This document shows positions 1 to 64,000 of a stretch of DNA of 64,000 bases, piece by piece (position 1 is the stretch's first letter; the number at the start of each line of letters is the position of its first letter). Location of the stretch: NCBI RefSeq assembly GCF_009708005.2, contig NZ_CP052757.1, positions 186,001 to 250,000 on the forward strand. Direction: 5' to 3'. The DNA comes from Cellulosimicrobium protaetiae (GTDB lineage Bacteria; Actinomycetota; Actinomycetes; Actinomycetales; Cellulomonadaceae). The notes under the pieces are model-generated. The model saw only the letters and a program-made list of their open reading frames with translations, did not search any database and was not told the origin of the DNA. The position numbers were made by a program, and so were the translations under genes.

Positions 1-247
1 CCTGGTGCAGCGCGACCTGCGCGCCGCCGAGGAGGACGACGAGCCGGGCGGGCGTGAACCGCAGGCGTGCGGCCGCGGTCGTGCCCGCGAGCGTGAACGC
101 GGCGAGCGCGGCGAGGACCAGCGGGTCCGGGAGGGCTCCCCCGGCGACGCGGTGCGCGAACGCCGTCAGCGCGAGCACGAGGGTCGCCACGAGCGCGGCG
201 CGGGCGACGCGCAGCGGACCGACGACCAGGGAGGGCACGACGGCCAC
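1..247 (-). CDS. Partial hydrophobic membrane protein (3' end beyond window)
   Basis: The frame is open from a GTG at 247 to the window edge, giving 82 residues of the N-terminus; the stop lies outside. The visible part is rich in Leu, Val and Ala and forms at least two membrane segments (about residues 13-30 and 38-55), with an arginine-containing loop and another hydrophobic stretch up to the edge. Small membrane proteins of this pattern occur in actinobacteria, sometimes near copper-handling genes, but no family can be named from this fragment. The GTG lies 2 nt past the stop of the upstream Pr6Pr-like gene, so the two are probably co-transcribed. A second GTG at 238 is an alternative start. 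Confidence 0.5.
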   Translation of the reverse strand, partial: MAVVPSLVVGPLRVARAALVATLVLALTAFAHRVAGGALPDPLVLAALAAFTLAGTTAAARLRFTPARLVVLLGGAQVALHQ

Positions 248-248
248 C

Positions 249-944
249 TTAGCGCGACGCGGGCGCGTCGTCCGGGCTGCCCGCCGCCCCCCTCGTCTCC
301 GGGGACGCCGCGGCGGGCGAACGGTCCGTGTACCGGCCGACGGCGGGGCCGGTGGGCAGGAGCCGGTCGATCCCGACGATGACGAGGCCGAGCACGAGGA
401 AGCCCGCCCCGTACAGCACGACGTTGACGAGCAGACCGGTCCACCCCAGCGCGTCGAGGTCGACGAACCCGTACGGGTACTCGCTGCCGGGGCTGACGAA
501 CCCGCGGATCGTCGTGAACGCGAAGTACGCCAGCGGGTACAGCAGCCAGCGCGCGGCGTCGAGGCCGCGCAGGCGCCGGTGGGCGTCGAGCAGGAGGAAG
601 TCGACGAAGACGGCGAGCGGCAGCAGCTCGTGCTCGATCTGGCCGTCGGTCAGGCCGAGGAGCACGGCCGGGGCGTCGGGGTCCTCGGGCGCGAGCACGA
701 GGTTCGCGACGAGCCCGGTGATCGCGGCGAACAGCGTCACGCCGCCCTTGAGCCACCCCGGCGGCTGCCGCCGGCGCAGGAGCGACGCCACACCGGCCCA
801 CGTGAACACGACGGCGATGAGGAAGCCCGTCTGGTTCGTGAAGTAGATCAGCCCCTCGACGTCGCCGTCGCGCCAGATGGCGCGCGTCCCGACGAGGGCG
901 AGGACGACGAGGAACAGCCGGAACAGTCCGACGACGACGTGCAT
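249..944 (-). CDS. Pr6Pr-like integral membrane protein
   Basis: Encodes 231 residues with about six hydrophobic segments, short hydrophilic loops and a disordered Ala/Pro/Ser-rich tail. Recognisable pieces are the FTNQTGFL segment near residue 35, typical of the Pr6Pr / FAR-17a/AIG1-like membrane family, and the conserved acidic and aromatic loops after it (EHELLP, PLAYFAFTTIRG). The function of bacterial Pr6Pr proteins is not established; the eukaryotic AIG1/ADTRP relatives are serine/threonine hydrolases of fatty-acid esters, but I cannot confirm catalytic residues here. It precedes the partial membrane gene at 1-247 by 1 nt and is separated from the cold-shock gene by a 170-nt intergenic region holding two terminator hairpins. 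Confidence 0.75.
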   Translation of the reverse strand: MHVVVGLFRLFLVVLALVGTRAIWRDGDVEGLIYFTNQTGFLIAVVFTWAGVASLLRRRQPPGWLKGGVTLFAAITGLVANLVLAPEDPDAPAVLLGLTDGQIEHELLPLAVFVDFLLLDAHRRLRGLDAARWLLYPLAYFAFTTIRGFVSPGSEYPYGFVDLDALGWTGLLVNVVLYGAGFLVLGLVIVGIDRLLPTGPAVGRYTDRSPAAASPETRGAAGSPDDAPASR

Positions 945-1040
945 GCGAGCTCCTTCGCGCGCGGTGCGGTGGTGCGCTCAGGAGCCTAGTGCGCCCTGCC
1001 CACCCCGGCGCTACCGTCACCTCGTCCGTGCCCGGGAACG

Positions 1041-1072
1041 CCGAAGGGCCGTGCGACTGCACGGCCCTCCGG
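1041..1072 (-). terminator. Distal terminator hairpin after the cold-shock gene
   Basis: Two 14-nt arms (1041-1054 and 1059-1072) pair with one G-T wobble around a 4-nt loop. It lies about 45 nt downstream of the cold-shock stop codon and there is no T tract, as is common for actinobacterial terminators. Confidence 0.6.
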
Positions 1073-1082
1073 GACGTCGTCG

Positions 1083-1109
1083 CCCGCACGGCGCTGCGCG
1101 CCGTGCGGG
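1083..1109 (-). terminator. Proximal terminator hairpin after the cold-shock gene
   Basis: Perfect 12-bp GC-rich arms (1083-1094 and 1098-1109) with a 3-nt loop start 7 nt past the stop codon at 1117. Together with the hairpin at 1041-1072 it makes a tandem terminator behind a small, presumably highly expressed gene. Confidence 0.65.
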
Positions 1110-1116
1110 TGGGACG

Positions 1117-1320
1117 TCAGAGCGACTGGATGTTCGTCGCCTGCGGGCCCTTGGGACCCTGGGTGACGTCGAACGAGACGCTCTGGTTCTCCTCGAGCGA
1201 GCGGTAGCCGCTCGAGGCGATCTCGCTGTAGTGGGCGAACACGTCGGCGGTGCCGTCGGAGGGGGCGATGAAGCCGAACCCCTTCTCCGCGTTGAACCAC
1301 TTCACGGTGCCTGTAGCCAT
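1117..1320 (-). CDS. cspA: CspA-family cold-shock protein
   Basis: A 67-residue single cold-shock domain that binds single-stranded RNA/DNA and acts as an RNA chaperone in the cytoplasm. Both RNP motifs are visible: KGFGFI (RNP1, residues 13-18) and DVFAHY (RNP2-type, residues 26-31), along with the starting GTVKWFN strand. Length is exactly that of the family. The ATG at 1320 is preceded by an AGAGAAG-type ribosome site. The same frame stays open for more than 200 codons upstream; part of that extension (to a GTG at 1632) looks protein-like, see the separate entry. Regulation through the long 5' region is plausible because csp mRNAs commonly have structured leaders. Confidence 0.95.
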
Positions 1321-1343
1321 GGTGTCTTCTCTCGTTGATGCGA

Positions 1344-1365
1344 CGGACCCACGAGCGCGGGTCCG
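1344..1365 (-). promoter_or_regulatory. Hairpin in the cold-shock mRNA leader
   Basis: Seven-base arms (1344-1350, 1359-1365) pair perfectly around an 8-nt loop and end about 24 nt upstream of the csp start codon. A structured element this close to the ribosome site could influence translation, as in known csp leaders; this is inferred from position only. Confidence 0.35.
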
Positions 1366-1877
1366 GTGGTCGCGCCCCGCAGGGCGCCGACGGTCGTGGG
1401 GGCGGGACCCGCGAGGGCCCGCCGGGCGTTCACGCGGGGCGACGAGGTGCCGCTTCGCGTGGTGCAGGTCGGCGACGACGCCCACCGGCCGCGTGTAGCG
1501 GTCGTGGACGTGGAAGCCGTCGGGGAGTCGGGTGACCAGACCGGCGTACTCGCCGTCCGCCGTCGCGACCCACAGGTCGCCGTCGGCGCGGCGCAGCACC
1601 AGGTCTGGTCCGGGCGTACCCGCGACCGGCACAGCGGTCTCGGGGCGTTCAGATGGGGAAGAAAGGATGTTCTCTGCTCTCGCTCCGCGCTCCGTGGGCG
1701 GAGATCTCGACGGCAGCGTCTGCTGCCGGGCGCGCACGGTCGTGCTTCGATGCTGAGGACCGAAGATCGTCGCAGGACCGCGTCCCGCGACCTGAGCGCG
1801 ACCTCCAGGATACCTCAGGAGCGTCGGCCTGCGGGCGACGGGCCGCGACGACGCTTGCCCGGGGCGATGATGGGGGC
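1366..1877. other. Intergenic region with a protein-like open frame joined to csp
   Basis: More than 500 nt lie between csp (minus) and the amidohydrolase (plus). On the minus strand, the frame of csp remains open up to and beyond a GTG at 1632. Residues translated from about 1632 to 1450 have the look of a compact beta-rich domain ([32 protein letters not shown]), followed by about 40 Arg/Pro-rich residues typical of non-coding GC-rich DNA. Either a small hypothetical gene or an N-terminal extension of csp is possible. The rest (1640-1877) should hold promoters for both flanking genes; no clear consensus was seen. Confidence 0.35.
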
Positions 1878-3161
1878 ATGACGACCTCATCCACCCCCGC
1901 ACCTTCCTCCCGTCCCGTCCCGCGCACCGCACGCTGCAGCGTCGCCGTCGTGAACGGCTACGTCGTGCCCGTCGCCGCGGAACCGATCGAGAACGGGACC
2001 GTCCTCGTCGAGGACGGGGTCATCACCGCGGTCGGGGCGGACGTCGTCGTGCCCGACGGCGTCCCCACCCTCGACGCGCGCGGCCGCTGGGTGCTGCCCG
2101 GCTTCGTCGAGGCGCACGCGCACATGGGCGTCATGGAGGAGGCCGAGGGCTGGGCCGGCAACGACACGAACGAGATGACCGACCCGAACGGCGCGGCGCT
2201 GCGCGCGATCGACGCGATCAACGTCGAGGACGAGGGCTTCCGCGACGCGCTCGTGGGCGGTGTGACGAGCGCCGTCGTGAAGCCGGGCTCGGGCAACCCG
2301 ATCGGGGGCCAGACGGTCGCGATCAAGACGTGGGGCGGGCGCACGGTCGACGAGCAGGTGATCCGCGAGGCGGTCTCGGTGAAGTCGGCGCTCGGCGAGA
2401 ACCCCAAGCGCGTGTACGGGGACCAGAAGAAGACGCCGTCCACGCGCCTCGGGGTCGCGAAGGTCATCCGCGCCGCGTTCGTCGACGCGCAGAACTACGC
2501 CGCGAAGCGCGACGCGGCCGAGGCGAAGGGCGAGCCGTTCGACCGCGACCTCGCCAAGGAGGCGCTCGCGCGCGTCCTCGCGGGCGAGCTCTACTGGGAC
2601 CAGCACACGCACCGCGCCGACGACATCGCGACCGCCCTGCGTCTCGCGGACGAGTTCGGCTACCGGCTCGTCGTCAACCACGGGACCGACGGCGCCGCCG
2701 TCGCCGATGTGCTGGCCGAGCGCGACGTGCCGGTGATCTTCGGCCCGCTGTTCACGTCGCGCTCCAAGATCGAGCTGCGCCACCGCGACATCGCGAACCT
2801 CGGCGCGCTGGCGCGCGCGGGCGTGCGCGTCGCGATCACGACCGACCACCCCGTCGTGCCGATCAACTTCCTGGTCCACCAGGCGTCGCTCGCGGTGAAG
2901 GAGGGCCTCGACCGCGACACCGCGCTGCGGGCGCTCACCGTCAACCCCGCGTCGTTCCTGGGGCTCGACGACCGGGTCGGCGCCCTCGCCCCGGGCCTCG
3001 ACGGCGACGTCGTCGTGTGGTCGGGCGACCCCCTGGACGTGACGTCGCGCGCCGAGCACGTGCTGATCACGGGTGCCGAGGTCTACACGTGGGACGCGAC
3101 GGCGAACGAGGGCCGCGGCGCGGGCCGCGTCGTCGAGCGCGGCGAGCGCTTCCACGCCTGA
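1878..3161 (+). CDS. Amidohydrolase (imidazolonepropionase-like)
   Basis: Encodes 427 residues of the metal-dependent amidohydrolase superfamily, cytoplasmic. Visible features are the N-terminal composite beta-sandwich (about residues 15-75), the first metal ligands in EAHAHMG near residue 80, a lysine in the VKPGSG segment that could bridge the metals, DQHTHRADD with further histidines, VNHGTD, and the metal-binding aspartate in ITTDHP. The closest general match is the imidazolonepropionase / adenine-deaminase-like branch acting on cyclic amides; the substrate cannot be told. The frame extends upstream to 1653, but the ATG at 1878 is the first start giving a normal N-terminus. It stands alone, followed by a hairpin at 3200-3228. 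Confidence 0.85.
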
Positions 3162-3199
3162 CCCGAGACCGGCTCCGCGCACGCTCGGCACCGCTCGCC

Positions 3200-3228
3200 G
3201 GGGAACGGGGGCGCCGCTACCGTTCCCC
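3200..3228 (+). terminator. Hairpin after the amidohydrolase
   Basis: Nine-base arms (3200-3208, 3220-3228) pair perfectly with an 11-nt loop, 39 nt past the stop codon and 33 nt before the permease start. Confidence 0.5.
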
Positions 3229-3261
3229 TGAGGGCGCACCGCGCCCGCCCGAGGGGGCGCC

Positions 3262-4806
3262 ATGTCACGGCAGGACACCCGGCAGGGACCCCGACGGTCC
3301 GCGGTCCGCCCGGCGGCCGCGATCACGGTCACCTCGCTGGTCATGCTCAACGTGGCGGCGGTCGTCAGCCTCCGCGGACTGCCCGCCGAGGCCGAGTACG
3401 GGCTCTCCTCGGCGTTCTACTACCTCCTCGCGGCCCTGTTCTTCCTCGCCCCCGTCGCGATCGTCGCGGCCGAGCTCGCGTCCGCGTGGCCGGCGGAGGG
3501 CGGCATGTTCCGGTGGGTCGGCGAGGCGTTCGGGAGCAGATGGGGGTTCCTCGCGATCGCGATGGTGTTCATCGAGGGCTGCATCTGGTTCCCGACCGTC
3601 CTCACGTTCGCCGCGGTCACGCTCGCGTACACCGGGCCGGACGCCGGGCTCGACCAGCAGGTCGCGGACGACCGGGTCTTCGTCCTGGCGATCGTCCTCG
3701 TGGTGTTCTGGCTGGCGACCCTGATCTCCCTGCGCGGGGCGTCCGCGTTCGCGCGGACCGCGCGCTGGGGCGGCATCGTCGGGACGCTCGTCCCCGCGGC
3801 GCTGCTCATCGGGCTCGGCGCGGCCTACCTCCTCGGCGGCGAGCCGTCGAGCACGCCGCTCACCTGGGGCGCGTTCGTCCCCGACCTCTCGCAGCTCGAC
3901 AACATCGTCCTGGCCGCCGGGATCTTCCTGTTCTACGCCGGGATCGAGGTGAACGCCGTGCACGTGGGCTCGATCCGCAACCCGGAGCGGACCTACCCGG
4001 TCGCGATCCTCGTCGCCGCGCTCGTCGCCGTCGTCGTGCTCACGCTCGGCACCCTGACGGTCGCCGTCGTCGTCCCGCAGGACGACATCAGCCTCACCAC
4101 GAGCCTCCTGCAGGCGTTCGACCACCTGCTCGCCTGGGCCGGGATCTCCTGGGCGGGGCCGGTCGTCGCGGCGATGCTCGCCGTCGGCGTGCTGGCGGGC
4201 GTCACGACGTGGGTCGCGGGGCCCGCGACCGGTCTGCACGCCGTCGCGCGGGCGGGGTTCCTGCCGCGGTGGTTCCACCGCACCAACCGGCACGGGATGG
4301 CCACGAACATCCTGCTCGTGCAGGCGCTCGTCGTCACCGTGCTGTCGGTGATGTTCGTCGTGATGCCGTCCGTGCAGTCGGCGTACCAGCTCCTCAGCCA
4401 GCTCACCGTGATCCTGTACCTCGTCGCCTACCTGCTCATGTTCGCCGCGGTCGTGGCGCTGCGCCGCAGCCAGCCGGGGCGCCCGCGACCGTACCGCGTC
4501 CCTGGCGGTCGCGCCGGGGTGTGGGTCGTCGGCGGCGTCGGCTTCGTGGCGTCGCTCCTCGCGCTGGTCACGAGCTTCGCGCCGCCCGGCCAGGTCGCGG
4601 TGGGCAGCCCGGTCACGTACGTCGTGCTCCTCGTCGTGCTGTCGGTCCTCTTCGTCGCGCTCCCCCTGCTCGTCTACCGGGCGCGCACGCCCGGGTGGCG
4701 GGACGCCGAGTCGTCGTTCGAGCCGTTCACCTGGCAGACGAGCGGGTCCACGGACGACCCCCGGCAACGACCCGGCGCTCCCGACCACGCTCCGCACGGG
4801 CCCTGA
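3262..4806 (+). CDS. APC-family amino acid permease
   Basis: Encodes 514 residues with about 12 transmembrane segments and a cytoplasmic, charged C-terminal tail. The first helix region (ITVTSLVMLNVAAVVSLRGL) and the ASAWPAEGGMFRWVGEAFG segment are characteristic of the amino acid-polyamine-organocation superfamily, nearest to glutamate/GABA antiporter-type permeases such as YjeM/GadC. Expected role is uptake or exchange of an amino acid or amine across the cytoplasmic membrane; the substrate is unknown. The ATG at 3262 follows a GAGGGGG ribosome site. Neighbouring genes give no pathway hint. Confidence 0.85.
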   Translation: MSRQDTRQGPRRSAVRPAAAITVTSLVMLNVAAVVSLRGLPAEAEYGLSSAFYYLLAALFFLAPVAIVAAELASAWPAEGGMFRWVGEAFGSRWGFLAIAMVFIEGCIWFPTVLTFAAVTLAYTGPDAGLDQQVADDRVFVLAIVLVVFWLATLISLRGASAFARTARWGGIVGTLVPAALLIGLGAAYLLGGEPSSTPLTWGAFVPDLSQLDNIVLAAGIFLFYAGIEVNAVHVGSIRNPERTYPVAILVAALVAVVVLTLGTLTVAVVVPQDDISLTTSLLQAFDHLLAWAGISWAGPVVAAMLAVGVLAGVTTWVAGPATGLHAVARAGFLPRWFHRTNRHGMATNILLVQALVVTVLSVMFVVMPSVQSAYQLLSQLTVILYLVAYLLMFAAVVALRRSQPGRPRPYRVPGGRAGVWVVGGVGFVASLLALVTSFAPPGQVAVGSPVTYVVLLVVLSVLFVALPLLVYRARTPGWRDAESSFEPFTWQTSGSTDDPRQRPGAPDHAPHGP

Positions 4807-4856
4807 CCTGCCCCGCTCCCGTGGCGCGATCCGGGACGACGGCGGACCATCGAGTC

Positions 4857-5279
4857 ATGCGCACCCGACCCGGTTCCTCGTCCCGTCGACCCGTACGAGC
4901 ACCCCTCGCCGGCCTCGTCGTGCTCGCCGGGTTCCTCGCCGCGTGCTCCGGCCCGGGGCCCGGTGAGAAGGACGTGGAGTACGACTCGCTCGACGCGCTC
5001 CACGAGGCTGCGACGACCGCCGGGCTGACGTGCCTGTCGTTCACGCCCGAGGAGTCCGGGTCGCCCGACGTCGAGCTCGGTGAGTGCGACGACACGACGC
5101 TCCTGGCCGTCTTCGCCGACGGCGTCGAGGAGGACGAGTTCCTCGGCCTGCTGCCGGTCGAGCCGACCGAGGAGGACCAGGCCGCGCTCGCCGGGCCGAA
5201 CTGGGTGGTCCTCGGCGACACCGGCGACCTCCTGGAGACCCAGGCGGGGATCGGCGGCGACTTCCTGTCCGACCTCTGA
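4857..5279 (+). CDS. Small secreted lipoprotein, unknown function
   Basis: Encodes 140 residues. The N-terminus has an Arg-rich stretch, a hydrophobic core and a lipobox ending in LAAC with the acceptor cysteine at residue 30, so the protein should be anchored to the outer face of the membrane. The mature part is acidic, with two cysteines (TCLSF, ELGECDD) that could form a disulfide. No family is recognised. It ends 9 nt before the stop of the convergent esterase gene. Confidence 0.75.
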   Translation: MRTRPGSSSRRPVRAPLAGLVVLAGFLAACSGPGPGEKDVEYDSLDALHEAATTAGLTCLSFTPEESGSPDVELGECDDTTLLAVFADGVEEDEFLGLLPVEPTEEDQAALAGPNWVVLGDTGDLLETQAGIGGDFLSDL

Positions 5280-5288
5280 GGCCGCGCC

Positions 5289-6488
5289 TCACCCGCCGTC
5301 GCCCGCGTCCATCTGCCGCTGGGCGAAGACGAGGCCGTACGGGAGCGCGGTCGCGGCCATCGACCAGGTGTGCGCCTCGCCGGGCTCCTCGCGCAGCTCG
5401 ACCGTCTGCCCCTGCTTCTCGAGGTCGGCCGCCATCTGCCGCACGGTCGTGAGGGCCTCCTCGGGCGCGTCCTCGCCGGAGTCGAGGAAGACGGGCATCG
5501 GGTGGGTGAACGTCATCGTGGGCAGGTAGGTGGTCGGCGTGTTGGCGTCGATCTCCGCCTGCGTCGAGAGCATCGTCCTCTCGGGCCCCGGCCCGGGGTT
5601 CCCGTACGGCTCGATCCCGAGGATCGTCCCGTACAGGTCGAGGTGGCGCAGTCCGACGTTGAGCGCGCAGAACCCGCCCGACGACATGCCGCCGATGATC
5701 CGGTGCTCCCGGTCCGTGAGCGTCGGGTACGTCGCGTCGACCGTGTCGACGACCGTCTTCGTCAGGTACGTCTCGACCTGCTCGCCGCCCTTCGTCGAGT
5801 CCAGGCACTCGGTGTCCAGGCCGCCGGGGCCCGTCCCGTTGACGGTGGGCGCGACGACGATCATCGGGTCGACCAGCCCCTCCCGGACCAGCACGTCCAT
5901 CGTGCGCGGCACCCGGCCGGCGGCGAACCAGCTGCTCGGCTCGTCGGGCGACCCGTGGATCAGGTAGACGACGGGGTAGCGCGTCGGCCCGTCCGGGTCG
6001 AACCCGGGCGGCAGGTAGACCCAGGCGTCCTGGTCGTCGATCTGCTCGGCCGCCGTGCCCGGGATCGCGAGGGTGCGCACCTGGCCGCGGTGCGCGCCGC
6101 CCGGCGAGCGCGACGAGAGGTCGGCCAGCCCGAGCCCGACGAGCTGTACGCGGGCGGCGTCCCACGTCGGCACGTACCCGACGTACGCGTTGACGCCGAT
6201 CGCGAGCCCCAGCACGAGGGACAGCACGCCGACGACGGCGAGGCCCGCCGTCGCGAACCGGGAGCGCAGGGGCCGGCGCGCGGCCTCGCCGCGCTCCCGC
6301 TGCTCCCGGCGACGGCGACGGGCGCGGCGCGCCCGCACGACCGCCCACACGACGACCGCCACCCCGAGCAGCGCGAGCCCGACGGCGACCGGGTAGCTCG
6401 TGAGGTACGTGCCCGTCGGCTGGAGGTCGCGCAGGACGTCCGCCGGGAGCGCCGGGTCCGTTTCCGGGGTCGGGAGGTCGGCGCTCAC
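5289..6488 (-). CDS. Membrane-anchored alpha/beta-hydrolase esterase (EstD/Ag85-like)
   Basis: Encodes 399 residues. Two transmembrane helices (about 33-52 and 80-100) flank an Arg-rich cytoplasmic loop, and the C-terminal 270 residues form an extracytoplasmic esterase domain (PF00756-like). The nucleophile elbow GMSSG places Ser269, VYLIHGSPDEP holds the oxyanion strand, and GEAHTWSM near the C-terminus carries the catalytic histidine. The family includes esterase D and mycolyl-transferase-like enzymes; substrate here is unknown. The GTG start at 6488 lies 2 nt after the lysX stop, implying an operon in which a lipid-aminoacylating enzyme and an extracytoplasmic esterase are co-expressed. 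Confidence 0.85.
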   Translation of the reverse strand: MSADLPTPETDPALPADVLRDLQPTGTYLTSYPVAVGLALLGVAVVVWAVVRARRARRRRREQRERGEAARRPLRSRFATAGLAVVGVLSLVLGLAIGVNAYVGYVPTWDAARVQLVGLGLADLSSRSPGGAHRGQVRTLAIPGTAAEQIDDQDAWVYLPPGFDPDGPTRYPVVYLIHGSPDEPSSWFAAGRVPRTMDVLVREGLVDPMIVVAPTVNGTGPGGLDTECLDSTKGGEQVETYLTKTVVDTVDATYPTLTDREHRIIGGMSSGGFCALNVGLRHLDLYGTILGIEPYGNPGPGPERTMLSTQAEIDANTPTTYLPTMTFTHPMPVFLDSGEDAPEEALTTVRQMAADLEKQGQTVELREEPGEAHTWSMAATALPYGLVFAQRQMDAGDGG

Positions 6489-6490
6489 GG

Positions 6491-9400
6491 TCAGGACCGG
6501 CGCTGGGGCTTCACGAACGGGAACGCGAGGGTCTCGCGGATCGACGCCCCGATGATCGTCATGTAGATCCGGTCGACGCCGAGGCCGAGGCCACCCGTGG
6601 GCGGCATGGCGAACTCGAGCGCCGACAGGAAGTCCTCGTCGATCTCCATCGCCTCGGGGTCGCCCGCCGCCGCGAGGAGCGACTGCTGCGTGAACCGCTC
6701 GCGCTGGTCGATCGGGTCGATGAGCTCGGAGTACGCCGTGCCCAGCTCGGCACCGAACCCGACGAGGTCCCACCGCTCCGCGAGCCGGGGGTCGCGGCGG
6801 TGGACGCGCGTGAGCGGCGACGTCTCGACCGGGAAGTCGGTGTAGAACGTGGGCTCGACGGTCTGGCCCTCCACGAGGCGGTCGTACATCTCGTTGACGA
6901 CGGCGCCGTGCGTCTCGTCCTCGCCGACCTCGATGCCGAACCGCGCGCACAGGGCGTGCAGCTCGGGCTCGGGGGTGTCGGGCGTGACCTCGGCGCCGAC
7001 GGCGCGCGAGACCGCGTCGTGCACGGTGACGACGGGCCACTCGCCGTCGAGCCGGACCTCGCTCCCGTCGGGGCGGCGCGAGACGGCGTCACCGTGCACC
7101 GCGACCGCCGCCGCGACGACGAGCTCGCGCGTGAGGTGGCGCATCGTCGTGTAGTCGCCGAACGCCTGGTAGGCCTCGAGCGACGTGAACTCGGGGTTGT
7201 GCGTCGCGTCCGCCCCCTCGTTGCGGAAGTTGCGGCCGAGCTCGAAGACGCGCTCGATACCGCCGATCGCGAGCTGCTTGAGGAACAGCTCGGGCGCGAT
7301 GCGCAGGTACAGGTCCATGTCGTACGCGTTGATGTGCGTGCGGAACGGGCGCGCGTTCGCCCCGCCGTGGACGCGTTGCAGGATGGGCGTCTCGACCTCG
7401 ATGAACCCGCGCTCGACGAGCGACGTCCGCAGCGCGTGGACCGCCGCGGACCGGCCCCGGAGCGTCACGGACGCCGTGGTGTCGAGCGCGAGGTCGACGT
7501 GCCGCAGGCGCATGCGCGTCTCGGGGTCGGCGAGCCCGCGGAACTTGTCCGGCGGGGCCTTGAGCGACTTGGACGCCATGACCCACGACTCCGCGTGCAC
7601 GGAGAGCTCCCCGGTGCGGCTGCGCACGACCGTCCCGGTGACGCTCACCTGGTCCGCGAGGTCGACGACGCGCCGCCACAGCGCGAGGTCCGCGGCGCCG
7701 TCGGCCGTGAGCAGCACCTGGCGCTCGTGGTTCTCCTCGCGCAGGACGGCGAAGCACACGCCGCCGAGGTCGCGCAGCCGCACGACCCTCCCGGAGACGG
7801 ACACGACGTGGCCGAGCAGCAGCTCGTCGACCTGCACGAGCCGGTGCGTGCGCGGGACGCCCACCGGGTAGGCCGGCATGCCGGCGGCCGCGAGCACGTC
7901 GAGCTTCGCGCGGCGCGCGCGCTCCTGGTCGGTGAGCCGCTGCGTCGGGACGTCGAGAGCGAGGAGCGCGTCCTCCTGCTCCCGCACGGCCGTGCCGAGC
8001 TCGGCGTCGGCGGACGCACCAGCCCCGGCCCGGGCGGTCCGCGGGGCCGGCCACAGCGGGACGAAGCCCTCCGCCTGCCCGGCCGCGACCGTCACGGAGG
8101 TGAGCTGCGCGGGCGCCGCGTAGCAGAGGTAGCGCGTGCGCCACCGCGGTTCGTACTTCTGGTTGGACCGGTAGAGCTGGTCGAGCTGCCACCACCGCGA
8201 CGCGGCCAGCACGAGCCGGCGCAGGAACCGTTGCCACGGGTTCGCGGCGACCGACTCGCCCTGCTCGATGAGCCCGCGGAACATCGCGAAGTTCAGGGAG
8301 ACCCGGTCGATCGCCATCCCGGCGCCCTCGCTCGCCAGCGTCGAGATCATGAGCTCCGTGACCCCGGGGAGCGCGTCCGGCGAGCGGCGCATGTAGTCGA
8401 GCGAGACGCCCTTGCGCCCCCACGGCACGAAGGTGAGCAGGCCGCGCGGCTCGCCGTCGCGGTCGTGCGCGGTGACGACGAGGACGCGCGGGTCGCGCGG
8501 GCTGCCGAGCCGTTCGAGCGCCATCGAGAACCCGCGCTCGTCCTCACCGTGCCGCCACTCGTCGGCGGCGCGCGCGAGGGCCGCGAGCTCGTCCGCCGGG
8601 ATCTCGCGCTGGCGGCGCAGCCGCACCGTGTACCCCTCGCGCCGAGGGCGGGCGACGGCGTGCCGCACGGGACGCATCGACGTCGCCGCGAGGTCGAACT
8701 CGCGCGTCTCGACGATCGCCTCGTCGCCCATCGTGAGCACGGCGAGCCCCGCGTCGCGATAGGCGCGCGCACCCTTCTCGCTCGCGGACACCACGCCGGG
8801 CGCCCAGCCGTTGCGACGGGCGAAGGTCAGGGTCCGGTCGATCGCGTCGGGCCAGGACGCCGGGTCGCCGAGCGGGTCGCCCGCGGCGAGCACGACCCCG
8901 CTCACGACCCGGTAGGAGACGGCGGCGCGGCCGTCGGCGGAGAAGATGGCGTCGCGGTCGTCGCGCGTCGCGAAGTACTCGAGCGAGTCGTCGCTCGGGT
9001 GCTCCAGCAGCAGGCGACGCAGGGCGAGCTCCTCGTCGGGCGGGCGGGCCGCGTCGCGCGGACCGGTGCGCAGGAACACGACGACGGCCAGCAGGAGCGC
9101 CGCCCCGGCGACGAGGCCGCCCACGAGCGCGAGCCAGCCCGGCGCGCTGCCGTCGATGGCGAACGGCTCCTCGTGCGGCGACAGGCCGACCGACACACCC
9201 GTCGCCCACCCGATCCGCTCCGCCGGCGTGTCGAGGCTCGACGGGACGACCCACAGGAGCGCGGTGACGATCGCCGCGGCGAGCGAGATGCCGAGCAGGA
9301 GGACGAGACCCGCGGCCCACCACGCGCCGCGCGCGATGCGGGCGGGGAAGGCGCGGCGGGCGGCGATCAGCACGACGGTCAGGACGAGGCCGACGGCGCC

Positions 9401-9811
9401 GCCCGCGTACGCGGTCCAGTGCACGTCGTCGAGGACCCCGGCGGTGGGGTCGGCGCGGTCGAGCACGACCGCGAGCAGCATGACGAGCGCCGACGGGAGC
9501 TGCCAGACGAGGATCACGAACCACAGCGCGACGCGCCGTCGGCGCAGGAACCCGCTCGCGACGAGGCCGACGACGACCGCGGAGAAGAGCGACGGGTACG
9601 ACGGGACGTTGAGGACCGACAGCACCTCCGCCACGGGGCGCTCGGCGTGCCGCGCGACCGGCCGGAAGAGCAGCCCGAGCAGGAGCCAGAGGGCGTAGAG
9701 CTGCAGCACCCGCCCACCCCAGCGGGCGACGGCCTCGGCCCACGGCGACGCGCCGTCGGGCCGCTCACGGCGGGTGGGCGACGGTCCGGGACGTGGCGCG
9801 TTCGTGACCAT
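6491..9811 (-). CDS. lysX: Bifunctional phosphatidylglycerol lysyltransferase / lysyl-tRNA synthetase
   Basis: Encodes 1106 residues, close to the mycobacterial LysX length. Order: seven or so transmembrane segments (about residues 30-290), a cytosolic GNAT-like lipid aminoacyltransferase domain (about 310-620, with EYFATRDDRD and RHGEDERGFSM), an OB-fold anticodon-binding domain (about 680-790) and a class II LysRS catalytic core. The core shows motif 2 in NFRNEG with downstream HNPEFT, and motif 3 in GLGLGVDRIYM. The enzyme charges tRNA with lysine and transfers it to phosphatidylglycerol, lowering surface negative charge and giving tolerance to cationic peptides. The ATG at 9811 gives a sensible N-terminus; an upstream open frame to 10048 is unlikely to be translated. 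The esterase follows 2 nt later. Confidence 0.93.
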   Translation of the reverse strand: MVTNAPRPGPSPTRRERPDGASPWAEAVARWGGRVLQLYALWLLLGLLFRPVARHAERPVAEVLSVLNVPSYPSLFSAVVVGLVASGFLRRRRVALWFVILVWQLPSALVMLLAVVLDRADPTAGVLDDVHWTAYAGGAVGLVLTVVLIAARRAFPARIARGAWWAAGLVLLLGISLAAAIVTALLWVVPSSLDTPAERIGWATGVSVGLSPHEEPFAIDGSAPGWLALVGGLVAGAALLLAVVVFLRTGPRDAARPPDEELALRRLLLEHPSDDSLEYFATRDDRDAIFSADGRAAVSYRVVSGVVLAAGDPLGDPASWPDAIDRTLTFARRNGWAPGVVSASEKGARAYRDAGLAVLTMGDEAIVETREFDLAATSMRPVRHAVARPRREGYTVRLRRQREIPADELAALARAADEWRHGEDERGFSMALERLGSPRDPRVLVVTAHDRDGEPRGLLTFVPWGRKGVSLDYMRRSPDALPGVTELMISTLASEGAGMAIDRVSLNFAMFRGLIEQGESVAANPWQRFLRRLVLAASRWWQLDQLYRSNQKYEPRWRTRYLCYAAPAQLTSVTVAAGQAEGFVPLWPAPRTARAGAGASADAELGTAVREQEDALLALDVPTQRLTDQERARRAKLDVLAAAGMPAYPVGVPRTHRLVQVDELLLGHVVSVSGRVVRLRDLGGVCFAVLREENHERQVLLTADGAADLALWRRVVDLADQVSVTGTVVRSRTGELSVHAESWVMASKSLKAPPDKFRGLADPETRMRLRHVDLALDTTASVTLRGRSAAVHALRTSLVERGFIEVETPILQRVHGGANARPFRTHINAYDMDLYLRIAPELFLKQLAIGGIERVFELGRNFRNEGADATHNPEFTSLEAYQAFGDYTTMRHLTRELVVAAAVAVHGDAVSRRPDGSEVRLDGEWPVVTVHDAVSRAVGAEVTPDTPEPELHALCARFGIEVGEDETHGAVVNEMYDRLVEGQTVEPTFYTDFPVETSPLTRVHRRDPRLAERWDLVGFGAELGTAYSELIDPIDQRERFTQQSLLAAAGDPEAMEIDEDFLSALEFAMPPTGGLGLGVDRIYMTIIGASIRETLAFPFVKPQRRS

Positions 9812-9960
9812 GCTCGACCCCCGGTCCGGTCCGCCCGCGGGCGCGGGCCGCTCGTCCGAAGGTACGACGGCGCGACGCGTCCCGCCCGGCGACCCGCGTC
9901 CTGGGCGAGGTGACGCGTGGCGGCTCCCGCGGAGCCCGGTCGCGCGCCGCGAGCGGCGGT

Positions 9961-10332
9961 TCAGCGGGACGCGCACCCGACGCAGGTCCGCGCCGTCGGG
10001 CGGGCCTCCAGGCGCCCGACGGCGATCGGCAGCCCGCACCCCTCGCACACGCCGTACGTGCCCGCGTCGAGGCGGGCGAGCGCGGCGTCGGCCTCCTCGA
10101 CCCGCCCCGCGGCGTCGCGCGCGAGCGCGTCCACCTGGGCGCGCTCGAACGCGATGGTCGCGCCGTCCGGGTCGTGCTCGTCGTCGGCGTTCGAGTCGCG
10201 CGAGGCCTCGACGATGCCCGCGACCTCCGCACGCAACGCACGCAGGCGCGCGGCGGCGTCGGCCCGGACGGCGCGCAGCCGCGCGCGGGCGTCGTCGTCC
10301 GGGACGGGCGCCCGGCGGTCTGGTGTCGTCAT
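9961..10332 (-). CDS. TraR/DksA-type zinc finger protein
   Basis: Encodes 123 residues: a charged N-terminal helical hairpin (about 14-85) followed by a C4 zinc finger made from CEGC (96-99) and CVGC (117-120). This is the layout of DksA/TraR proteins that insert a coiled-coil into the RNA polymerase secondary channel and change promoter kinetics. Actinobacterial members are often short and their targets are not well defined. It lies 150 nt upstream of lysX in the same direction; divergent from the oxidoreductase gene. Confidence 0.85.
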   Translation of the reverse strand: MTTPDRRAPVPDDDARARLRAVRADAAARLRALRAEVAGIVEASRDSNADDEHDPDGATIAFERAQVDALARDAAGRVEEADAALARLDAGTYGVCEGCGLPIAVGRLEARPTARTCVGCASR

Positions 10333-10518
10333 CTCGTACCCCTCAACGTCGCCGAGGGGGTGAATCCGTCCCGGACGGGCAGTCCTGCCCGTCGTCGTCG
10401 CATGACATCCGTGGGCGGCGGATGGAAGAGTGGAACCTGCCCGGCCGCCCGGGCCCGCCGCGATCTCGCGCTCGCGGCGTGCGACCGACGTCCGACGACG
10501 AGACCACAGGGGGTCCGC

Positions 10519-11448
10519 ATGAGCACGGTCGTCGTCTTCGAGGCCTTCGGCGGGCCGGAGACGCTGCGGGTCGACGACGAGGAGGTCGGGGAACCCGGGC
10601 CCGGTCAGGTCCGCGTCGCGAACCGCGTCGTCGGGGTCAACCCCGCGGACCTCAAGCGGCTCGCCGGGTCGTTCGGGGGCCGCGTGCCCGGCGTCCTGGG
10701 GTTCGAGGCCGCGGGCGTGGTCGACGCCGTCGGGCCCGACGTGCCCGACCTCGTCCCGGGTGACGAGGTCGTGTGGCACGGGACCGGCGCGCAGCGCGAG
10801 CTGTCGCTCGTGCGCGCCGACCACGTCCGGCGCAAGCCCGCGTCCGTGCCCTTCGCGCAGGCGGCCGTGCTGCCGGTCGCCGCGGCGACCGCGTTCTCGG
10901 CGCTCGTCCAGGCCGACGTGGGCGAGGGCGACGTGGTGCTGCTGCACGGCGCGAGCGGGGGCGTCGGCTCGGCCGCGGTCCAGATCGCGACCGCGCTGGG
11001 GGCGCGCGTCGTCGGGACGGCGTCCCCGGCGAACCACGACTACCTGCGCGGGCTCGGCGCGACCCCGGTGGCGTACGGCCCGGGCCTGGTCGACGCGGTG
11101 CGCGGCCTGCCGGACGGCCTGGACGAGGTGAGCGTCGTCGTCGACCTGGTCGGCTCCGCCGAGACGGTCGCGGCGACGGTCGCGCTGCTCGGCGACGACC
11201 TCGCCCCGGCGAGCGCCGAGGACCCGCCGAGCGCGGTGACGATCGTCGGGACGGACGCGTCGCGCGCCGCGGGCGTCGTCGACAAGGTCGACGCGAAGGG
11301 CGCGCTCGACGAGGTGCTCGCGCTCGCGGAGGACGGGCGGCTCCGCGCCGAGGTCTCCGCGCGGTTCGCCCTGGCCGACGCAGCGGAGGCGCTCCGCCTC
11401 GTCGCCGGCGGGCACGTCCGGGGCAAGGTCGTCCTCGACGTCGGGTGA
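10519..11448 (+). CDS. MDR-family NADP-dependent oxidoreductase (quinone oxidoreductase-like)
   Basis: Encodes 309 residues of the medium-chain dehydrogenase/reductase superfamily. It has a GroES-like N-terminal domain (about 1-120, with GVNPADLKRLAG and PGVLGFEAAGVV) and a Rossmann domain with the LLHGASGGVGSAAVQIA dinucleotide-binding turn near residue 145. The structural and catalytic zinc cysteines are absent, so it belongs with the zinc-free quinone oxidoreductase-like enzymes that reduce quinones or enones with NADPH. It is somewhat shorter than typical family members. Single gene, divergent from the TraR/DksA-like gene. Confidence 0.88.
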   Translation: MSTVVVFEAFGGPETLRVDDEEVGEPGPGQVRVANRVVGVNPADLKRLAGSFGGRVPGVLGFEAAGVVDAVGPDVPDLVPGDEVVWHGTGAQRELSLVRADHVRRKPASVPFAQAAVLPVAAATAFSALVQADVGEGDVVLLHGASGGVGSAAVQIATALGARVVGTASPANHDYLRGLGATPVAYGPGLVDAVRGLPDGLDEVSVVVDLVGSAETVAATVALLGDDLAPASAEDPPSAVTIVGTDASRAAGVVDKVDAKGALDEVLALAEDGRLRAEVSARFALADAAEALRLVAGGHVRGKVVLDVG

Positions 11449-11498
11449 CCGGGCCGGAGGTCCCGATCGTTTGTGACGCTGGGCACAAGCTTGGCCGA

Positions 11499-11522
11499 GG
11501 AACGGCGGAATCCCGCCGTTCC
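11499..11522 (+). terminator. Hairpin after the oxidoreductase
   Basis: Ten-base perfect arms (11499-11508, 11513-11522) around a 4-nt loop, 50 nt past the stop codon and upstream of the next lipoprotein gene. Confidence 0.55.
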
Positions 11523-11583
11523 CGGGCGGACCGGCCGGGAATCTCCTTGCGCCCCCCGCGCGCGAGAGTGTGAAATCGTTACC

Positions 11584-12048
11584 ATGCGTAAGCTTCTTGC
11601 CGCTACCGCGGCGCTTTCCTGTGCCCTCCTGCTGGCGTCCTGCGCCTCGCCGACCGACCCGGCGAGCGACGACACGGCGACCACCCCCGCGACCGAGACC
11701 ACGACCGAGGCGGCCCCGGAGGTCACGCCGACCGTCGTCGCCGTGACCACCACGTGCAACACGTTCTACAGCGGCGAGTACTCCGCCGAGCGCCTCGTCA
11801 CCGAGACGACGCCGCTCCTCGCCACGCCGGACGACGAGACCGCCGCCGCCGCGATCTACACCACGCGCGAGCGCCTGGCCGCCGTCCAGAACTTCGCGGA
11901 CCCGGAGCTCCAGCAGAACCTCAACGGGATCAAGGCACCGTTCGAGGCCGCCGTCCAGGGCGAGACGATCAACACGTCGACGCTCCAGGACTCTCTCGAC
12001 GCCTTCCGTGCGCAGTGCGTCGAGGCCGGGTACGCGTTCGCGTCCTGA
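11584..12048 (+). CDS. Lipoprotein, unknown function
   Basis: Encodes 154 residues with a classical lipoprotein signal: MRK, a hydrophobic core and the lipobox LLASC with the cysteine at residue 20. A Thr/Ala/Glu-rich linker (about 22-55) leads to a small, mostly helical domain with two cysteines (TTCNTF, AQCVEAG) that may be disulfide-bonded. No family recognised. There is little room for a leader: the upstream stretch from TTGCGC near 11547 to the ATG suggests a promoter with a very short or absent 5' UTR, which is inference. A terminator hairpin follows. Confidence 0.8.
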   Translation: MRKLLAATAALSCALLLASCASPTDPASDDTATTPATETTTEAAPEVTPTVVAVTTTCNTFYSGEYSAERLVTETTPLLATPDDETAAAAIYTTRERLAAVQNFADPELQQNLNGIKAPFEAAVQGETINTSTLQDSLDAFRAQCVEAGYAFAS

Positions 12049-12069
12049 CCACCCGCGCCGCGGTCCGAG

Positions 12070-12098
12070 CGGCCCGTCCCTCACCGAGGGGCGGGCCG
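12070..12098 (+). terminator. Hairpin after the lipoprotein gene
   Basis: Thirteen-base arms (12070-12082, 12086-12098) pair with a single G-T wobble around a 3-nt loop, 21 nt past the stop codon. Confidence 0.6.
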
Positions 12099-12179
12099 TT
12101 CGTGCGTCCGGGACCGACCGCACCTCGGCGCACCCTCCGGCGCGGGGCGGGGCGGCGGCGTCCGTGGGAGCATCCGAGG

Positions 12180-12671
12180 ATGCCCGTGGTCGAGTCCTCG
12201 CTCGTGGTCCCCGTCGACCCCGCGACCGCGTTCGCGGTCTCGCAGACGACCGGAGTCGTCCGCCTGCGATGGGACCCGTTCATCCGGAACCAGCGCTTCC
12301 TCGACGGCGCGACGACGCCCGCGAAGGGCGTGCGCACCTTCACCCGGCACCGCAGCGGGCTGTCGATGGTGAGCGAGTACGTCTCCTACAACCCGCCGAC
12401 GAACGTCGGGATGCGCATGGTCCGCGGGTCGTGGTTCTTCGAGAACCTCGCGGGCGGGTGGCGCTTCGCCCCCGACCCGTCCGGCGGCACGCGCGCCACG
12501 TGGCGGTACTCCTTCCGGTGCCGTCCTCGCTGGCTCGCGCCCCTCGCCGAGCGCGTCGGCTCGTGGGTCCTCGGTCGCGACGTCGACCACCGGATCGCGG
12601 GCTTCGCGCGCGGCTGCGCCGACCCGGTCGTCCTCGCCGCGGTGCGCGACAGCCCTCGACCGTCGCCCTGA
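12180..12671 (+). CDS. SRPBCC-family (START-like) protein
   Basis: Encodes 163 residues with the pattern of the polyketide-cyclase / START-like helix-grip fold: an N-terminal strand (VVESSLVVPVDPATAFAV), Trp-rich central strands (GSWFFENLAGGWRFAP) and a long C-terminal helix. Such proteins bind small hydrophobic ligands; the ligand here is unknown. No signal peptide, so cytoplasmic. Convergent with the sigJ gene, with only 51 nt between. Confidence 0.75.
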   Translation: MPVVESSLVVPVDPATAFAVSQTTGVVRLRWDPFIRNQRFLDGATTPAKGVRTFTRHRSGLSMVSEYVSYNPPTNVGMRMVRGSWFFENLAGGWRFAPDPSGGTRATWRYSFRCRPRWLAPLAERVGSWVLGRDVDHRIAGFARGCADPVVLAAVRDSPRPSP

Positions 12672-12722
12672 TCGGGCACCGCTGCCGACAGCGACGCGCG
12701 TGCTCGCCGCCGCCCGGATCCG

Positions 12723-13595
12723 TCACCGCGCCAGGACCGCCTCGGCGGCGACGCGCTCGAGCTTGTGCGGGTTGGCGACCGCGAAGAGGTGCGTGATGCG
12801 GCCGCCATCGACGGTCACGGCGACCGCCGTGGCCAGCTCGCCGTCCAGCTCCAGCAGCAGCCCTGGCGCACCGTTCAGCCAGACCGTCGCCGCCGTGAGC
12901 ACGCCCGGGGTCTTGCGCACGCCGCCCACGAGGAACGCCGCGACCCGCTCGGCGCCGACGACCGGCTTGCGTGCCGCCCTGGCGAGGCCACCGCCGTCGG
13001 CCACGGCGATGACGTCGGGAGCGAGGACGTCGAGGAGGCCCTGGAGGTCGCCCGTGAGGACGGACGCGAGGAACCGTTCGACGACGCGCTCCTGCTCGGT
13101 CCGGTCGACCTGGACGCGCGGGCGCCGCGCGGCGACGTGGCCGCGCGCCCGGTGCGCCACCTGCCGCACGGCGGCCGGCGACTTGCCGACCGCCTCGGCG
13201 ATCTCGTCGAACGGCACGTCGAACACCTCGCGCAGCACGAAGACCGCGCGCTCGGTCGGGCCGAGCGTCTCGAGCACCGTGAGCATCGCCATCGAGACGC
13301 TCTCCGCGAGCTCGACGTCCTCGGCGACGTCCGGGCTGGTGAGCAGCGGCTCGGGCAGCCACTCCCCGACGTAGTCCTCCCGGCGCCGGGCCAGGGTCCG
13401 CAGCCGGTTGAGCGACTGCCGCGTGACGATCCGTACGAGGTACGCGCGGGCGTCCCGCACCTGCTCACGGTCGACGTCCGCCCACCGCAGCCACGTCTCC
13501 TGGACGACGTCCTCCGCGTCGGCGGCGGAGCCGAGCATCTCGTAGGCGACGGTGAAGAGCAGGCTGCGGTGGCGGACGAAGGGGTCGTCGCTCAT
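12723..13595 (-). CDS. sigJ: SigJ-type ECF sigma factor
   Basis: Encodes 290 residues. Region 2 is near residues 5-75 (LGSAADAEDVVQETWLRW), region 4 near 105-165 with the helix-turn-helix FDEIAEAVGKSPAAVRQ, and the C-terminal 120 residues form a SnoaL/NTF2-like domain (LDVLAPDVIAVADGGG) typical of SigJ/ECF41-like factors. In this class the C-terminal domain, rather than a separate anti-sigma factor, modulates activity. The start ATG overlaps the stop codon of the carboxymuconolactone decarboxylase gene by 4 nt. ECF41 factors are characteristically paired with such redox or decarboxylase-like genes, which fits the arrangement here. Confidence 0.92.
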   Translation of the reverse strand: MSDDPFVRHRSLLFTVAYEMLGSAADAEDVVQETWLRWADVDREQVRDARAYLVRIVTRQSLNRLRTLARRREDYVGEWLPEPLLTSPDVAEDVELAESVSMAMLTVLETLGPTERAVFVLREVFDVPFDEIAEAVGKSPAAVRQVAHRARGHVAARRPRVQVDRTEQERVVERFLASVLTGDLQGLLDVLAPDVIAVADGGGLARAARKPVVGAERVAAFLVGGVRKTPGVLTAATVWLNGAPGLLLELDGELATAVAVTVDGGRITHLFAVANPHKLERVAAEAVLAR

Positions 13596-14191
13596 GCGTC
13601 CGACCCTACGGCCGGAGCCGCCGCGAGCGACCGGGGCGCGAGCGGGGGCAGCCCGCACGACGCCGCGAAGTGCTCGGACCTGATGCCGAGCGCGATGTTG
13701 GAGCGTGCCGTGGCGTTCATCAGCCCGACACGGGCGGCGAGCTCGACGAGCCCGGCCGGCCCGAGGTCGTCGAGGAGCGCGGCGGACAGCTCGTCCGTCA
13801 CGGTCGGGGGCGTCTGGCACATCGCCTCCGCGTACTCCAGCACCCGCCGCTCGACGGGCGTGAACAGCGCCGACTCGCGCCAGCGAGGAACCTCGCGCGC
13901 CTTCACCTCGTCCAGCCCCTCGTTCCGGGACCGGAAGTAGTGCAGGTCGAGGCAGAACTCGCAGCCGATGGTCGCCGCGGACGCCATGGCCGCGAACGTC
14001 GCGAGGTTCGGGTCGAGCCGGTCCCACTTCTCGGACTTCCGCCCCACCCCCATGAGGTCCTTGAAGACCGCGGGGTGGTGCCAGAGCACGCCGATCGACT
14101 CCGGCACCTCGCCGAACATCGAGCGGGTCGCGCGCTTGACCAGGGAGCCGTAGAGCCCGGTGACCTCGGTAGGCGGCACTCGTGTCGTCAT
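13592..14191 (-). CDS. Carboxymuconolactone decarboxylase-family (AhpD-like) protein
   Basis: Encodes 199 residues of the AhpD/CMD fold. The CxxC redox pair and downstream histidine are in GCEFCLDLHYF (about residues 78-88), the signature of alkylhydroperoxidase-like members that reduce disulfide or peroxide substrates. The ATG at 14191 follows an AGGAGA ribosome site; a longer frame to 14254 has an Arg-rich N-terminus and is less likely. The gene is translationally coupled to sigJ (ATGA overlap), and co-expression with a sigma factor of this class suggests it is both target and partner in a redox response. Confidence 0.88.
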   Translation of the reverse strand: MTTRVPPTEVTGLYGSLVKRATRSMFGEVPESIGVLWHHPAVFKDLMGVGRKSEKWDRLDPNLATFAAMASAATIGCEFCLDLHYFRSRNEGLDEVKAREVPRWRESALFTPVERRVLEYAEAMCQTPPTVTDELSAALLDDLGPAGLVELAARVGLMNATARSNIALGIRSEHFAASCGLPPLAPRSLAAAPAVGSDA

Positions 14192-14281
14192 GTCTCCTCC
14201 TGCGTGTCTCGGTCGTCCCCGCGCCGCGCCGACGGGGTGTCGGGCATGAGACACCGACCGAGGTGCGGGTGTGACATGACG

Positions 14282-14338
14282 CCGAGAACGACATGGGTGC
14301 CGTTATCCCGTGGATAACGGCACCCATGTCGTGTTCGG
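14282..14338 (-). terminator. Long near-perfect palindromic hairpin after the symporter gene
   Basis: The inner 21-bp stem (14288-14308 with 14312-14332) is perfect around a 3-nt loop, and after one mismatch five more pairs extend it to about 27 bp. It contains a lower-GC core (GTTATCC/GGATAAC) unlike its surroundings. It lies 22 nt past the stop of the symporter gene, and no T tract follows. Confidence 0.65.
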
Positions 14339-14360
14339 GCGAGGAATCGCCTGGTCGGGG

Positions 14361-15881
14361 TCAGGCGGGGGCGCCTACCGGCTCCTTCTCGCCCGACGGC
14401 GTGGGCTTCGTGGTCTCGGCCGGTGCCGTGGCCTCGGTGGTCGCCTCGGACGACGCGTCGTCCTCGTCCACGAAGAGGTCCTCGGCCGTGGCGGCCTCGT
14501 ACTGCTCGAGGTCGAGGATGCCCTCGCGCTTGGCCACGATGGTCGGCACGAGCGCCTGGCCCGCGACGTTCACCGCGGTGCGGCCCATGTCGAGGATCGG
14601 GTCGATCGCGAGCAGCAGGCCGACGCCCGCGAGCGGCAGGCCCACGGTCGAGAGCGTGAGGGTCAGCATGACGATCGCGCCGGTGAGGCCCGCGGTCGCG
14701 GCGGAGCCGACGACGGACACGAACGCGATGAGCAGGTAGTCGGTGATCGACAGGTCGATGCCGAAGATCTGCGCGACGAAGATCGCCGAGATGGCCGGGT
14801 AGATCGAGGCGCAACCGTCCATCTTGGTGGTCGCGGCCAGCGGCACGGCGAACGACGCGTACTCGCTCGGGACACCGAGGTTGCGCTCGGTGACGCGCTG
14901 CGTCACGGGCAGCGTGCCGATCGAGGAGCGCGAGACGAACGCGAGCTGGATCGCGGGCCACGCGCCCTTGAAGTAGCTCGAGATCTTCAGACCGTTGGTG
15001 CGCAGCAGGATCGGGTAGACCACGAACAGCACGACCGCGAGGCCGACGTAGATCGCGACGGCGAACCACGCGAGCGACGCGAGCGACGTCCAGCCGTACG
15101 CCGCGATGGCGTAGCCGATGAGGCCGGCGGTGCCGATCGGCGCGAGGCGGATGATCCACCACAGGACCTTCTGCACGATCGCGAGCGCGGAGCGGTTGAA
15201 CGCGAGGAACGGGTCGGCCTTCTTGCCCGACTTGAGCGCGGCGATGCCGATGACGAGCGCGACGACGAGGATCTGGAGCACGTTGAAGCTCACCGACGTG
15301 CTGGCGCTCGCACCGGCGTCGGTCACCTCGACCTGCGTGCTCGCGCCGAGGCCCAGGACGTTGCCCGGGATGAGGCCGTTGAGGAAGTCGAGCCACGTGC
15401 CGGTGCGGCCCGGCTCGGACGCGGCGTCGAGCGAGACCGACGCGCGGTTGCCCGGCTGGAACAGCAGGCCCAGGCCGATGCCGACGGCCACGGAGATCGC
15501 GGCGGTGATGGCGAACCACAGGAGCGTCTGGCCGGCGAGGCGCGCGGCGTTGGTGACGGTGCGCAGGTTCGCGATCGACGCGACGATCGCTGTGAAGATC
15601 AGCGGCGGCACGACGGCCTTGAGCAGCGTGACGAACGACGAGCCGATGGTGTCGAGCGTGGTCGTCAGGCCGTTGGGGACCTCACCGGCCGCGTCCTGCG
15701 GGCCCATCGCGAGGGCGACGGCGCCGAGGCCGACGCCGACCGCGAGGCCGAGCAGGATCTGGACGCTGAACGAGGGGAACCGGCGCTTCTTCTTCGCGGG
15801 CGGCGTCGCGGACGACGCGTCGTCGGTCCGGTCGGTGGAGGTCGCCTGCGGCGAGGCGGCCTTCGAGGGTGTCGAGGACAC
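14361..15881 (-). CDS. Dicarboxylate/amino acid:cation symporter (DAACS), possible cystine importer
   Basis: Encodes 506 residues, with a Lys/Arg-rich cytoplasmic N-terminus (KKKRRF near residue 33), eight hydrophobic segments and two re-entrant loops, followed by an acidic tail. Family signatures are SRSSIGTLPVT (serine-rich HP1 loop), ATTKMDGCASIYPA (TM7, where DAACS usually has a NMDG-type motif) and the HP2/TM8 region SVVGSAATAGLTGAIVM. It couples import of an anionic or zwitterionic substrate to Na+ or H+. The GTG at 15881 has an AAAGGT ribosome site 6 nt upstream. A leader peptide gene ending in a Cys codon (16114-16197) and several stem-loops precede it, so cystine rather than a C4-dicarboxylate may be the substrate, as for TcyP of this family. 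Confidence 0.88.
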   Translation of the reverse strand: MSSTPSKAASPQATSTDRTDDASSATPPAKKKRRFPSFSVQILLGLAVGVGLGAVALAMGPQDAAGEVPNGLTTTLDTIGSSFVTLLKAVVPPLIFTAIVASIANLRTVTNAARLAGQTLLWFAITAAISVAVGIGLGLLFQPGNRASVSLDAASEPGRTGTWLDFLNGLIPGNVLGLGASTQVEVTDAGASASTSVSFNVLQILVVALVIGIAALKSGKKADPFLAFNRSALAIVQKVLWWIIRLAPIGTAGLIGYAIAAYGWTSLASLAWFAVAIYVGLAVVLFVVYPILLRTNGLKISSYFKGAWPAIQLAFVSRSSIGTLPVTQRVTERNLGVPSEYASFAVPLAATTKMDGCASIYPAISAIFVAQIFGIDLSITDYLLIAFVSVVGSAATAGLTGAIVMLTLTLSTVGLPLAGVGLLLAIDPILDMGRTAVNVAGQALVPTIVAKREGILDLEQYEAATAEDLFVDEDDASSEATTEATAPAETTKPTPSGEKEPVGAPA

Positions 15882-15901
15882 GGGTGACCTTTCGGGGTGT
15901 C

Positions 15902-16063
15902 GCGGGCGCACGAGCGCCCGCACTCGGGAGAGGGGCTCGGGACGTCGTCGCGGGGTGCCGGCAGCAGCGGACCCAGGCAGGCCGGCCGGACGACGAGAGG
16001 TCGTCCAGGAGGTCCTGACGGTGCGGGGCGCGCGGGTCAGCGGCTCAGGTCACGAGCGTGACC
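15902..16063 (-). promoter_or_regulatory. Candidate attenuator region between leader peptide and symporter
   Basis: Three short stem-loops lie in the leader RNA between the leader-peptide stop (16114) and the symporter start (15881): 16048-16063 (6-bp stem), 15988-16006 (7-bp stem) and 15902-15921 (perfect 8-bp GC stem, 4-nt loop, ending 21 nt before the GTG). Alternative pairing among them driven by ribosome stalling would fit transcription or translation attenuation. The stems are visible; their regulatory use is inferred from the leader peptide. Confidence 0.45.
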
Positions 16064-16113
16064 CGGGTCCTGACGAAGGCTGCGGAGGCGGAGGTGTCAG
16101 CGGCGACGGGGGG

Positions 16114-16197
16114 TCAGCGACACAGCGCGCTGGCGACTCGACGGAGGTCGACGTCGCGGCGCTGGGTGAGCTGCCAGGCAGGCACGCTGACGAACAC
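16114..16197 (-). CDS. Cysteine-type leader peptide upstream of the symporter
   Basis: A 27-codon reading frame starts at GTG 16197 with a GGGAG ribosome site 9 nt upstream and ends at TGA 16114. The C-terminal part, TQRRDVDLRRVASALCR, matches the pattern of actinobacterial putative leader peptides (LTRRRHVDL-RV-SA-CR), which sit in front of cysteine, sulfate and thiosulfate-related operons. The single Cys is the penultimate codon, as expected for ribosome stalling when charged Cys-tRNA is low. The next gene downstream is the DAACS symporter. No other role is likely for so short and conserved-looking a peptide. Confidence 0.78.
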   Translation of the reverse strand: MFVSVPAWQLTQRRDVDLRRVASALCR

Positions 16198-16261
16198 GAA
16201 GGTTCTCCCGGAACGGTGGGTTCTCGCTGAAACACGGGCAGACGGACGCCCGCGGCAACCG

Positions 16262-16267
16262 ATCATA
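16262..16267 (-). promoter_or_regulatory. Candidate -10 box of the leader-symporter transcript
   Basis: On the minus strand the hexamer TATGAT stands out in GC-rich sequence, about 65 nt upstream of the leader-peptide start codon. A good -35 at 17 nt is not evident, so this is a tentative promoter. Confidence 0.4.
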
Positions 16268-16347
16268 CCTGCTCGTACCCAACGACCCGCCCACGGCTCG
16301 GTATTCCCCTCGACCCACGCTCGCGCCGCGAGACGGCGACCACCGGC

Positions 16348-16406
16348 CGAGAGAGCGACGCCCAGCACCGATCTCAGGGGTCGGGATGCTGGGTGTCGCT
16401 CTCTCG
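16348..16406 (-). terminator. Long hairpin after the penicillin-binding protein gene
   Basis: Twenty-base arms (16348-16367, 16387-16406) pair with one G-T wobble; the 19-nt loop can form a further short stem. It begins 6 nt past the PBP stop codon, so it is the terminator of that gene and insulates the symporter promoter. Confidence 0.65.
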
Positions 16407-16411
16407 AGAGG

Positions 16412-18400
16412 TCAGGCGTTGGGTGCGTCGAGGAAGGCGTGCATCAGGGGGCCCGCGGTGACGGCGCCGCCCTCGCCCGTCTCGACGAACACGGCCACCG
16501 CGAGGTCGCCCTGGGTCGCGATCATCCACGCGTGCGACTGGCTGCCGTCGCCGTACTGCGCGGTCCCCGTCTTCGCGCCGGGCTCGCTCGGGAGGTCCTG
16601 GAGGATCGACGCCGATCCCTCGGTGACGACGGCGCGCATGAGGCCGCGCAGCGTCGCCGCCTCCTCCTCGGTGAGGGTCCCGGCGGGCTCCTCGTCGGCG
16701 ACGGTCTGCACGTCCGGGTGCACGAGGACGGGCGACACCGTGCGCCCGGCGGCGACGCTCGCCGCCACGGTCGCCATCGCGAGCGGCGAGGCCTGGACCT
16801 TGCCCTGCCCGATCATCGACGCCGCGTGCTCGGTGCCCTGCGCGTCGGTCGGCACGTCGCCGAGGAACGCGGGTGCCCCCAGCTCGGACTCGACACCGAG
16901 CCCGAGCGACGCCGCGGCGTCGTGCAGCGCCTGCTGCGTGACCGTGTCCCGCTGCCCGATCATCGCGGTGTTGCACGAGTTCGCGAACGCGGTGCGCAGT
17001 GGGACGTCGCCGAGCGCCGCCGTCGGGTACCCCGGGACGTTCTGGAACTCGCGACCCTCGACCGTGATCGTGGGCGGGCACGCGACGGTCGTGTCGGGCG
17101 TGAGCCCCGCGCGCAGCATCGCGAGGGTCGTCGCGACCTTGAACGTCGAGCCCGGCGCGTACTGGCCGGTCGTCGCGGTCGAGAGCCCCTCCCCCGCGGT
17201 CGAGCTCGCCGCGGCCAGCACCTCGCCCGTCGACGGCTGGATCGCGACGATCGCGCTCGGTCCCTGCCCCGCGAGCACCGCCTCGGCGGCCACCTGCATG
17301 TCGGGCCGGAGGGTCGTGCTCAGCGGGGTGCCGTCCACCGGGTCGACCGCGAAGACCTCGGTCGGCTCGCCCTCCGCACCCTCGCCCGGCACGATCTCGA
17401 TCGACAGGCCCGGGACGCCCCGGAGCTGCTCGTCGTACTGGCGCTGCAGACCGGAGAGCCCGACCTGGTCGCCCGCCGCGACCGCGCCCTCGGACTCCTC
17501 GACGATCTCGGCCGTCGCGTCCCCCACACGGCCGAGGATCGGTCGCGCGAACTCGCGCGTCGGCGCGAGCGGCATCTCGTCGTCGACCACGCGGACGCCG
17601 TCGACGGCCCGCGCCGCCTCCACGTCGACGCCCGCCGTGTCCTCCGTCCGGACGGTGATCGCCTCGACGAAGGCCTTCTCGCCCGCGCCGACGACGCGCT
17701 GCGCGTACTCCTCGGGGTCGAGGCCGACGACGCCGGCGAGGTCCCGTGCCGCCCGGTCCCACGCGCCCGAGGCCACCAGCGTCTTGTCGACGCCGATCCG
17801 GTAGACCGGGCGGTCCTGGACGATCGGGACGTCGGCGGCGCCGAGGATGCCCGCCCGCACGGCGGCGACCCGGTTCACGGCGATCCGGTCACCCTGGCCG
17901 AGCTCGGGGACGAGCACGTCCGGCTCCCACACGACGTCCCAGGCCCCGGGGCCCTCCTCGCCGCCGGACGCCTCCGCGAACGTCAGCTCCGCCGTCGTCG
18001 TGTACTCCCAGGCCTGCTCGCCCGCGACCTCCCAGGTGTAGGCGAGCGTCGCCGTCGCGCGGTCGCCCGCGTCGTCGCCCTCCTCGACCACGTCGACCGC
18101 CGAGACCTCGACCGTGCGCTCGAACGGTGCGAGCGGCTCGAGCACCGCCTCGAGGTGACCCTGGACGTCCTTCGCGGCGCCGTTGCGGAACTCCAGCCCG
18201 CTCACGTCGCCCGCCTCGATCGCCTGCGCGAGCGCGGCCGCCGCGTCCTTCGCCTCCGGCCGGTCGGGAGTGCACGCCGCGAGCGGCAGGGCGAGGACGG
18301 GCGCGAGCGCCGCGGCGCTCGCCCAGCGCACGCCCCGGCGCCGGAGGCGAGGGCGCCCCTGCCTGGTCGTCCGGCCGTGGTCGTGCGCGACGCTGCTCAC
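16412..18400 (-). CDS. Lipoprotein penicillin-binding protein (MecA-N-like, transpeptidase)
   Basis: Encodes 662 residues. A Tat-like Arg-rich N-terminus and lipobox LPLAAC (Cys43) anchor it outside the membrane. Residues about 50-165 form an NTF2-like MecA N-terminal domain, about 170-330 a dimerisation/linker region, and about 350-655 the transpeptidase. The three active-site motifs are visible: STFK (Ser418), SCN (475-477) and KTGT (610-613). It cross-links peptidoglycan stem peptides and should be inhibited by beta-lactams; the MecA-type N-terminus occurs both in low-affinity PBPs and in ordinary actinobacterial PBPs, so resistance cannot be inferred. The start is GTG. Confidence 0.9.
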   Translation of the reverse strand: MSSVAHDHGRTTRQGRPRLRRRGVRWASAAALAPVLALPLAACTPDRPEAKDAAAALAQAIEAGDVSGLEFRNGAAKDVQGHLEAVLEPLAPFERTVEVSAVDVVEEGDDAGDRATATLAYTWEVAGEQAWEYTTTAELTFAEASGGEEGPGAWDVVWEPDVLVPELGQGDRIAVNRVAAVRAGILGAADVPIVQDRPVYRIGVDKTLVASGAWDRAARDLAGVVGLDPEEYAQRVVGAGEKAFVEAITVRTEDTAGVDVEAARAVDGVRVVDDEMPLAPTREFARPILGRVGDATAEIVEESEGAVAAGDQVGLSGLQRQYDEQLRGVPGLSIEIVPGEGAEGEPTEVFAVDPVDGTPLSTTLRPDMQVAAEAVLAGQGPSAIVAIQPSTGEVLAAASSTAGEGLSTATTGQYAPGSTFKVATTLAMLRAGLTPDTTVACPPTITVEGREFQNVPGYPTAALGDVPLRTAFANSCNTAMIGQRDTVTQQALHDAAASLGLGVESELGAPAFLGDVPTDAQGTEHAASMIGQGKVQASPLAMATVAASVAAGRTVSPVLVHPDVQTVADEEPAGTLTEEEAATLRGLMRAVVTEGSASILQDLPSEPGAKTGTAQYGDGSQSHAWMIATQGDLAVAVFVETGEGGAVTAGPLMHAFLDAPNA

Positions 18401-18471
18401 TCTCTGCTCCCCTGCTCCGTGCCTTTCGGGACGGGAGGGACGCTACCCCACGCCCCGGACGACCCGGACGA

Positions 18472-18501
18472 CCGGGGCGAACCGGCCCGGTTCGTCCCCG
18501 G
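18472..18501 (-). terminator. Terminator after the WXG/lipoprotein operon
   Basis: Twelve- and thirteen-base arms (18472-18483, 18489-18501) pair with one bulged base around a 5-nt loop, 43 nt beyond the lipoprotein stop codon. Confidence 0.55.
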
Positions 18502-18543
18502 CTTCTTCACGCCCGGGCCGCTCAACCCCGGCCTTCCGGGTCG

Positions 18544-19227
18544 TCAGTCCGGGGTGACCGGGCTGATCGCGTACCAGAGGCGGATGCTCTCGTCGCCGCC
18601 CGGCCCGGGCTCGTGGCTGATCTGCACGGACGTGACGACGTCGCCGTTCGAGCCGTTGATGCCCGTGCGCTCGCGCGTCCCGCCCGCGCGCGAGGCGTCG
18701 AGGGACGCGGGCAGCTCGTCGAGCCACCGGTCGACCTGCGACCGCGGGAAGCCGAGGACCTCGGCGTCGGCGACGAGCTGGTCGTGGACCGCCTGCCCGC
18801 CGGACAGCGTGCGGAACACGTTGACCGTGCTCACGTAGCCGCGGCGCGGCTGGATCGTCAGCTCCTCGGCCGTCGTCGACCACGTGCCGTCGGGGAGCGT
18901 CAGCTCGACCTGCGCCGCGCCGTCCGGCACCTGCACGACGGCCTGCGACTCCCCCAGCCCCACGGACTCCGCGGTGATCGGCCTGCTCACGTCCCAGCGC
19001 ATGGGCTCGCCCCTCTCGATGTCCTCGATCGTCGTCGTCCCGGCCTCGCCGCCCGACGACGTCCCGCCGGTCGCCGCGCTCGTCCCGCCAGGGCTCGTGG
19101 TCGCGTCGTCCGGGTCGCCGAACGTCACCGTGCACGCCGTCAGGACGAGAGACCCGGCGAGCACGGCCGCCGCGACGCCGCCGAGGCTCCGCGCGGTCCG
19201 GCGTGCACGCCCCCCGGGCCGGCTCAC
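18544..19227 (-). CDS. Lipoprotein coupled to the WXG-like protein gene
   Basis: Encodes 227 residues. The GTG start at 19227 overlaps the stop of the WXG-like gene (GTGA), so the two are translationally coupled. An Arg-rich N-terminus, hydrophobic core and lipobox LTAC (Cys at about residue 32) predict export and membrane anchoring; a Gly/Thr/Ser-rich linker follows. The mature domain (about 70-227) appears beta-rich (QAVVQVPDGAAQVELTLPDG) with a conserved-looking PRRGYVSTVNVF strand. No family recognised. The pairing with a WXG-type protein suggests an envelope partner, possibly a protective or accessory lipoprotein; that is conjecture. Confidence 0.75.
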   Translation of the reverse strand: MSRPGGRARRTARSLGGVAAAVLAGSLVLTACTVTFGDPDDATTSPGGTSAATGGTSSGGEAGTTTIEDIERGEPMRWDVSRPITAESVGLGESQAVVQVPDGAAQVELTLPDGTWSTTAEELTIQPRRGYVSTVNVFRTLSGGQAVHDQLVADAEVLGFPRSQVDRWLDELPASLDASRAGGTRERTGINGSNGDVVTSVQISHEPGPGGDESIRLWYAISPVTPD

Positions 19228-20732
19228 TGGTCCACGTCCACGTCCCACTCGGTCAGTCTGTCAAGGATGCGACCGATGCGTGCGGGGTTCGTGAGCCGGT
19301 AGTCGTCGATCCGGTCGGACACGTCGGTGCCGATGATCTGCGCGGCCTGGTCCGGGTGCTGCGTGACGAGCTCCTGGTAGGCGGGGAGCGTGTCGTTCGC
19401 GATGTACTCCCAGCGGGCCCCCTGGTCGGCGATGTTGCCGCCCGGGAGCGGCGTCTCGACCGTGACGGTCCCCTGCACGGGGTTGTCGAACGAGATGCCC
19501 GTGAACGGGATGCCGACGTTCTCCGGGCCCGGCGTCTCGACGCTCACCGTGAACGGGTCGTACTGCGCGTACGTGCCGGCGCCGGGGATGGACGGCTCGC
19601 CGACGAGCGTCATGACGTAGGTGAAGGCCTCGCCCGTGACCGGGTGGTCGCGCATGGTCTGCCAGTCGTCGGCGATGATCTGGTTCTGCTCGCGCCACAG
19701 CAGCGCCGTGTTGCCGTCCGCGAGCGCCTGCGCGTCGCCCGCGCGCCCGGCCTCGATGTCCGCCCAGGCCTGGTAAGCGGCGTCGTCGATGACGCCGGCC
19801 TCGAGCAGCCGCTCCATCTCCTCCATGCCGCCGTTCAGGTACGCCTCGTGCATGACGGCCTGGTCGACGAAGATCTCGCGCTGCATCGAGAGGAACTGGT
19901 TCTCGTAGAACCCGAGCTCGGCGTCGGACAGGTGAGCGATCGCCTCGAGCGCCGCGCGGTCCACGCCGGGCGGCAGCGCCTGCGCGCCGGTCGCGACCGC
20001 CTGCGCGAGCTGGCGCATCTGGTCGAGGTCGAAGAACCCCGCGGCGAACGACGGACCGATCATCGCCGCCATGCCCGCCCACTGCATCCACGGGTTGTCG
20101 AGGTACAGCTCGCCGTAATAGGTGTAGACGCCCTCGATGATCTCGCGGTTGGCCGACGCCCCGGCGGACGGGTCCCAGTCGGCGAAGTCGAAGCCCGCCT
20201 CGGCGGCGGCGACACGCGTCCAGTGCGCGACGGCGAGGTCGGAGAAGCCGGGCGAGTCGGGGTCGACGCCGAGGCGCACGAGCTGCGCGTACAGGGCGGC
20301 GACCTGCTCGTCCGTCGCGTTCGCGAGCCAGTCCGCGCGCTCGCCCGCGTCCATCGCGGCGTACTCGCCCGGGGTGGGCGTGGGGACGGTCGGCTGCTGC
20401 CCGCCGGGTCCGGACGTCGGGCCTCCCGGCCCGCCCCCTGGCCCGCCGACGGACCCGCCGTCGTCGCTGCTCGCGGACTCCTGCTGGTCGGCGTCGGCCG
20501 CGAGCTGGTCGGCAGCGGTGTCGAGCAGGGTCGCGGCGCCCGCGAGCGCCGGGGCGAGGCTCGCGGTCCAGTCGCTGCGGAACTGCGCGGCGTCGGGCCC
20601 GTCCCACCTGGTGGAGCCCTCGACGAGCGATGCCACCTGGGCGCGATGGGCCCGCAGCGTGTCGGCGCCCGACCGTAGGCCTGACGAGAGCGTGCGCAAC
20701 GCCTGGACGTCGGCGCCCCACATCCCGCTCAT
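19224..20732 (-). CDS. WXG100-like N-terminal domain protein, unknown function
   Basis: Encodes 502 residues. The first 100 residues are helical with a WDG turn at 43-45 between two helices, the arrangement of WXG100/ESX-type proteins. A Gly/Pro/Ser-rich linker (about 85-125) follows, then a roughly 370-residue domain starting TPGEYAAMDAGERADWL, with ordered helices and strands and no cysteines. The linker plus WXG start resembles modular toxins or substrates of type VII secretion, but no toxin motif is visible in the C-terminal part. There is no signal peptide. It is the first gene of a two-gene operon with a lipoprotein. Confidence 0.75.
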   Translation of the reverse strand: MSGMWGADVQALRTLSSGLRSGADTLRAHRAQVASLVEGSTRWDGPDAAQFRSDWTASLAPALAGAATLLDTAADQLAADADQQESASSDDGGSVGGPGGGPGGPTSGPGGQQPTVPTPTPGEYAAMDAGERADWLANATDEQVAALYAQLVRLGVDPDSPGFSDLAVAHWTRVAAAEAGFDFADWDPSAGASANREIIEGVYTYYGELYLDNPWMQWAGMAAMIGPSFAAGFFDLDQMRQLAQAVATGAQALPPGVDRAALEAIAHLSDAELGFYENQFLSMQREIFVDQAVMHEAYLNGGMEEMERLLEAGVIDDAAYQAWADIEAGRAGDAQALADGNTALLWREQNQIIADDWQTMRDHPVTGEAFTYVMTLVGEPSIPGAGTYAQYDPFTVSVETPGPENVGIPFTGISFDNPVQGTVTVETPLPGGNIADQGARWEYIANDTLPAYQELVTQHPDQAAQIIGTDVSDRIDDYRLTNPARIGRILDRLTEWDVDVDQ

Positions 20733-20926
20733 GCCGCTCCTCCCAGCGCCCGCGCGTCTCCTCGCGCGCACGTGTCGACAGCCTCGTCGTGACGGTCGCA
20801 CGCCGACGCTACGCGGAGCGGGCATCCGACGCGATGGGGAGGGCTGCCCATCCCCGGCGCGGCTCCGGTCGACGCGGCGGGCTCCGTCGACGACGCGACC
20901 GGGCGTGTGGCTAGGCTGGGCGCGAC

Positions 20927-21373
20927 ATGAAGCCGGTCGCCGCCCTCCGCTCGTCCCTCGCCGGACCCCGGCGGGGTCTCGCGAGCGTGCTCGCGATCGC
21001 GGTGCTGATCCTCGGCGTCGTGACGATGCACCAGTTGAGCGGGTCGCCGGTCGCCCACGGGTCGCCCGTGACCGTCACCACCGGGTCGGTGGGGACCGCG
21101 CCGACGTCCGCGGCCCACGGGGCCGAGGTGGCCGATCCCGCGACCCCGTCCGCCGACCACGGGTGCGACCCGTCCTGCGGCGGCGGGCACGAGATGGCCG
21201 CGGCGATGTGCCTCATGGTGCTGGTCGTCCTGCTGACGTTGGCAGCGCCTCGGGCGGGTCTCGTCCGCGTCGCGCACCCTGCGGCGACGGCGGCAGCCGA
21301 CCGGCTGCGGGGTGTCGTGTCGCGCACGGCGCCCGCACCGTCGCTGCTCGCGCTGGGCATCTCGAGGACGTAG
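20927..21373 (+). CDS. DUF6153-family membrane protein
   Basis: Encodes 148 residues with two membrane segments (about 19-36 and 85-105). Between them is an extracytoplasmic loop rich in His, Cys and acidic residues, including DHGCDPSCGGGHEM, which could bind a metal. This matches the DUF6153 family, usually encoded beside DUF305 genes. It is followed 102 nt later by the DUF305 gene, with a small hairpin between. Confidence 0.75.
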   Translation: MKPVAALRSSLAGPRRGLASVLAIAVLILGVVTMHQLSGSPVAHGSPVTVTTGSVGTAPTSAAHGAEVADPATPSADHGCDPSCGGGHEMAAAMCLMVLVVLLTLAAPRAGLVRVAHPAATAAADRLRGVVSRTAPAPSLLALGISRT

Positions 21374-21412
21374 GAACCGACGACCGCCGGCGCGCCGGAG
21401 CGCCGACCGTCA

Positions 21413-21432
21413 CGCGGACCCGTGGGTCCGCG
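21413..21432 (+). promoter_or_regulatory. Intercistronic hairpin between DUF6153 and DUF305 genes
   Basis: An 8-bp perfect GC stem lies midway between the genes. It may be a partial terminator or an RNA-processing/stability element adjusting the ratio of the two products. Confidence 0.35.
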
Positions 21433-21475
21433 CCGTGGGACCTCCACCTTCCTCGAGCACGAAAGGCCTTCTGTC

Positions 21476-22075
21476 ATGAAGCGCATGCTGGTCACCGGTC
21501 TTGCCCTGGTCACGGTCGCGACCCTCGCGGCCTGCTCCTCCCCGGAGGACGAGCCGGGCACGGACCCGTCGGTCACGACGAGCCAGGCACCGGACGACGA
21601 CGCGGAGTCGTCGACCGAGTTCAACGACGCGGACGTGATGTTCGCGCAGATGATGATCCCCCACCACGAGCAGGCGATCGAGATGTCGGACGTCGTGCTC
21701 GCCACCGAGGGGGTCGACCCGCAGGTCACGGAGCTCGCGACCCGGATCAAGGAGGCCCAGGGCCCCGAGATCGAGCAGCTCCAGGAGTGGATGGGGGCGT
21801 GGGGCGCGGACGGCGCCGGCGACCACTCCGGCCACGGGGGCATGGACGGCATGATGAGCGAGGACGACGTGCAGGCCCTCGACGACGCCGAGGGCGCCGA
21901 CGCGGGCCGGCTCTTCCTGGAGCAGATGATCGTGCACCACGAGGGCGCGATCGAGATGGCGGAGGTCGAGGTCGAGGACGGCCTGCACCCCGGCGCGGTC
22001 GAGATGGCCCAGGCCGTCGTCGACACGCAGTCCGAGGAGATCCGCACCATGCAGGACCTGCTCGCCTCCCTCTGA
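21476..22075 (+). CDS. DUF305 lipoprotein
   Basis: Encodes 199 residues. The signal peptide ends in the lipobox LAAC (Cys20). The mature protein is a DUF305 four-helix, ferritin-like fold with two related halves, each carrying a HH motif: MIPHHEQAIEM (about 60-70) and MIVHHEGAIEM (about 151-161). A Gly/His/Met-rich loop (HSGHGGMDGMM) separates them. The His and Met pairs suggest binding of copper or another soft metal, consistent with DUF305 genes being found near copper-resistance genes, but no biochemical role is fixed. The ATG has a GAAAGG ribosome site. Confidence 0.85.
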   Translation: MKRMLVTGLALVTVATLAACSSPEDEPGTDPSVTTSQAPDDDAESSTEFNDADVMFAQMMIPHHEQAIEMSDVVLATEGVDPQVTELATRIKEAQGPEIEQLQEWMGAWGADGAGDHSGHGGMDGMMSEDDVQALDDAEGADAGRLFLEQMIVHHEGAIEMAEVEVEDGLHPGAVEMAQAVVDTQSEEIRTMQDLLASL

Positions 22076-22084
22076 CCGCCAGGC

Positions 22085-22112
22085 GGTGCGCCGGCGGTCG
22101 CGCCGGCGCACC
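22085..22112 (+). terminator. Terminator after DUF305
   Basis: Perfect 11-bp GC-rich arms (22085-22095, 22102-22112), 6-nt loop, 9 nt past the stop codon. It also lies downstream of the convergent DUF1905 gene. Confidence 0.6.
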
Positions 22113-22155
22113 ACCTCTCCGGCGAACGACCTCCGACGCGTCCTGCCCTGCGGTC

Positions 22156-22536
22156 TCAGCTCAGGCGGCGCTCGAGCCGGACCGTGACCGTGTCGCCCAC
22201 GTCCTTGCCGAGCCGTTTGCGCACGGCGGCGTTGAGCGACAGCATCAGGCCGCCGGAGCCCGTCGGCATGAGCCCGACGTTCCGCAGGGGAACGTCGTCG
22301 ACGGTCGCGTCGACCCGCACCGACCGGAGCGAGCCGAAGAGGCCGCGCGCGTCGGGCACCTCGACGCAGGGCCACGTGTCGCCCTTCACGTCGACGCCGA
22401 CGGGCGCGGTGAACGTACGGTCGAGGGCGACGGGGTCGAACGGCACGAGGTCCTCCAGGTGGATCGGGATGCTGGTCGAGGTGGTGACCGTGCGCCTCGC
22501 GCGAAGTCGTCGGTCGCTGCCGCGCCGGGCCGTCAC
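22156..22536 (-). CDS. DUF1905-domain protein
   Basis: Encodes 126 residues from a GTG that overlaps the stop of the aminotransferase gene (GTGA). The first 20 residues are Arg-rich and may not be needed; the domain proper starts near STSIPIHLEDL. It shows the DUF1905 pattern: strands, a VDVKGDTW segment, a central RSVRVDATVDDVPLRN, and the C-terminal GLMLSLNAAVRKRLGKDVGDTVTV that ends the beta-barrel. The function of DUF1905 is unknown. Translational coupling suggests co-regulation with the PatB-like enzyme. Confidence 0.75.
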   Translation of the reverse strand: MTARRGSDRRLRARRTVTTSTSIPIHLEDLVPFDPVALDRTFTAPVGVDVKGDTWPCVEVPDARGLFGSLRSVRVDATVDDVPLRNVGLMPTGSGGLMLSLNAAVRKRLGKDVGDTVTVRLERRLS

Positions 22537-23777
22537 CGCCGCCCGAGGGAGGCGCCCATGCGCTCGACGGCCTCCGTGAGCACGTCGATCCCGGTCGCGA
22601 GGTTGAGCCGCACGTGCCCCTCGCCGCCGGAGCCGAACCGGCGACCCTCCTCCAGCGCGACGCGCGCGCGGTCGAGGAACCAGCCGCGCGGGTCCTGCGC
22701 GGGCGCCGGGCCGCCGACGCCCCCGACCGGGTCGACGCCCGCCACAGCGCCGTCGATCTCCCGACAGTCGAGCCACGCGAGGTACGTCGCCTCGCCGGGG
22801 CGGTAGCCGACCTCCGGCAGGTGCTCCGCGAGGAGGTCGGCGAGGAGCCAGGCGTTGCGCTCGACCCCGGCGAGCACGTCGTCGAGCCACGACTCTCCGT
22901 GGTCGAGCGCGGCGACGTGCGCGAGCACCGACACGTGCTGCACGCCGTGCCCCGCCTCCTCGGGGATCCGGCGCAGGTCGTCGACCGCGGCCGGGCCGCC
23001 GACCGCTGCCGCGGCCTTGAGCCCGGGGAGGTTCCAGGCCTTGGACGCGGAGACGATCGCGACGGCCGACCCCGACCCCGGGACGGACAGGAGCGGCGTG
23101 TGGGTCGTGGGCGCCCGCCCGTCGAGACCCGGCCGGGTGAGCGGGGCGTGGATCTCGTCCGCGACGACTCGGACGCCGTACCGCGTGGCGAGCGCCAGTC
23201 CCGCCTCGAGCTCGCCGGGCGTGTGCACCGTGCCCGTCGGGTTCTGCGGGTTGCACACGAGCCAGACGGCGCGGCGCCCGCTCCCGGGGCCGCGACCGTT
23301 CGCGGCGGCGCCCGTCGCGACGGCGAACGCGCGCTCCAGCGCGTCGAGGTCCAGCCGGCCGTCGGCACCGAGCGGGGCGTCGACGACGCGCCGCCCCTCG
23401 TTCATGGTGAAGCCGTAGAACGGCGGGTAGACCGGCGGGTTCACCACGACCGCGTCGCCGGGGGACGTGAGCACGCGCAGCACCTCGACGATCGCGAGCA
23501 TGACGTCGGGCAGCGTGCGCGACGTCGACGCGTCGAACGACCAGCCCCACCGGCGCTCGGCGAACCGCGCGTACGCCTCGCCGTAGGTGGTGCCGACGTC
23601 GTACCCGGTGTCGCCCGCGCGCAGCGCCGCGGTCACGGCGTCGACCACGGCCTCGCACGGCGCGACGTCCATCTCCGCGACGAACAGCGGCAGCACGTCG
23701 GGCGGGAAGGCGCGCCACTTCACCGACGTCCGACGGCGCAGCTCGTCGAGCGTGAGGACGTCCAGCGGTGTGGTCAT
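22533..23777 (-). CDS. PatB/MalY-type PLP aminotransferase (cystathionine beta-lyase-like)
   Basis: Encodes 414 residues of PLP fold type I. Typical MalY/PatB features are FVAEMDVAPCEAV near the N-terminus, PPVYPPF, the NPQNPTG loop, the DEIHAPL aspartate contacting the PLP pyridine nitrogen, and SASKAWNLPGLKAA with the Schiff-base lysine. These enzymes cleave C-S bonds of cystathionine or related cysteine conjugates, giving a thiol, pyruvate and ammonia. It is compatible with sulfur amino-acid metabolism, as is the proposed cystine importer 7 kb away, though the genes are not linked in an operon. It overlaps the DUF1905 gene by 4 nt. Confidence 0.9.
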   Translation of the reverse strand: MTTPLDVLTLDELRRRTSVKWRAFPPDVLPLFVAEMDVAPCEAVVDAVTAALRAGDTGYDVGTTYGEAYARFAERRWGWSFDASTSRTLPDVMLAIVEVLRVLTSPGDAVVVNPPVYPPFYGFTMNEGRRVVDAPLGADGRLDLDALERAFAVATGAAANGRGPGSGRRAVWLVCNPQNPTGTVHTPGELEAGLALATRYGVRVVADEIHAPLTRPGLDGRAPTTHTPLLSVPGSGSAVAIVSASKAWNLPGLKAAAAVGGPAAVDDLRRIPEEAGHGVQHVSVLAHVAALDHGESWLDDVLAGVERNAWLLADLLAEHLPEVGYRPGEATYLAWLDCREIDGAVAGVDPVGGVGGPAPAQDPRGWFLDRARVALEEGRRFGSGGEGHVRLNLATGIDVLTEAVERMGASLGRR

Positions 23778-23861
23778 CGTGCTCCTCCCTCGGTGCCGAA
23801 CCCCGAACGGCTCGTCGTCAGATCGTCCAGCTGGGAGGGCCGGGTTCGGCGGGTCGCCCCG

Positions 23862-23878
23862 GACCACCCTAGGTGGTC
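23862..23878 (-). terminator. Small hairpin at the end of the EamA-like gene
   Basis: Seven-base arms around a 3-nt loop, spanning the stop codon at 23869-23871. Weak terminator candidate. Confidence 0.35.
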
Positions 23879-24717
23879 TCCGGCGCCGCGCCCTCGGGTT
23901 CAGGATCCGTGGGGGCGGGCTCCTCCGCGGCGGCGTTCGCCGGGCTCGCCGCGAGGACGACGCACCCGCCCACGGCGGCGAGGGTCGCGACCACCGCGGG
24001 CACGGCCCAGCCCGAGCGGACGACGTCGCCGAGCACCGCGAGCCCGACCGCTCCGGGGACGAGGACCTCGAGGACGGACACGGTCGCCGCGACCGTTCCC
24101 ACCGCGCCGCGCTCGAGCGCGCGCAGGTACGCGAGCGCCCCGGCGACGCCCCCGAGGACGATCGCGACGGCCAGCGGCTGGAGCACCGTGTCGAGCAGGT
24201 CGCCGGACGCGTGGGCGCCGCGCGCGGCGACGGCGGCGACCGAGTAGCCGAGCCCGCCGAGCACGGCGAGGAGCACCGGGTGCCCGCGCCGATAGGCAGC
24301 GACCGTGCCGACGGCGACGGCGGCACCGGCGACGTTGACCCACGTCACGAAGCCCGCCGGCGGGTGCGTCGCGGGCTGCTCCCCCGCGGCGAGCGCGAGC
24401 ACGACGAGGCCCGCCACGACGACGCCCATCGCCACGAGGTCCGTGCGCCGCAGGGTCGCACCGAGCACGAGCCGCGCGAGCAGCACGACGACGACCAGCG
24501 ACGCCGCGACGACGGCCTGCACGACGAAGAGCGGCAGGTGGTCGAGGGCGAGGAGCGACAGGAGCCACGCGACGCCGTCGACGAGGAGCCCGCCGATGAC
24601 GAGCGGCTGCGCGACGGCCGCGAGGCCGTGCGCCCGCCGCGTCGCGACCGCCTGCATGATCGTGCTCGCCGCGTACAGGACGCTCGCGGCGACGGCGGCG
24701 AGCAGCGACAGGATCAC
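23869..24717 (-). CDS. EamA/DMT-family transporter-like membrane protein
   Basis: Encodes 282 residues with about nine or ten membrane helices and a disordered acidic C-terminal tail. The two-fold helix pattern and the segments LYAASTIMQAVATRRA and DHLPLFVVQAVVAASLVVVV fit the drug/metabolite transporter superfamily. The GTG start at 24717 overlaps the stop of the MprF-like gene (GTGA). Being made together with a lipid aminoacyltransferase suggests a role in the same envelope process, for example moving a lipid or amine, but that is inference. Confidence 0.8.
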   Translation of the reverse strand: MILSLLAAVAASVLYAASTIMQAVATRRAHGLAAVAQPLVIGGLLVDGVAWLLSLLALDHLPLFVVQAVVAASLVVVVLLARLVLGATLRRTDLVAMGVVVAGLVVLALAAGEQPATHPPAGFVTWVNVAGAAVAVGTVAAYRRGHPVLLAVLGGLGYSVAAVAARGAHASGDLLDTVLQPLAVAIVLGGVAGALAYLRALERGAVGTVAATVSVLEVLVPGAVGLAVLGDVVRSGWAVPAVVATLAAVGGCVVLAASPANAAAEEPAPTDPEPEGAAPETT

Positions 24718-26537
24718 GAGGCCTCCTCCCGGGGTGCCGTGGGTTCGGCCGTCGGCGCGGCAGGAGCGGCCTCTGCCGGGGCGGCGCCCACCCCGCGCAG
24801 GAACCGGCCGATCACGGGGATCTCGGTGACGCCCTCCGCGCCGGCCATGACGAGCGCCTGCACGGCCGCCTGCTCCGCCGAGTCGAGGACGACGTACCGC
24901 CGCGTCCAGCCGGGGTCGAACTTGTCGTTGAACGTCGCGAGCGTCTCCACCTGCGTCCCCTCGGAGAACTTCTTGACCACCGGTCGCACGAGCTGGTCGA
25001 GCCGCGAGTCGCGCTCGCCCTCCATGAGCTCGCGCAGGACGGCGAAGTTCAGGCCCAGCCCGCGCTCCCCCCGCGCGACGAGCTCCGCGATCGTCGCGAC
25101 GATCGTCGCGTCCACGAGGCCGTTCGGCAGGTCGGGTACGTCGAGGCGGCGGCGCATGACGTCGAGCGACCAGCCGCCGATGTCGCTCGCGGGCACCCAC
25201 TGGCAGAACGCGTCGACGCGGCCCTCTGCGGACCGCGTCACGGAGAGCATGAGGCCCGTGTCGTGGGGGTCGAACAGGCGCGAGAGCGTCATGGAGAACC
25301 CGCGCTCGTCCTCGCCCCGCCGGGACTCGTCGCTCATCGCGGCGATCTCGGCGCGCAGTGCGGGGTCGAGGGTCGTCGGGTCGTGGAAGGTCGTCGTGTA
25401 CCCGGCGCGCGCGACGCGGTTCACGGCCTGCCGCAGCGACTTGTGGGCCTTCCCCTCGAGAGAGAACGACGGGCAGTCGACGGTCGCCTCGTCACCGAGG
25501 TAGGCGGGCAGCAGGCCCGAGGCCTCGTAGACCGGCAGCCACGGCTCGCCCGCGGCGACGACCGCGACCTTCCAGCCGTTGCGTCCCACGTGGTCGAGGA
25601 ACTCCGCCCAGACGAGCTCGCGCTCGTCGGCCGGGCACACCGGGTCGGGCGACACGAGGCACACCCCGTTGCGCACCGAGTGGGCGACGACGCCGTGGCC
25701 GACGAAGAACCAGTCCTTGTCGTCGCGCAGCGCGAAGTAGTCGAGCGTGCCGCCCCCGTGCGCGGCGACGACGGCGCGCGCCCGCTCCCGCTCGGCGAGG
25801 TGCTCGGCGGGGGTCGCAGGGCGGGGCGACCGTGGCGAGAGCAGCCACCACAGCACGAGGACCACGAGCAGGAGGTTGAGCACGGTCGCGACCGCGGCGA
25901 GCACCCGCGCGGTGCTCTCCAGCTCGGCGTCGCCCGCGTCGCGTGCCGCGAGCACGACGGCGACGCCCACCACGACGAGCACGAGCGCCACGCCCGCCGC
26001 GACGAGGAGCAGCACGGCACGCCGCACCGCGCGCCGGTTGGGCAGCACGGGGAACGCGCGCCACTGCGTGAGCAGCCAGACGACGGCGGCCAGCACGACG
26101 ACGGCCGGCACCGCGTGGCGGTGGTGCAGGAGGTGGGCGACCGCCGTGATCCCCAGGACCACGCAGGTCACGAGCCACGCCAGCCGGTGCCCGTTGCGCA
26201 GCCCGCGCGCCGTGAGGAAGAGGACGACCGCGGCGAGGAGGATGCTCGACGTGTGGCTCCCCGCCTCGACGCCCGGGACCACGTCCTGGTAGAGCGTCAG
26301 CCGCGTCCACAGTCCGCGGGCCACGACCCCGACGAGGGAGAGGACGGCCAGGGCCACGACCACGGTCGAGGCGGCCCGCCGCACCCGGACGCGGTGCCGC
26401 TGGGCGGCGAGCGGGGAGTGCCGTCCCGTCGCGACGAGCTCGTTCGACGCGGCCCGGGACGCGCCGGACGACGCGCTCGGGGACTGGCTCTCCGGCGCGC
26501 TCTCCGGCGCAGCCGGTCGGGGGGTCTCGTCGGGCAC
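24714..26537 (-). CDS. MprF-like phosphatidylglycerol lysyltransferase-domain protein
   Basis: Encodes 607 residues: a disordered Ser/Pro-rich N-terminus, six or so membrane helices (about residues 55-240) and a cytosolic DUF2156 GNAT-like lipid aminoacyltransferase domain (about 260-560). Signature parts are TLDYFALRDDKDWFF and RRGEDERGFSM, which closely parallel segments of the LysX lipid domain at 6491-9811. There is no tRNA synthetase module, so an aminoacyl-tRNA made elsewhere would be the donor. Together with lysX this gives the strain two enzymes of the type. The substrate amino acid cannot be read from sequence. The next gene overlaps its stop codon. Confidence 0.87.
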   Translation of the reverse strand: MPDETPRPAAPESAPESQSPSASSGASRAASNELVATGRHSPLAAQRHRVRVRRAASTVVVALAVLSLVGVVARGLWTRLTLYQDVVPGVEAGSHTSSILLAAVVLFLTARGLRNGHRLAWLVTCVVLGITAVAHLLHHRHAVPAVVVLAAVVWLLTQWRAFPVLPNRRAVRRAVLLLVAAGVALVLVVVGVAVVLAARDAGDAELESTARVLAAVATVLNLLLVVLVLWWLLSPRSPRPATPAEHLAERERARAVVAAHGGGTLDYFALRDDKDWFFVGHGVVAHSVRNGVCLVSPDPVCPADERELVWAEFLDHVGRNGWKVAVVAAGEPWLPVYEASGLLPAYLGDEATVDCPSFSLEGKAHKSLRQAVNRVARAGYTTTFHDPTTLDPALRAEIAAMSDESRRGEDERGFSMTLSRLFDPHDTGLMLSVTRSAEGRVDAFCQWVPASDIGGWSLDVMRRRLDVPDLPNGLVDATIVATIAELVARGERGLGLNFAVLRELMEGERDSRLDQLVRPVVKKFSEGTQVETLATFNDKFDPGWTRRYVVLDSAEQAAVQALVMAGAEGVTEIPVIGRFLRGVGAAPAEAAPAAPTAEPTAPREEAS

Positions 26538-26600
26538 GCTCCGATCATCCGCCAGGCCCGCCCCGGCCGCGCGGGCGGACGACCTCGGACGTCGCGGCGA

Positions 26601-26620
26601 CCCGAGCGTCGAGGCTCGGG
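26601..26620 (-). terminator. Hairpin after dedA
   Basis: Seven-base perfect arms (26601-26607, 26614-26620) with a 6-nt loop, 48 nt past the DedA stop codon and before the MprF-like gene. Confidence 0.45.
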
Positions 26621-26626
26621 GGCGCC

Positions 26627-26677
26627 GGGACCGTCAGGCGTCGCGGAACATCAGGCGTCGAGGAGCGTCAGGCGTCG
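26627..26677 (-). repeat. Three 17-bp tandem repeats spanning the DedA stop codon
   Basis: The decamer TCAGGCGTCG recurs at exact 17-nt spacing (26634, 26651, 26668). Read on the coding strand each copy contains CGACGCCTGA; the first copy supplies the DedA stop and the next two repeat it in the 3' UTR. Confidence 0.75.
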
Positions 26678-27402
26678 TCGCGGGCCTGCGACGACGACGA
26701 ACCGCGGCGCGCGTGGGCGGGGCGCTCGTGGTCGTTCACCCATCGCCAGACGCGCGTCACGACGAACCACACGACCGCGGCGGCGACGACGGCGATGACG
26801 ATCTTCTGGAGCACGCCCGCGTACTCCTCGACCACGTGCCACTGCTCGCCGAGCGCGTACCCGGCGTACACGAAGATCGTGTTCCAGACCGCGCTCCCCG
26901 CAGTCGTCAGCCCGGCGAACTTCCACAGCGGCATGCGCTCGACGCCCGCGGGGATCGAGATGAGGCTGCGGAAGATCGGGATGAAGCGGCCGAAGAACAC
27001 GGTCGCGCCGCCGTGCTTGAGGAAGAACTGCTCCGTGCGGTCCACGTCCTCGACCTTGACGAGCGGCAGGCGCTCCGCGATCCAGCGCGTGCGCTCGCGC
27101 CCGACGATCGCCCCCACGGCGTAGAGCGCGAGCGCCCCGACGACCGACCCGGCCGTCGTCCACAGGATGGCCTCGACGAGCCCGAAGCTCCCCTGGCTCG
27201 CGGTGAAGCCCGCGAGCGGCAGGATGATCTCGCTGGGCAGCGGCGGGAACAGGTTCTCGAGCGCGATCGCGATGGCGGCGCCGACCGGGCCGAGCGTCTC
27301 CATGAGGCCGACGGCCCACCCGGCGACGCCGTCGAGCGCCGGCTCCGCCGTCGACGCGGTGGGCAGGGCGGCCGAGAGGGCGGCGGAGAGTTCGGTGGGC
27401 AC
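26668..27402 (-). CDS. DedA-family membrane protein
   Basis: Encodes 244 residues with five or six membrane segments. DedA signatures are ENLFPPLPSEIILPLAGF (re-entrant loop, about residues 48-65), the GR-RFIPIFRSLISIPAG arginine-containing segment (about 145-160) and a Gly-rich stretch before the last helix. DedA proteins are thought to move undecaprenyl phosphate or phospholipid head groups across the membrane in exchange for protons, supporting envelope integrity. This fits its position upstream of the MprF-like gene. The start has no strong competitor; the stop lies inside a short tandem repeat. Confidence 0.92.
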   Translation of the reverse strand: MPTELSAALSAALPTASTAEPALDGVAGWAVGLMETLGPVGAAIAIALENLFPPLPSEIILPLAGFTASQGSFGLVEAILWTTAGSVVGALALYAVGAIVGRERTRWIAERLPLVKVEDVDRTEQFFLKHGGATVFFGRFIPIFRSLISIPAGVERMPLWKFAGLTTAGSAVWNTIFVYAGYALGEQWHVVEEYAGVLQKIVIAVVAAAVVWFVVTRVWRWVNDHERPAHARRGSSSSQARDDA

Positions 27403-27450
27403 GGCTCACGAGCCTAGGCGAGCGACCGGGCGAACGAGGGCCGATGAGTT

Positions 27451-27471
27451 CGAGACCGTGTGGAGGTCTCG
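27451..27471 (-). terminator. Hairpin between the serine hydrolase and DedA genes
   Basis: Seven-base perfect arms with a 7-nt loop, 19 nt past the serine hydrolase stop codon. Confidence 0.4.
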
Positions 27472-27490
27472 TGGGGAGCGTCGCGTGACC

Positions 27491-28654
27491 TCAGCCCAGG
27501 ACGAGCGCGTCGATGCGGCGCACGGTCTCCCACGCGTCCGACTCGGCGTTGCAGACGACGGCGACCGTCACCCCGGGTGCCGCGGCGGGAGGGAGACCGG
27601 CAGGGACCGGCGCGCCCGCTTCGGGGTAGTGGCGCAGCATCGCGCTCGACCCGGTGTTGATGCCCTCCTTGTACGCGGAGCGGACGGAGCCATCGGCACG
27701 CAGCTCGAACTCGACGCCGAACCCGTAGTGCACGCTCGCGGCGCGCTCCACGCCCTCGGCGTCCTTGTCGTCCGTCTCGTCCGTGTCCCCGTCGTCGTGC
27801 TTGACCTGCGGAGTGAGGAACGCGCGCGTGAGATCGGGCGGCAGGAGGTCGCCGCCGCGGACCGCCGCCCAGAACCGGGTGAGGTCGGCCGCCGTGACGT
27901 GCGCGCCGCCGTCGGGCGAGCCGACGGGCGGGTAGGAGTAGATGTTCTGCCGCCACCCGGTGATGCGGCCGTCGCTCCGCGGGCCGTCGAAGACGGGCTC
28001 CCAGCCCTCGGCGACGTCGGGCTCGGCCTCGTCCATGCGGAAGAACCCGGAGCGGTCCATGCCCGCCCGCGCGAACACGTGCTCGCGGACGTGGTCGCGG
28101 TAGGTGGTCCCGGTGACGGCCTCCAGAGCGAGGCCGGCGAGCACGAACCCCACGTTGCAGTACCGGCACCCCTCGCCGGGCGCGAAGTTCGGCTCCTTGT
28201 GGACGAATCCGGGAAGGAAGTCCTCCGTGCGCGTCACGGAGTAGTTCGGACGCTCGACCCAGAGCGCCTCGTACGACTCGCCCGCCTCCTCGTCCGCGTC
28301 GTCCGCGATGCCGGACGTGTGCGTGAGCAGGTGGCGGATCGTCACCTCGCGCGGGATCGTCGTGCCGACGAGGTCGACGTGGTCGTGGACGCGGTCGTCG
28401 AGCCCGAGCCGCCCCTCCCCGACCTGCTGGAGCACCGCGACGGCGGTGAACAGCTTGGTCACGGACGCGACGTCGAACCGCGTGCTCGTCCGGACCGGGA
28501 CGCCCCAGCGTCGCGACGCGATCCCGTACGCGCGCTCGAAGAGCGCCTCGCCGTGCCGTTCGAGGCGCACGACCCCGGAGAACGCGTCGGCGTCGGCCGC
28601 CGCGCGCAGGTGGGTGTCGAGAGTGGTGAGTGCGGCGTCGTCGAGCGTGGTCAT
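27491..28654 (-). CDS. Serine hydrolase (class C beta-lactamase/DD-peptidase fold)
   Basis: Encodes 387 residues. The SVTK tetrad (Ser64, Lys67) follows TRFDVA, the HLLTHTSGI helix is present, and RYCN supplies the tyrosine of the second motif near residue 166. A KTG-type third motif is replaced by a segment around KEGINTGS. There is no signal peptide, so it is probably cytoplasmic and acts as an esterase or D-amino-acid peptidase rather than a beta-lactamase. Its 5' end is divergent from the LLM oxidoreductase gene, about 100 nt away. Confidence 0.87.
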   Translation of the reverse strand: MTTLDDAALTTLDTHLRAAADADAFSGVVRLERHGEALFERAYGIASRRWGVPVRTSTRFDVASVTKLFTAVAVLQQVGEGRLGLDDRVHDHVDLVGTTIPREVTIRHLLTHTSGIADDADEEAGESYEALWVERPNYSVTRTEDFLPGFVHKEPNFAPGEGCRYCNVGFVLAGLALEAVTGTTYRDHVREHVFARAGMDRSGFFRMDEAEPDVAEGWEPVFDGPRSDGRITGWRQNIYSYPPVGSPDGGAHVTAADLTRFWAAVRGGDLLPPDLTRAFLTPQVKHDDGDTDETDDKDAEGVERAASVHYGFGVEFELRADGSVRSAYKEGINTGSSAMLRHYPEAGAPVPAGLPPAAAPGVTVAVVCNAESDAWETVRRIDALVLG

Positions 28655-28753
28655 GCCTCGACGGTAGGCGCGGCGCCCTGGCCGCGGCCAGGTCTTTGCC
28701 GCATCCGCCGGGAGACCTCTCGGGAGGGAGCGCTGTCAGAGTACGGTCGCGGC

Positions 28754-29788
28754 ATGGCGACCTCCACGACGACCCCTGCCCTGGGCGTGATCCTGCCGCG
28801 CGAGCTGCCCGCCGACCGGATCGTGCCGTTCGCGCGGCGCGCCGAGGAGGTGGGCCTGGACGAGGTGTGGGTCGTCGAGGACCTCACGTTCCACGGCGGG
28901 ATCGCCCAGGCGGCGACGGTGCTCGCCGCGACCCGGCACCTCACGGTGGGCATCGGGATCCTCCCCGCGGCGACGCGCGCGCCGTCGACCGCCGCGATGG
29001 AGGCCGCGACCCTCGCCGCCCTGCACCCCGGCCGCCTGCACCTGGGGATCGGGCACGGCATGCCCGCGTGGATGCGGCAGATCGGCGTCTGGCCCGCGAG
29101 CCCGCTCGCGATGCTCGAGGAGACGACGTCGGCCGTGCGCGCCCTGCTGCACGGCGAGCGCGTGAGCGTCTCGGGCCGCTACGTCGCGGTCGACGACGTC
29201 GCGCTGCACGCCCCGCCCGCCTCGCCGCCGCCCGTGCTCGCCGGGGTGCGCGGCCCGCGCTCGCTCGAGATCTCCGGCCGGGTCGCGGACGGGACGATCC
29301 TCGACATGCCCGTGACCCCGGAGTACCTGGCCGTCGCGCGTGCCGCGATCGACGCGGGGCGCACGAGCGCGGGCGGCGCCGCTCCGCCGGAGCACCGCGT
29401 CGTCGCCTTCGCGGTGGGTGCCGTGCACGACGACGTCGCGACGGCCCGCGCGATCGTCCGCCCGTCCCTCGCCGTGCTGGGCGAGACGGACTGGTCGGCG
29501 CAGATCGACCCGCTGCCGTTCGCCGACGACCTCCGCGCCCTGCGCGACGCGAGCGACAGCCCCGAGGCCTTCGCCACCGCGATGCCGGACGCCTGGGTCG
29601 ACGCGCTCGCCGTCGTCGGGACGCCCGACACCTTCCGTGCCCGGCTCGCCGAGCTCGGCGCGGGCGGGGTGTCGAGCATCGTGCTCCTCGCGACGAGCCC
29701 GGACCCGGCCCGCCCGGACGACCCGTTCGCAGCGCTCGACGCGCTGCACGAGATCACCAGGTCTGCACCGAGACCGCGAACAGCGTGA
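28754..29788 (+). CDS. LLM-class (luciferase-like, probably F420-dependent) oxidoreductase
   Basis: Encodes 344 residues with the bacterial luciferase-like TIM barrel: LGVILPRELPADRIVPFARRAE at the start, EVWVVEDL, TVGIGILPAATRAP, HLGIGHGMPAWM and the late VGTPDTFRARL helix. Actinobacterial members of this subgroup usually use coenzyme F420, and the GHG segment is near the cofactor phosphate site; FMN use cannot be excluded. The substrate is unknown. Its last 35 nt overlap the end of the convergent membrane protein gene. Confidence 0.87.
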   Translation: MATSTTTPALGVILPRELPADRIVPFARRAEEVGLDEVWVVEDLTFHGGIAQAATVLAATRHLTVGIGILPAATRAPSTAAMEAATLAALHPGRLHLGIGHGMPAWMRQIGVWPASPLAMLEETTSAVRALLHGERVSVSGRYVAVDDVALHAPPASPPPVLAGVRGPRSLEISGRVADGTILDMPVTPEYLAVARAAIDAGRTSAGGAAPPEHRVVAFAVGAVHDDVATARAIVRPSLAVLGETDWSAQIDPLPFADDLRALRDASDSPEAFATAMPDAWVDALAVVGTPDTFRARLAELGAGGVSSIVLLATSPDPARPDDPFAALDALHEITRSAPRPRTA

Positions 29789-30740
29789 CCACGACCGTCA
29801 GGGCTCCGAAGCTGAGCAGGACGATCTTTCGGAGTCGGGCCTCGTCGAGACCTGTCGTCAGCCTTGGCAGCGACGTCGACGCGGACCGCAGCCGGCGCTC
29901 CGCCACCGACCAGACCGGCGACGTGTCGAGCAGGCCGCAGACCTCTGCGACGTCGGCGAGGACACTGCGCCAACGGCGGCCCGAGCCGGTCGACACGGGC
30001 CACCGTGCGTGCAGGAACACCGTGTCCCCCATGATCTCGACGCAGTACCGGCGGCTCAGCCGCGCGAACGCCTCGAGCGCCTGAGCCGTGAGCATCGACC
30101 GCACGACGTGCGCCGTCTCCTCGCGCGCGTACACCCGCAGAGCGCTGTCGGACCGCAGCTCGACCCGGTCCTCGGGACGCGGGTGGAACGCGACCCGCAT
30201 GCCCGGCACGCTCCTCGACGTCATGACGACGTGCGGGAGCCGGGCCGGCAGCCGGACGGCCACGTAGCCGGACTGGATGAGCGGCGCGCGACGGTGACCG
30301 ATCCTGTACCGCAGGTTGCCGATCTCGACCTGGTAGCCGTGGATCGTCCCCCGGACCACCATGAGACGCTGCTGATCGGTGCCCACCCGGAAGCTGCTCC
30401 CGGTGTAGCCCGGCGAGTCCTTGAGCGCGTCGAAGCCGCACCCGTTGTCCTCGGCGAACCGGCTGATCCGAGCCGCTGCCGACCTGCTGACCTGCAGGAG
30501 GTTCACGGCGCCCGTCGACGCAGCCACGACGCCCCCGAGCACCAGCATCGTGGTCAGCCTGGTCCACCCCTGCAGCCCGAAGGCCAGCAGCGCCGCACCG
30601 ACGAGTCCTGCGAGCACGCTGCCCACGACGACGACGACACCGGTGCGGCGCTCCCTGCGCAACGGAGCGGGCAGGGTCACCCGGGAGCCGGGACGACGCC
30701 CGGCCTCGAAGGCGCTGAGGTCGAGCTGCGCGGTGCTCAA
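29754..30740 (-). CDS. Hypothetical membrane protein
   Basis: Encodes 328 residues. Two helices near residues 35-77 form a hairpin, the central 200 residues are cytosolic and mixed alpha/beta (GYTGSSFRVGTDQQRLMVVRG, PGMRVAFHPRPEDRVELRSDS), and a final helix lies at about 305-325. The layout resembles small actinobacterial membrane proteins with a PH-like or SMODS-like cytosolic module, but no family is recognised with confidence. It overlaps the convergent LLM oxidoreductase gene tail to tail by 35 nt. Confidence 0.75.
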   Translation of the reverse strand: MSTAQLDLSAFEAGRRPGSRVTLPAPLRRERRTGVVVVVGSVLAGLVGAALLAFGLQGWTRLTTMLVLGGVVAASTGAVNLLQVSRSAAARISRFAEDNGCGFDALKDSPGYTGSSFRVGTDQQRLMVVRGTIHGYQVEIGNLRYRIGHRRAPLIQSGYVAVRLPARLPHVVMTSRSVPGMRVAFHPRPEDRVELRSDSALRVYAREETAHVVRSMLTAQALEAFARLSRRYCVEIMGDTVFLHARWPVSTGSGRRWRSVLADVAEVCGLLDTSPVWSVAERRLRSASTSLPRLTTGLDEARLRKIVLLSFGALTVVVTLFAVSVQTW

Positions 30741-30858
30741 CGGGCGGACCGGGCAGCGGACAGACTCACACGCGCACGATAGCGGAGGGCGCTGTCCCCG
30801 TCCGTCGGGGTCTTCGCCGACCGGTGGCCGGTGGGCGCACGACCGTCGTCGCGGCGGG

Positions 30859-32529
30859 TCAGTAGCGCCACGCGCGCATGTCGTCCTGGTAGGTGCGCTG
30901 CACGGTCGGGGACAGCAGGGTCGACGGCGGCAGGTCCTGCGGCGGGTTGTCGGCGGGCAGGTGCGTCGTCGCGGCGAGCGACGCGGCGTCGTGGAACCGC
31001 AGCCCCTCGGGGAGGGGCGTGCGCGCGAAGAGCCCGGGGACGTCGTCGGGCCTCTGGGCGCTCCCCGTGACCCCGCCGGGACCGCCCGGGAGCGAGAGCG
31101 CGAAGCCCCACTCGCCGAACGACGGCACGTTGACCGTGAGCGGCACGACGGTGCGGTCGGGCGCCGCGGCGCGGACCGTGGAGGCGACCTGCCAGAACGC
31201 GTCCGGCGTGAAGTAGGTCGACGTCGCCTGCGTCGCGAACACGCCGCCCGGGCGCAGGTGCGCGGCGACCATGCCGTAGAACTCCTGCGAGTACAGCTTG
31301 GCCACGCGCTCGGTGGACGGGTCGACGAGGTCGACCAGCACGACGTCGAACGTCTGCGGGGTGTCCTCGACCCACCGGAACGCGTCGGCGTTGACGACGG
31401 TGACGCGCGGGTCGTCGAGCGCGTGCTCGTTGAGGTCGGTGAGGAGCCGGTTCTCGCGCGCGAGGTCGGTGACCGCCGGGTCGAGGTCGACGAGGGCGAC
31501 CTCCTGCACCGAGTCGTACCGCAGCACCTCGCGCGCGAGGAGCCCGTCGCCGCCCCCGAGGATCGCGACCGACGCGGGTGCCGCGACGGACGTCATCGCC
31601 GCGTGCGCGAGGGTCTCGTGGTACCGGGCCTCGTCGACGGAGGAGAACTGGAGCTGGTTGTCCAGGTAGAGGCGGGTGTCGCCGCGGTACTCGGTGACGA
31701 CGACCTGCTGGTAGGCGCTGCGCTCCTGCGCGACGACCGGGTCCTGGTACATCCCCGCGCTGATGCGCGTCTCCAGCCACGTCGAGGCCGCGAACCCGGT
31801 GACGAGCACGACGAGCGTCACGGCGGCGAGGGCGGTCCAGCGCGGCGGGTGGCCCATGCGCGCGAGCATGAACGCCGCGACGGCGACGTTCAGCACCGCG
31901 ACGGCGAACGCGGTGCGGACGAGGCCCAGGTACGGCAGCAGGAGGAACGGGAACAGCAGCGACGCCGCGAGCGCGCCGAAGTAGTCGAGCGCGAGCACCT
32001 TGGACAGCAGCGAGACGGAGCCCTCGCTCCCCCGCTCCTTGAGCACGGCCACGAGCAGCGGGATCTCGATGCCGATCGCCGTGCCGATCGCGAGCGACAG
32101 CAGGACGAACACGACCCACGCGAGCTCGGTCTGGGCGTACGCCCAGAACAGCGCGAGCACGGACGTGCCCCCCAGGAGCGAGAGCACGAGCTCGTTGCGC
32201 ACGAAGCTCATCCCCGCCGTGCGCTGGAGCCGGGGCGCGAGGAGGGAGCCGAGGCCCATGCCGAACAGGGTCAGCCCCGTCGCGACGGAGAACGCGACGA
32301 CGGAGTCGCCGAACAGGTACGACGCCGCCGTCCCGAGGATGAGCTCGTAGACCAGCCCGCCGACGGCGACGAGCAGCGCGGCGGCGAAGACGGTCGGGCG
32401 GTCCAGGCTCCGCGCGCGCCCGGCGGGGGTCGCCACGTCCGGGGCCCGGTCAGCCCCGGGCACGGGACCGGACCCGGGACCGGACGGGGCGGGCGCGGTG
32501 TCCTGCCCTGTGTCCTGCTCGACGGACAT
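30859..32529 (-). CDS. Membrane-embedded aminopropyltransferase (spermidine synthase-like)
   Basis: Encodes 556 residues. Seven or more membrane helices occupy about residues 45-265; the C-terminal half is a spermidine/spermine synthase domain with AILGGGDGLLAREVLRY (SAM/dcSAM-binding loop), VALVDLDPAV, DAFRWVE and DVVLVDLVDPS. Soluble spermidine synthases lack the membrane part, so the product may be delivered to, or made at, the membrane. Substrate is decarboxylated SAM plus an amine, inferred from the family and from speD at the start of the same operon. It follows the DUF350 gene by 2 nt. Confidence 0.9.
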   Translation of the reverse strand: MSVEQDTGQDTAPAPSGPGSGPVPGADRAPDVATPAGRARSLDRPTVFAAALLVAVGGLVYELILGTAASYLFGDSVVAFSVATGLTLFGMGLGSLLAPRLQRTAGMSFVRNELVLSLLGGTSVLALFWAYAQTELAWVVFVLLSLAIGTAIGIEIPLLVAVLKERGSEGSVSLLSKVLALDYFGALAASLLFPFLLLPYLGLVRTAFAVAVLNVAVAAFMLARMGHPPRWTALAAVTLVVLVTGFAASTWLETRISAGMYQDPVVAQERSAYQQVVVTEYRGDTRLYLDNQLQFSSVDEARYHETLAHAAMTSVAAPASVAILGGGDGLLAREVLRYDSVQEVALVDLDPAVTDLARENRLLTDLNEHALDDPRVTVVNADAFRWVEDTPQTFDVVLVDLVDPSTERVAKLYSQEFYGMVAAHLRPGGVFATQATSTYFTPDAFWQVASTVRAAAPDRTVVPLTVNVPSFGEWGFALSLPGGPGGVTGSAQRPDDVPGLFARTPLPEGLRFHDAASLAATTHLPADNPPQDLPPSTLLSPTVQRTYQDDMRAWRY

Positions 32530-32531
32530 GC

Positions 32532-32762
32532 TCAGGAGGTGATGGTCCCCGCGATGATCAGGCCGATCGCGATGGCGAGGCCGGCGATCATCACGCCGAA
32601 CGCGGTGTTGTGCTCGTCGACGAGCTCGCGGTGAAGGTTCAGGCGGAACACCTTGTTCGCGACGACGAGCGTGAGCAGCAGCAGGACGATGCCGAGCGCG
32701 GAGTAGAGGATCGTCGAGAAGAAGGACCAGAGGAACGCGAGCGGGGCGGCGGTGGCGATCAC
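32532..32762 (-). CDS. DUF350 (YjfL-like) membrane protein
   Basis: Encodes 76 residues in two hydrophobic helices (about 6-30 and 50-74) joined by a short polar loop with NKVFRLNLHREL. This is a single DUF350 unit; most family members have two. DUF350 proteins occur in operons with AdoMet decarboxylase, aminopropyltransferase, ATP-grasp or PspA genes, but their activity is unknown. The GTG at 32762 is preferred over a longer frame because it starts directly at the first helix. It sits between the DUF4178 gene and the aminopropyltransferase gene in one transcript. Confidence 0.85.
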   Translation of the reverse strand: MIATAAPLAFLWSFFSTILYSALGIVLLLLTLVVANKVFRLNLHRELVDEHNTAFGVMIAGLAIAIGLIIAGTITS

Positions 32763-32841
32763 GGGGACTCCCGGGGTCAGGTGGTGGGACGGGCGGACGG
32801 GTGGCGGACGGTCGCACGCGCGCGGCCGACGGTCGGGCGGG

Positions 32842-33594
32842 TCACTTGCCGAGCCCTCCGCCACCGCCGCCGTACACGGAGCGGCGCACGCACGTGCCGC
32901 TCTGCTCGGTGGTGACCACCTCGCCGGAGGGCGCGACGGTCTCGACGGTGCGGGGCGTGCAGGACGAGTCGCCCGTGGCGGTGCGGGCGGAGCACGACGC
33001 GAAGAAGCCGACGAGCACGACGGCGGCGACCGCGAAGGCGACGAACCGCCCGCCGGGGAACGCGAGCGGGGCGAGGCGTCGCCCGAAGAGACGGCGCTGC
33101 TCCGCGGTGTCGAGCCGCCGACCGCGGTAGACGGCAGTCACGGGCCCGAGCGGGCCGGTGGTGCGTTCGACCGAGACGACCGTGCCGTGTGCGGAGAGGT
33201 CGGCGTACTCGACCTGCTGGCCGACCACGAACGGTTCGGCGAACTGTCCCTCGACGTGCTCCACGCGCCCCGTGCCGCGCTCGCGCACCGTCAGCGAGTA
33301 CTGCCGCCCGTCGAGGCGCAGGCCCAGGGTGCGCCCGGTCTGCAGGCTCGACATGTCGACGACGGGGGGCCACGCCTCGACCGGGTGGTAGAGCGTGACG
33401 TCGCGCGTGTCGTGGTCGTACTCGACCCACACGTCCGAGCCGTCGTGCGCGAGGAGCTGCCACTCCTCCCACGTGTACGTCGAACCGCCCTGGTTCGTCG
33501 ACAGGACCGCGACGGCGCGCGGCGTGGCCCGCTGCGGCGGTGCGCCGACGAGCTCCTCGCCGACGCGCATCGCGAGACGGGGGCGGGCGCTCAC
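32842..33594 (-). CDS. DUF4178-domain protein with C-terminal membrane helix
   Basis: Encodes 250 residues. The DUF4178 region (about 15-140) has recognisable QGGSTYTWEEWQLLAHDG and VGQQVEYADLSAHGTVVSVE strands. A membrane helix is at about 182-202, followed by a short extracytoplasmic tail with cysteines (ASCSAR, DSSCTPR, SGTCVRR) and a Gly-rich end. The GTG overlaps the speD stop codon (GTGA). DUF4178 is a regular partner of AdoMet decarboxylase and DUF350 genes; its role is not known. Confidence 0.87.
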   Translation of the reverse strand: MSARPRLAMRVGEELVGAPPQRATPRAVAVLSTNQGGSTYTWEEWQLLAHDGSDVWVEYDHDTRDVTLYHPVEAWPPVVDMSSLQTGRTLGLRLDGRQYSLTVRERGTGRVEHVEGQFAEPFVVGQQVEYADLSAHGTVVSVERTTGPLGPVTAVYRGRRLDTAEQRRLFGRRLAPLAFPGGRFVAFAVAAVVLVGFFASCSARTATGDSSCTPRTVETVAPSGEVVTTEQSGTCVRRSVYGGGGGGLGK

Positions 33595-33932
33595 ACGAGG
33601 CTCCGCACCGCGACGTCGGCCGCGCCGAGGGCGTCGGCGAGCAGGGCGCGCACGTCGTCGGCAAAGGTCGTGGACGCCGGGGGGCGGCACGTCGTGAGCG
33701 TCACGTACGCGGTCCCGTGCTCGGGCCACGTGTGGACGGCGAGGTGCGACTCGGCGAGCAGGATCACGACGCTCGTGCCCTGGGGCTCGAAGCGGTGCGA
33801 GGCCTCGCCGAGCGGGGTCATCCCGGCGTGCCGGACGATCGCGTCGAGGCACCGGCGGACGGTCGGGTCGTCGTCGAGCAGGGCCGGGTCTGCTCCCGTC
33901 ACGTCGAAGACGTGGACGAGGTTGCGCTGCAC
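33591..33932 (-). CDS. speD: S-adenosylmethionine decarboxylase proenzyme
   Basis: Encodes 113 residues, typical of the small bacterial type 1b enzyme. Self-cleavage at the Glu61-Ser62 bond in the motif LLAESHLAVHTWPEHG yields the pyruvoyl cofactor on Ser62; His67 and Cys82 are the processing and catalytic residues expected for the family. The product, decarboxylated SAM, donates the aminopropyl group to a polyamine. It leads a four-gene operon with DUF4178, DUF350 and the membrane-bound aminopropyltransferase, so here the enzyme probably serves that pathway rather than general polyamine synthesis. Divergent from the STAS gene. Confidence 0.93.
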   Translation of the reverse strand: MQRNLVHVFDVTGADPALLDDDPTVRRCLDAIVRHAGMTPLGEASHRFEPQGTSVVILLAESHLAVHTWPEHGTAYVTLTTCRPPASTTFADDVRALLADALGAADVAVRSLV

Positions 33933-34138
33933 GCCCGATCCCCCTGTCGTGCTCGTCGGATCGTGGGCCGCACGCGGGTGAGCGGCCCGCGGTCCGGTGG
34001 CCCCGCCGTCGGGCCGCGCACACCCTAGCCGATCTGCCGGGACCGGACGGACGAGTCCACCCGACCGGGGGCGAACGAGACGAGTTGCACGTATCGTCGT
34101 CGCGCTCGCGGGACGGGAGAACGACCAGGGAGGGCGCG

Positions 34139-34477
34139 ATGGCCGGAGGAGTGCAGATCGAGGACGACGCGCGACGCTGGGTGATGTGGGGCGAGATCGA
34201 CTTCTCCGTCGCCCACGCGGTCAAGGAGCGCCTCGCGGCGACCGTCGCCCACGGGCCCTGGACCATCGACCTCTCGCGGGTCACTTTCATGGACTCGGGC
34301 GGCCTGCACCTCGTCCTCCTCGGGGCGAGGAGGGGGCACCGGCCCCGGCTCCTGCGCACGCCGGAGCACGTGCTCCAGCTCCTCGAGTTCAGCGGAGCTC
34401 TCGACCTGGTCGAGCTGGTCGAGACCGCCCCGGAGGCTCCGCACCCGGAGCCGCCGCACGAGCGCTCGGCCGGCTGA
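34139..34477 (+). CDS. STAS-domain anti-anti-sigma factor-like protein
   Basis: Encodes 112 residues. The STAS fold is seen in WVMWGEIDFSVA, TIDLSRVTFMDSGGLHLVLL (with the DSGG loop, where partner-switch proteins carry the regulatory serine) and the leucine-rich C-terminal strand. It should bind an RsbW-type kinase or a similar HATPase; the gene for such a protein lies about 1 kb downstream. There is no signal peptide. Start ATG at 34139 follows a GGGAGGG-type ribosome site. Confidence 0.85.
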   Translation: MAGGVQIEDDARRWVMWGEIDFSVAHAVKERLAATVAHGPWTIDLSRVTFMDSGGLHLVLLGARRGHRPRLLRTPEHVLQLLEFSGALDLVELVETAPEAPHPEPPHERSAG

Positions 34478-34520
34478 GCCGCCCGCCCCTCCCCTCCCCG
34501 CCCCCGTCAGGACACCCGAC

Positions 34521-34730
34521 ATGACACCCGACAGGACACCGATGAGAGCCTGGACGCCCACGACCGAGATGGTTCGTCAGCTGTACGTCTCCGGACGCGA
34601 GGCACGCAGCCCCGCCGAGACGCTCCGCATGCACCCCGACGAGATCGCGGCGGAGTTCGACCGCTGGCTCGCGTCCCTCCGCGAGCCCGGCGCGCGCGTC
34701 GCGACGACGCGTGAGGACGACGCCTCGTAG
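34521..34730 (+). CDS. Small hypothetical protein
   Basis: Encodes 69 residues, or 62 if the ATG at 34542 is used. The central part TEMVRQLYVSGREARSPAETLRMHPDEIAAEFDRWLA appears to form a helical bundle with regular acidic and hydrophobic spacing, which is unlike random high-GC translation. No family recognised. It lies 43 nt after the STAS gene in the same direction and is probably in its transcript. Confidence 0.55.
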   Translation: MTPDRTPMRAWTPTTEMVRQLYVSGREARSPAETLRMHPDEIAAEFDRWLASLREPGARVATTREDDAS

Positions 34731-34809
34731 GAACCCGTCCGGCGTGCGAGCCCACGTGACCGCTGACATCCTGGCGGACCTGGGGGCAAAGTTCTTATAG
34801 CACGCATAC

Positions 34810-34821
34810 AGGAGGAATCAC
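34810..34821 (+). promoter_or_regulatory. Strong ribosome-binding site of the GlsB/YeaQ gene
   Basis: AGGAGGA precedes the ATG at 34822 by 5 nt, a near-perfect match to the anti-Shine-Dalgarno. The 30 nt upstream are unusually AT-rich for this window (TTCTTATAG, GCATACA) and probably hold the promoter. Confidence 0.7.
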
Positions 34822-35091
34822 ATGGGTTGGCTGGCATACATCGTGCTCGGACTCGTCGCAGGTCTCATCGCCCGCGCGGTGCTTCCCGGGAAGCAGACGA
34901 GCTCCCTGATCGTCACGATCCTTCTGGGCATCCTCGGCGCGCTGCTCGGCGGGTGGCTCGGTTCCGTCCTGTTCGGGACGCCGCTCGGGGACCTGGGCGA
35001 CTTCCGGACCTGGATCCTCGCGATCCTCGGCTCCCTCATCACGCTGGGGGTCTACGGCGCCGTCACCAAGGGGAGCCGCCGCCGCGCCTGA
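34822..35091 (+). CDS. GlsB/YeaQ/YmgE-family stress membrane protein
   Basis: Encodes 89 residues with three helices, each starting with a Gly-rich turn (GLVAGLIARAVLPGK, LLGILGALLGGWLG, ILAILGSLITLGVYG). This is the transglycosylase-associated protein family, small membrane proteins induced by general stress, of unknown activity. The strong ribosome site suggests high expression. It lies between the STAS and HATPase genes, which fits a stress regulon. Confidence 0.88.
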   Translation: MGWLAYIVLGLVAGLIARAVLPGKQTSSLIVTILLGILGALLGGWLGSVLFGTPLGDLGDFRTWILAILGSLITLGVYGAVTKGSRRRA

Positions 35092-35168
35092 CGCGGAGCG
35101 ACCGGTCCCGGCGGTGCGCGGCAGGCTCCTGGCGCGCACCGCCACCCGCCCTCTCGAACGGAGGCACC

Positions 35169-35630
35169 ATGGACGACCTGCCGACCATCGCCGTCCCGAG
35201 CAGCGACGACGAGATCTCGACGTCCTTCCCGCCTGCGGGCTACCGGCCCGTCCGGGAGTGGGTGCTGAGCACCACCGAACAGCTCTCCGCCCTCCGGTCG
35301 GGGGTGGTCCGGGCGCTCGAGGCCGAGGGCGTGGTCACGACCGGGCGGCTGTCCGCCACCCCGGACACGCTCGTCCTCATCGCGTCCGAGCTGGCGACCA
35401 ACGCGCTCCGTCACGGCCTGCCGCCGACGATCGTGCGGCTCGCTCGCACCGACGAGCGCTTCCTCCTCGAGGTCGCCGACCACGACGTCTCGCACGAGCC
35501 CGTCTACGCCGGGCGCCGCATCCCCGGTGCCGGCGGCGTCGGCCTCCACATGGCCCGCCAGCTCTCGCTGGACGTCGGGTGGTACCGCACCGAGACGGTC
35601 AAGACCGTGTGGGCGACGTTCGCCGCCTGA
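35169..35630 (+). CDS. RsbW-like HATPase (anti-sigma-type serine kinase)
   Basis: Encodes 153 residues of the HATPase_c_2 type. The N box is in ASELATNALRHG, the G1 box in VADHD and the G2-like Gly-rich turn in GAGGVGLHMARQL, enough to bind ATP. Such proteins sequester a sigma factor or phosphorylate a STAS partner. The STAS protein 0.7 kb upstream and the SpoIIE phosphatase at 48452 are candidate members of the same switch, but no partner sigma gene is adjacent. Confidence 0.85.
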   Translation: MDDLPTIAVPSSDDEISTSFPPAGYRPVREWVLSTTEQLSALRSGVVRALEAEGVVTTGRLSATPDTLVLIASELATNALRHGLPPTIVRLARTDERFLLEVADHDVSHEPVYAGRRIPGAGGVGLHMARQLSLDVGWYRTETVKTVWATFAA

Positions 35631-35657
35631 CCGACGGCTTCCCGCACGGCACGACGC

Positions 35658-35697
35658 CAGGCCCGCCCCGCCCGGAGAACCGGACGGGGCGGGCCTG
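35658..35697. terminator. Bidirectional terminator between HATPase and GH2 genes
   Basis: Eighteen-base arms (35658-35675, 35680-35697) with one G-T wobble around a 4-nt loop, in the 91-nt gap between two convergent genes. Confidence 0.7.
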
Positions 35698-35721
35698 TCG
35701 TCTGCCGTCAGCGCGTGCGGG

Positions 35722-38700
35722 TCAGTCGCAGGTAGTCGCGTCGTACGGTGCGACGACCTCCGTGGAGACCTGCTCGCCGTCGACCGTCGCCGTGGCGGGG
35801 ACGGTCGCCTCGCCCGCCTCGACGGACGTGCCGCGCACCGCGAACGACTGGTACGCGTTCGCGCCCGGGGCCACGGCGGTGAACGCCTTGGTCCCGAACG
35901 GCGTGGCGAGGGTGACGTCCACCGGGACGTCCTCGCCGTTCGTCGCGCGCACCGCCACGTAGGCCTTGCCCGCGAGGCAGCGCGTCTGTGCGGTGACCGT
36001 CACGTCGAGCACCGGCTCCTCGCCGTCGTCGCCGGCGTAGACCTGGGCGACCTCGGCGTCGGACAGCGCCCGGTCGAAGACGCGCACGTCGTCGATCGTG
36101 CCCGGCCAGTAGTCGACGGGGTTGCCGCTCCACTGCCCGCGCCCGATCGTCAGCGGGCCGGACGGCGTGGTGCCGCCGCACACGTCGGACTGGCCGACGA
36201 GCTCGCCGTTGACGTAGAGCTTGAGCTTCTGGTCGGCCGCGTCGCGGACGCCCACGACGTGGTACCAGTCACCCAGCACGGGCTGCACGACGTACTCGGC
36301 GCGCGGCTCGCCCTCGTAGGAGAAGGCCCACCGGCCGCCCCCGCCGTACTGGAGGTAGAACGCGCTCGAGCCGAGCGACGAGTCCTGGCCGACGATCGTC
36401 GACCACGCGCCGCCGGGCGTCTTGTCGAGCTGCGCCCAGGCCGAGATCGTGTACGAGCCGGTCGTGTCGACGACGGGCCCCTCGGTCGTGAACGACTGGT
36501 TCGTGCCGTTGAGCCTGATCGCGGACCCGCTGTCGCCGTGGCCGGCGACCCACGTGCCCGTGCCCGACGCCGCGTGGTCGCCGACGCCGTCGGCCGCCGT
36601 CGTGCCCTGGCCCTCGTCGAACGACCAGCGGCCCGTGCCCGTGAGGCCCGGGGTGCCCGGGTCGACGGGTGCGGAGCCCTGCTTCGCCGCCTCGATGACC
36701 CGCTCGTTGACGTCCTTGACGCGCGCGGCGTCCATCTTGAGCACGCGGCGGTCGTACGTGTAGAAGCCGTTGAGCTCGTTCTCGACGTCGGAGATCTCCG
36801 TGTACACCGAGCCGGACAGGTAGCACTGCGCCGGTCGCACGAGCTTCTCCGTGTTCTGCACGTACGCGTCGGTCAGCGCCTCGCTGTTCGCGACCCCGCC
36901 GTACGGGTTGGCCGACACGCCCGGCCACATGTGGCCCGGGACGCTCATCGAGAAGCCGCCGTGCTCGCCGTCGATCGCGGCGCGCGTGGCGTCCGGCTTC
37001 GGCAGCGCCGGGCCGGTGTACTGGTGCCAGTCGATGATGTCGCCCGTCTTGGAGTCACCCTTGGACGCACAGCAGTTGTAGCCGGAGTGCGTGTTGAGGA
37101 TGCGGCTCGGGTCGTACTCGTCGATCACGTTGCCGATCCGCGCCGTGTCGGCGAGGTTCCACTCGCCCCAGCCCTCGTTGAACGTGACCCATCCGACGAT
37201 CGACGGCACCGAGCGGTGCTGGTCGATGATGTCCTTCATCTCCTGCTCCCAGAAGACGCGGGACGCCGGGTTCGTGTCGCCGTTGTTGAACCAGCCGCTC
37301 GGGATGTCCTGCCAGATCATCAGGCCCAGCGTGTCGGCGTGGTAGTAGAACCGCGCGGGCTCGACCTTGATGTGCTTGCGCAGCGTGTTGAAGCCCAGGT
37401 CCTTGTGGGCCTGGATGTCGAACACGTACGCCTCGTCGGACGCGGGCGTGTAGATGCCGTCCGGCCAGTAGCCCTGGTCGAGTGTCGACATGAGGAACGT
37501 CTTCTCGCCGTTGAGCAGGATGCGCTGGACGCCGTCCACCTCGGAGACCTCGATCGAGCGCATGCCCGCGTAGGAGGCCACGGTGTCGGTCGCGCCGCCG
37601 TCGGTCAGGGTGACGTCGACGTCGTAGAGGTACGGGTCCTCGGGCGACCACAGGTGCGCGTCCGGGATCTCGACCGTGAGCAGCTCGTTCGCCGCGCCGG
37701 TCACGGTGCCGACCTCGGTGCCCTCGGCGTCCCGCACGACGGCGGTCACCTCGGCGTCGTCGGACGCGGAGGCCGACTGCGCGGTCACCGCGAGGACGCC
37801 CGCCTCGACGTCGGGGGTCGTGACGACGGCGTCGATCGCCGCGGTCGGGACCGGCTCCATCCACACCGTCTGCCAGATGCCCGACGTCGGGGTGTAGAAG
37901 ATGCCGCCCGGGTTGAGCGTCTGCTTGCCGACGGCCTGGTTGCTGCCGTCCGTCGTGTCGACGACGCGCACGACGAGCTCCTGCTCCGCGCCCGCGACGA
38001 GCGCGTCGGTGACGTCGAACGAGAACGCGTCGTACCCGCCGCGGTGCGTGCCGACCTCCTGGCCGTTCACGTACGCCGTCGCGACGTAGTCGACCGCGCC
38101 GAAGTTCAGGCGCAGCCGGTTGTCGCTCCCGACCGCCCAGTCCTGCGGCACCTCGAACGTCCGGCGGTAGAACATGTCGTCCTCGCGGCGCTCGATGCCC
38201 GACAGCGCGGACTCGACGGCGTACGGGACGACGATCTCCTCGTCGAGGTCGCGGCCGCTCGGCACGGCGTCGTCGGACTCCGCCGCCTCGAACTGCCAGA
38301 CGCCGTTGAGGTTCTGCCACGCGTCGCGCGTGAGCTGCGGGCGCGGGTACTCCGGCAGGGGGTTGGTCGGGTCGAAGTCGTCGGCCCACGGGGTCTGGAT
38401 CCGGAAGTCGGACCCGTTGGTGACCGGCAGGTTGAGCGAGCCGACCTTCTCGCCGCCGACGGTGAGGTCGCCCTCGCCGTCGTAGACCAGGCGGGCGGTC
38501 GACGCGCGGTCGACGGGCTCGGCGAGCGTGATGCCGAGGACGTCGCCCTGAGCCTCGACCTGCGCGACGGGCCACGCGAGCTGGTCCACCTGGACCTTGA
38601 GGTGGTCGACGAGGCTCGCGTCGACACCGCCCGCCGCGCCCTGGAACGTCACGTTGAGGCTCTTGCCGTCGCTCTCGAGCGCAGCCTGGGCGGGGAAGAC

Positions 38701-39336
38701 GACGAAGTCGTCCGGGTAGGTGAACGCGTCGGTCGGCACGATCTCACGTTGCTGCGAAGGGCTCTGCCACCGCAACCGGAGGTGCGCGCCGCCGGTGTTC
38801 TGGAACATCTCCATGCGGAACGCGTACTCCTGGCCCGCCTGGAGCTGGACGGGCGCAGAAGTCTGCTCGACGTCCCAGTCGTCGACCCAGTGGTCGATGA
38901 CGAGCTGGTCGTCGATCCACAGCCGGAAGCCGTTGTCGCCGATCGCGGAGAACGTGTACGCCTCGCTGAAGTCGGGCGTGATCTTGCCCGTCCAGCGCGC
39001 GGAGGTGCGCTCGCCGCGGCCCGTGAGCTCGGCGAACGTCGGGACCAGGTTGGGGAACTCGATCCGCTGGTCGGGGATCGTGGCCTTGAGGTCGGTGAGC
39101 GGCCAGCCGGGGCCGCCGGACAGGAAGTACTCGCCCTTGAGGCCGTTGTCGAGCGCGAGGTCCTGGGCCGCGACGTCGGTCGCTCCCGCCTCGTCCGTGG
39201 TCGTGGCCGCCGGCGTCGCGCTCGCCCCGACCGCCGTCGCCAAGGCCAGGGGGACGGTCAGCGCGGCGGCCAGCGCCGCCGCGACGATCCTCGCCGGTCT
39301 GCCCCGTGGTGGTGCTACCGCTGTCATGGACTGCAT
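35722..39336 (-). CDS. Secreted multidomain GH2 glycoside hydrolase with PA14 and LamG modules
   Basis: Encodes 1204 residues. A signal peptide (about 1-40, ending ASA) is followed by a PA14 carbohydrate-binding domain (about 55-195), a linker/Ig-like region (about 200-290), GH2 sugar-binding (about 310-480), Ig-like and TIM-barrel domains (about 480-890), a concanavalin/LamG domain (about 940-1110) and a C-terminal Ig-like module. In the barrel, VTFNEGWGEW supplies the catalytic acid. The GH2 class covers beta-galactosidase, glucuronidase, mannosidase and relatives; the substrate here is a plant or microbial glycan, not determined. The ATG at 39336 is preceded by GAGGAGGAA. No transporter or regulator gene is adjacent; an AT-rich promoter region lies upstream. 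Confidence 0.92.
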   Translation of the reverse strand: MQSMTAVAPPRGRPARIVAAALAAALTVPLALATAVGASATPAATTTDEAGATDVAAQDLALDNGLKGEYFLSGGPGWPLTDLKATIPDQRIEFPNLVPTFAELTGRGERTSARWTGKITPDFSEAYTFSAIGDNGFRLWIDDQLVIDHWVDDWDVEQTSAPVQLQAGQEYAFRMEMFQNTGGAHLRLRWQSPSQQREIVPTDAFTYPDDFVVFPAQAALESDGKSLNVTFQGAAGGVDASLVDHLKVQVDQLAWPVAQVEAQGDVLGITLAEPVDRASTARLVYDGEGDLTVGGEKVGSLNLPVTNGSDFRIQTPWADDFDPTNPLPEYPRPQLTRDAWQNLNGVWQFEAAESDDAVPSGRDLDEEIVVPYAVESALSGIERREDDMFYRRTFEVPQDWAVGSDNRLRLNFGAVDYVATAYVNGQEVGTHRGGYDAFSFDVTDALVAGAEQELVVRVVDTTDGSNQAVGKQTLNPGGIFYTPTSGIWQTVWMEPVPTAAIDAVVTTPDVEAGVLAVTAQSASASDDAEVTAVVRDAEGTEVGTVTGAANELLTVEIPDAHLWSPEDPYLYDVDVTLTDGGATDTVASYAGMRSIEVSEVDGVQRILLNGEKTFLMSTLDQGYWPDGIYTPASDEAYVFDIQAHKDLGFNTLRKHIKVEPARFYYHADTLGLMIWQDIPSGWFNNGDTNPASRVFWEQEMKDIIDQHRSVPSIVGWVTFNEGWGEWNLADTARIGNVIDEYDPSRILNTHSGYNCCASKGDSKTGDIIDWHQYTGPALPKPDATRAAIDGEHGGFSMSVPGHMWPGVSANPYGGVANSEALTDAYVQNTEKLVRPAQCYLSGSVYTEISDVENELNGFYTYDRRVLKMDAARVKDVNERVIEAAKQGSAPVDPGTPGLTGTGRWSFDEGQGTTAADGVGDHAASGTGTWVAGHGDSGSAIRLNGTNQSFTTEGPVVDTTGSYTISAWAQLDKTPGGAWSTIVGQDSSLGSSAFYLQYGGGGRWAFSYEGEPRAEYVVQPVLGDWYHVVGVRDAADQKLKLYVNGELVGQSDVCGGTTPSGPLTIGRGQWSGNPVDYWPGTIDDVRVFDRALSDAEVAQVYAGDDGEEPVLDVTVTAQTRCLAGKAYVAVRATNGEDVPVDVTLATPFGTKAFTAVAPGANAYQSFAVRGTSVEAGEATVPATATVDGEQVSTEVVAPYDATTCD

Positions 39337-39446
39337 CCGTGCTTCCTCCTCGTCGAGTGAATCCAAGGACTGCTCCGACGCGGCGGCGTACCGGGCTCCC
39401 GTGTCCGGCGGTCGCCCTCCTTGGCGCACCGCGACGTCTCCCCAGA

Positions 39447-39475
39447 ATCAAACAACTTCCACCAGAAAAAGACAA
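39447..39475 (-). promoter_or_regulatory. Candidate promoter of the GH2 gene
   Basis: On the minus strand TTGTCT (39470-39475) and TTTGAT (39447-39452) are separated by exactly 17 nt, inside an AT-rich island of about 50 nt. The transcript would have a 5' UTR near 100 nt. A repeated GTTGT within the island could serve a carbohydrate-responsive regulator; no operator palindrome is obvious. Confidence 0.45.
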
Positions 39476-39524
39476 CAGGTAACAGCACACGACATCGCGT
39501 GGCGGCGCCCACGGACCCGAGAAA

Positions 39525-39586
39525 CGCCGAACCCGGGGTCGCTCCTCACCTGACGGCTCAGGTGAGGAGCGACCCCGGGTTCGGCG
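39525..39586 (-). terminator. Perfect 29-bp stem hairpin after the UBP zinc finger gene
   Basis: Arms 39525-39553 and 39558-39586 are exactly complementary around a 4-nt loop. It starts 15 nt past the stop codon at 39602 and ends about 50 nt before the GH2 promoter candidate. No T tract. Confidence 0.7.
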
Positions 39587-39601
39587 ACGGGTGCGGGTGG
39601 G

Positions 39602-39991
39602 TCAGCGGTGGATGAGCGAGGTCCAGTCGGACGGCACGCGGTCGGCCGGCGCGGGCGAGCCCTGCTCCGGCGGGCGCGAGAGCGGCGCGGCGAGGTGCGG
39701 ACCGTCGAGCACCTGCGACGTCTCGTAGTCCCAGTACCAGTCCTCGCCGGGCTCGAACGAGCGCATGAGGCGGTGGCCGGTCTCCTGGAAGTGCGCCGTC
39801 GCGTGCTGGGCCGGCGACGTGTCGCAGCACCCCACGTGGCCGCACGTCGCGCAGCGGCGCAGGTGGACCCACCACCCGCCGGCCGCGTCGCACTCCGCGC
39901 AGCCCGTCCCGCTGGGCGGGACCGCCGGGTCCACGGCGGCCCGGAGCTGCGCGCCCAGGGCCTCGTCGAGCCCGTCCCCCGTGACGCTCAC
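39602..39991 (-). CDS. UBP-type zinc finger protein
   Basis: Encodes 129 residues. Zinc ligands are laid out as in ZnF-UBP domains: CAEC near 30, CATCGHVGCC near 48, then HATAHFQETGH. The SFEPGEDWYWDYETSQVL stretch closes the domain. Eukaryotic members bind the C-terminus of ubiquitin; bacterial ones are small stand-alone proteins of unknown role, common in actinobacteria. Cytoplasmic. It lies 7 nt downstream of the conserved hypothetical gene, so the two are co-transcribed. Confidence 0.88.
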   Translation of the reverse strand: MSVTGDGLDEALGAQLRAAVDPAVPPSGTGCAECDAAGGWWVHLRRCATCGHVGCCDTSPAQHATAHFQETGHRLMRSFEPGEDWYWDYETSQVLDGPHLAAPLSRPPEQGSPAPADRVPSDWTSLIHR

Positions 39992-39998
39992 CGGCGGC

Positions 39999-40691
39999 TC
40001 ACCGGGTCCCGACGGCGGACGGCCGCACGACGGGGGCCCACGACTCGGGGTCGAGCGCCGGTGCGGGCTCGGCGTCGTCCCAGGCCCGGCAGTCGTCGAT
40101 CGTCGCAGCGAGCAGCGCGCGCAGACGCTCGTCCGGGTCCGGCACGCACGCCTCGGCGATGCCCTGCACCGCCGCGGAGATGATGCTCGGCGCGGCGTCG
40201 CGCACGAACCGGCTCGGCCGCAGCCGCGCGCCCTCGCAGAACCGCTGCGCCCAGCGCGCCGTGCGCGGGCAGCTCGCGAGCGCGTCCGCCGACTCGGCGC
40301 TCAGCGTGCCCGCGGGGCGGTCGTCGAGGACGTCGAGCATCTTCTCCGCCCCGATGATCGCGACGGCGAGCGTCTGCTGCCGGTCCGCCGGGGCGATCGG
40401 CAGCGCCGCGACGGCGGCGCGCAACGAGATGCGCACGTCCCAGTGCGGGTCGTCGCTCGTCAGCCCGATGACGGACGGGATGAGCGGCGCGAGCTTGGGG
40501 CGCTCCGGGTCGACCGTGAGGTCGTTCACGGCGCGCGCGAGCATAGCGAGCAGCGGGTGCGTGCACCGTGGATGGTCGCTCCACCGCTCCCCCGCGAGGT
40601 AGGACGCGAGCTCCATGAAGCACGCGCCCTTCTTCGGGTTACGGTGCTTGCCACGGCCCAGCATCGGCAGCATGTCGTAGGTGTCGGTCAC
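39999..40691 (-). CDS. Conserved hypothetical protein
   Basis: Encodes 230 residues from a GTG at 40691; a longer frame to 40778 has a weak N-terminus. The first part, DMLPMLGRGKHRNPKKGACFM followed by ELASYLAGERWSDHPRCTHPLLA, is highly charged and looks strongly conserved. The rest is all-helical with Ala-rich repeats and cysteines in ASCPRTAR and EACVPDPD. No family is recognised. It is cytoplasmic and co-transcribed with the UBP zinc finger gene. Confidence 0.75.
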   Translation of the reverse strand: MTDTYDMLPMLGRGKHRNPKKGACFMELASYLAGERWSDHPRCTHPLLAMLARAVNDLTVDPERPKLAPLIPSVIGLTSDDPHWDVRISLRAAVAALPIAPADRQQTLAVAIIGAEKMLDVLDDRPAGTLSAESADALASCPRTARWAQRFCEGARLRPSRFVRDAAPSIISAAVQGIAEACVPDPDERLRALLAATIDDCRAWDDAEPAPALDPESWAPVVRPSAVGTR

Positions 40692-40797
40692 GAGGTCACC
40701 CCCACAGGCGGGTCCGGTCCTTCGTCCAGTCTGCGCCGGGGCCGGGTCGTTGGCAACGGGAAGAGTGACCCCGGTCACGTCGGGCGGCGAGGACGGC

Positions 40798-42057
40798 TCA
40801 GAAGATCTCCGCGGTGTGCGCGGTCGGCGACCACGACCAGGCCGCGGAGGCGGCGGCGACCGCGCCGGACGTGTGCTCGACGACGCGCCCCGCGAGCGCG
40901 AGGACGTGCAGCGGCGTGGCGCCCAGGTGGGCCGCGCCGAGGTCGCCGACGTCCAGCGACAGGTCGGGCCGCGCGTCGGTCCGGCGCACGACGGCGGTGC
41001 CGCCCGCCTCGGCGACGACCACGTGCCACCGCCCAGCGTTGGCGGGGACGACGTCGTCGGTCACGTCGAGGACGAGGTCGACGGGCGCGGCGAAGGCACG
41101 GGCCCCGAGCGCGCGCTCGACGTCGACGACGCGGACCCACAGTGCCTCGTCGAGGCGCGCGTGCATCCGCCGGTGGTCGACGAGCAGGTGGGCCAGCGGG
41201 TCCGGCACAGGACGCGACTCGCACACGAGGGTGCTCAGGAGGTCGAGGTCGAGCAGGTAGCGCCAGAGCTGGGCGTGGGTGGCCGGGTCCGTGGCGCTCA
41301 CCTCCTGGACGGCGACGACGCCCGTCGGCACCAGCCCGGGCTTCCCCTCGCGGACCCGGTACGCCGCGTACCCGGTCGGGCCGTCGGGGCCGATCGCGAC
41401 GACGACCTCCGCCGGCGGCCTCCCGTCCCCGCCGCCCAGGAGGAACTGCCAGCGGTCCGCGTCGCGCGCGAGGGTCCCGGGTCGCGCGCCCAGGATGCCG
41501 TCGTGGATCGCGGTCAGGTGGGGCAGGGCGTCGTCCGGAGACATCAGGTGCAGGCGGGCCGGCGACCGTGCCGCGAGATCTCGCGCGTGCGGCGTGAACG
41601 CGGCGCGCGAGAGGTCGACCTCGATCGGCTGCCGCCACGACGCGATCCCGTAGCCGTAGCGTCCGTAGACGCCGGCCTCCGTCGCCCAGAGCGCGGCCAC
41701 GGCCTCGCCCCCGGCCGCGAGGTCGGCGAGCTGGCGGCGCATCATCGCCGTCATGACCCCGCGACGGCGGTGCGTGGGGGCCACGGTCACCATCCACACC
41801 CCGGCGACGGGCTGGAGGTCTCCGCCGGGCATGGTCATCCGCAGCGAGTACGCGCTCGCGGTCCCGACGACGTCGCTCGACGCGTCGACGGCGACGAGGG
41901 TGCGGTCGGCCTCGATCGACCGGCCGGCGAAGACGTCGTCGACCGAGTCCTGCCGGTACCCCCACCCGAAGGCCCGCCACACCACGTCCAGGGCCTGGTC
42001 GCGGTCCTCCCGCTCCAGCGGCCGGACGTCGAACGAGGAGGGCGCGGGGGTCGTCAT
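40798..42057 (-). CDS. Eis-like GNAT acetyltransferase
   Basis: Encodes 419 residues arranged as two GNAT folds and a C-terminal sterol-carrier-like domain, the Eis layout. The acetyl-CoA loop is VTVAPTHRRRGVMTAMM (about residues 88-104), and the E-X-Y-GRYGYG segment (TEAGVYGRYGYG) is characteristic. The C-terminal carboxylate is Phe419, as in Eis where the terminal residue is the general base. Eis enzymes acetylate several amines on aminoglycosides and lysines on other substrates; the natural substrate here is unknown. The start is ATG at 42057. Confidence 0.88.
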   Translation of the reverse strand: MTTPAPSSFDVRPLEREDRDQALDVVWRAFGWGYRQDSVDDVFAGRSIEADRTLVAVDASSDVVGTASAYSLRMTMPGGDLQPVAGVWMVTVAPTHRRRGVMTAMMRRQLADLAAGGEAVAALWATEAGVYGRYGYGIASWRQPIEVDLSRAAFTPHARDLAARSPARLHLMSPDDALPHLTAIHDGILGARPGTLARDADRWQFLLGGGDGRPPAEVVVAIGPDGPTGYAAYRVREGKPGLVPTGVVAVQEVSATDPATHAQLWRYLLDLDLLSTLVCESRPVPDPLAHLLVDHRRMHARLDEALWVRVVDVERALGARAFAAPVDLVLDVTDDVVPANAGRWHVVVAEAGGTAVVRRTDARPDLSLDVGDLGAAHLGATPLHVLALAGRVVEHTSGAVAAASAAWSWSPTAHTAEIF

Positions 42058-42295
42058 GCCCTGGTGATAGTCCGCGCGGGTCGGCCCCGTCCACCGGAAT
42101 TCGGGGCGCGGGCGTCGACGGGAGGGTCTGGTGCCTTAGTCGCGACGACCCACCTCAGACGCCGCAGGACCGCGGGCGGGCACCGCCTAAGGCCCCCACC
42201 CCCGAACCGTGCGCGGTCGTCCGATGCGACGCCCCGGTGCTCAGGACGAACGTGAGTGTCGGACAGGCAGGGTGCCTGCAGAGACGGGGACGACC
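42058..42295. other. Divergent intergenic region
   Basis: This 238-nt gap separates the Eis-like gene (minus) from the micro-gene and LuxR-type gene (plus). It must contain two promoters. I see no clear -35/-10 pairs, riboswitch or long hairpin. Confidence 0.6.
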
Positions 42296-42439
42296 ATGAG
42301 CGCACAGTTCGATCCGACCTTCGAGGCGGATCTCACCTACCGCACGCAGCGACTGCGTGACGAGTTCCGGCACGACGAGCCCTCGCTGCTGCACTGGTGG
42401 CGTGGACGCCGTCAGCGCCACGACCGCCCGGCGCGGTGA
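42296..42439 (+). CDS. 47-residue hypothetical protein
   Basis: Encodes 47 residues, starting with MSAQFDPTFEADLTYRTQRL and ending in a basic stretch (WWRGRRQRHDRPAR). The regular acidic/basic pattern and two tryptophans before a basic tail suggest a real small protein. The ATG is preceded by GGGGACGA, a moderate ribosome site. The family is unknown. It overlaps nothing; the LuxR-type gene follows 98 nt later in the same direction. Confidence 0.45.
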   Translation: MSAQFDPTFEADLTYRTQRLRDEFRHDEPSLLHWWRGRRQRHDRPAR

Positions 42440-42537
42440 CCGCGCCGCCCGACGCCGTCGACGAGAACCCTCTCGTCGGCGGCGTCGTCGTGTCCGGGAA
42501 GGTAAGCAGTGGTCACGTGTCGGTGCACGCTGCGAGG

Positions 42538-45483
42538 ATGGGAGCCGTGCCACGCCCCTCCTCGCGCGCGCCCTTCGTGGCCCGCGCCGCCGAGCTCGAC
42601 GCGCTCTCCGCGGCGGTCGAGCGCGCACGCCGCGGCGAGCCGGGCGTCGTGCTCGTCGGGGCGGATGCCGGGGTCGGCAAGACCCGCCTGCTCACGCGCG
42701 CGGCCGAGCTGGCCGTCGGGAGCGGCGCGACCGTCGTCTGGAGCCACTGCGTGGACCTCGGCGAGGTCGGCCTCCCCTACCTCCCCTTCTCCGAGGCGCT
42801 GACGACGCTGCGCGCCCAGCACCCCGCGGTCGACGAGACCGTGGCCGCACGACCCGCACTCGCGCGCCTGCTCGACGCCGGCACGCCGGCGGACGACGAG
42901 CAGAGCCAGGGCGAGCGCCTCCAGCTCTTCGAGAGCGTCGCTGCCGCGCTCGCCGCGTCCGGGACGGCCGAGGCCCCGCTCGTGCTCGTCGTCGAGGACC
43001 TGCACTGGGCGGACCCGTCGAGCCGCGACGTCCTGCGCTTCGTCGTCGCACGCCTGCGGGCGGAGCACGTGCTCGTCGTCGCGAGCTACCGCGCGGACGA
43101 CCTGCACCGCCGTCACCCCCTGCGCCCCGTGCTCGCGGAGCTGCTGCGCCACCCGCGCGTCGAGCACGTGCAGCTCTCCCCCTTCACGGAGGGCGAGCTG
43201 CGCGAGTTCACCACCGCGCTCGCAGGCGCTCCCCTGCTGCCCGACGCGTTCGAGTCCGTCCGGACGCGCTCCGAGGGCAACGCGTACTTCGCCGAGGAGC
43301 TTGTCGAGTCGGGCCTCGACGACGAGCTCCCCTGGTCCCTCGCGGACGTGCTGCGCGCGCGCCTCGAGGTGCTCGACCCCGCCGTGCAGCACCTGGTGCG
43401 CGTCGCGTCGGTGTCCGGGCGCCAGGTGAGCGAGCCGCTCCTGCGCGCCGCGCTCGCGCGCGACGCCGCGGACGGCGAGACGGCCACCGGGCGCTCGTTC
43501 GACGCGGCGCTGCGCGAGGCCATCGCCCACCACGTCCTCGCGGTGGAGGGCGACGGCGCGCGCGACACGGTCGTGTTCCGTCACGCCCTGCTCGCCGAGG
43601 CGGTCGCGTCCGACCTGCTGCCGGGCGAGCGCGTGGGCGTGCACCGCGCGTACCTCGCCGCGCTCGACGACGACCCCGCGCTCGGCTCCCCCGCGCTGCG
43701 CGCCCACCACGCGCTCGCCGCGCACGACCTCCCGGCCGCGCTCACGGCGTCGCGCGCCGCCGCCCGCAAGGCCGCGCGCGTGCTCGCGCCCGCGGAGGAG
43801 CTGCGGCACCTCGAGCAGGTGCTCGCGCTCTGGCAGGCGGTGCCCGACGCCGCGGACCTCCTCGGTGAGGACCGTGTCACCGTCGCGCTCGCCGCGGCCG
43901 GTGCGGCGAGCCGCGCCGGTGAGCCGGACCGCGCGGTCGCGCTCGCGCGCCGGGTCGTCGAGGGCACGGCGGGCGACCCGCTGCGCCAGGCGTCGCTGCG
44001 CCACGTGCTGTCCCGGTACCTGCTCGGTACGGAGGAGGTCGAGGAGACCCTCGCCCACACCGAGGCCGCGCTCGCCGTGCTCCCGGAGGAGCCGCCGTCG
44101 CTCGACCGCGCGTGGACGCTCGCGATGCGGGCGCGCGCCGCGATGAACGCGGACCTGGACGACCTCGCCGCCACGGTCGCCGCCGAGGCGCTCGACGTCG
44201 CGCACCGGCTCGACGCCCCGGACGTCGAGGCCGACGTCCTCACCACCATGGCCGTCCTCGAGGTCGAGGACGACGACCGGGCCGCGGTGCTGCTCGCCCA
44301 GGCGCGCGAGCGGGCCGTCGAGGCGGGCGACATCCTCACCGAGCTCCGCTGCTGGTACAACATCGCGGCGAACCGCTACTACGCGGGCCGCGTCGAGGAG
44401 TCCCTGCAGGTCACGCGCGACGGCCTCGACCGGGCGCGCGCGACCGGCCTCGGCTGGAGCGCCTACGGCGTCGAGCTCCGCCTGTTCCGCGACCTCGTGC
44501 GGTACGTCCTCGGCGACCTCACGCCGACCGAGACCGCGGGCGAGACCATGCCGGAGGGGTCCGCCCCGCAGCTCTCGTGCGTCCAGCTCTACGCGGCCGT
44601 GGCCCGGGGCGACGCCGATGCGCTCGCCCGCGGCACGGCCCTGCGGCGGGACTGGTTCCGGGACGGGCAGATCGCGCTCATCTCCGGCGGGTGCTCGATC
44701 GACGCGCTCACGTGGGCCGGGCGCCGCGAGGAGGCCGTCGCGCTCGCCGTCGAGCTCGTGACCCACCTCGGCCGCACGTGGAGCGACTACTTCCTCGGGC
44801 GCATCTGGATCTCGGCTCTCGCCCTCGCGGCGCTCGCCGACGCCGCGGACGCGGCGCGCCTCCAGGGTGCGGCGGGCGCGGCGGAGGTCGTGGACCTCGT
44901 CGCGCGCGGCGACGAGCTGCTCGACGCCGCCCGCACCACGGCGGAGCGTGGCCGCCCCCGCGGGGGGCGGCTCGGTCCGGAGGGACAGGCGTGGCTCGCA
45001 CGCGCCGCGGCCGAGCACTCGCGGCTGACGGGTGACGGGGACCCCGCGCTGTGGGAGGAGACGACGCGCCTCTTCGACTACGGCTACCGGTATGAGGTCG
45101 CGCGCTCGCGCTTCCGGTGGGCCCAGTCCCTGCTCGGGTCGGGCGACCGCAACGCGGCCGAGATCGAGGCGGCGCAGGCGCTCGAGGAGGCCGAGTCCAT
45201 GGGCGCGGCCCCGCTGGCGGATTCGGTGCGCGCGCTCGGGCGGCGCGGCCGGCTCGACCTGCCCGGGGTCCGGCGGTCCACGACGGCGGTCCTCACGGAG
45301 CGCGAGGAGGAGGTCCTGCTGCTCGTCGCGCAGGGCCTGACCAACCGGCAGATCGGCGAGCGCCTGTTCATCTCCGCGAAGACGGTGAGCGTGCACGTGT
45401 CGAACGTCCTGGCCAAGCTCGGCGCGTCCGGGCGCGCCGAGGCCGTCTCGCTCGCGCACCAGCGCGGGCTGCTCGAGGTCTGA
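42538..45483 (+). CDS. Large LuxR-family AAA transcriptional regulator (LAL type)
   Basis: Encodes 981 residues. Order: AAA/NB-ARC-like ATPase with Walker A GADAGVGKTR (41-50) and Walker B LVLVVEDLHWAD, a long helical repeat region resembling TPRs, and a C-terminal LuxR helix-turn-helix (about 917-981: LTEREEEVLLLVAQGLTNRQIGERLFISAKTVSVHVSNVL). These regulators bind DNA as activators whose ATPase region responds to a ligand, classically sugars (MalT). The ligand is unknown. A GTG at 42547 is an alternative start with a better spaced GGGAG site. The downstream phosphatase gene starts 6 nt after its stop. Confidence 0.9.
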   Translation: MGAVPRPSSRAPFVARAAELDALSAAVERARRGEPGVVLVGADAGVGKTRLLTRAAELAVGSGATVVWSHCVDLGEVGLPYLPFSEALTTLRAQHPAVDETVAARPALARLLDAGTPADDEQSQGERLQLFESVAAALAASGTAEAPLVLVVEDLHWADPSSRDVLRFVVARLRAEHVLVVASYRADDLHRRHPLRPVLAELLRHPRVEHVQLSPFTEGELREFTTALAGAPLLPDAFESVRTRSEGNAYFAEELVESGLDDELPWSLADVLRARLEVLDPAVQHLVRVASVSGRQVSEPLLRAALARDAADGETATGRSFDAALREAIAHHVLAVEGDGARDTVVFRHALLAEAVASDLLPGERVGVHRAYLAALDDDPALGSPALRAHHALAAHDLPAALTASRAAARKAARVLAPAEELRHLEQVLALWQAVPDAADLLGEDRVTVALAAAGAASRAGEPDRAVALARRVVEGTAGDPLRQASLRHVLSRYLLGTEEVEETLAHTEAALAVLPEEPPSLDRAWTLAMRARAAMNADLDDLAATVAAEALDVAHRLDAPDVEADVLTTMAVLEVEDDDRAAVLLAQARERAVEAGDILTELRCWYNIAANRYYAGRVEESLQVTRDGLDRARATGLGWSAYGVELRLFRDLVRYVLGDLTPTETAGETMPEGSAPQLSCVQLYAAVARGDADALARGTALRRDWFRDGQIALISGGCSIDALTWAGRREEAVALAVELVTHLGRTWSDYFLGRIWISALALAALADAADAARLQGAAGAAEVVDLVARGDELLDAARTTAERGRPRGGRLGPEGQAWLARAAAEHSRLTGDGDPALWEETTRLFDYGYRYEVARSRFRWAQSLLGSGDRNAAEIEAAQALEEAESMGAAPLADSVRALGRRGRLDLPGVRRSTTAVLTEREEEVLLLVAQGLTNRQIGERLFISAKTVSVHVSNVLAKLGASGRAEAVSLAHQRGLLEV

Positions 45484-45489
45484 CGCGCG

Positions 45490-46365
45490 ATGGTCTCGTC
45501 GTCGGACCGGTCCTCGGGAGCGTCGCCCGGACCAGCGGACGGCTCGTCGGACGGCTCGTCCGACGGCGGTGCGGACGGCAGGTCGCGCGGGACGCTCGTG
45601 CTCGTGCGGCACGGGCAGAGCACGTACAACGCGGGCGACCGCTTCACGGGACTCCTCGACGTGCCGCTCTCCGACGTCGGGGTCGCGGAGGCCGGTCGCG
45701 CGGCCCGGCTCCTCGCGGACGCCGTCGCGCGCGAGCCCGCGCTCGTGCCCCGGCGCGTCGTGACGTCCCCGCTCGTGCGCGCGTCGACGACGGCCGCGAT
45801 CGTCGCCGACGCGCTGCCCGGCCCGCCGCCGCTCGCCGTCGAGTGGCGGCTCGTCGAGCGCCACTACGGCGCGTTCACGGACAAGCCGCGCGACGTCGTC
45901 CGGCGCGACTACGGCGAGGCCGCCTACTGGCGCTACCGCCGCTCGTACCTGCACCGCCCGCCGCCGCTCGCGGCGGACGACCCCGCGCGCCCGCTCGTCG
46001 ACGACACGCTGCTGCGCCTGCCCGACGCCGCGCGCGCCGCCCTGCGTCCCGACGCGGAGTCCCTCGCGGACGTCGTCGAGCGGCTGCGCCCCTTCTGGGC
46101 CGCGACGCGCGAGGCGCTCGCCCGGGGCGAGGCGGTCCTCGTCGTCGGGCACGGCAACTCGCTGCGCGCCCTGTCGGTGCTCGTGGACGACCTCACGCCC
46201 GAGGAGGTCCAGGACCTCGACGTGCCCACCGGCCACCCGCTCGTCCACCGCTTCACGGCGGGGACCGACGGCGCCCTCGTCCCCGAGGTCCGCGGCGGCA
46301 CGTACCTCGACGCGCACGGCGCCGAGCACGCGCTCGGCGACCTCAGGTCGCGCGGGGGGACCTGA
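45490..46365 (+). CDS. Phosphoglycerate-mutase-type histidine phosphatase
   Basis: Encodes 291 residues with a Ser/Gly-rich N-terminal extension of about 33 residues. The RHGQSTYN motif carries the phospho-histidine, FTGLLDVPLSDVG and ERHYGAF match cofactor-dependent phosphoglycerate mutase (GpmA), and VVGHGNSLRAL contains the second histidine. It interconverts 3- and 2-phosphoglycerate or is a related phosphatase; the N-terminal extension and the position behind the LuxR gene are unusual for a housekeeping gpmA, so a phosphatase on another substrate is possible. Confidence 0.85.
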   Translation: MVSSSDRSSGASPGPADGSSDGSSDGGADGRSRGTLVLVRHGQSTYNAGDRFTGLLDVPLSDVGVAEAGRAARLLADAVAREPALVPRRVVTSPLVRASTTAAIVADALPGPPPLAVEWRLVERHYGAFTDKPRDVVRRDYGEAAYWRYRRSYLHRPPPLAADDPARPLVDDTLLRLPDAARAALRPDAESLADVVERLRPFWAATREALARGEAVLVVGHGNSLRALSVLVDDLTPEEVQDLDVPTGHPLVHRFTAGTDGALVPEVRGGTYLDAHGAEHALGDLRSRGGT

Positions 46366-46376
46366 CCCCGTCCGTG

Positions 46377-47534
46377 TCAGGCGCGGCCGAGCACCCCGAC
46401 CTCGGTGGCGTCGAGCAGGCAGCGCCGCCACGCGTCGGCCCGAGGGCCCTCGCCCGTCGGCCGGACGTCGGACGACCACGGGTCGGCGATGCCGCGCGCC
46501 TCGAGGCACGGTGTGAGCAGGTCGGGAGCGGCGAGCGGGTCGTCGAGCCCCGCGACCTCCGCGCGCAGCGCGTCGAGCACCGGGTCCGCGGTCACCGTGG
46601 GGTAGTCCCGGTCTGCCTCGACGCGTCCCGTCGCCGCGTCGTACCGCACGGCGCACGCCTCGGAGTCCGGCCGGTCCGGGGCCGGCGGCGAGCACGTGGC
46701 GTACATGTGCTCGAACTCGGTGAAGCCGAGGTACCCCCGCACGTCGGGCAGGGGCGTGCCGTCCCCGCCCAGCACGGCCGCGTAGACCTCGAAGTCGACG
46801 AGTGAGCCGTCCTGCACCTGGGCCGTGGGCAGCTCGAGGGTCGTCGCCCGAACGCCCGCGGTGTCCGTGACCTCGCCGGTCAGGCCGAGGAAGCTGCGGG
46901 TCGTCGCCGTCCCGACGAGCGCGCCGTCCGGCATGACGCCGACCACCAGGGTCCGGCCGCTCGCCGGGTCGACGACGACGGAGTGCGAGCCGTCGTCGAC
47001 CACCGTGCCCGCCGGCCGCCCGGCGCGCAGCGCGGCGAGGTCGTCGTCGTCGCCCACGCGGAGCGTGACGTCGGTCGTGAGGTGGCCCAGGTCGTTCACG
47101 ACGCCCGCCTCCACGAGGAAGCGGTCGTCGCCGTCCCACGCGGGCAGGCCGAGGTCGAGGACGTAGGTGTCGTCCTCGCGCAGGTATGCCGCGGGCTCGG
47201 AGACCGCGACGACCCCCGGCGCGACGTCGACGAGCGTCGCCTCCGCGGTGACGACCTCGTACCCGGGCGACCCGGTGACGACCTCCCGCGCCAGCTCGCG
47301 GAGGCCGCCGGGGCCGCCCGCCGTCACGACGCCCGTCCCGACGAGCCCCAGCGCGACGACCCCCGCGACGCCCGCGAACGACCGGCGGCGCCGCACGCCG
47401 CGCCGGCTCGACCGGAGCACGACGTCGAGGTCGAGCGTCGAGGGCGGGACGGCGTCGTCGGCCGTGCGGCGCAGCCGGGCGAGGAAGTCGTCCTCGGGCG
47501 GGGTCGGCGCCGGGTTCCCGGTCGCGGGGCTCAT
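46377..47534 (-). CDS. Membrane protein co-encoded with a SigE-type sigma factor, possible anti-sigma factor
   Basis: Encodes 385 residues. The N-terminal 50 residues are cytosolic and charged (FLARLRRTADDAV), one helix is at about 52-73, and the remaining 310 residues are extracytoplasmic with paired cysteines (CSPPAPDRPDSEAC, LTPCLEARG, RRCLLDA). The ATG overlaps the sigma factor stop codon (ATGA), and this topology is that of the membrane partner encoded after SigE-type sigma factors in actinobacteria. No classical anti-sigma zinc motif is visible, so the role is inferred from coupling. Confidence 0.8.
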   Translation of the reverse strand: MSPATGNPAPTPPEDDFLARLRRTADDAVPPSTLDLDVVLRSSRRGVRRRRSFAGVAGVVALGLVGTGVVTAGGPGGLRELAREVVTGSPGYEVVTAEATLVDVAPGVVAVSEPAAYLREDDTYVLDLGLPAWDGDDRFLVEAGVVNDLGHLTTDVTLRVGDDDDLAALRAGRPAGTVVDDGSHSVVVDPASGRTLVVGVMPDGALVGTATTRSFLGLTGEVTDTAGVRATTLELPTAQVQDGSLVDFEVYAAVLGGDGTPLPDVRGYLGFTEFEHMYATCSPPAPDRPDSEACAVRYDAATGRVEADRDYPTVTADPVLDALRAEVAGLDDPLAAPDLLTPCLEARGIADPWSSDVRPTGEGPRADAWRRCLLDATEVGVLGRA

Positions 47535-48286
47535 GGGGTCGTCCTTCCGCTGGTCGGGGCGCCCGGGATCGTCCGGGTGCCCGGTGGGTTCGAGGTGGCG
47601 GCGGCAGGCGTGCCGTCCGGCGCACCGAGCAGGGCGCGGAGACGGGCGAGGCCCCGGGACGCCGTGGACTTCACGGTGCCGACGGGCATGCCGAGCTCGG
47701 CCGCGACCTCGCTCTCGCCGAGGTCGAGCAGGTACCGCAGCACGACGACCCGGCGCTGCCGGACCGGGAGCGTCAGGAGCGCGCGCACGACGGCGTCGCG
47801 GTCGTCGACGGACCCGGTCGCCTCCGTGGTGGCCCGCCGTCCCGGGCGCGTCCCGCCCTCGGCGTGCGCGATCTCGTCCGGCCCGGCGAGCACCTCGCGC
47901 CGGGTGCGGCGCCACGTGTCGACGCGCAGGTTCGCCAGCACGCGGCGGGCGTAGGCGAGGGGGTCACGCTCGCGAGCTGCCGACCACGCACGGTAGGTCC
48001 GCTCGAGGGCGTGCTGGGTGAGCTCCTCGGCCCGGTGGCGGTCCCCGCACAGCAGGTACGCCATGCGGTGCAACGGGTCGCGCGCCTCGCGCATGAACAC
48101 CGAGAACTCCTCGTCGCGCGTGCGGCGCGTGACGAGGTCGACCTCGACCTGCCCGGGGCCCTCGGGCACGTCGTCCTCGCGGCCGCCGCGCCGGGGGCCG
48201 TCGGTGCCCGCGCGGTCCTCGGCGCCACCCCACGAGGCGACGTCGAGCAACAGCTCGACCCTGCCGGCCCGGTCTGCCGCCGTCAC
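47531..48286 (-). CDS. SigE-family ECF sigma factor
   Basis: Encodes 251 residues from a GTG at 48286. About 60 low-complexity N-terminal residues precede region 2 (FMREARDPLHRMAYLLCGDRHRAEELTQHALERTYRAW, about 63-102) and region 4 (about 165-220) with the helix-turn-helix LGESEVAAELGMPVGTVKS. This is the SigE-like actinobacterial group that works with a membrane partner. It overlaps the downstream gene by 4 nt. It probably starts further in than the GTG, but no internal ATG is suitable. The C-terminal tail is Pro/Thr-rich. Confidence 0.87.
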   Translation of the reverse strand: MTAADRAGRVELLLDVASWGGAEDRAGTDGPRRGGREDDVPEGPGQVEVDLVTRRTRDEEFSVFMREARDPLHRMAYLLCGDRHRAEELTQHALERTYRAWSAARERDPLAYARRVLANLRVDTWRRTRREVLAGPDEIAHAEGGTRPGRRATTEATGSVDDRDAVVRALLTLPVRQRRVVVLRYLLDLGESEVAAELGMPVGTVKSTASRGLARLRALLGAPDGTPAAATSNPPGTRTIPGAPTSGRTTP

Positions 48287-48451
48287 GTCGTCGCCCCGAG
48301 CGGGCCGCGCCCGCCGTCGTCCTGTCGTCTCACGAGCAGTACACGCAGCAGCCGCACCCGACGTTCCCTTCCGCCCGATTTCACCCCGTCGGCACGTCCG
48401 GCTCGCGCGGCTCGCACTGTTTGACCGGCCTCGTCCTGGTGATACTGGACC

Positions 48452-50599
48452 ATGACCGACGCCCAGGCGATCATCGAGCTCGCGCAGGCGGGTCTCGCCG
48501 AGCCCGCGGCGGACGAGTCGTTCGACCGGTTCGCCCGGCTCGTGCACCGGCAGCTCGGGGTGCCGTCGGCCCTGGTCACCCTCGTCCTCGACGGCGAGGC
48601 CGTGCTGCCGGGCGCCCTGGGCCTGCCCGAGCCGTACCAGTCGGAGCGTCGCACACCCCTGAGCCACACGTTCTGCCAGTTCGTGACGACCGACGGCCGC
48701 CCGCTCGTGGTCGAGGACGCGCGCGTCGTGCCGCGCCTCGCGTCGCTCCGGGCGGTCGACGACGTCGGGGTCGTCGCCTACGCCGGCTTCCCGATCTTCG
48801 ACCCCCACGGCCGCGCGGTGGGGTCGTTGTGCGCGTTCGACGCGCGGCCCCGCCCGTGGTCCGCCGAGGACCTGGCGACGCTCGCCGACCTCGCGTCGGC
48901 GTGCACCTCCGAGCTCCGGCTGCGCCTCGCCCGGGCGCGCGCGAAGCGGATGCAGCGCGTCGCGCTCGCCGCCAACCGGCGGTCACGCCTGCTGCTCGAG
49001 CTCTCCGAGTCGTTCGCCGCGGCGACGTCCGTGCGGGACGTCGCGGAGCGGCTCTCCGTGGTCGGCGCCGCGATCGGCGCCCGCTACGCGGGCCTCGCGA
49101 TGCTCGACCCGAGCGGCAGCAGGCTCGAGTACACGACGCTCGACCACCTGGAGCCGGGCGTCCCCGCGACGTTCCGCCGGATGCGCGTCGACGCGGAGCG
49201 CGGCTCGTCGATCGCCGCCCGGACGCGCGAGCCGCTGTTCTTCCGCGACCACGCCGCGTACTCCGAGCGGCTCCCCGAGGCCGCGGCGCTCATCGCGTCC
49301 GACGACGTGGAGGCGCGTGCCTTCCTGCCCGTGCTGGCGGGCGACCGGCTGCTCGGCGTCGTCTCGCTCGCGTGGGACGTGGCGCGCGAGTTCGACGACG
49401 AGGCGGTCCAGACGAAGACCGCGATCGCGTCGTACGTCGCGCACGCGCTCGACCGCGTCCGCCTGCTCGAGGAGCGGCACCGCGTGGCGACGACCCTCCA
49501 GGCCGCGATGCTCACCGAGCTCCCGTCGGTCCGCGCCGCGGAGCTGGCGGCGACGTACGCGTCCGCGACCCGCACCGACCAGGTCGGCGGCGACTGGTAC
49601 GACGCGGTGGTGCTCGACGACGACGCGTGCGTCCTCATGATCGGTGACGTCACCGGCCACGACATGCGCGCGGCGGCGCAGATGGGCCAGCTCCGCTCGA
49701 TGCTGCGGACCTTCGCCTGGTGTCAGGACGAGCCGCCCGCGACCCTCCTCCGGCTCCTGGACCGGGCCAACCGCGGTCTCGCGCTGCACTCGAGCGGCAC
49801 GGCCGCCGTCGTGCGGCTGGACCGCACCCCGGGCGGGTTCGACGTCCTGTGGTCGAACGCCGGGCATCCCTCCCCGCTCGTCCTGCGGGCCGACGGGTCC
49901 GTCGAGACGCTCGACGCGCCGCCCGACCTCATGCTCGGCGTGGTCCCGGGGACGCCGCGGCGCGACCACCGCGCCCACCTCGCACACGGGGACACCCTCC
50001 TCCTCTACACCGACGGTCTCGTCGAGCGGCGCGGCACGTCCTACGCCGAGCGGCTCGCCGGCCTGCGCTCCGTCCTCGCCGAGCACGCGGCGACGGCGAC
50101 CTCGGCCCTCCCCGACGCGCTGGTGCGCCGCCTCGTCTCGGACCAGCGCGACGACGTCGCGGTCCTCGCCCTGCGCGTGCGGCACACGGTCGTCCGCGCG
50201 CCGGGGCCCGGCCGTCCCGCGGTGCTGACCCGCGCGGTCGAGCACACGTCCACGGCGATCGGCCCCGCGCGGCGCTGGGTGGACGACGTCCTCGAGAGCT
50301 GCGACGTGTCGCCCGCGGTCCGCCGTGTCGCGATGCTGCTCACGAGCGAGGTGCTGACCAACGCGGTGCAGCACGCGTCGGGGCCGGTCGAGGCGCGCCT
50401 GGAGATCGCGCACCGGGTGCTGCACGTGGGCGTGCGCGACGGGTCGACGACCCTCCCCCGGCTCCGCTCCCCGCGCCCGGAGGAGACGGGCGGGCGCGGC
50501 GTGCAGTTCCTCGAGCGCTGCGCCACACGCTGGGGTGTCGAGGTGCACGACGACGCCCCCGGCAAGACCGTGTGGTTCGAGCTCGACCTCGACGACTGA
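48452..50599 (+). CDS. GAF-GAF-SpoIIE-HATPase phosphatase
   Basis: Encodes 715 residues. Two GAF domains (about 20-160 and 180-340) are followed by a PP2C/SpoIIE serine phosphatase (about 355-570) with the metal-binding aspartates in GGDWYDA and IGDVTGHD, and a C-terminal HATPase_c_2 (about 590-710) with the N-box SEVLTNAVQHA and a Gly-rich turn GGRGVQFLERC. The protein can both dephosphorylate a STAS anti-anti-sigma factor and possibly act as a kinase, linking a signal sensed by GAF domains to sigma activation. The start ATG lies directly after a TTGACC...GATACT stretch, so the mRNA may be almost leaderless. Confidence 0.9.
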   Translation: MTDAQAIIELAQAGLAEPAADESFDRFARLVHRQLGVPSALVTLVLDGEAVLPGALGLPEPYQSERRTPLSHTFCQFVTTDGRPLVVEDARVVPRLASLRAVDDVGVVAYAGFPIFDPHGRAVGSLCAFDARPRPWSAEDLATLADLASACTSELRLRLARARAKRMQRVALAANRRSRLLLELSESFAAATSVRDVAERLSVVGAAIGARYAGLAMLDPSGSRLEYTTLDHLEPGVPATFRRMRVDAERGSSIAARTREPLFFRDHAAYSERLPEAAALIASDDVEARAFLPVLAGDRLLGVVSLAWDVAREFDDEAVQTKTAIASYVAHALDRVRLLEERHRVATTLQAAMLTELPSVRAAELAATYASATRTDQVGGDWYDAVVLDDDACVLMIGDVTGHDMRAAAQMGQLRSMLRTFAWCQDEPPATLLRLLDRANRGLALHSSGTAAVVRLDRTPGGFDVLWSNAGHPSPLVLRADGSVETLDAPPDLMLGVVPGTPRRDHRAHLAHGDTLLLYTDGLVERRGTSYAERLAGLRSVLAEHAATATSALPDALVRRLVSDQRDDVAVLALRVRHTVVRAPGPGRPAVLTRAVEHTSTAIGPARRWVDDVLESCDVSPAVRRVAMLLTSEVLTNAVQHASGPVEARLEIAHRVLHVGVRDGSTTLPRLRSPRPEETGGRGVQFLERCATRWGVEVHDDAPGKTVWFELDLDD

Positions 50600-50704
50600 C
50601 GTCGGCGTCCGCCCCCGCGGGGGGGGTGGGCCCCCTGTGCGGTGTCGGAGGGCGGGGGTAGCGTGTGTGAGGTGGGCCACTCCCCAGGCTCGCACGACCA
50701 CGTG

Positions 50705-50726
50705 ACCCCTCATGAACCCCTCATGA
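50705..50726 (+). repeat. Two exact 11-bp direct repeats upstream of the sigma gene
   Basis: ACCCCTCATGA occurs twice in tandem (50705-50715 and 50716-50726), ending 42 nt before the sigma factor start codon. It may be a regulator binding site; each copy contains the near-palindrome TCATGA. Confidence 0.45.
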
Positions 50727-50768
50727 ACCTCGCCACGTCGAGGCCCTCGAGTCCTGAGAGGCAGCATC

Positions 50769-51866
50769 ATGACCGACCTCGCCACCCCGACGAGCCTTCG
50801 TCCGGACGCCACCGCGACCGGCCCCGCGCCCCTGCCCGACCGCGCCGACCTCGACGCCGTCCTCGACTCGCACCGACGCGAGATCACCGGCTACTGCTAC
50901 CGGATGCTCGGCTCGGCGTTCGAGGCGGACGACGCCGTGCAGGAGACGTTCCTGCGCGCGTGGCGCGCGTACGACCGCTTCGAGGGCCGCTCGTCGCTGC
51001 GCTCCTGGCTGTACCGCATCGCGACCAACGTCTGCTTCGACCTGCTCGGCACCCGCAAGCGGCGTGAGCGCCCGATGGGGCTCGGGGGGCCGCAGCCCGC
51101 GGAGATCGAGTACCTCGGTCAGGTCCTGCCCGAGGAGACGTGGGTCGAGCCCGTGCCGGACGACCGCGTCCTCCCGCACGACGGAGACCCCGCCCAGGTC
51201 GCGCTGGGCCGCGAGAGCATCCGGCTCGCGTTCGTGGCGGCGCTGCAGTACCTGCCTCCGCGCCAGCGGGCCGTGCTGCTGCTCCGGGAGGTGCTCCGCT
51301 GGCAGGCGAGCGAGGTGGCGGAGCTGCTCGACACGACGGTCGCGTCCGTGAACAGCGCTCTGCAGCGCGCCCGCGCGACGCTCGCGGCGCGCACCCACTG
51401 GGACAGCTCCGGCCTGGACGACGGCCGGGACGCCGACGTCCCCGACGACGGGGGCGACGCCCCCGCGCTCGTGACCGACCAGGCCCTCGGCGCGGAGGAG
51501 AAGATCCTCCTGGAGCGCTACCTGGACGCGTTCGAGCGGTACGACATGGACGCGCTCGTCGCGATCCTGCACGCGGACGCGACGCTCTCCATGCCGCCGT
51601 ACCCGCTGTGGATGCGCGGTACGGCCGACATCGTGTCGTGGATGACCGGCCCCGGCTGGGAGTGCGAGGGGTCGCGCCTGGTCCCGGTCGCGGTGAACGG
51701 CACGTTCGGGTTCGGTCAGTACCGGCGCGCGGACGGCGGCGGGTACGAGGCGTGGGCGCTGCAGGTGATCGAGACGGACCGCGGGCGCGTCACCGCGATC
51801 AACGCCTTCCTCGACACCGCCGCGTGGTTCCCGCTGTTCGGGCTCCCCACGCGGCTGGACGACTGA
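50769..51866 (+). CDS. ECF sigma factor with C-terminal SnoaL-like domain (SigG-like)
   Basis: Encodes 365 residues. Sigma region 2 is at about 32-100 (YRMLGSAFEADDAVQETFLRAW), region 4 at about 155-210 (LPPRQRAVLLLREVLRWQASEVAELLDTTVASVNSALQRAR), and the C-terminal 130 residues are an NTF2/SnoaL-like domain (YLDAFERYDMDALVAILHADATL). This is the SigG-type class in which the extra domain modulates the sigma factor. No anti-sigma gene is adjacent. It follows the SpoIIE phosphatase gene by 169 nt and its promoter region contains an 11-bp tandem repeat. ATG has a GAGAGGCAGC ribosome site. Confidence 0.9.
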   Translation: MTDLATPTSLRPDATATGPAPLPDRADLDAVLDSHRREITGYCYRMLGSAFEADDAVQETFLRAWRAYDRFEGRSSLRSWLYRIATNVCFDLLGTRKRRERPMGLGGPQPAEIEYLGQVLPEETWVEPVPDDRVLPHDGDPAQVALGRESIRLAFVAALQYLPPRQRAVLLLREVLRWQASEVAELLDTTVASVNSALQRARATLAARTHWDSSGLDDGRDADVPDDGGDAPALVTDQALGAEEKILLERYLDAFERYDMDALVAILHADATLSMPPYPLWMRGTADIVSWMTGPGWECEGSRLVPVAVNGTFGFGQYRRADGGGYEAWALQVIETDRGRVTAINAFLDTAAWFPLFGLPTRLDD

Positions 51867-51900
51867 GCCCGCTCGTCGCGTGCCCTGACGGCCGCTCGTA

Positions 51901-51934
51901 CCTCCCCGGGCCACGCCGCCGCGCCCCGGGGAGG
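51901..51934. terminator. Bidirectional terminator between sigma and DUF1269 genes
   Basis: Perfect 10-bp arms (51901-51910, 51925-51934) with a 14-nt loop in the gap between convergent genes. Confidence 0.55.
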
Positions 51935-51944
51935 GCTGCGGCGC

Positions 51945-52427
51945 TCAGTCGAACGTCTCCAGGAGGGTGCTGCGCTCCGCGTCGGTGAGGTTGGTCGCGA
52001 CGAGCGTGCCGTGCGCGCCGTGGAACCTCTCGCCGACGCGGTCGAGGTCACCGTCCTCCGTGACGACGAACAGCGCGGACGACCCGGGCGTGACGCCCTC
52101 CCGGATGCGGCTGAGCTGGTCCTTGTCGATCCCCACCGCGGCCATGGCCTTGGTCGACGCCCCGATCGCGGCGCCGGCCGCAGCGCCGAGGACGGGCGCG
52201 AAGAACAGCGACCCGAGGAGCAGGCCCCAGAACGCGCCCCACCCGGTGCCGCGCCACTCGTCCTGGTGGCCGTGGCGCGTCGTCGGCTTGGCAGCACCCT
52301 CGGGCCAGGACACGACCGCGGTGTCGATGATGCGGATCGCGTGCTCGGCGGCGGAGTCGTGCAGGATCCGGGACGCCGTGTCGGCGCCCTCGGGAGAGTC
52401 GAACTTCCAGACGGTGAACGTGGCCAT
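51945..52427 (-). CDS. DUF1269-family protein
   Basis: Encodes 160 residues. It begins with the conserved MATFTVWKFDSPEGAD strand, has a Gly/Ala-rich membrane-associating hairpin near the centre (WGAFWGLLLGSLFFAPVLGAAAGAAIG, about 66-92) and ends with a second alpha/beta half (SRIREGVTPGSSALFVVTE). DUF1269 proteins are stress-associated and may sit on the membrane; function unknown. A paralogue lies at 58263-58760. Neighbouring SHOCT and DUF6325 genes run in the same direction. Confidence 0.87.
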   Translation of the reverse strand: MATFTVWKFDSPEGADTASRILHDSAAEHAIRIIDTAVVSWPEGAAKPTTRHGHQDEWRGTGWGAFWGLLLGSLFFAPVLGAAAGAAIGASTKAMAAVGIDKDQLSRIREGVTPGSSALFVVTEDGDLDRVGERFHGAHGTLVATNLTDAERSTLLETFD

Positions 52428-52444
52428 CGCTCTCTCCTCCTTCG

Positions 52445-52807
52445 TCAGCCGAGCAGCTTGGCCTTGGCCGCGGCGAACTCGGCGTCGCTCAGCACGCCTG
52501 AGGCGTGGAGCTGGCCGAGCCGCTCGATCTGCCCGAGCAGGTCGTCCTGGGCAGGGGCCCCGGCCGGTGCTGCGGCGGGTGCCGCGGGCGCGGGCTGCGC
52601 GTACTGGGCGGCGGCCTGCTGGGCCGCGGCCTCGATCCGTGCCTGCTCCTGGGCGGCCTCGGCCTGCTGCGCCTCCCAGGACTGCTGGGCGCGGTTCGCC
52701 TGACGGCGTTGCACGGCACCCGCGGTCGCGGAGGCGGTCCCCGCGATCACCGCGGTGCGGGCGGCGGTCCCGATGAGTCCGGGGCGGCCGATGCGGCGGA
52801 TGGGCAT
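52445..52807 (-). CDS. SHOCT-domain protein
   Basis: Encodes 120 residues: a short basic N-terminus, a Gln/Ala-rich coiled-coil (about 33-70), an Ala/Pro linker and the C-terminal SHOCT motif (LGQIERLGQLHASGVLSDAEFAAAKAKLL, about 91-119), which mediates oligomerisation and membrane association. The function of such proteins is not known; they often accompany DUF1269 and other stress genes. It precedes the DUF1269 gene by 17 nt. Confidence 0.85.
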   Translation of the reverse strand: MPIRRIGRPGLIGTAARTAVIAGTASATAGAVQRRQANRAQQSWEAQQAEAAQEQARIEAAAQQAAAQYAQPAPAAPAAAPAGAPAQDDLLGQIERLGQLHASGVLSDAEFAAAKAKLLG

Positions 52808-52872
52808 GATGTTCTCCTCGTTCCTCGGTCTTCCGTGCGCTGGTGCGGCCGCCGGAGGCGACCGGGTGCGGC

Positions 52873-53304
52873 TCAGTCCTCGACGAGCGCGAGGTCCGCG
52901 ACCTCGTTGACGACCTCGGCGGGGATCCGCTCGCTGAGCAGGACGACGCCGTCGGCGGCGCTCGTCGCGGCGACCATCCCGCGCGCCCACGTGTGCTCCA
53001 CCACGAGCACGAGGGCCGAGGTGCCCGGCGCGAGCCCGGCCGCGACCGCGTCGAGGTCCTCCTCGCCCGCGAGCCCGGAGGCGGTGAGCTCGACGTCGGT
53101 GATCTCGAGCTCGTCGCCGAGGTCGGTCACCTCCACGAACTCGACGTCGCCGTCGTCGGAGCGCCGCACGACCGCGAGGTCGAGCAGCGTCACCGTCCCC
53201 TCCGCGAGCACCTCGAGGACGGACGCCTGGACGCCGGCGGGGATGCGGTCGGTCGGGAAGGCGACGGCGACGATCTCGACGGGGCCGAAGGTGGACGTGG
53301 CCAT
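52873..53304 (-). CDS. DUF6325-family protein
   Basis: Encodes 143 residues with a DUF6325-like alternation of strands and acidic helices (GPVEIVAVAFPTDR, VTLLDLAVVRRSDDGDVEFVE, GTSALVLVVEHTWARGM). It resembles DUF1269 in ending with a segment on bulk electrostatic potential and is probably a soluble stress protein. Function unknown. It lies upstream of the SHOCT gene (65-nt gap) in the same direction. Confidence 0.75.
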   Translation of the reverse strand: MATSTFGPVEIVAVAFPTDRIPAGVQASVLEVLAEGTVTLLDLAVVRRSDDGDVEFVEVTDLGDELEITDVELTASGLAGEEDLDAVAAGLAPGTSALVLVVEHTWARGMVAATSAADGVVLLSERIPAEVVNEVADLALVED

Positions 53305-53375
53305 GAGCGGGCTCCTTCTCCAGGGAGGTGAGGCGAGCGGGACGGTGGTGCGGGACGGTGGTGCGACGACGACGT

Positions 53376-53783
53376 TCAGCGCGCGGCGCGCTCGGCCTCG
53401 TCGCCGTGGACGACGAGGGCCCACAGGACGAAGACGTCGAGCGCGATCGTCACGACCGACCACCAGGGCGTCACCTGGAGGGTCGTGAACTGCGCGATCG
53501 CGTTGAGGACGACGAGGACGATGGCGACCATCCGCGCCCAGCCCTTGCCCGAGAGCAGCGCGAAGCCGGTCAGGACGAGCAGCACGCCGATGACGAGGTG
53601 GATCCACCCCCACGTCGAGACGTCGAGGACGACGACGCCCGCGTCGGTGACGCCGACGAGGCTCTTCGGCGAGAACACGGCGACGAGGCCGCTGATCGCG
53701 TTGAAGAAGCCGATCGTGACGAGCACGATCCCGGCGAACCAGACCCAGCCGACCCATGCGGTGACCTGAGACGAGCGTGCCAT
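53376..53783 (-). CDS. DUF7144-family four-helix membrane protein
   Basis: Encodes 135 residues with four hydrophobic helices (about 8-35, 55-78, 82-100, 104-125). The WGWIHLVIGVLLVLTGFALL segment and the following FxxxWW spacing are typical of the actinobacterial DUF7144 group. Function unknown; the genes are common next to DUF1269 and DUF6325. It is divergent from the AI-2E-type permease gene. Confidence 0.8.
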   Translation of the reverse strand: MARSSQVTAWVGWVWFAGIVLVTIGFFNAISGLVAVFSPKSLVGVTDAGVVVLDVSTWGWIHLVIGVLLVLTGFALLSGKGWARMVAIVLVVLNAIAQFTTLQVTPWWSVVTIALDVFVLWALVVHGDEAERAAR

Positions 53784-53935
53784 GCGAGTCCTCCCGAGAT
53801 GCGAGTCGAGCGCCGACGGTCTGCCCGGACCGGGCGTGCGCGTCGATCGTGGCACCGCTCGCGAGGTTCGGCATCCGGAAGCGGCGGCGGCGTGCCCGCG
53901 GGCCCTCGCCGGGCGCGCGGCGCTAGGTTCGACCC

Positions 53936-55300
53936 ATGACGACGCCCCGCGCGGCCGACGGTCCCGACACCCCCGGTCACGACGTGCCCGGCGAGGGCAC
54001 CGCGCGCCCGGCCACCGGGGACGCGCCGCCCCTCGCGCACCGCGACGACCCCTGGTCGGGACTGCCCGACGCCGGGACGCGACCCGTCCAGCACGACTCC
54101 CGCCGGCCGCCCCGCTGGGTGCCGCGCGCGCTCGCGATGTCGGTGGTGGCCGTCTTCGTCGGGGTCTTCGCGTGGTACGCCCTGGGCCGCCTGGAGGGCC
54201 TGGGCGTCAACGTCCTCATCGCGTTCTTCATCGCGCTCGCGCTCGAGCCGATCGTGGTGTGGCTCGTGCGGCACGGCTGGCGGCGCGGCGTCGCCGCCGG
54301 CGTCTCGCTCATCGGGTCCATCGTCGTGGTGCTCGTCGTCCTCGCGCTCTTCGGCAACCTCTTCGTCCAGCAGCTCATCCAGCTCGTCCAGTCCCTGCCC
54401 GCGCTGTACGAGCAGGTCCGCGACTGGGTGCAGCAGCAGTTCGACGTCGCCCTGCCGGAGTCCGACGACCTGCTCCGCCAGGCGTTCGAGGAGTTCGGCC
54501 AGGACGTGGCGTCCGGCGCGATCCTCGTGGGGACGACGGTCGTCGGGGTGATCTTCGCCGCGCTGACCGTCCTGCTCGTCACGTACTACCTGCTGGCGGC
54601 GGGGCCCCGGTTCCGGGCGGCCGTGTGCCGCTGGCTCACGCCGAACCGGCAGGAGGAGGTGCTGCGCCTGTGGGAGATCACGCAGATCAAGGTCTCCGAC
54701 TTCATCAACTCGCGCATCGTCCTCGCCGCGCTGTCGAGCGTGTTCACCTTCGTGTTCCTGCTGATCGTGCAGACGCCGTACGCGCTGCCGCTCGCGGTCT
54801 TCACCGGCGTCGTCTCGCAGTTCGTCCCGACGATCGGCACGTACATCGGCGGCGCGCTGCCGGTCGCGGTCGCGCTCACCTCGCAGGGGCTTCCCCAGGC
54901 GTTGGCGGTCCTCGCGTTCATCATCGGCTACCAGCAGCTCGAGAACCTCTACTTCTCGCCCAAGGTCTCGGCGCGCGCGCTCGAGATGAACCCCGCGGTC
55001 AGCTTCGTCGTCGTGCTGGCGTTCGGCGCGGTCTTCGGCGCGCTGGGCGCCTTCCTGGCGCTGCCGATCGCCGCGACGATCCAGGCGGTGGCGAACACCT
55101 ACCTGCAGCGGCACGAGCTCATCGACTCGCACATGCTGCACGACCCCGGCACCGTCGGCACGGACGAGAAGGGCAAGGGGAACGGCAGGGGCCGCGGCAA
55201 GGACGACGGCGGTCCCGCGCGCCGCCGGCGCAAGAACCGAGAGGCGAACCTGGAGGCCGAGCGCACGGTCGACGAGCGCCGCGCGGAGGGTGTCGAGTAG
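53936..55300 (+). CDS. AI-2E/PerM-family transporter
   Basis: Encodes 454 residues with disordered Pro/Asp-rich and basic termini around eight hydrophobic segments. Family signatures are LEGLGVNVLIAFFIALALEPIV, the ADPxxxxLP-like acidic loop region with DWVQQQFDVALP, and IPNVPxxG-like SQFVPTIGTYIGGALPV (about 300). Members export small molecules or ions; quorum-sensing export is documented for only a few. The Lys/Arg-rich tail (KKNREANLEAERTVDERR) is unusual. It overlaps nothing and faces the ABC operon convergently. Confidence 0.87.
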   Translation: MTTPRAADGPDTPGHDVPGEGTARPATGDAPPLAHRDDPWSGLPDAGTRPVQHDSRRPPRWVPRALAMSVVAVFVGVFAWYALGRLEGLGVNVLIAFFIALALEPIVVWLVRHGWRRGVAAGVSLIGSIVVVLVVLALFGNLFVQQLIQLVQSLPALYEQVRDWVQQQFDVALPESDDLLRQAFEEFGQDVASGAILVGTTVVGVIFAALTVLLVTYYLLAAGPRFRAAVCRWLTPNRQEEVLRLWEITQIKVSDFINSRIVLAALSSVFTFVFLLIVQTPYALPLAVFTGVVSQFVPTIGTYIGGALPVAVALTSQGLPQALAVLAFIIGYQQLENLYFSPKVSARALEMNPAVSFVVVLAFGAVFGALGAFLALPIAATIQAVANTYLQRHELIDSHMLHDPGTVGTDEKGKGNGRGRGKDDGGPARRRRKNREANLEAERTVDERRAEGVE

Positions 55301-55313
55301 CCGCACCGCGCGG

Positions 55314-56075
55314 TCAGCGGCTCACGAGCTCCGCGCGGCGCCACCACGTCGCGGTCGCCCACCAGCTCGCGGCCGCGACGGCCGGGGCCGCCGCGAGCTG
55401 CCAGCCCGAGACGTGCACGTCGGGCCCGCCCATCCCGAGCCAGAGGCTCGGGGCGGCCCACGGGAACCAGGCCCCGGCACCGACCACGGTGAAGACCTGG
55501 GTCACGACGACCATCCCCAGGACGGTGCCCACCCCGGCGAGGGCGTCCCGGCCCCAGGTCGCGACGAGCGCGCACGGGAGCGCGAGGAGGGCCGCGAGGA
55601 CCGCACCGGTCACGGCACGCGTGAATCCCGGCCAGGGTGAACCGGCGTCGGGACCGAGCGCGAGACCGAGGAGGACCGCGACCCCCACGCTCGCGGTGCC
55701 CGCCGCCGCGGCCCACCCGGTGACGACGCCGAGCTTGGCCGTCACGACGGCGGCGCGTGAGGGCAGGGACGTGAGCAGCGGCTCGATCGTCCCCTGGGTG
55801 ATCTCGCGGCCGAAGGTCCAGCTCACGACGAAGCCGGTGGCGAGCAGCGAGGCCACGGTCAGGACCTGGCCCGTGGTCCCGGTGACGGCGTCCCAGCCAG
55901 TCCCGGGAACCAGCGGGCGGACCTTGAGCGCGAGGGCGCTCGTCCCGCCGTGCTCGGCGGCGGCGGCGAACCCGACCGCGAGCACGGGGACGACGACCAC
56001 GATCGCGACCGTCGCGATCCGGGCGACCGCCGAGCGGGCGAGCTTGAGGGCCTCGGCCTCGAGCGCCGCCCTCAT
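55314..56075 (-). CDS. ABC-2 type exporter permease
   Basis: Encodes 253 residues with six membrane helices. The SWTFGREITQGTIEPLLTSLPSR segment is characteristic of ABC-2/NatB-like permeases. It works with the ATPase encoded just upstream, whose stop codon it overlaps by 4 nt (ATGA). The substrate is unknown; such TetR-linked exporters usually move hydrophobic compounds or antibiotics out of the cell. Confidence 0.87.
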   Translation of the reverse strand: MRAALEAEALKLARSAVARIATVAIVVVVPVLAVGFAAAAEHGGTSALALKVRPLVPGTGWDAVTGTTGQVLTVASLLATGFVVSWTFGREITQGTIEPLLTSLPSRAAVVTAKLGVVTGWAAAAGTASVGVAVLLGLALGPDAGSPWPGFTRAVTGAVLAALLALPCALVATWGRDALAGVGTVLGMVVVTQVFTVVGAGAWFPWAAPSLWLGMGGPDVHVSGWQLAAAPAVAAASWWATATWWRRAELVSR

Positions 56076-56803
56076 CGTCCTGCCTCCGCGGCGGCGTGCA
56101 CCGTCCGGAAGAACTGGCGCTCGAGGTCGGCGCCGTCCGGAGGCAGGCGGCCGACCACGCGACCCTCGTGCACGACGTCGATGGTCGTGGCGACGCGGGC
56201 CATCTCGTCCAGGTGATGGCTCGAGACCAGGACGGCGGCCCCACCCGCGGCGCGGCGCAGCACGCTCTCGCGGATCTCGACGACGCCTGCGGGGTCCAGG
56301 GCGTTGGTGGGCTCGTCGAGCACGAGCAGGTCCGCGTCGTGCACGAGCGCGCACGCGAGCTCGACCCGACGCCGGTTGCCGTCGGAGAGGGTCCGCACCC
56401 GGCGGCCCGCCCAGCGGCCGAGCGCGAGCGACTCGACGAGCGCGTCGGCGCGGGCCGTGGCCTCGCGTGCGCAGGAGCCGTGCAGGCGCGCCGCCGTGCG
56501 CAGGTTCTCCCGGACGGTGAGCTCGCCGTACGCGTGCCCGGAGCCCACGAAGCCGACCCGGGCACGGACGTCGGCGGGCGCGCCCCAGGCGGGCACGCCG
56601 AAGAGCTCGGCGGAGCCCGAGCCGGGCCGGAGGAGACCGACGAGCAGCCGTAGGAGCGTGGACTTCCCGGCACCGTTGAGCCCGACGAGAGCGTGCACCT
56701 GCCCGGGAAGCACCTCGATGTCGATCCCCCGCACCGCGTCGACGTCCCCGAACGACCGGGCCAGCCGTCCGGCCCGGACCGCGGGCACCGGTCCCCTAGC
56801 CAT
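56072..56803 (-). CDS. ABC transporter ATP-binding protein
   Basis: Encodes 243 residues from the ATG at 56803 (a second candidate start lies 9 nt further upstream). Walker A is LNGAGKSTLL, the signature motif is LSDGNRRRVELA (variant of LSGGQ), Walker B is LLVLDEPTNALD and the switch is HHLDE. It powers export through the permease encoded next. The gene starts inside the tetR gene, whose stop codon lies 5 nt later, so all three genes are one operon. Confidence 0.9.
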   Translation of the reverse strand: MARGPVPAVRAGRLARSFGDVDAVRGIDIEVLPGQVHALVGLNGAGKSTLLRLLVGLLRPGSGSAELFGVPAWGAPADVRARVGFVGSGHAYGELTVRENLRTAARLHGSCAREATARADALVESLALGRWAGRRVRTLSDGNRRRVELACALVHDADLLVLDEPTNALDPAGVVEIRESVLRRAAGGAAVLVSSHHLDEMARVATTIDVVHEGRVVGRLPPDGADLERQFFRTVHAAAEAGR

Positions 56804-57392
56804 CGTGCGCACCCGACCGTCGGGTGCCGTCGGGCACGAGGACGCCCAGGGCGCGGTCGACGGCGGCCGCGAGGTCGTCGGTCCCGCCGTCGGCCCAGTG
56901 CAGGAGGGCGGCGGTCAGCGCGGCGAGCGTCGCCACCACCGCCGCGCGCGCCTCGAGGGGTTCGCACCCGTCCGCGACGAGCCGGGCGACGACCGCCTCC
57001 TCCGTGCGCAGGTTGTTCTGCCCGACGGCGCCGCGCAGGACGGGCGTCGCCGCCACGACCCGCGTCCGGCGCCGCACGACGTCGACGGCCTCGGCCGGGA
57101 TGCCGGACCACGCGGACCGCAGGCCGGCGACGGTACGGACCAGGGCCGGCTCGGTGCGCGGGCGTCTCGCCACGGCCTCCACCAGGACGGGGTCGTACGG
57201 GTCGTCGAGGACGGTGCGCTCCTTGGCGGGGAAGTGCCGGAAGAACGTCATCTCCGACACGCCCGCCGCGGCGGCGATCTGCGCGGCCGACGTCGCCTCG
57301 TAGCCCTGCCGTTCGAACAGCTCCAGCGCGCACGCGGCCAGACGGGCGTGCGTGCGGGCGGCGCGCGTGGTCGACGTCTCGGGACGGTTCAC
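56796..57392 (-). CDS. TetR-family repressor of the ABC operon
   Basis: Encodes 198 residues from a GTG at 57392. The N-terminal helix-turn-helix is in TSAAQIAAAAGVSEMTFFRHFPAKE (about 35-60); the C-terminal 130 residues are the ligand-binding helical domain, with LVADGCEPLEARAAVV as a visible segment. A perfect palindrome (57396-57418) lies immediately upstream of the start codon and is likely its operator, implying autorepression of the operon until a ligand binds. Confidence 0.88.
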   Translation of the reverse strand: MNRPETSTTRAARTHARLAACALELFERQGYEATSAAQIAAAAGVSEMTFFRHFPAKERTVLDDPYDPVLVEAVARRPRTEPALVRTVAGLRSAWSGIPAEAVDVVRRRTRVVAATPVLRGAVGQNNLRTEEAVVARLVADGCEPLEARAAVVATLAALTAALLHWADGGTDDLAAAVDRALGVLVPDGTRRSGAHDG

Positions 57393-57395
57393 CCT

Positions 57396-57418
57396 CTCAT
57401 GTTAGTCACTAACATGAG
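57396..57418 (-). promoter_or_regulatory. Palindromic operator of the TetR repressor
   Basis: CTCATGTTAGT and its exact complement flank a single central base, giving 11-bp half sites. It is unusually AT-rich and lies 4 nt from the tetR start, overlapping the probable ribosome site and promoter, so binding would block both. Confidence 0.75.
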
Positions 57419-57442
57419 TGTCTCGCACCACCCTCCGACCCG

Positions 57443-58114
57443 CTAGAGCGCCGAGATCCCGTCACCGAGCATCTTCGCGCCGAGGACCAGCAGGAGGACC
57501 GCCATGATGACGGCGTTGTTGTGGGTCATCCAGCCCTTGAGCTCGTCGAGCATCGTGGCCGCTCGGGACCCCATGAACAGGTAGACGAAGACCGGCGCCG
57601 CGACGCCGATGCTCGCGACGAGCGCGAACACGACCGCGGCGACGACCTGGGCGTTCGTGTCGTCGGGCGCAGCCGACGCGATCGCCGCCCCGCCGGAGAC
57701 GACGAGCAGCAGGTTCTTGGGGTTGACCGCACCCAGCAGCACGGCGAGCCCGGCGGCCTTGACCGGCGTGAACGCGTCGATCGCCGCCATCCACTTCGGC
57801 GCCGGCGGCTCGAACCCGGCGCGTGGGCGACCCCGCCACTGCTTCACCGCGAGGAGCAGCAGCAGGACGCCGAGGACGATCTTGACGATCGCGGCCCACA
57901 GGGGCGGGCCCTCGTCGTCCGGCGTGGCGGCCCCCGCGAGCATCGCGACGAGCAGCGTCACCGCGCCGACCGCGACGAACCACGCGGCGAGGAACGCGAA
58001 GGCGTTCGCCTTCGCCCGCCCGCTCACGAGCATGAGCACGACCGCCACGATCGGCAGCGGGCTGATGAGCACGCCCACCGCGACGGGGAGGGACTGGCCG
58101 ATCGCCGCACCCAT
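57443..58114 (-). CDS. GAP-family membrane protein
   Basis: Encodes 223 residues with six helices. It begins MGAAIGQSLPVAVGVLISPLPIVAVVLML, the signature of the GAP (Sap, sulfolipid-addressing-like) family, and has a short charged loop (KQWRGRPRAGFEPPAPKWM) in the middle. Mycobacterial relatives are needed for surface glycolipid display; the family resembles LysE-type exporters. The function here is unknown. It ends 24 nt from the tetR operator and is downstream of the DUF1269 gene after a strong terminator. Confidence 0.88.
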   Translation of the reverse strand: MGAAIGQSLPVAVGVLISPLPIVAVVLMLVSGRAKANAFAFLAAWFVAVGAVTLLVAMLAGAATPDDEGPPLWAAIVKIVLGVLLLLLAVKQWRGRPRAGFEPPAPKWMAAIDAFTPVKAAGLAVLLGAVNPKNLLLVVSGGAAIASAAPDDTNAQVVAAVVFALVASIGVAAPVFVYLFMGSRAATMLDELKGWMTHNNAVIMAVLLLVLGAKMLGDGISAL

Positions 58115-58195
58115 GGGCGGCCTCCTTCGTGGTCCGGTCCCGGGGCGGGACGACGGGGACGGTGCCGGCTACGACACCGGTGCCGTGACGTGCGG

Positions 58196-58247
58196 GCGGG
58201 CGAGGTGCCCGACGGTCGCGCGTGACGTCGTCGGGCACCTCACCCGC
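58196..58247 (-). terminator. Terminator after the second DUF1269 gene
   Basis: Eighteen-base arms (58196-58213, 58230-58247) with one G-T wobble and a 16-nt loop, 16 nt past the stop codon. Confidence 0.65.
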
Positions 58248-58262
58248 AGCGGCCGGAGCCGT

Positions 58263-58760
58263 TCAGGCGTTCTCGTCGAAGGCGGCGCGGAGCTTGGCCT
58301 CCTCGTCCGCGGAGAGGTTGGTCTGGATGAGCTCGCCGTGGACACCCTCGGCCTGCAGGGCCTCGTGCACCCGGTCGATCACGGCGCCGGACGTGAGCAC
58401 GAACAGCGCCGACGTGCCCGGCGTGACCTTGCTGCGCACGGAGTCGATGAAGTCGTCGTCGATGCCGACGTCGGTCAGCGCGCCCGCGATGGCGCCGGAC
58501 GCCGCACCGATCGCGGCCCCGAGCAGCGGGACGAAGAACAGCAGCCCGAAGAGCAGCCCCCAGAACGTCCCACCGAGCGCCCCGACCGCCGTCGTGCTGT
58601 TGCCCTGCCGCGTCCTCGGCTTCTTCTTGCCCTCCTCCCAGGACACGACCGCCGCGTCCTGGACCTGGATCAGCTCCTGCTTCTGGAGCGCGAGCAGCGC
58701 GTCCTCGGCGCGCTGCGCGCCCTCGGGGGTGTCGAACTTCCACACGGTGAGCGTTGCCAC
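58263..58760 (-). CDS. DUF1269-family protein (second copy)
   Basis: Encodes 165 residues from a GTG at 58760. The N-terminal VATLTVWKFDTPEGA, the central Gly-rich hairpin (GGTFWGLLFGLLFFVPLLGAAIGAASGAIAG) and the C-terminal VTPGTSALFVLTS match the DUF1269 protein at 51945-52427, so the two are paralogues. Function unknown; stress-associated family. The gene is divergent from sulP. Confidence 0.87.
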   Translation of the reverse strand: MATLTVWKFDTPEGAQRAEDALLALQKQELIQVQDAAVVSWEEGKKKPRTRQGNSTTAVGALGGTFWGLLFGLLFFVPLLGAAIGAASGAIAGALTDVGIDDDFIDSVRSKVTPGTSALFVLTSGAVIDRVHEALQAEGVHGELIQTNLSADEEAKLRAAFDENA

Positions 58761-58947
58761 GTCAGACCTCTCGTTCCGGTTTCGTGCGTTCGGGAGCGCG
58801 GCGCTGCGCACCCCGGGACGCGTCGAACGTATCCCCGGGCGTCGGGTTCCGCGCGGGGAGCGACGGCGTCCGGATCTCCGGTGGCGGTTCGGCCTGATCC
58901 CGGGATGATCGTTCGCGGAGCACGCCGGGACGGACGGAGGACGGTCG

Positions 58948-60720
58948 ATGTCGGGTTCGCGAACACCCTCGGTGCCGGCGGGGGGCCGGGCGCGCGCACG
59001 GACCCCGCTCCTCTTCGGCTCGTTGCGCGGCTACCAGAAGGCGTGGCTCCAGGGCGATCTCGTCGCGGGGCTCACCGTCTGGGCAGTGCTCGTCCCGGAG
59101 TCGCTCGCCTACGCGACGATCGCGGGCGTCTCTCCGGTGGTGGGCCTCTACGCGGCCGTCCCGTCGCTCGTCCTCTACACCGCGTTCGGCAGCTCGCGGC
59201 ACCTCGTCGTCGGGCCCATGTCCGCGACGGCCGCGCTCTCGGCCGCGGTCGTGGCGGTGTTCGCGCCGGGGGACGCGGCGTTCTACGCCGCGCTCACGAC
59301 CGGGGTCGCGCTCGTCACGGGGCTGCTGTGCCTCGTCGCGGGGATCGCCCGGCTCGGGTTCGTCGCGTCGTTCATCTCCGAGCCCGTGCTCAAGGGCTTC
59401 ATCGTCGGCATGGCGCTGGTGATCATTATCGGCCAGGTCCCGGCGCTGCTCGGCGTCGAGAAGGGTGAGGGCAACTTCTTCGAGAAGCTCTGGACGATCC
59501 TCACCGAGCTCGGCACCGCGAACGGCCCGACGGTCCTGCTCGGGCTCGGCACGCTCGCGGCGCTGCTCGCGATCAAGCGGTGGGCGCCGAAGGTCCCCGG
59601 TTCGCTCGTCGCGGTCGTCATCGGGATCGTCGCGATCCTGGCGCTGTCGCTCGACGACGACGGTGTGGAGATCGTCGGCCCGATCGACGCGGGCCTCCCC
59701 GCGCTCGGGTTCCCCGACATGGACTGGGGCAACTACACGGCCCTGATCGGACCGTGCGCGGGCGTCATGCTCGTCGGGTTCGCCGAGGCGCTCGGCGCCG
59801 CGAAGACGTACGCCGCGCGCGAGGGCTACGACATCGACCCCAACCGCGAGCTGATCGGCATGGGCGCCGCCAACCTCGGGTCGGGCCTCGCGTCAGGGAT
59901 GGTCGTGAACGGCAGCCTGTCCAAGACCGCGGTCAACGGCGGTGCGGGCGCCAAGAGCCAGGTCTCGGGCCTCACCGCGGCGGTCCTCGTCGTCCTCACC
60001 CTGCTCTTCCTCACCCCCGTCTTCGAGTCGCTGCCGGAGGCGACGCTCGCCGCGGTCGTCATCGCGGCCGTGACCGAGCTCGTCGACGTCCGCGCGCTGC
60101 GCCGCCTCTACGGCCTGCGCACCCCGACCATGCGCCGCCTGTACGGCAACGCGGCCCGCGACGACTTCTACGCCGCCGCGGCGACCACGGCGGGCGTCCT
60201 CCTCCTCGACACGCTGCCCGGGCTCGTCATCGGGGTCGTGCTGTCGCTGCTGCTCCTCCTCGCGCGCGCGTCGCGCCCGCACGTCGCGGTCCTGGTGCGC
60301 TCCGCGCACGGGCTGTGGGTCGACGCCGACCGTCGGGCGCTCCTCGGGAAGGACGGCGGCACGTCCGTCCCCGGTGTCCTCGTGGTCCGGCCCGAGTCCG
60401 GGCTGTTCTTCGCGAACGCCGAGGCCCTGCGCCACCACGTCCGCGACCTCGCCGCCGCGGCCTCCCCGCGGCTCGTCGTCCTCGACACCGAGACCGTCCC
60501 GTTCATCGACGTGGACGCCGCCGAGATGCTCGCCACGTTGCGGACCGACCTGGCCCGCCACGGCACGCGCCTCGTCCTCGCCCGCGACGTCGGTCAGGTC
60601 CGCGACGAGCTGCGCGCCGCCGTCGGACGGGACGAGCGCCCGCCGGTCTACGCGGACGTCGACGCCGCGATCGCGGCCGAGGGTGCCGGGACCCCCGACG
60701 CCCCCGGCGCGGGGGGATAG
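58948..60720 (+). CDS. SulP-family anion transporter with STAS domain
   Basis: Encodes 590 residues. The membrane part (about 25-425) shows the SulP signature GLYAAVPSLVLYTAFGSSRHLVVGPM and a conserved acidic segment GFAEALGAAKTYA. The cytosolic STAS domain is at about 455-570 (VLDTETVPFIDVDAAEMLATL). SulP proteins carry sulfate, bicarbonate, chloride or dicarboxylates, coupled to Na+ or H+; the substrate here is unknown. The start codon ATG at 58948 follows GGACGGAGGAC. It is followed by the PAS-ANTAR gene in the same direction. Confidence 0.9.
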   Translation: MSGSRTPSVPAGGRARARTPLLFGSLRGYQKAWLQGDLVAGLTVWAVLVPESLAYATIAGVSPVVGLYAAVPSLVLYTAFGSSRHLVVGPMSATAALSAAVVAVFAPGDAAFYAALTTGVALVTGLLCLVAGIARLGFVASFISEPVLKGFIVGMALVIIIGQVPALLGVEKGEGNFFEKLWTILTELGTANGPTVLLGLGTLAALLAIKRWAPKVPGSLVAVVIGIVAILALSLDDDGVEIVGPIDAGLPALGFPDMDWGNYTALIGPCAGVMLVGFAEALGAAKTYAAREGYDIDPNRELIGMGAANLGSGLASGMVVNGSLSKTAVNGGAGAKSQVSGLTAAVLVVLTLLFLTPVFESLPEATLAAVVIAAVTELVDVRALRRLYGLRTPTMRRLYGNAARDDFYAAAATTAGVLLLDTLPGLVIGVVLSLLLLLARASRPHVAVLVRSAHGLWVDADRRALLGKDGGTSVPGVLVVRPESGLFFANAEALRHHVRDLAAAASPRLVVLDTETVPFIDVDAAEMLATLRTDLARHGTRLVLARDVGQVRDELRAAVGRDERPPVYADVDAAIAAEGAGTPDAPGAGG

Positions 60721-60902
60721 GGTCCCGCGATCGCGGCCCTCCGTGGAAGGCACGCCGGAGCGGTCTGCTTCACGTCCGGCGCCCCCCACGGCACCTCGGC
60801 CGCACCCCCACCGTAGGAAGCCTCCACGGAACTCGCCATCGCTCACCGGGTCGTGCGGGCGGTACGCTCAGGGGGTCGAGTCTGGACCTGGCTCCTCATC
60901 CA

Positions 60903-60914
60903 CCGGATATCCGG
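60903..60914 (+). promoter_or_regulatory. Palindrome overlapping the ANTAR gene ribosome site
   Basis: CCGGATATCCGG is a perfect 12-bp palindrome whose last bases are part of the GGAGG ribosome site of the PAS-ANTAR gene. It could be a repressor site or fold as a tiny hairpin; the region has no other structure. Confidence 0.35.
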
Positions 60915-60922
60915 AGGCCAGT

Positions 60923-61558
60923 GTGACCGTAGACGACCACGCCATCGAGCAGGCACTCGCCCGTGGCGCGCACCAGCAGATCGGGCAGTACCGCCTCGAC
61001 CTCGCCACCGGCGTCTGGTGGTGGTCGCCCGAGACGTACCGTCTGCACGGGTTCGAGCCGGGCGACGTCGTCCCGACGACCGCCCTCGTCCTCGCGCACA
61101 AGCACCCCGACGACCGCGAGCGGGTCGGCACGATCCTCGAGGAGGCGCGCCGCACCGGCGCGCCGTTCTCGAGCGTGCACCGGATCATGGACGCGCACGG
61201 CGGCGAACGCTTCCTCGTCGTGGTCGGCCAGGGTCGCCGCGACCGCGAGACGGGGGAGGTCACCGAGCTCGTCGGGTACTTCGTGGACGTCACGCGGACC
61301 GTCACCGAGCATGCGCAGGATCGCGCCCGGCACGACATCGCCGCCGCGGCCGCGACCCGGGGGACGATCGAGCAGGCCAAGGGCGTCGTCATGACCGCCT
61401 ACGGCGTGCGTCCCGACGAGGCGTTCGCGCGCCTCCGACGCGCGTCCAACGACCGGAACGTGCCGTTGCGCGAGATCGCGCTGCTCGTCGCGGACGAGGC
61501 CGCACGAGGCGGCTCGGACGTCCTCGCCCGCGTCGACGCGCTCCTGCGCCGACGCTGA
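60923..61558 (+). CDS. PAS-ANTAR RNA-binding antiterminator
   Basis: Encodes 211 residues from a GTG at 60923 with a GGAGG site. A PAS domain (about 15-135, GQYRLDLATGVWWWSPETYRLHGFEPG) is followed by the ANTAR domain (about 150-211) with TRGTIEQAKGVVMTAYGVRPDEAFARLRRAS. ANTAR proteins bind paired hairpins in mRNA and prevent terminator formation; the PAS domain would sense the signal. The target is not visible here. Upstream is the SulP gene. Confidence 0.88.
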   Translation: MTVDDHAIEQALARGAHQQIGQYRLDLATGVWWWSPETYRLHGFEPGDVVPTTALVLAHKHPDDRERVGTILEEARRTGAPFSSVHRIMDAHGGERFLVVVGQGRRDRETGEVTELVGYFVDVTRTVTEHAQDRARHDIAAAAATRGTIEQAKGVVMTAYGVRPDEAFARLRRASNDRNVPLREIALLVADEAARGGSDVLARVDALLRRR

Positions 61559-61594
61559 GCCACGCCGGCGAGCCGTCGCGCGGGCCGGCCGCGG

Positions 61595-62014
61595 TCAGCC
61601 CTTGCTCGTGGCCTCGCGGATCCTCTTCTGCTCCTGGCGACCGTCCCACCAGCGGGTGAGGACGAGCCACCCGAGGAGCCAGCCCCCCAGCGCGCCGACC
61701 AGCCAGACGACGACCGTCACGCCGACCCAGGTGGCGGCGCCCGAGATCTCGAGCCCGTCCCCGATCAGCGTCGCGACCCACAGCGCGAGGAACGTCGACA
61801 CGAGGCCGATGCCGCCCAGGATCGCCGACGCGTACTTGCGCGCCACGTTGAACACGAACGGCGCAAGGATCGCCTGGGCCACCGCGAAGATCAGCACGGC
61901 GACGACGAACCCCGACGCGTGCACGGTCACCCCGTCGAACAGGCTCGAGGCGAGGAGGAGGCCCAGTGCGGCGAGGACCACGTTGATCGCGAAGCTCAGC
62001 AGGAAGCGGATCAT
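61595..62014 (-). CDS. Phage-holin-family four-helix membrane protein
   Basis: Encodes 139 residues with four membrane helices (about 2-24, 34-56, 66-88, 98-122) and a basic, cytosolic C-terminus. The pattern is that of the mycobacterial four-TMS holin superfamily, common as a chromosomal gene in actinobacteria, and it does not imply a prophage. The ATG overlaps the stop codon of the LPPTG surface protein gene (ATGA), so it is translated together with it. Confidence 0.8.
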   Translation of the reverse strand: MIRFLLSFAINVVLAALGLLLASSLFDGVTVHASGFVVAVLIFAVAQAILAPFVFNVARKYASAILGGIGLVSTFLALWVATLIGDGLEISGAATWVGVTVVVWLVGALGGWLLGWLVLTRWWDGRQEQKRIREATSKG

Positions 62015-64000
62015 GCGGCAACGGTCCCGCCCCCGGGCACCTTCCGCAACCGCAGGAGGGCACCCGTCCCGGTGAGGAGGACGGCGAGCACCACGAGCGC
62101 CCCGACGCCTGCCCCGGTCGGCGGGAGGCTGCCCCCGCCGGTGGGCCGGAACGCGTTGGTCACGGTCGCGTCGACCTCGGACGCGTCGCCCGTCGGGACG
62201 GTGAACGTCCCGGACGTCGGCGTCGCGTCGTCGGGGTCGACCGTCACGTCGGTCCCGGCGACGGAGAGCGTCACCGCTTCGGCGTCGCCCGCGTCGGTCT
62301 CCGCGAGCGTGCACTCGGCCCCCTGGGGGACCTGCTCGTAGACGGCGGTCCAGTCGTCGCCGGCCGAGAGTGTCCGCTCGGCGCCGCCCGGGATCACGAC
62401 GTCCGTCGCGGCACCGTCGACGTCCCACGTGCAGGCGAGAGTGACGACGAACGCGTCGCCCCGGTGCTGGGACGCGCCCGGCCCGGCGAGCTCCTTCGTC
62501 ACGACGACCCGACCGACGTCGAAGACGTTGGTCACGGTGACCTGCGCCGGTCCGGCCCCGACGACGGCCGCACCCGGCTCGCCGCCCTCGACGGCGGTGG
62601 AGACCGTCGTCGACGACGCCCCGCCCGTCGCGGTCTCGGTGACGACGCACTCCGCGCCGAAGGGAAGGCCGTCGTAGACGGCGACCTCGCCCCCGGAGAT
62701 CATGCGCTCCGCACCGCCCGGGACCTCGATCGGCTCGCCCAGGAACGTGCAGGCCGCGCTCACCGTGAACGGCCCCCCGCCGAACGCCTCGGCACCGTCT
62801 CCGGCCACGACCTTGGTGACCTCGATCGACCCCGCGTCGTAGGTGTTGGTGACGGTGAGCTCGACGGGATCCTGGATCGTCGCCTCCCCGTCCACGACGA
62901 CCGGGTTCGGGGCGATCGCGACGTCGGTCGCGCCGCCCTGCTCCGTCTCCGTGACGGTGCACGTGTCACCGTCCTGGAGACCGAAGTAGAGCGCGGGGAA
63001 GCCGGGGCCGAACCGGCGGTCGGGCCCGCCCGGGATGACCGTCACGGGGGCGCCCTGGTTCGTGGTGCACTCGAGGGTCACCGCGTACGGGAACTCCTCG
63101 AACGGCACGGACGACAGGTACTGCTCGAGCTGCTCCAGGAGCGCGGGGAGGTCGGCCGGGTCGATCGGGCCGTCCGGCACCTCGGGCAGCGGCGGCAGCT
63201 CCGGCATCGGCGGGGCGAACCCCGCCGCGTCGCCGTCGACCACCTTGCGCACCACGAGGGGTGCGGTGAGGAACGTGTTGGTCACCTGCACGGTCACCGT
63301 CGTCGGCGCGCCCTGGTCCGCCGGCGGGACGACGATGCCGTCGACGGTCGTCCCGGCGACCGGCTCGCCGCCGTCGACGACGATCGCGGTCGACGACGCC
63401 CCGAAGTCGTCGGTCTCCGTCAGGGAGCAGACCGCTCCGACCGGCAGGCCGTCGTAGACGACGCTCGCACCGCCGTCGATCTCCCGGACGGCACCCCCGG
63501 GGACGGTCAGCTCCACGCCCTCGTACGTGCACGCGAGCGTCACCTCGAACGGTCCCGGGCCGTAGAGCGCGCCGATGCCGGCGAGCTCCTTGTCGACCTG
63601 GATCGACCCGACGTCGAACGTGTTGGTGATGACGACGTTCGCGACGTCGCCGCTGCCGACCGTCACGGTGTCCGGCACGACGACGACGTCCTCGTCGGGG
63701 TTCGTCGCCCCGCCGTCGTCGGTCTCCTCGACGTCGCACACCGCGCCCGTCGGCAGGTTGGCGATCTGCGCGTCGAGCGGCCCGGCGCCGCCGAGCACGA
63801 CCTCGCCGTCGTAGACCGTGCGCGGCTCGCCCGGACCGTCGCCGTCGTCGTCGTACGTGCAGACCACGGAGATCGTGAAGGGACCCTGGCCGTAGGCGGG
63901 GCCGCCCTCGCCGGTGACCACCTTCTGGAGCCCGATCGCCCCGACGTCGTACGTGTTGGTGAGCGTGACGTCGTTCGTGCCCACCCCGAGCACGTCGGGC
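62011..64000 (-). CDS. LPPTG-anchored surface protein with DUF5979 repeats (5' end beyond window)
   Basis: The 663 visible residues belong to a larger protein; the frame is open to the window edge, so signal peptide and N-terminus are missing. Five repeats of about 100 residues are seen, each starting with a strand such as GSIEVTKVVAG, containing Cys in a TLACTY-like strand and again in GAECVVTET, and ending in VTNTY/F. The Lys, Glu and Asn positions fit internal isopeptide bonds, and the Cys pairs suggest disulfides. The C-terminus has LPPTG (about 40 residues before the end), a hydrophobic helix and a basic tail, the sortase sorting signal. Repeat 3 carries a Pro-rich insertion (about 40 residues). 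Likely a rigid stalk or adhesin on the cell wall. Confidence 0.9.
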   Translation of the reverse strand, partial: PDVLGVGTNDVTLTNTYDVGAIGLQKVVTGEGGPAYGQGPFTISVVCTYDDDGDGPGEPRTVYDGEVVLGGAGPLDAQIANLPTGAVCDVEETDDGGATNPDEDVVVVPDTVTVGSGDVANVVITNTFDVGSIQVDKELAGIGALYGPGPFEVTLACTYEGVELTVPGGAVREIDGGASVVYDGLPVGAVCSLTETDDFGASSTAIVVDGGEPVAGTTVDGIVVPPADQGAPTTVTVQVTNTFLTAPLVVRKVVDGDAAGFAPPMPELPPLPEVPDGPIDPADLPALLEQLEQYLSSVPFEEFPYAVTLECTTNQGAPVTVIPGGPDRRFGPGFPALYFGLQDGDTCTVTETEQGGATDVAIAPNPVVVDGEATIQDPVELTVTNTYDAGSIEVTKVVAGDGAEAFGGGPFTVSAACTFLGEPIEVPGGAERMISGGEVAVYDGLPFGAECVVTETATGGASSTTVSTAVEGGEPGAAVVGAGPAQVTVTNVFDVGRVVVTKELAGPGASQHRGDAFVVTLACTWDVDGAATDVVIPGGAERTLSAGDDWTAVYEQVPQGAECTLAETDAGDAEAVTLSVAGTDVTVDPDDATPTSGTFTVPTGDASEVDATVTNAFRPTGGGSLPPTGAGVGALVVLAVLLTGTGALLRLRKVPGGGTVAA

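Follow-up and report, generated by a model that had tools for sequence, protein, structure and literature searches.

On the minus strand of the window (the whole 64,000-nucleotide stretch of Cellulosimicrobium DNA that was analysed, from a source described as a soil actinobacterium), a short reading frame precedes a gene encoding a symporter of the DAACS (SDF) family (Table 1). The peptide encoded by this frame (window 16197-16114, minus strand) is VFVSVPAWQLTQRRDVDLRRVASALCR. On the same strand upstream lies the gene of a penicillin-binding protein (16412-18400) that has transpeptidase and dimerisation domains; its N-terminal match to MecA_N is weak and falls under the Pfam cut-off. Between this gene and the leader there is an inverted repeat (16348-16406) with 20-nt arms, 95% complementary and without a T run, which is probably the end of the upstream unit. 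Since the penicillin-binding protein gene is followed by this repeat and a -10-like hexamer precedes the leader, leader and symporter look like a separate unit. Elsewhere on this strand (12723-14191), the gene of a SigJ-type sigma factor, in which a SnoaL-like domain is weakly matched, adjoins a carboxymuconolactone decarboxylase (AhpD-like) gene.

Table 1. Features of the leader-symporter locus, in window positions
Feature	Position	Strand	Remarks
DAACS (SDF) symporter, 506 aa	14361..15881	minus	GTG start at 15881; proposed cystine importer
Symporter Shine-Dalgarno GAAAGG	15888..15893	minus	precedes GTG 15881
Spacer, leader stop to symporter start	15882..16113	minus	232 nt, C-rich
Hairpin GCGGGCGC-TCGT-GCGCCCGC	15902..15921	minus	single clear hairpin; kept mainly in the C. 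cellulans subgroup
Leader peptide ORF	16114..16197	minus	27 codons, GTG start, TGA stop, C-terminal RVASALCR
UGU codon of the sole cysteine, core position 17	16120..16122	minus	proposed stalling and sensing codon
Leader Shine-Dalgarno GGGAG	16205..16209	minus	leader GTG 8 nt behind GGGAG
-10-like hexamer TATGAT	16262..16267	minus	70 nt upstream of leader

The signals of the leader recur in its relatives: GGGAG was found upstream of it in all 14 Cellulosimicrobium rows compared, and TANGAT in 14 of 14 as well, 69 to 80 nt upstream of the leader; a sigma-70 scan gave no consensus pair. In most Cellulosimicrobium rows, the hexamer is followed by a GCGGGC...GCCCGC inverted repeat (window 16197-16300; L006-L040), which would therefore sit close to where the leader RNA begins. 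The leader matched the NCBIfam family NF042934.1 ("putative leader peptide") with 30.5 bits, over the cut-off of 27, and with 28.9 bits in a search of the whole genome, where it was still marked as over the cut-off and was the only such match; it scored under the cut-offs of NF042933 and NF042936. It holds one cysteine codon and not the run of them expected of cysteine-responsive attenuators; many NF042934 members likewise carry only one or two. The original prediction of a 27-codon frame with a ribosome site and the ending RVASALCR is borne out by its start and stop codons, GGGAG, the family match and the in-frame selection described below.

The family is widespread in the class. In a class-wide sample, NF042934 matched at E ≤0.001 in 171 of 246 genomes and over its cut-off in 151, and it matched none of 14 control genomes, E. 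coli included; a phylum-wide sample overlapping this one held 19 genomes with a match, the single one from outside the class being weak and not leader-like. We retrieved 90 leader loci, with a preference for high scores, and examined the longest open reading frame behind each, some of which may be wrong picks. The matches of these 90 were to Rhodanese (38), nitrite/sulfite reductase (10), PALP (9), PAPS reductase (4), POR (4), luciferase-type monooxygenase (3), sulfatase (2), APS kinase (2), and NMT1 (2), with one cysteine dioxygenase and one SDF symporter. Ten representatives were named by NCBIfam, among them cysteine synthase (a PALP representative), PAPS reductase, sulfite/nitrite reductase, a sulfonate-binding protein, and a sulfatase; one was a ROK regulator and one a 2-oxoacid oxidoreductase. 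NF042934 leaders elsewhere thus mostly front sulfur genes, and the leader pattern that had been recognised at this locus as one otherwise standing ahead of sulfur assimilation genes holds, both by its family score and by the sulfur and cysteine genes behind the family. Candidate cysteine leaders were described for mycobacterial cys operons in 2005 (PMC1262725), were observed by ribosome profiling in 2015 (PMC4633059), and are reported to be cysteine-responsive attenuators (Canestrari 2020, as cited in PMC9031893 and PMC13236596).

The linkage of leader and symporter extends over many genera. Loci were sampled by symporter similarity, which is no census; 110 were fetched, and merging near-identical upstream stretches left 101 distinct ones. 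A leader scoring at least 35 was present at 55 of these 101, compared with only 5 of 2,020 dinucleotide shuffles; no reverse strand came higher than 31, and the best of 75 control windows taken further upstream scored 29. The scan required 18 residues, and leaders ending on the cysteine, which lay outside its reach, were added separately: three more had cysteine as their last residue (L064, L067, L074), raising the total to 58 of 101 loci. In a further family, of which 50 loci were fetched from 72 genomes with a match, the leader occurred at 32 loci with scores of at least 38 under a consensus fitted to that family, where 500 shuffles peaked at 29. Conservation of the leader and of the gene order in relatives, the check proposed with the original prediction, was accordingly found at both sets of loci; many symporter relatives, including all Pseudomonadota rows, had no detectable leader. 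A tryptophan two residues ahead of the core was considered as a mark of symporter leaders, being present in 43 of 55 of them versus 1 of 85 others, and was rejected: none of the 32 further-family leaders has it, so it is lineage-bound.

Among 15 near relatives, column conservation was 94% in the leader and 73% in the spacer. In these relatives, frame 0 of the leader had a dN/dS ratio of 0.36, and the two remaining frames gave 1.59 and 2.16; over 44 distinct cores it was 0.48 in frame against 1.36 and 1.25. These ratios indicate that the leader is under selection at the level of the peptide; with its ribosome site and its family match, they mark the leader as real.

The symporter matched PF00375 with 326.7 bits (E = 2.6e-97), in agreement with its earlier assignment to the DAACS family, and no second gene matching PF00375 was found in the genome. 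Its nearest named relatives are from Cellulosimicrobium. Over the whole length it shares 30% identity with E. coli TcyP (YdjN), 30% with GltP, and 27% with DctA. In a tree of 63 rows it fell within a clade of 45 rows (support 100/99). Six TcyP-like rows formed a group of their own, also at 100/99, and the GltP/DctA group was likewise separate, so that the symporter is not inside the TcyP clade; branches are long and the deep order is unsure, and union of the symporter clade with TcyP was not rejected (p-AU = 0.219). A stretch that we take to correspond to the NMDGT motif of GltPh reads DGCA(S/A)(I/V)YPA in 45 of 45 rows of the clade and NGCAG(L/I)YPA in 6 of 6 TcyP-like rows. The shared GCAxxYPA, together with an identical one-residue insertion, was present in all 45 and all 6 of these rows and in none of 12 others, which comprised glutamate, aspartate, dicarboxylate, serine, and unnamed carriers. 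The symporter thus has the DAACS family, the insertion, and the motif in common with TcyP, and differs from it in its low identity, its separate clade, and its leader, a family not found in the E. coli control genome. The claim that the leader gives a substrate prediction which the protein sequence does not is not supported as worded, since with a TcyP-type motif the protein itself speaks for cystine.

A third sign came from twelve genomes that we would assign to a Corynebacterium-like genus (L375-L386), one genus of the further family, each with a symporter of the clade. The palindrome TAGAC-N6-GTCTA, presumably the site of McbR, preceded the symporter with at most one mismatch in 8 of the 12 (4 exact), where shuffled sequences gave means of 0.2 and 0.0, respectively, and it was found with at most one mismatch at none of 38 other symporter loci. 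A leader search at the 8 operator-bearing loci found none; a ninth locus (L385) had a site with two mismatches. Of the 12 loci, one had a clear leader (L381), one a likely leader (L378), and one a doubtful leader (L382), and none of these three carried a site with at most one mismatch. This loss of the leader and gain of an McbR-type site is a clear example of two unrelated devices serving one regulatory need. In C. glutamicum, the symporter cg2810 of the same family is under sulfur control as part of the regulons of McbR and CysR, and a role in low-affinity transport of cysteine/cystine was suggested for it in 2008 (PMC2580772); its control is exerted by repressor proteins and not by a leader, unlike that proposed for the gene studied here, and it is probably a member of this clade. 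CysR represses cg2810 when sulfur is lacking (PMC2580772), which does not amount to a plain induction by hunger.

Two independent lines, the TcyP-type protein motif and the McbR-type operators, support by sequence comparison a cyst(e)ine importer. The part of the original prediction naming a cystine importer is strengthened by these lines and by the leader linkage across genera, and is tempered by an identity to TcyP that is only 30%, equal to that with GltP, and by the separate clade. We consider it probable that the leader belongs to the actinobacterial family of cysteine leader peptides and lets cysteine control a DAACS symporter that most likely imports cystine (cyst(e)ine). This draws on the leader, its linkage with the symporter, the peptide-level selection, the UGU bias described below, the TcyP-type motif, and the operator replacement, all of which were observed; cysteine sensing, the direction of control, the substrate, and the type of read-out are what we infer from them. 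A large clade of symporters, annotated automatically as carriers of dicarboxylates or amino acids, would thereby gain cystine as a testable substrate from three independent signs (leader, motif, and operator).

The leader could also be a true cysteine sensor in front of a symporter carrying another sulfur compound or acidic amino acid, such as S-sulfocysteine, cysteate, or cysteine sulfinate. This is consistent with the annotation of E. coli TcyP as a cystine/sulfocysteine:cation symporter, with the sulfonate and sulfate-ester genes behind other leaders, and with the arginine of DMGRT, the residue that binds the carboxylate in GltPh, being kept in the symporter; the TcyP-type motif and the proposal for cg2810 point instead to cyst(e)ine, and we regard another substrate as improbable. 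We give less weight still to a conserved small frame without control, linked by chance or having another role, ahead of an ordinary glutamate or C4-dicarboxylate carrier. The best NCBIfam names of the symporter, DctA and GltP, both below their cut-offs, and the lack of an adjacent sulfur gene in the window would fit it, and it is opposed by the recurrence of the leader-symporter linkage in many genera, by the sulfur genes behind the rest of the leader family, and by the motif and the operators.

Within the leader, the codon of the conserved cysteine is nearly fixed. At core position 17, cysteine was encoded by TGT in 140 of 140 discovery leaders (55 from symporter loci and 85 others), and in 148 of 148 when leaders ending on the cysteine were included (5 of the 90 discovery loci, L157, L166, L177, L180, and L183, and the 3 from symporter loci), where the background was 9 TGT among 184 cysteine codons. 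The remaining cysteine codons of the 85 family leaders were TGC in 125 cases and TGT in 35 (Fisher test, P = 9e-38). The leader sequences are related and not independent, so that the UGU statistics overstate the odds, but in this same set codons 16 and 18 change freely. The second-strongest codon bias in the leaders, AGC at position 14, was 0.91 versus 0.19, and nothing else came near. In a held-out set with weaker profile scores (48 rows, less 2 duplicates, L323 and L324, and 1 weak row, L243), position 17 was a cysteine in 40 of 45 leaders, with TGT in 37 and TGC in 3 (L298, L240, L242); the others had glycine (L308, L316) or a stop (L311, L312, L313). Other cysteine codons of the held-out leaders, counted over all 48 rows, were TGC 39 times and TGT 18 times. 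In the further family the codon was TGT in 32 of 32 leaders, one of which (L345) is the locus of L173 again. One symporter locus (L086) had a leader-like frame with tryptophan replacing the cysteine.

The genome has two tRNA-Cys genes, both with the anticodon GCA, and none with ACA among 51 tRNA matches. With only the GCA form present, UGU would be read by wobble, and with a single cysteine isoacceptor its use differs from the known choice between isoacceptors. An almost always retained UGU at the conserved leader cysteine, against the TGC preference of the genomes, appears to be newly noted here; no mention of it was found in the literature searched, the key leader-peptide paper lying outside that search. 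A tentative reading, to which we give slightly less than even weight, is that one fixed, deliberately slow UGU, read by wobble by tRNA-Cys(GCA), is the pausing site of the actinobacterial cysteine sensor, where other leader cysteines may be UGC, and that this sensor came to stand before genes of sulfur assimilation and, across many genera, before a cystine importer, being exchanged for a repressor site in some Corynebacterium-like lineages. The bias turns the general idea of ribosome pausing at cysteine codons into a single-codon experiment.

The UGU might instead be fixed by an RNA element and not by decoding, as U76 and G77 are paired inside the leader when the near relatives are folded to a consensus. 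The neighbouring bases and codons vary (codon 16 was CTG in 44, CTC in 33, ATC in 11, and TGC in 10 of 140). A leader hairpin tried as a conserved element had only a weak advantage over synonymous shuffles (mean z, -0.71 over 55 and -0.25 over 43), and a pairing of leader GUGUCGC with GCGACAC beside the symporter ribosome site, perfect in the window, is lost in relatives. Both were rejected, and we hold a structural role of the codon to be unlikely.

The kind of leader is already known, and what sets this case apart is the symporter target and the one-codon form. With NF042934, NF042933 (Ms5788A), and NF042936 (Ms4527A), and with the mycobacterial polycysteine leaders, it shares the C-terminal pattern and the position of a short frame before a gene that is linked to sulfur, here probably so; it has one cysteine codon in place of several, its target is a transporter, and it has its own Shine-Dalgarno sequence, whereas the mycobacterial leaders are called leaderless. 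The uORFC-8-2 motif before cysS of Rhodobacterales is likewise a leader with cysteine codons for which ribosome-mediated attenuation was proposed, but it has two tandem cysteine codons, UGC being dominant, and an intrinsic terminator (PMC8632094).

According to the mechanism that we favour, transcription would begin at a start belonging to the leader itself, which is then translated. A shortage of charged tRNA-Cys would make the ribosome pause at the single UGU near the leader end and alter the RNA, or the access of a factor behind it, and the symporter would be expressed; with ample cysteine the ribosome would leave and expression would be held down. Between a ribosome paused at UGU and the stop codon of the leader there would be 0 to about 20 codons. 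The distance from UGU to the symporter start is 241 nt in the window and 54 to 347 nt at the loci where the start could be assigned.

The RNA between leader and symporter gave few conserved structures. Of the three stem-loops originally proposed there, one clear hairpin was recovered (Table 1); the three are not kept together in relatives, and a search of 14200-16500 detected none of the terminator-like sites that the classical terminator-attenuator model would require. An Rfam search brought no family to its gathering score. A long-range helix, joining bases behind the leader stop to those 63 to 71 nt before the symporter start, was formed in 14 of 15 near relatives; pairing was seen in 94.4% of cells, 2 of the 6 pairs had changed on both sides, and none of 500 shuffles reached its covariation score. 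Its signal was absent from 38 loci at large (mean z, 0.29), and beyond the genus no conserved RNA switch could be found. This helix is therefore a candidate part of the switch at the level of the genus.

As for the read-out, our first choice is an unmasking of the symporter ribosome site, preferred because distances of 54 to 101 nt leave little room for a terminator, because the window has none, and because translation attenuation is reported for mycobacterial leaders. In another reading, a serious rival although we find it somewhat unlikely, the C-rich spacer, once freed, would allow Rho to terminate transcription as long as its start is not covered by a stalled ribosome. The lack of an intrinsic terminator in the window agrees with this, as does the composition of the spacers, C outnumbering G in all 39 that were measured (mean skew, 0.27, versus -0.02 upstream of leaders), and Rho was raised in 2005 for Mycobacterium cys leaders (PMC1262725), although work on mycobacterial leaders is cited as translation attenuation. 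In the 60 nt before the ribosome site, a fairer control, leaderless relatives are C-rich too (skew, 0.175, compared with 0.291 at loci with a leader; P = 0.067), and the C-rich spacer, strong as a Rho signature against far controls, was set aside as weak against this one. Four Nocardioides loci (L065, L084, L087, L094) have the symporter ribosome site inside an inverted repeat (GAAAGGTTACCTTTTC or similar), which could hide it.
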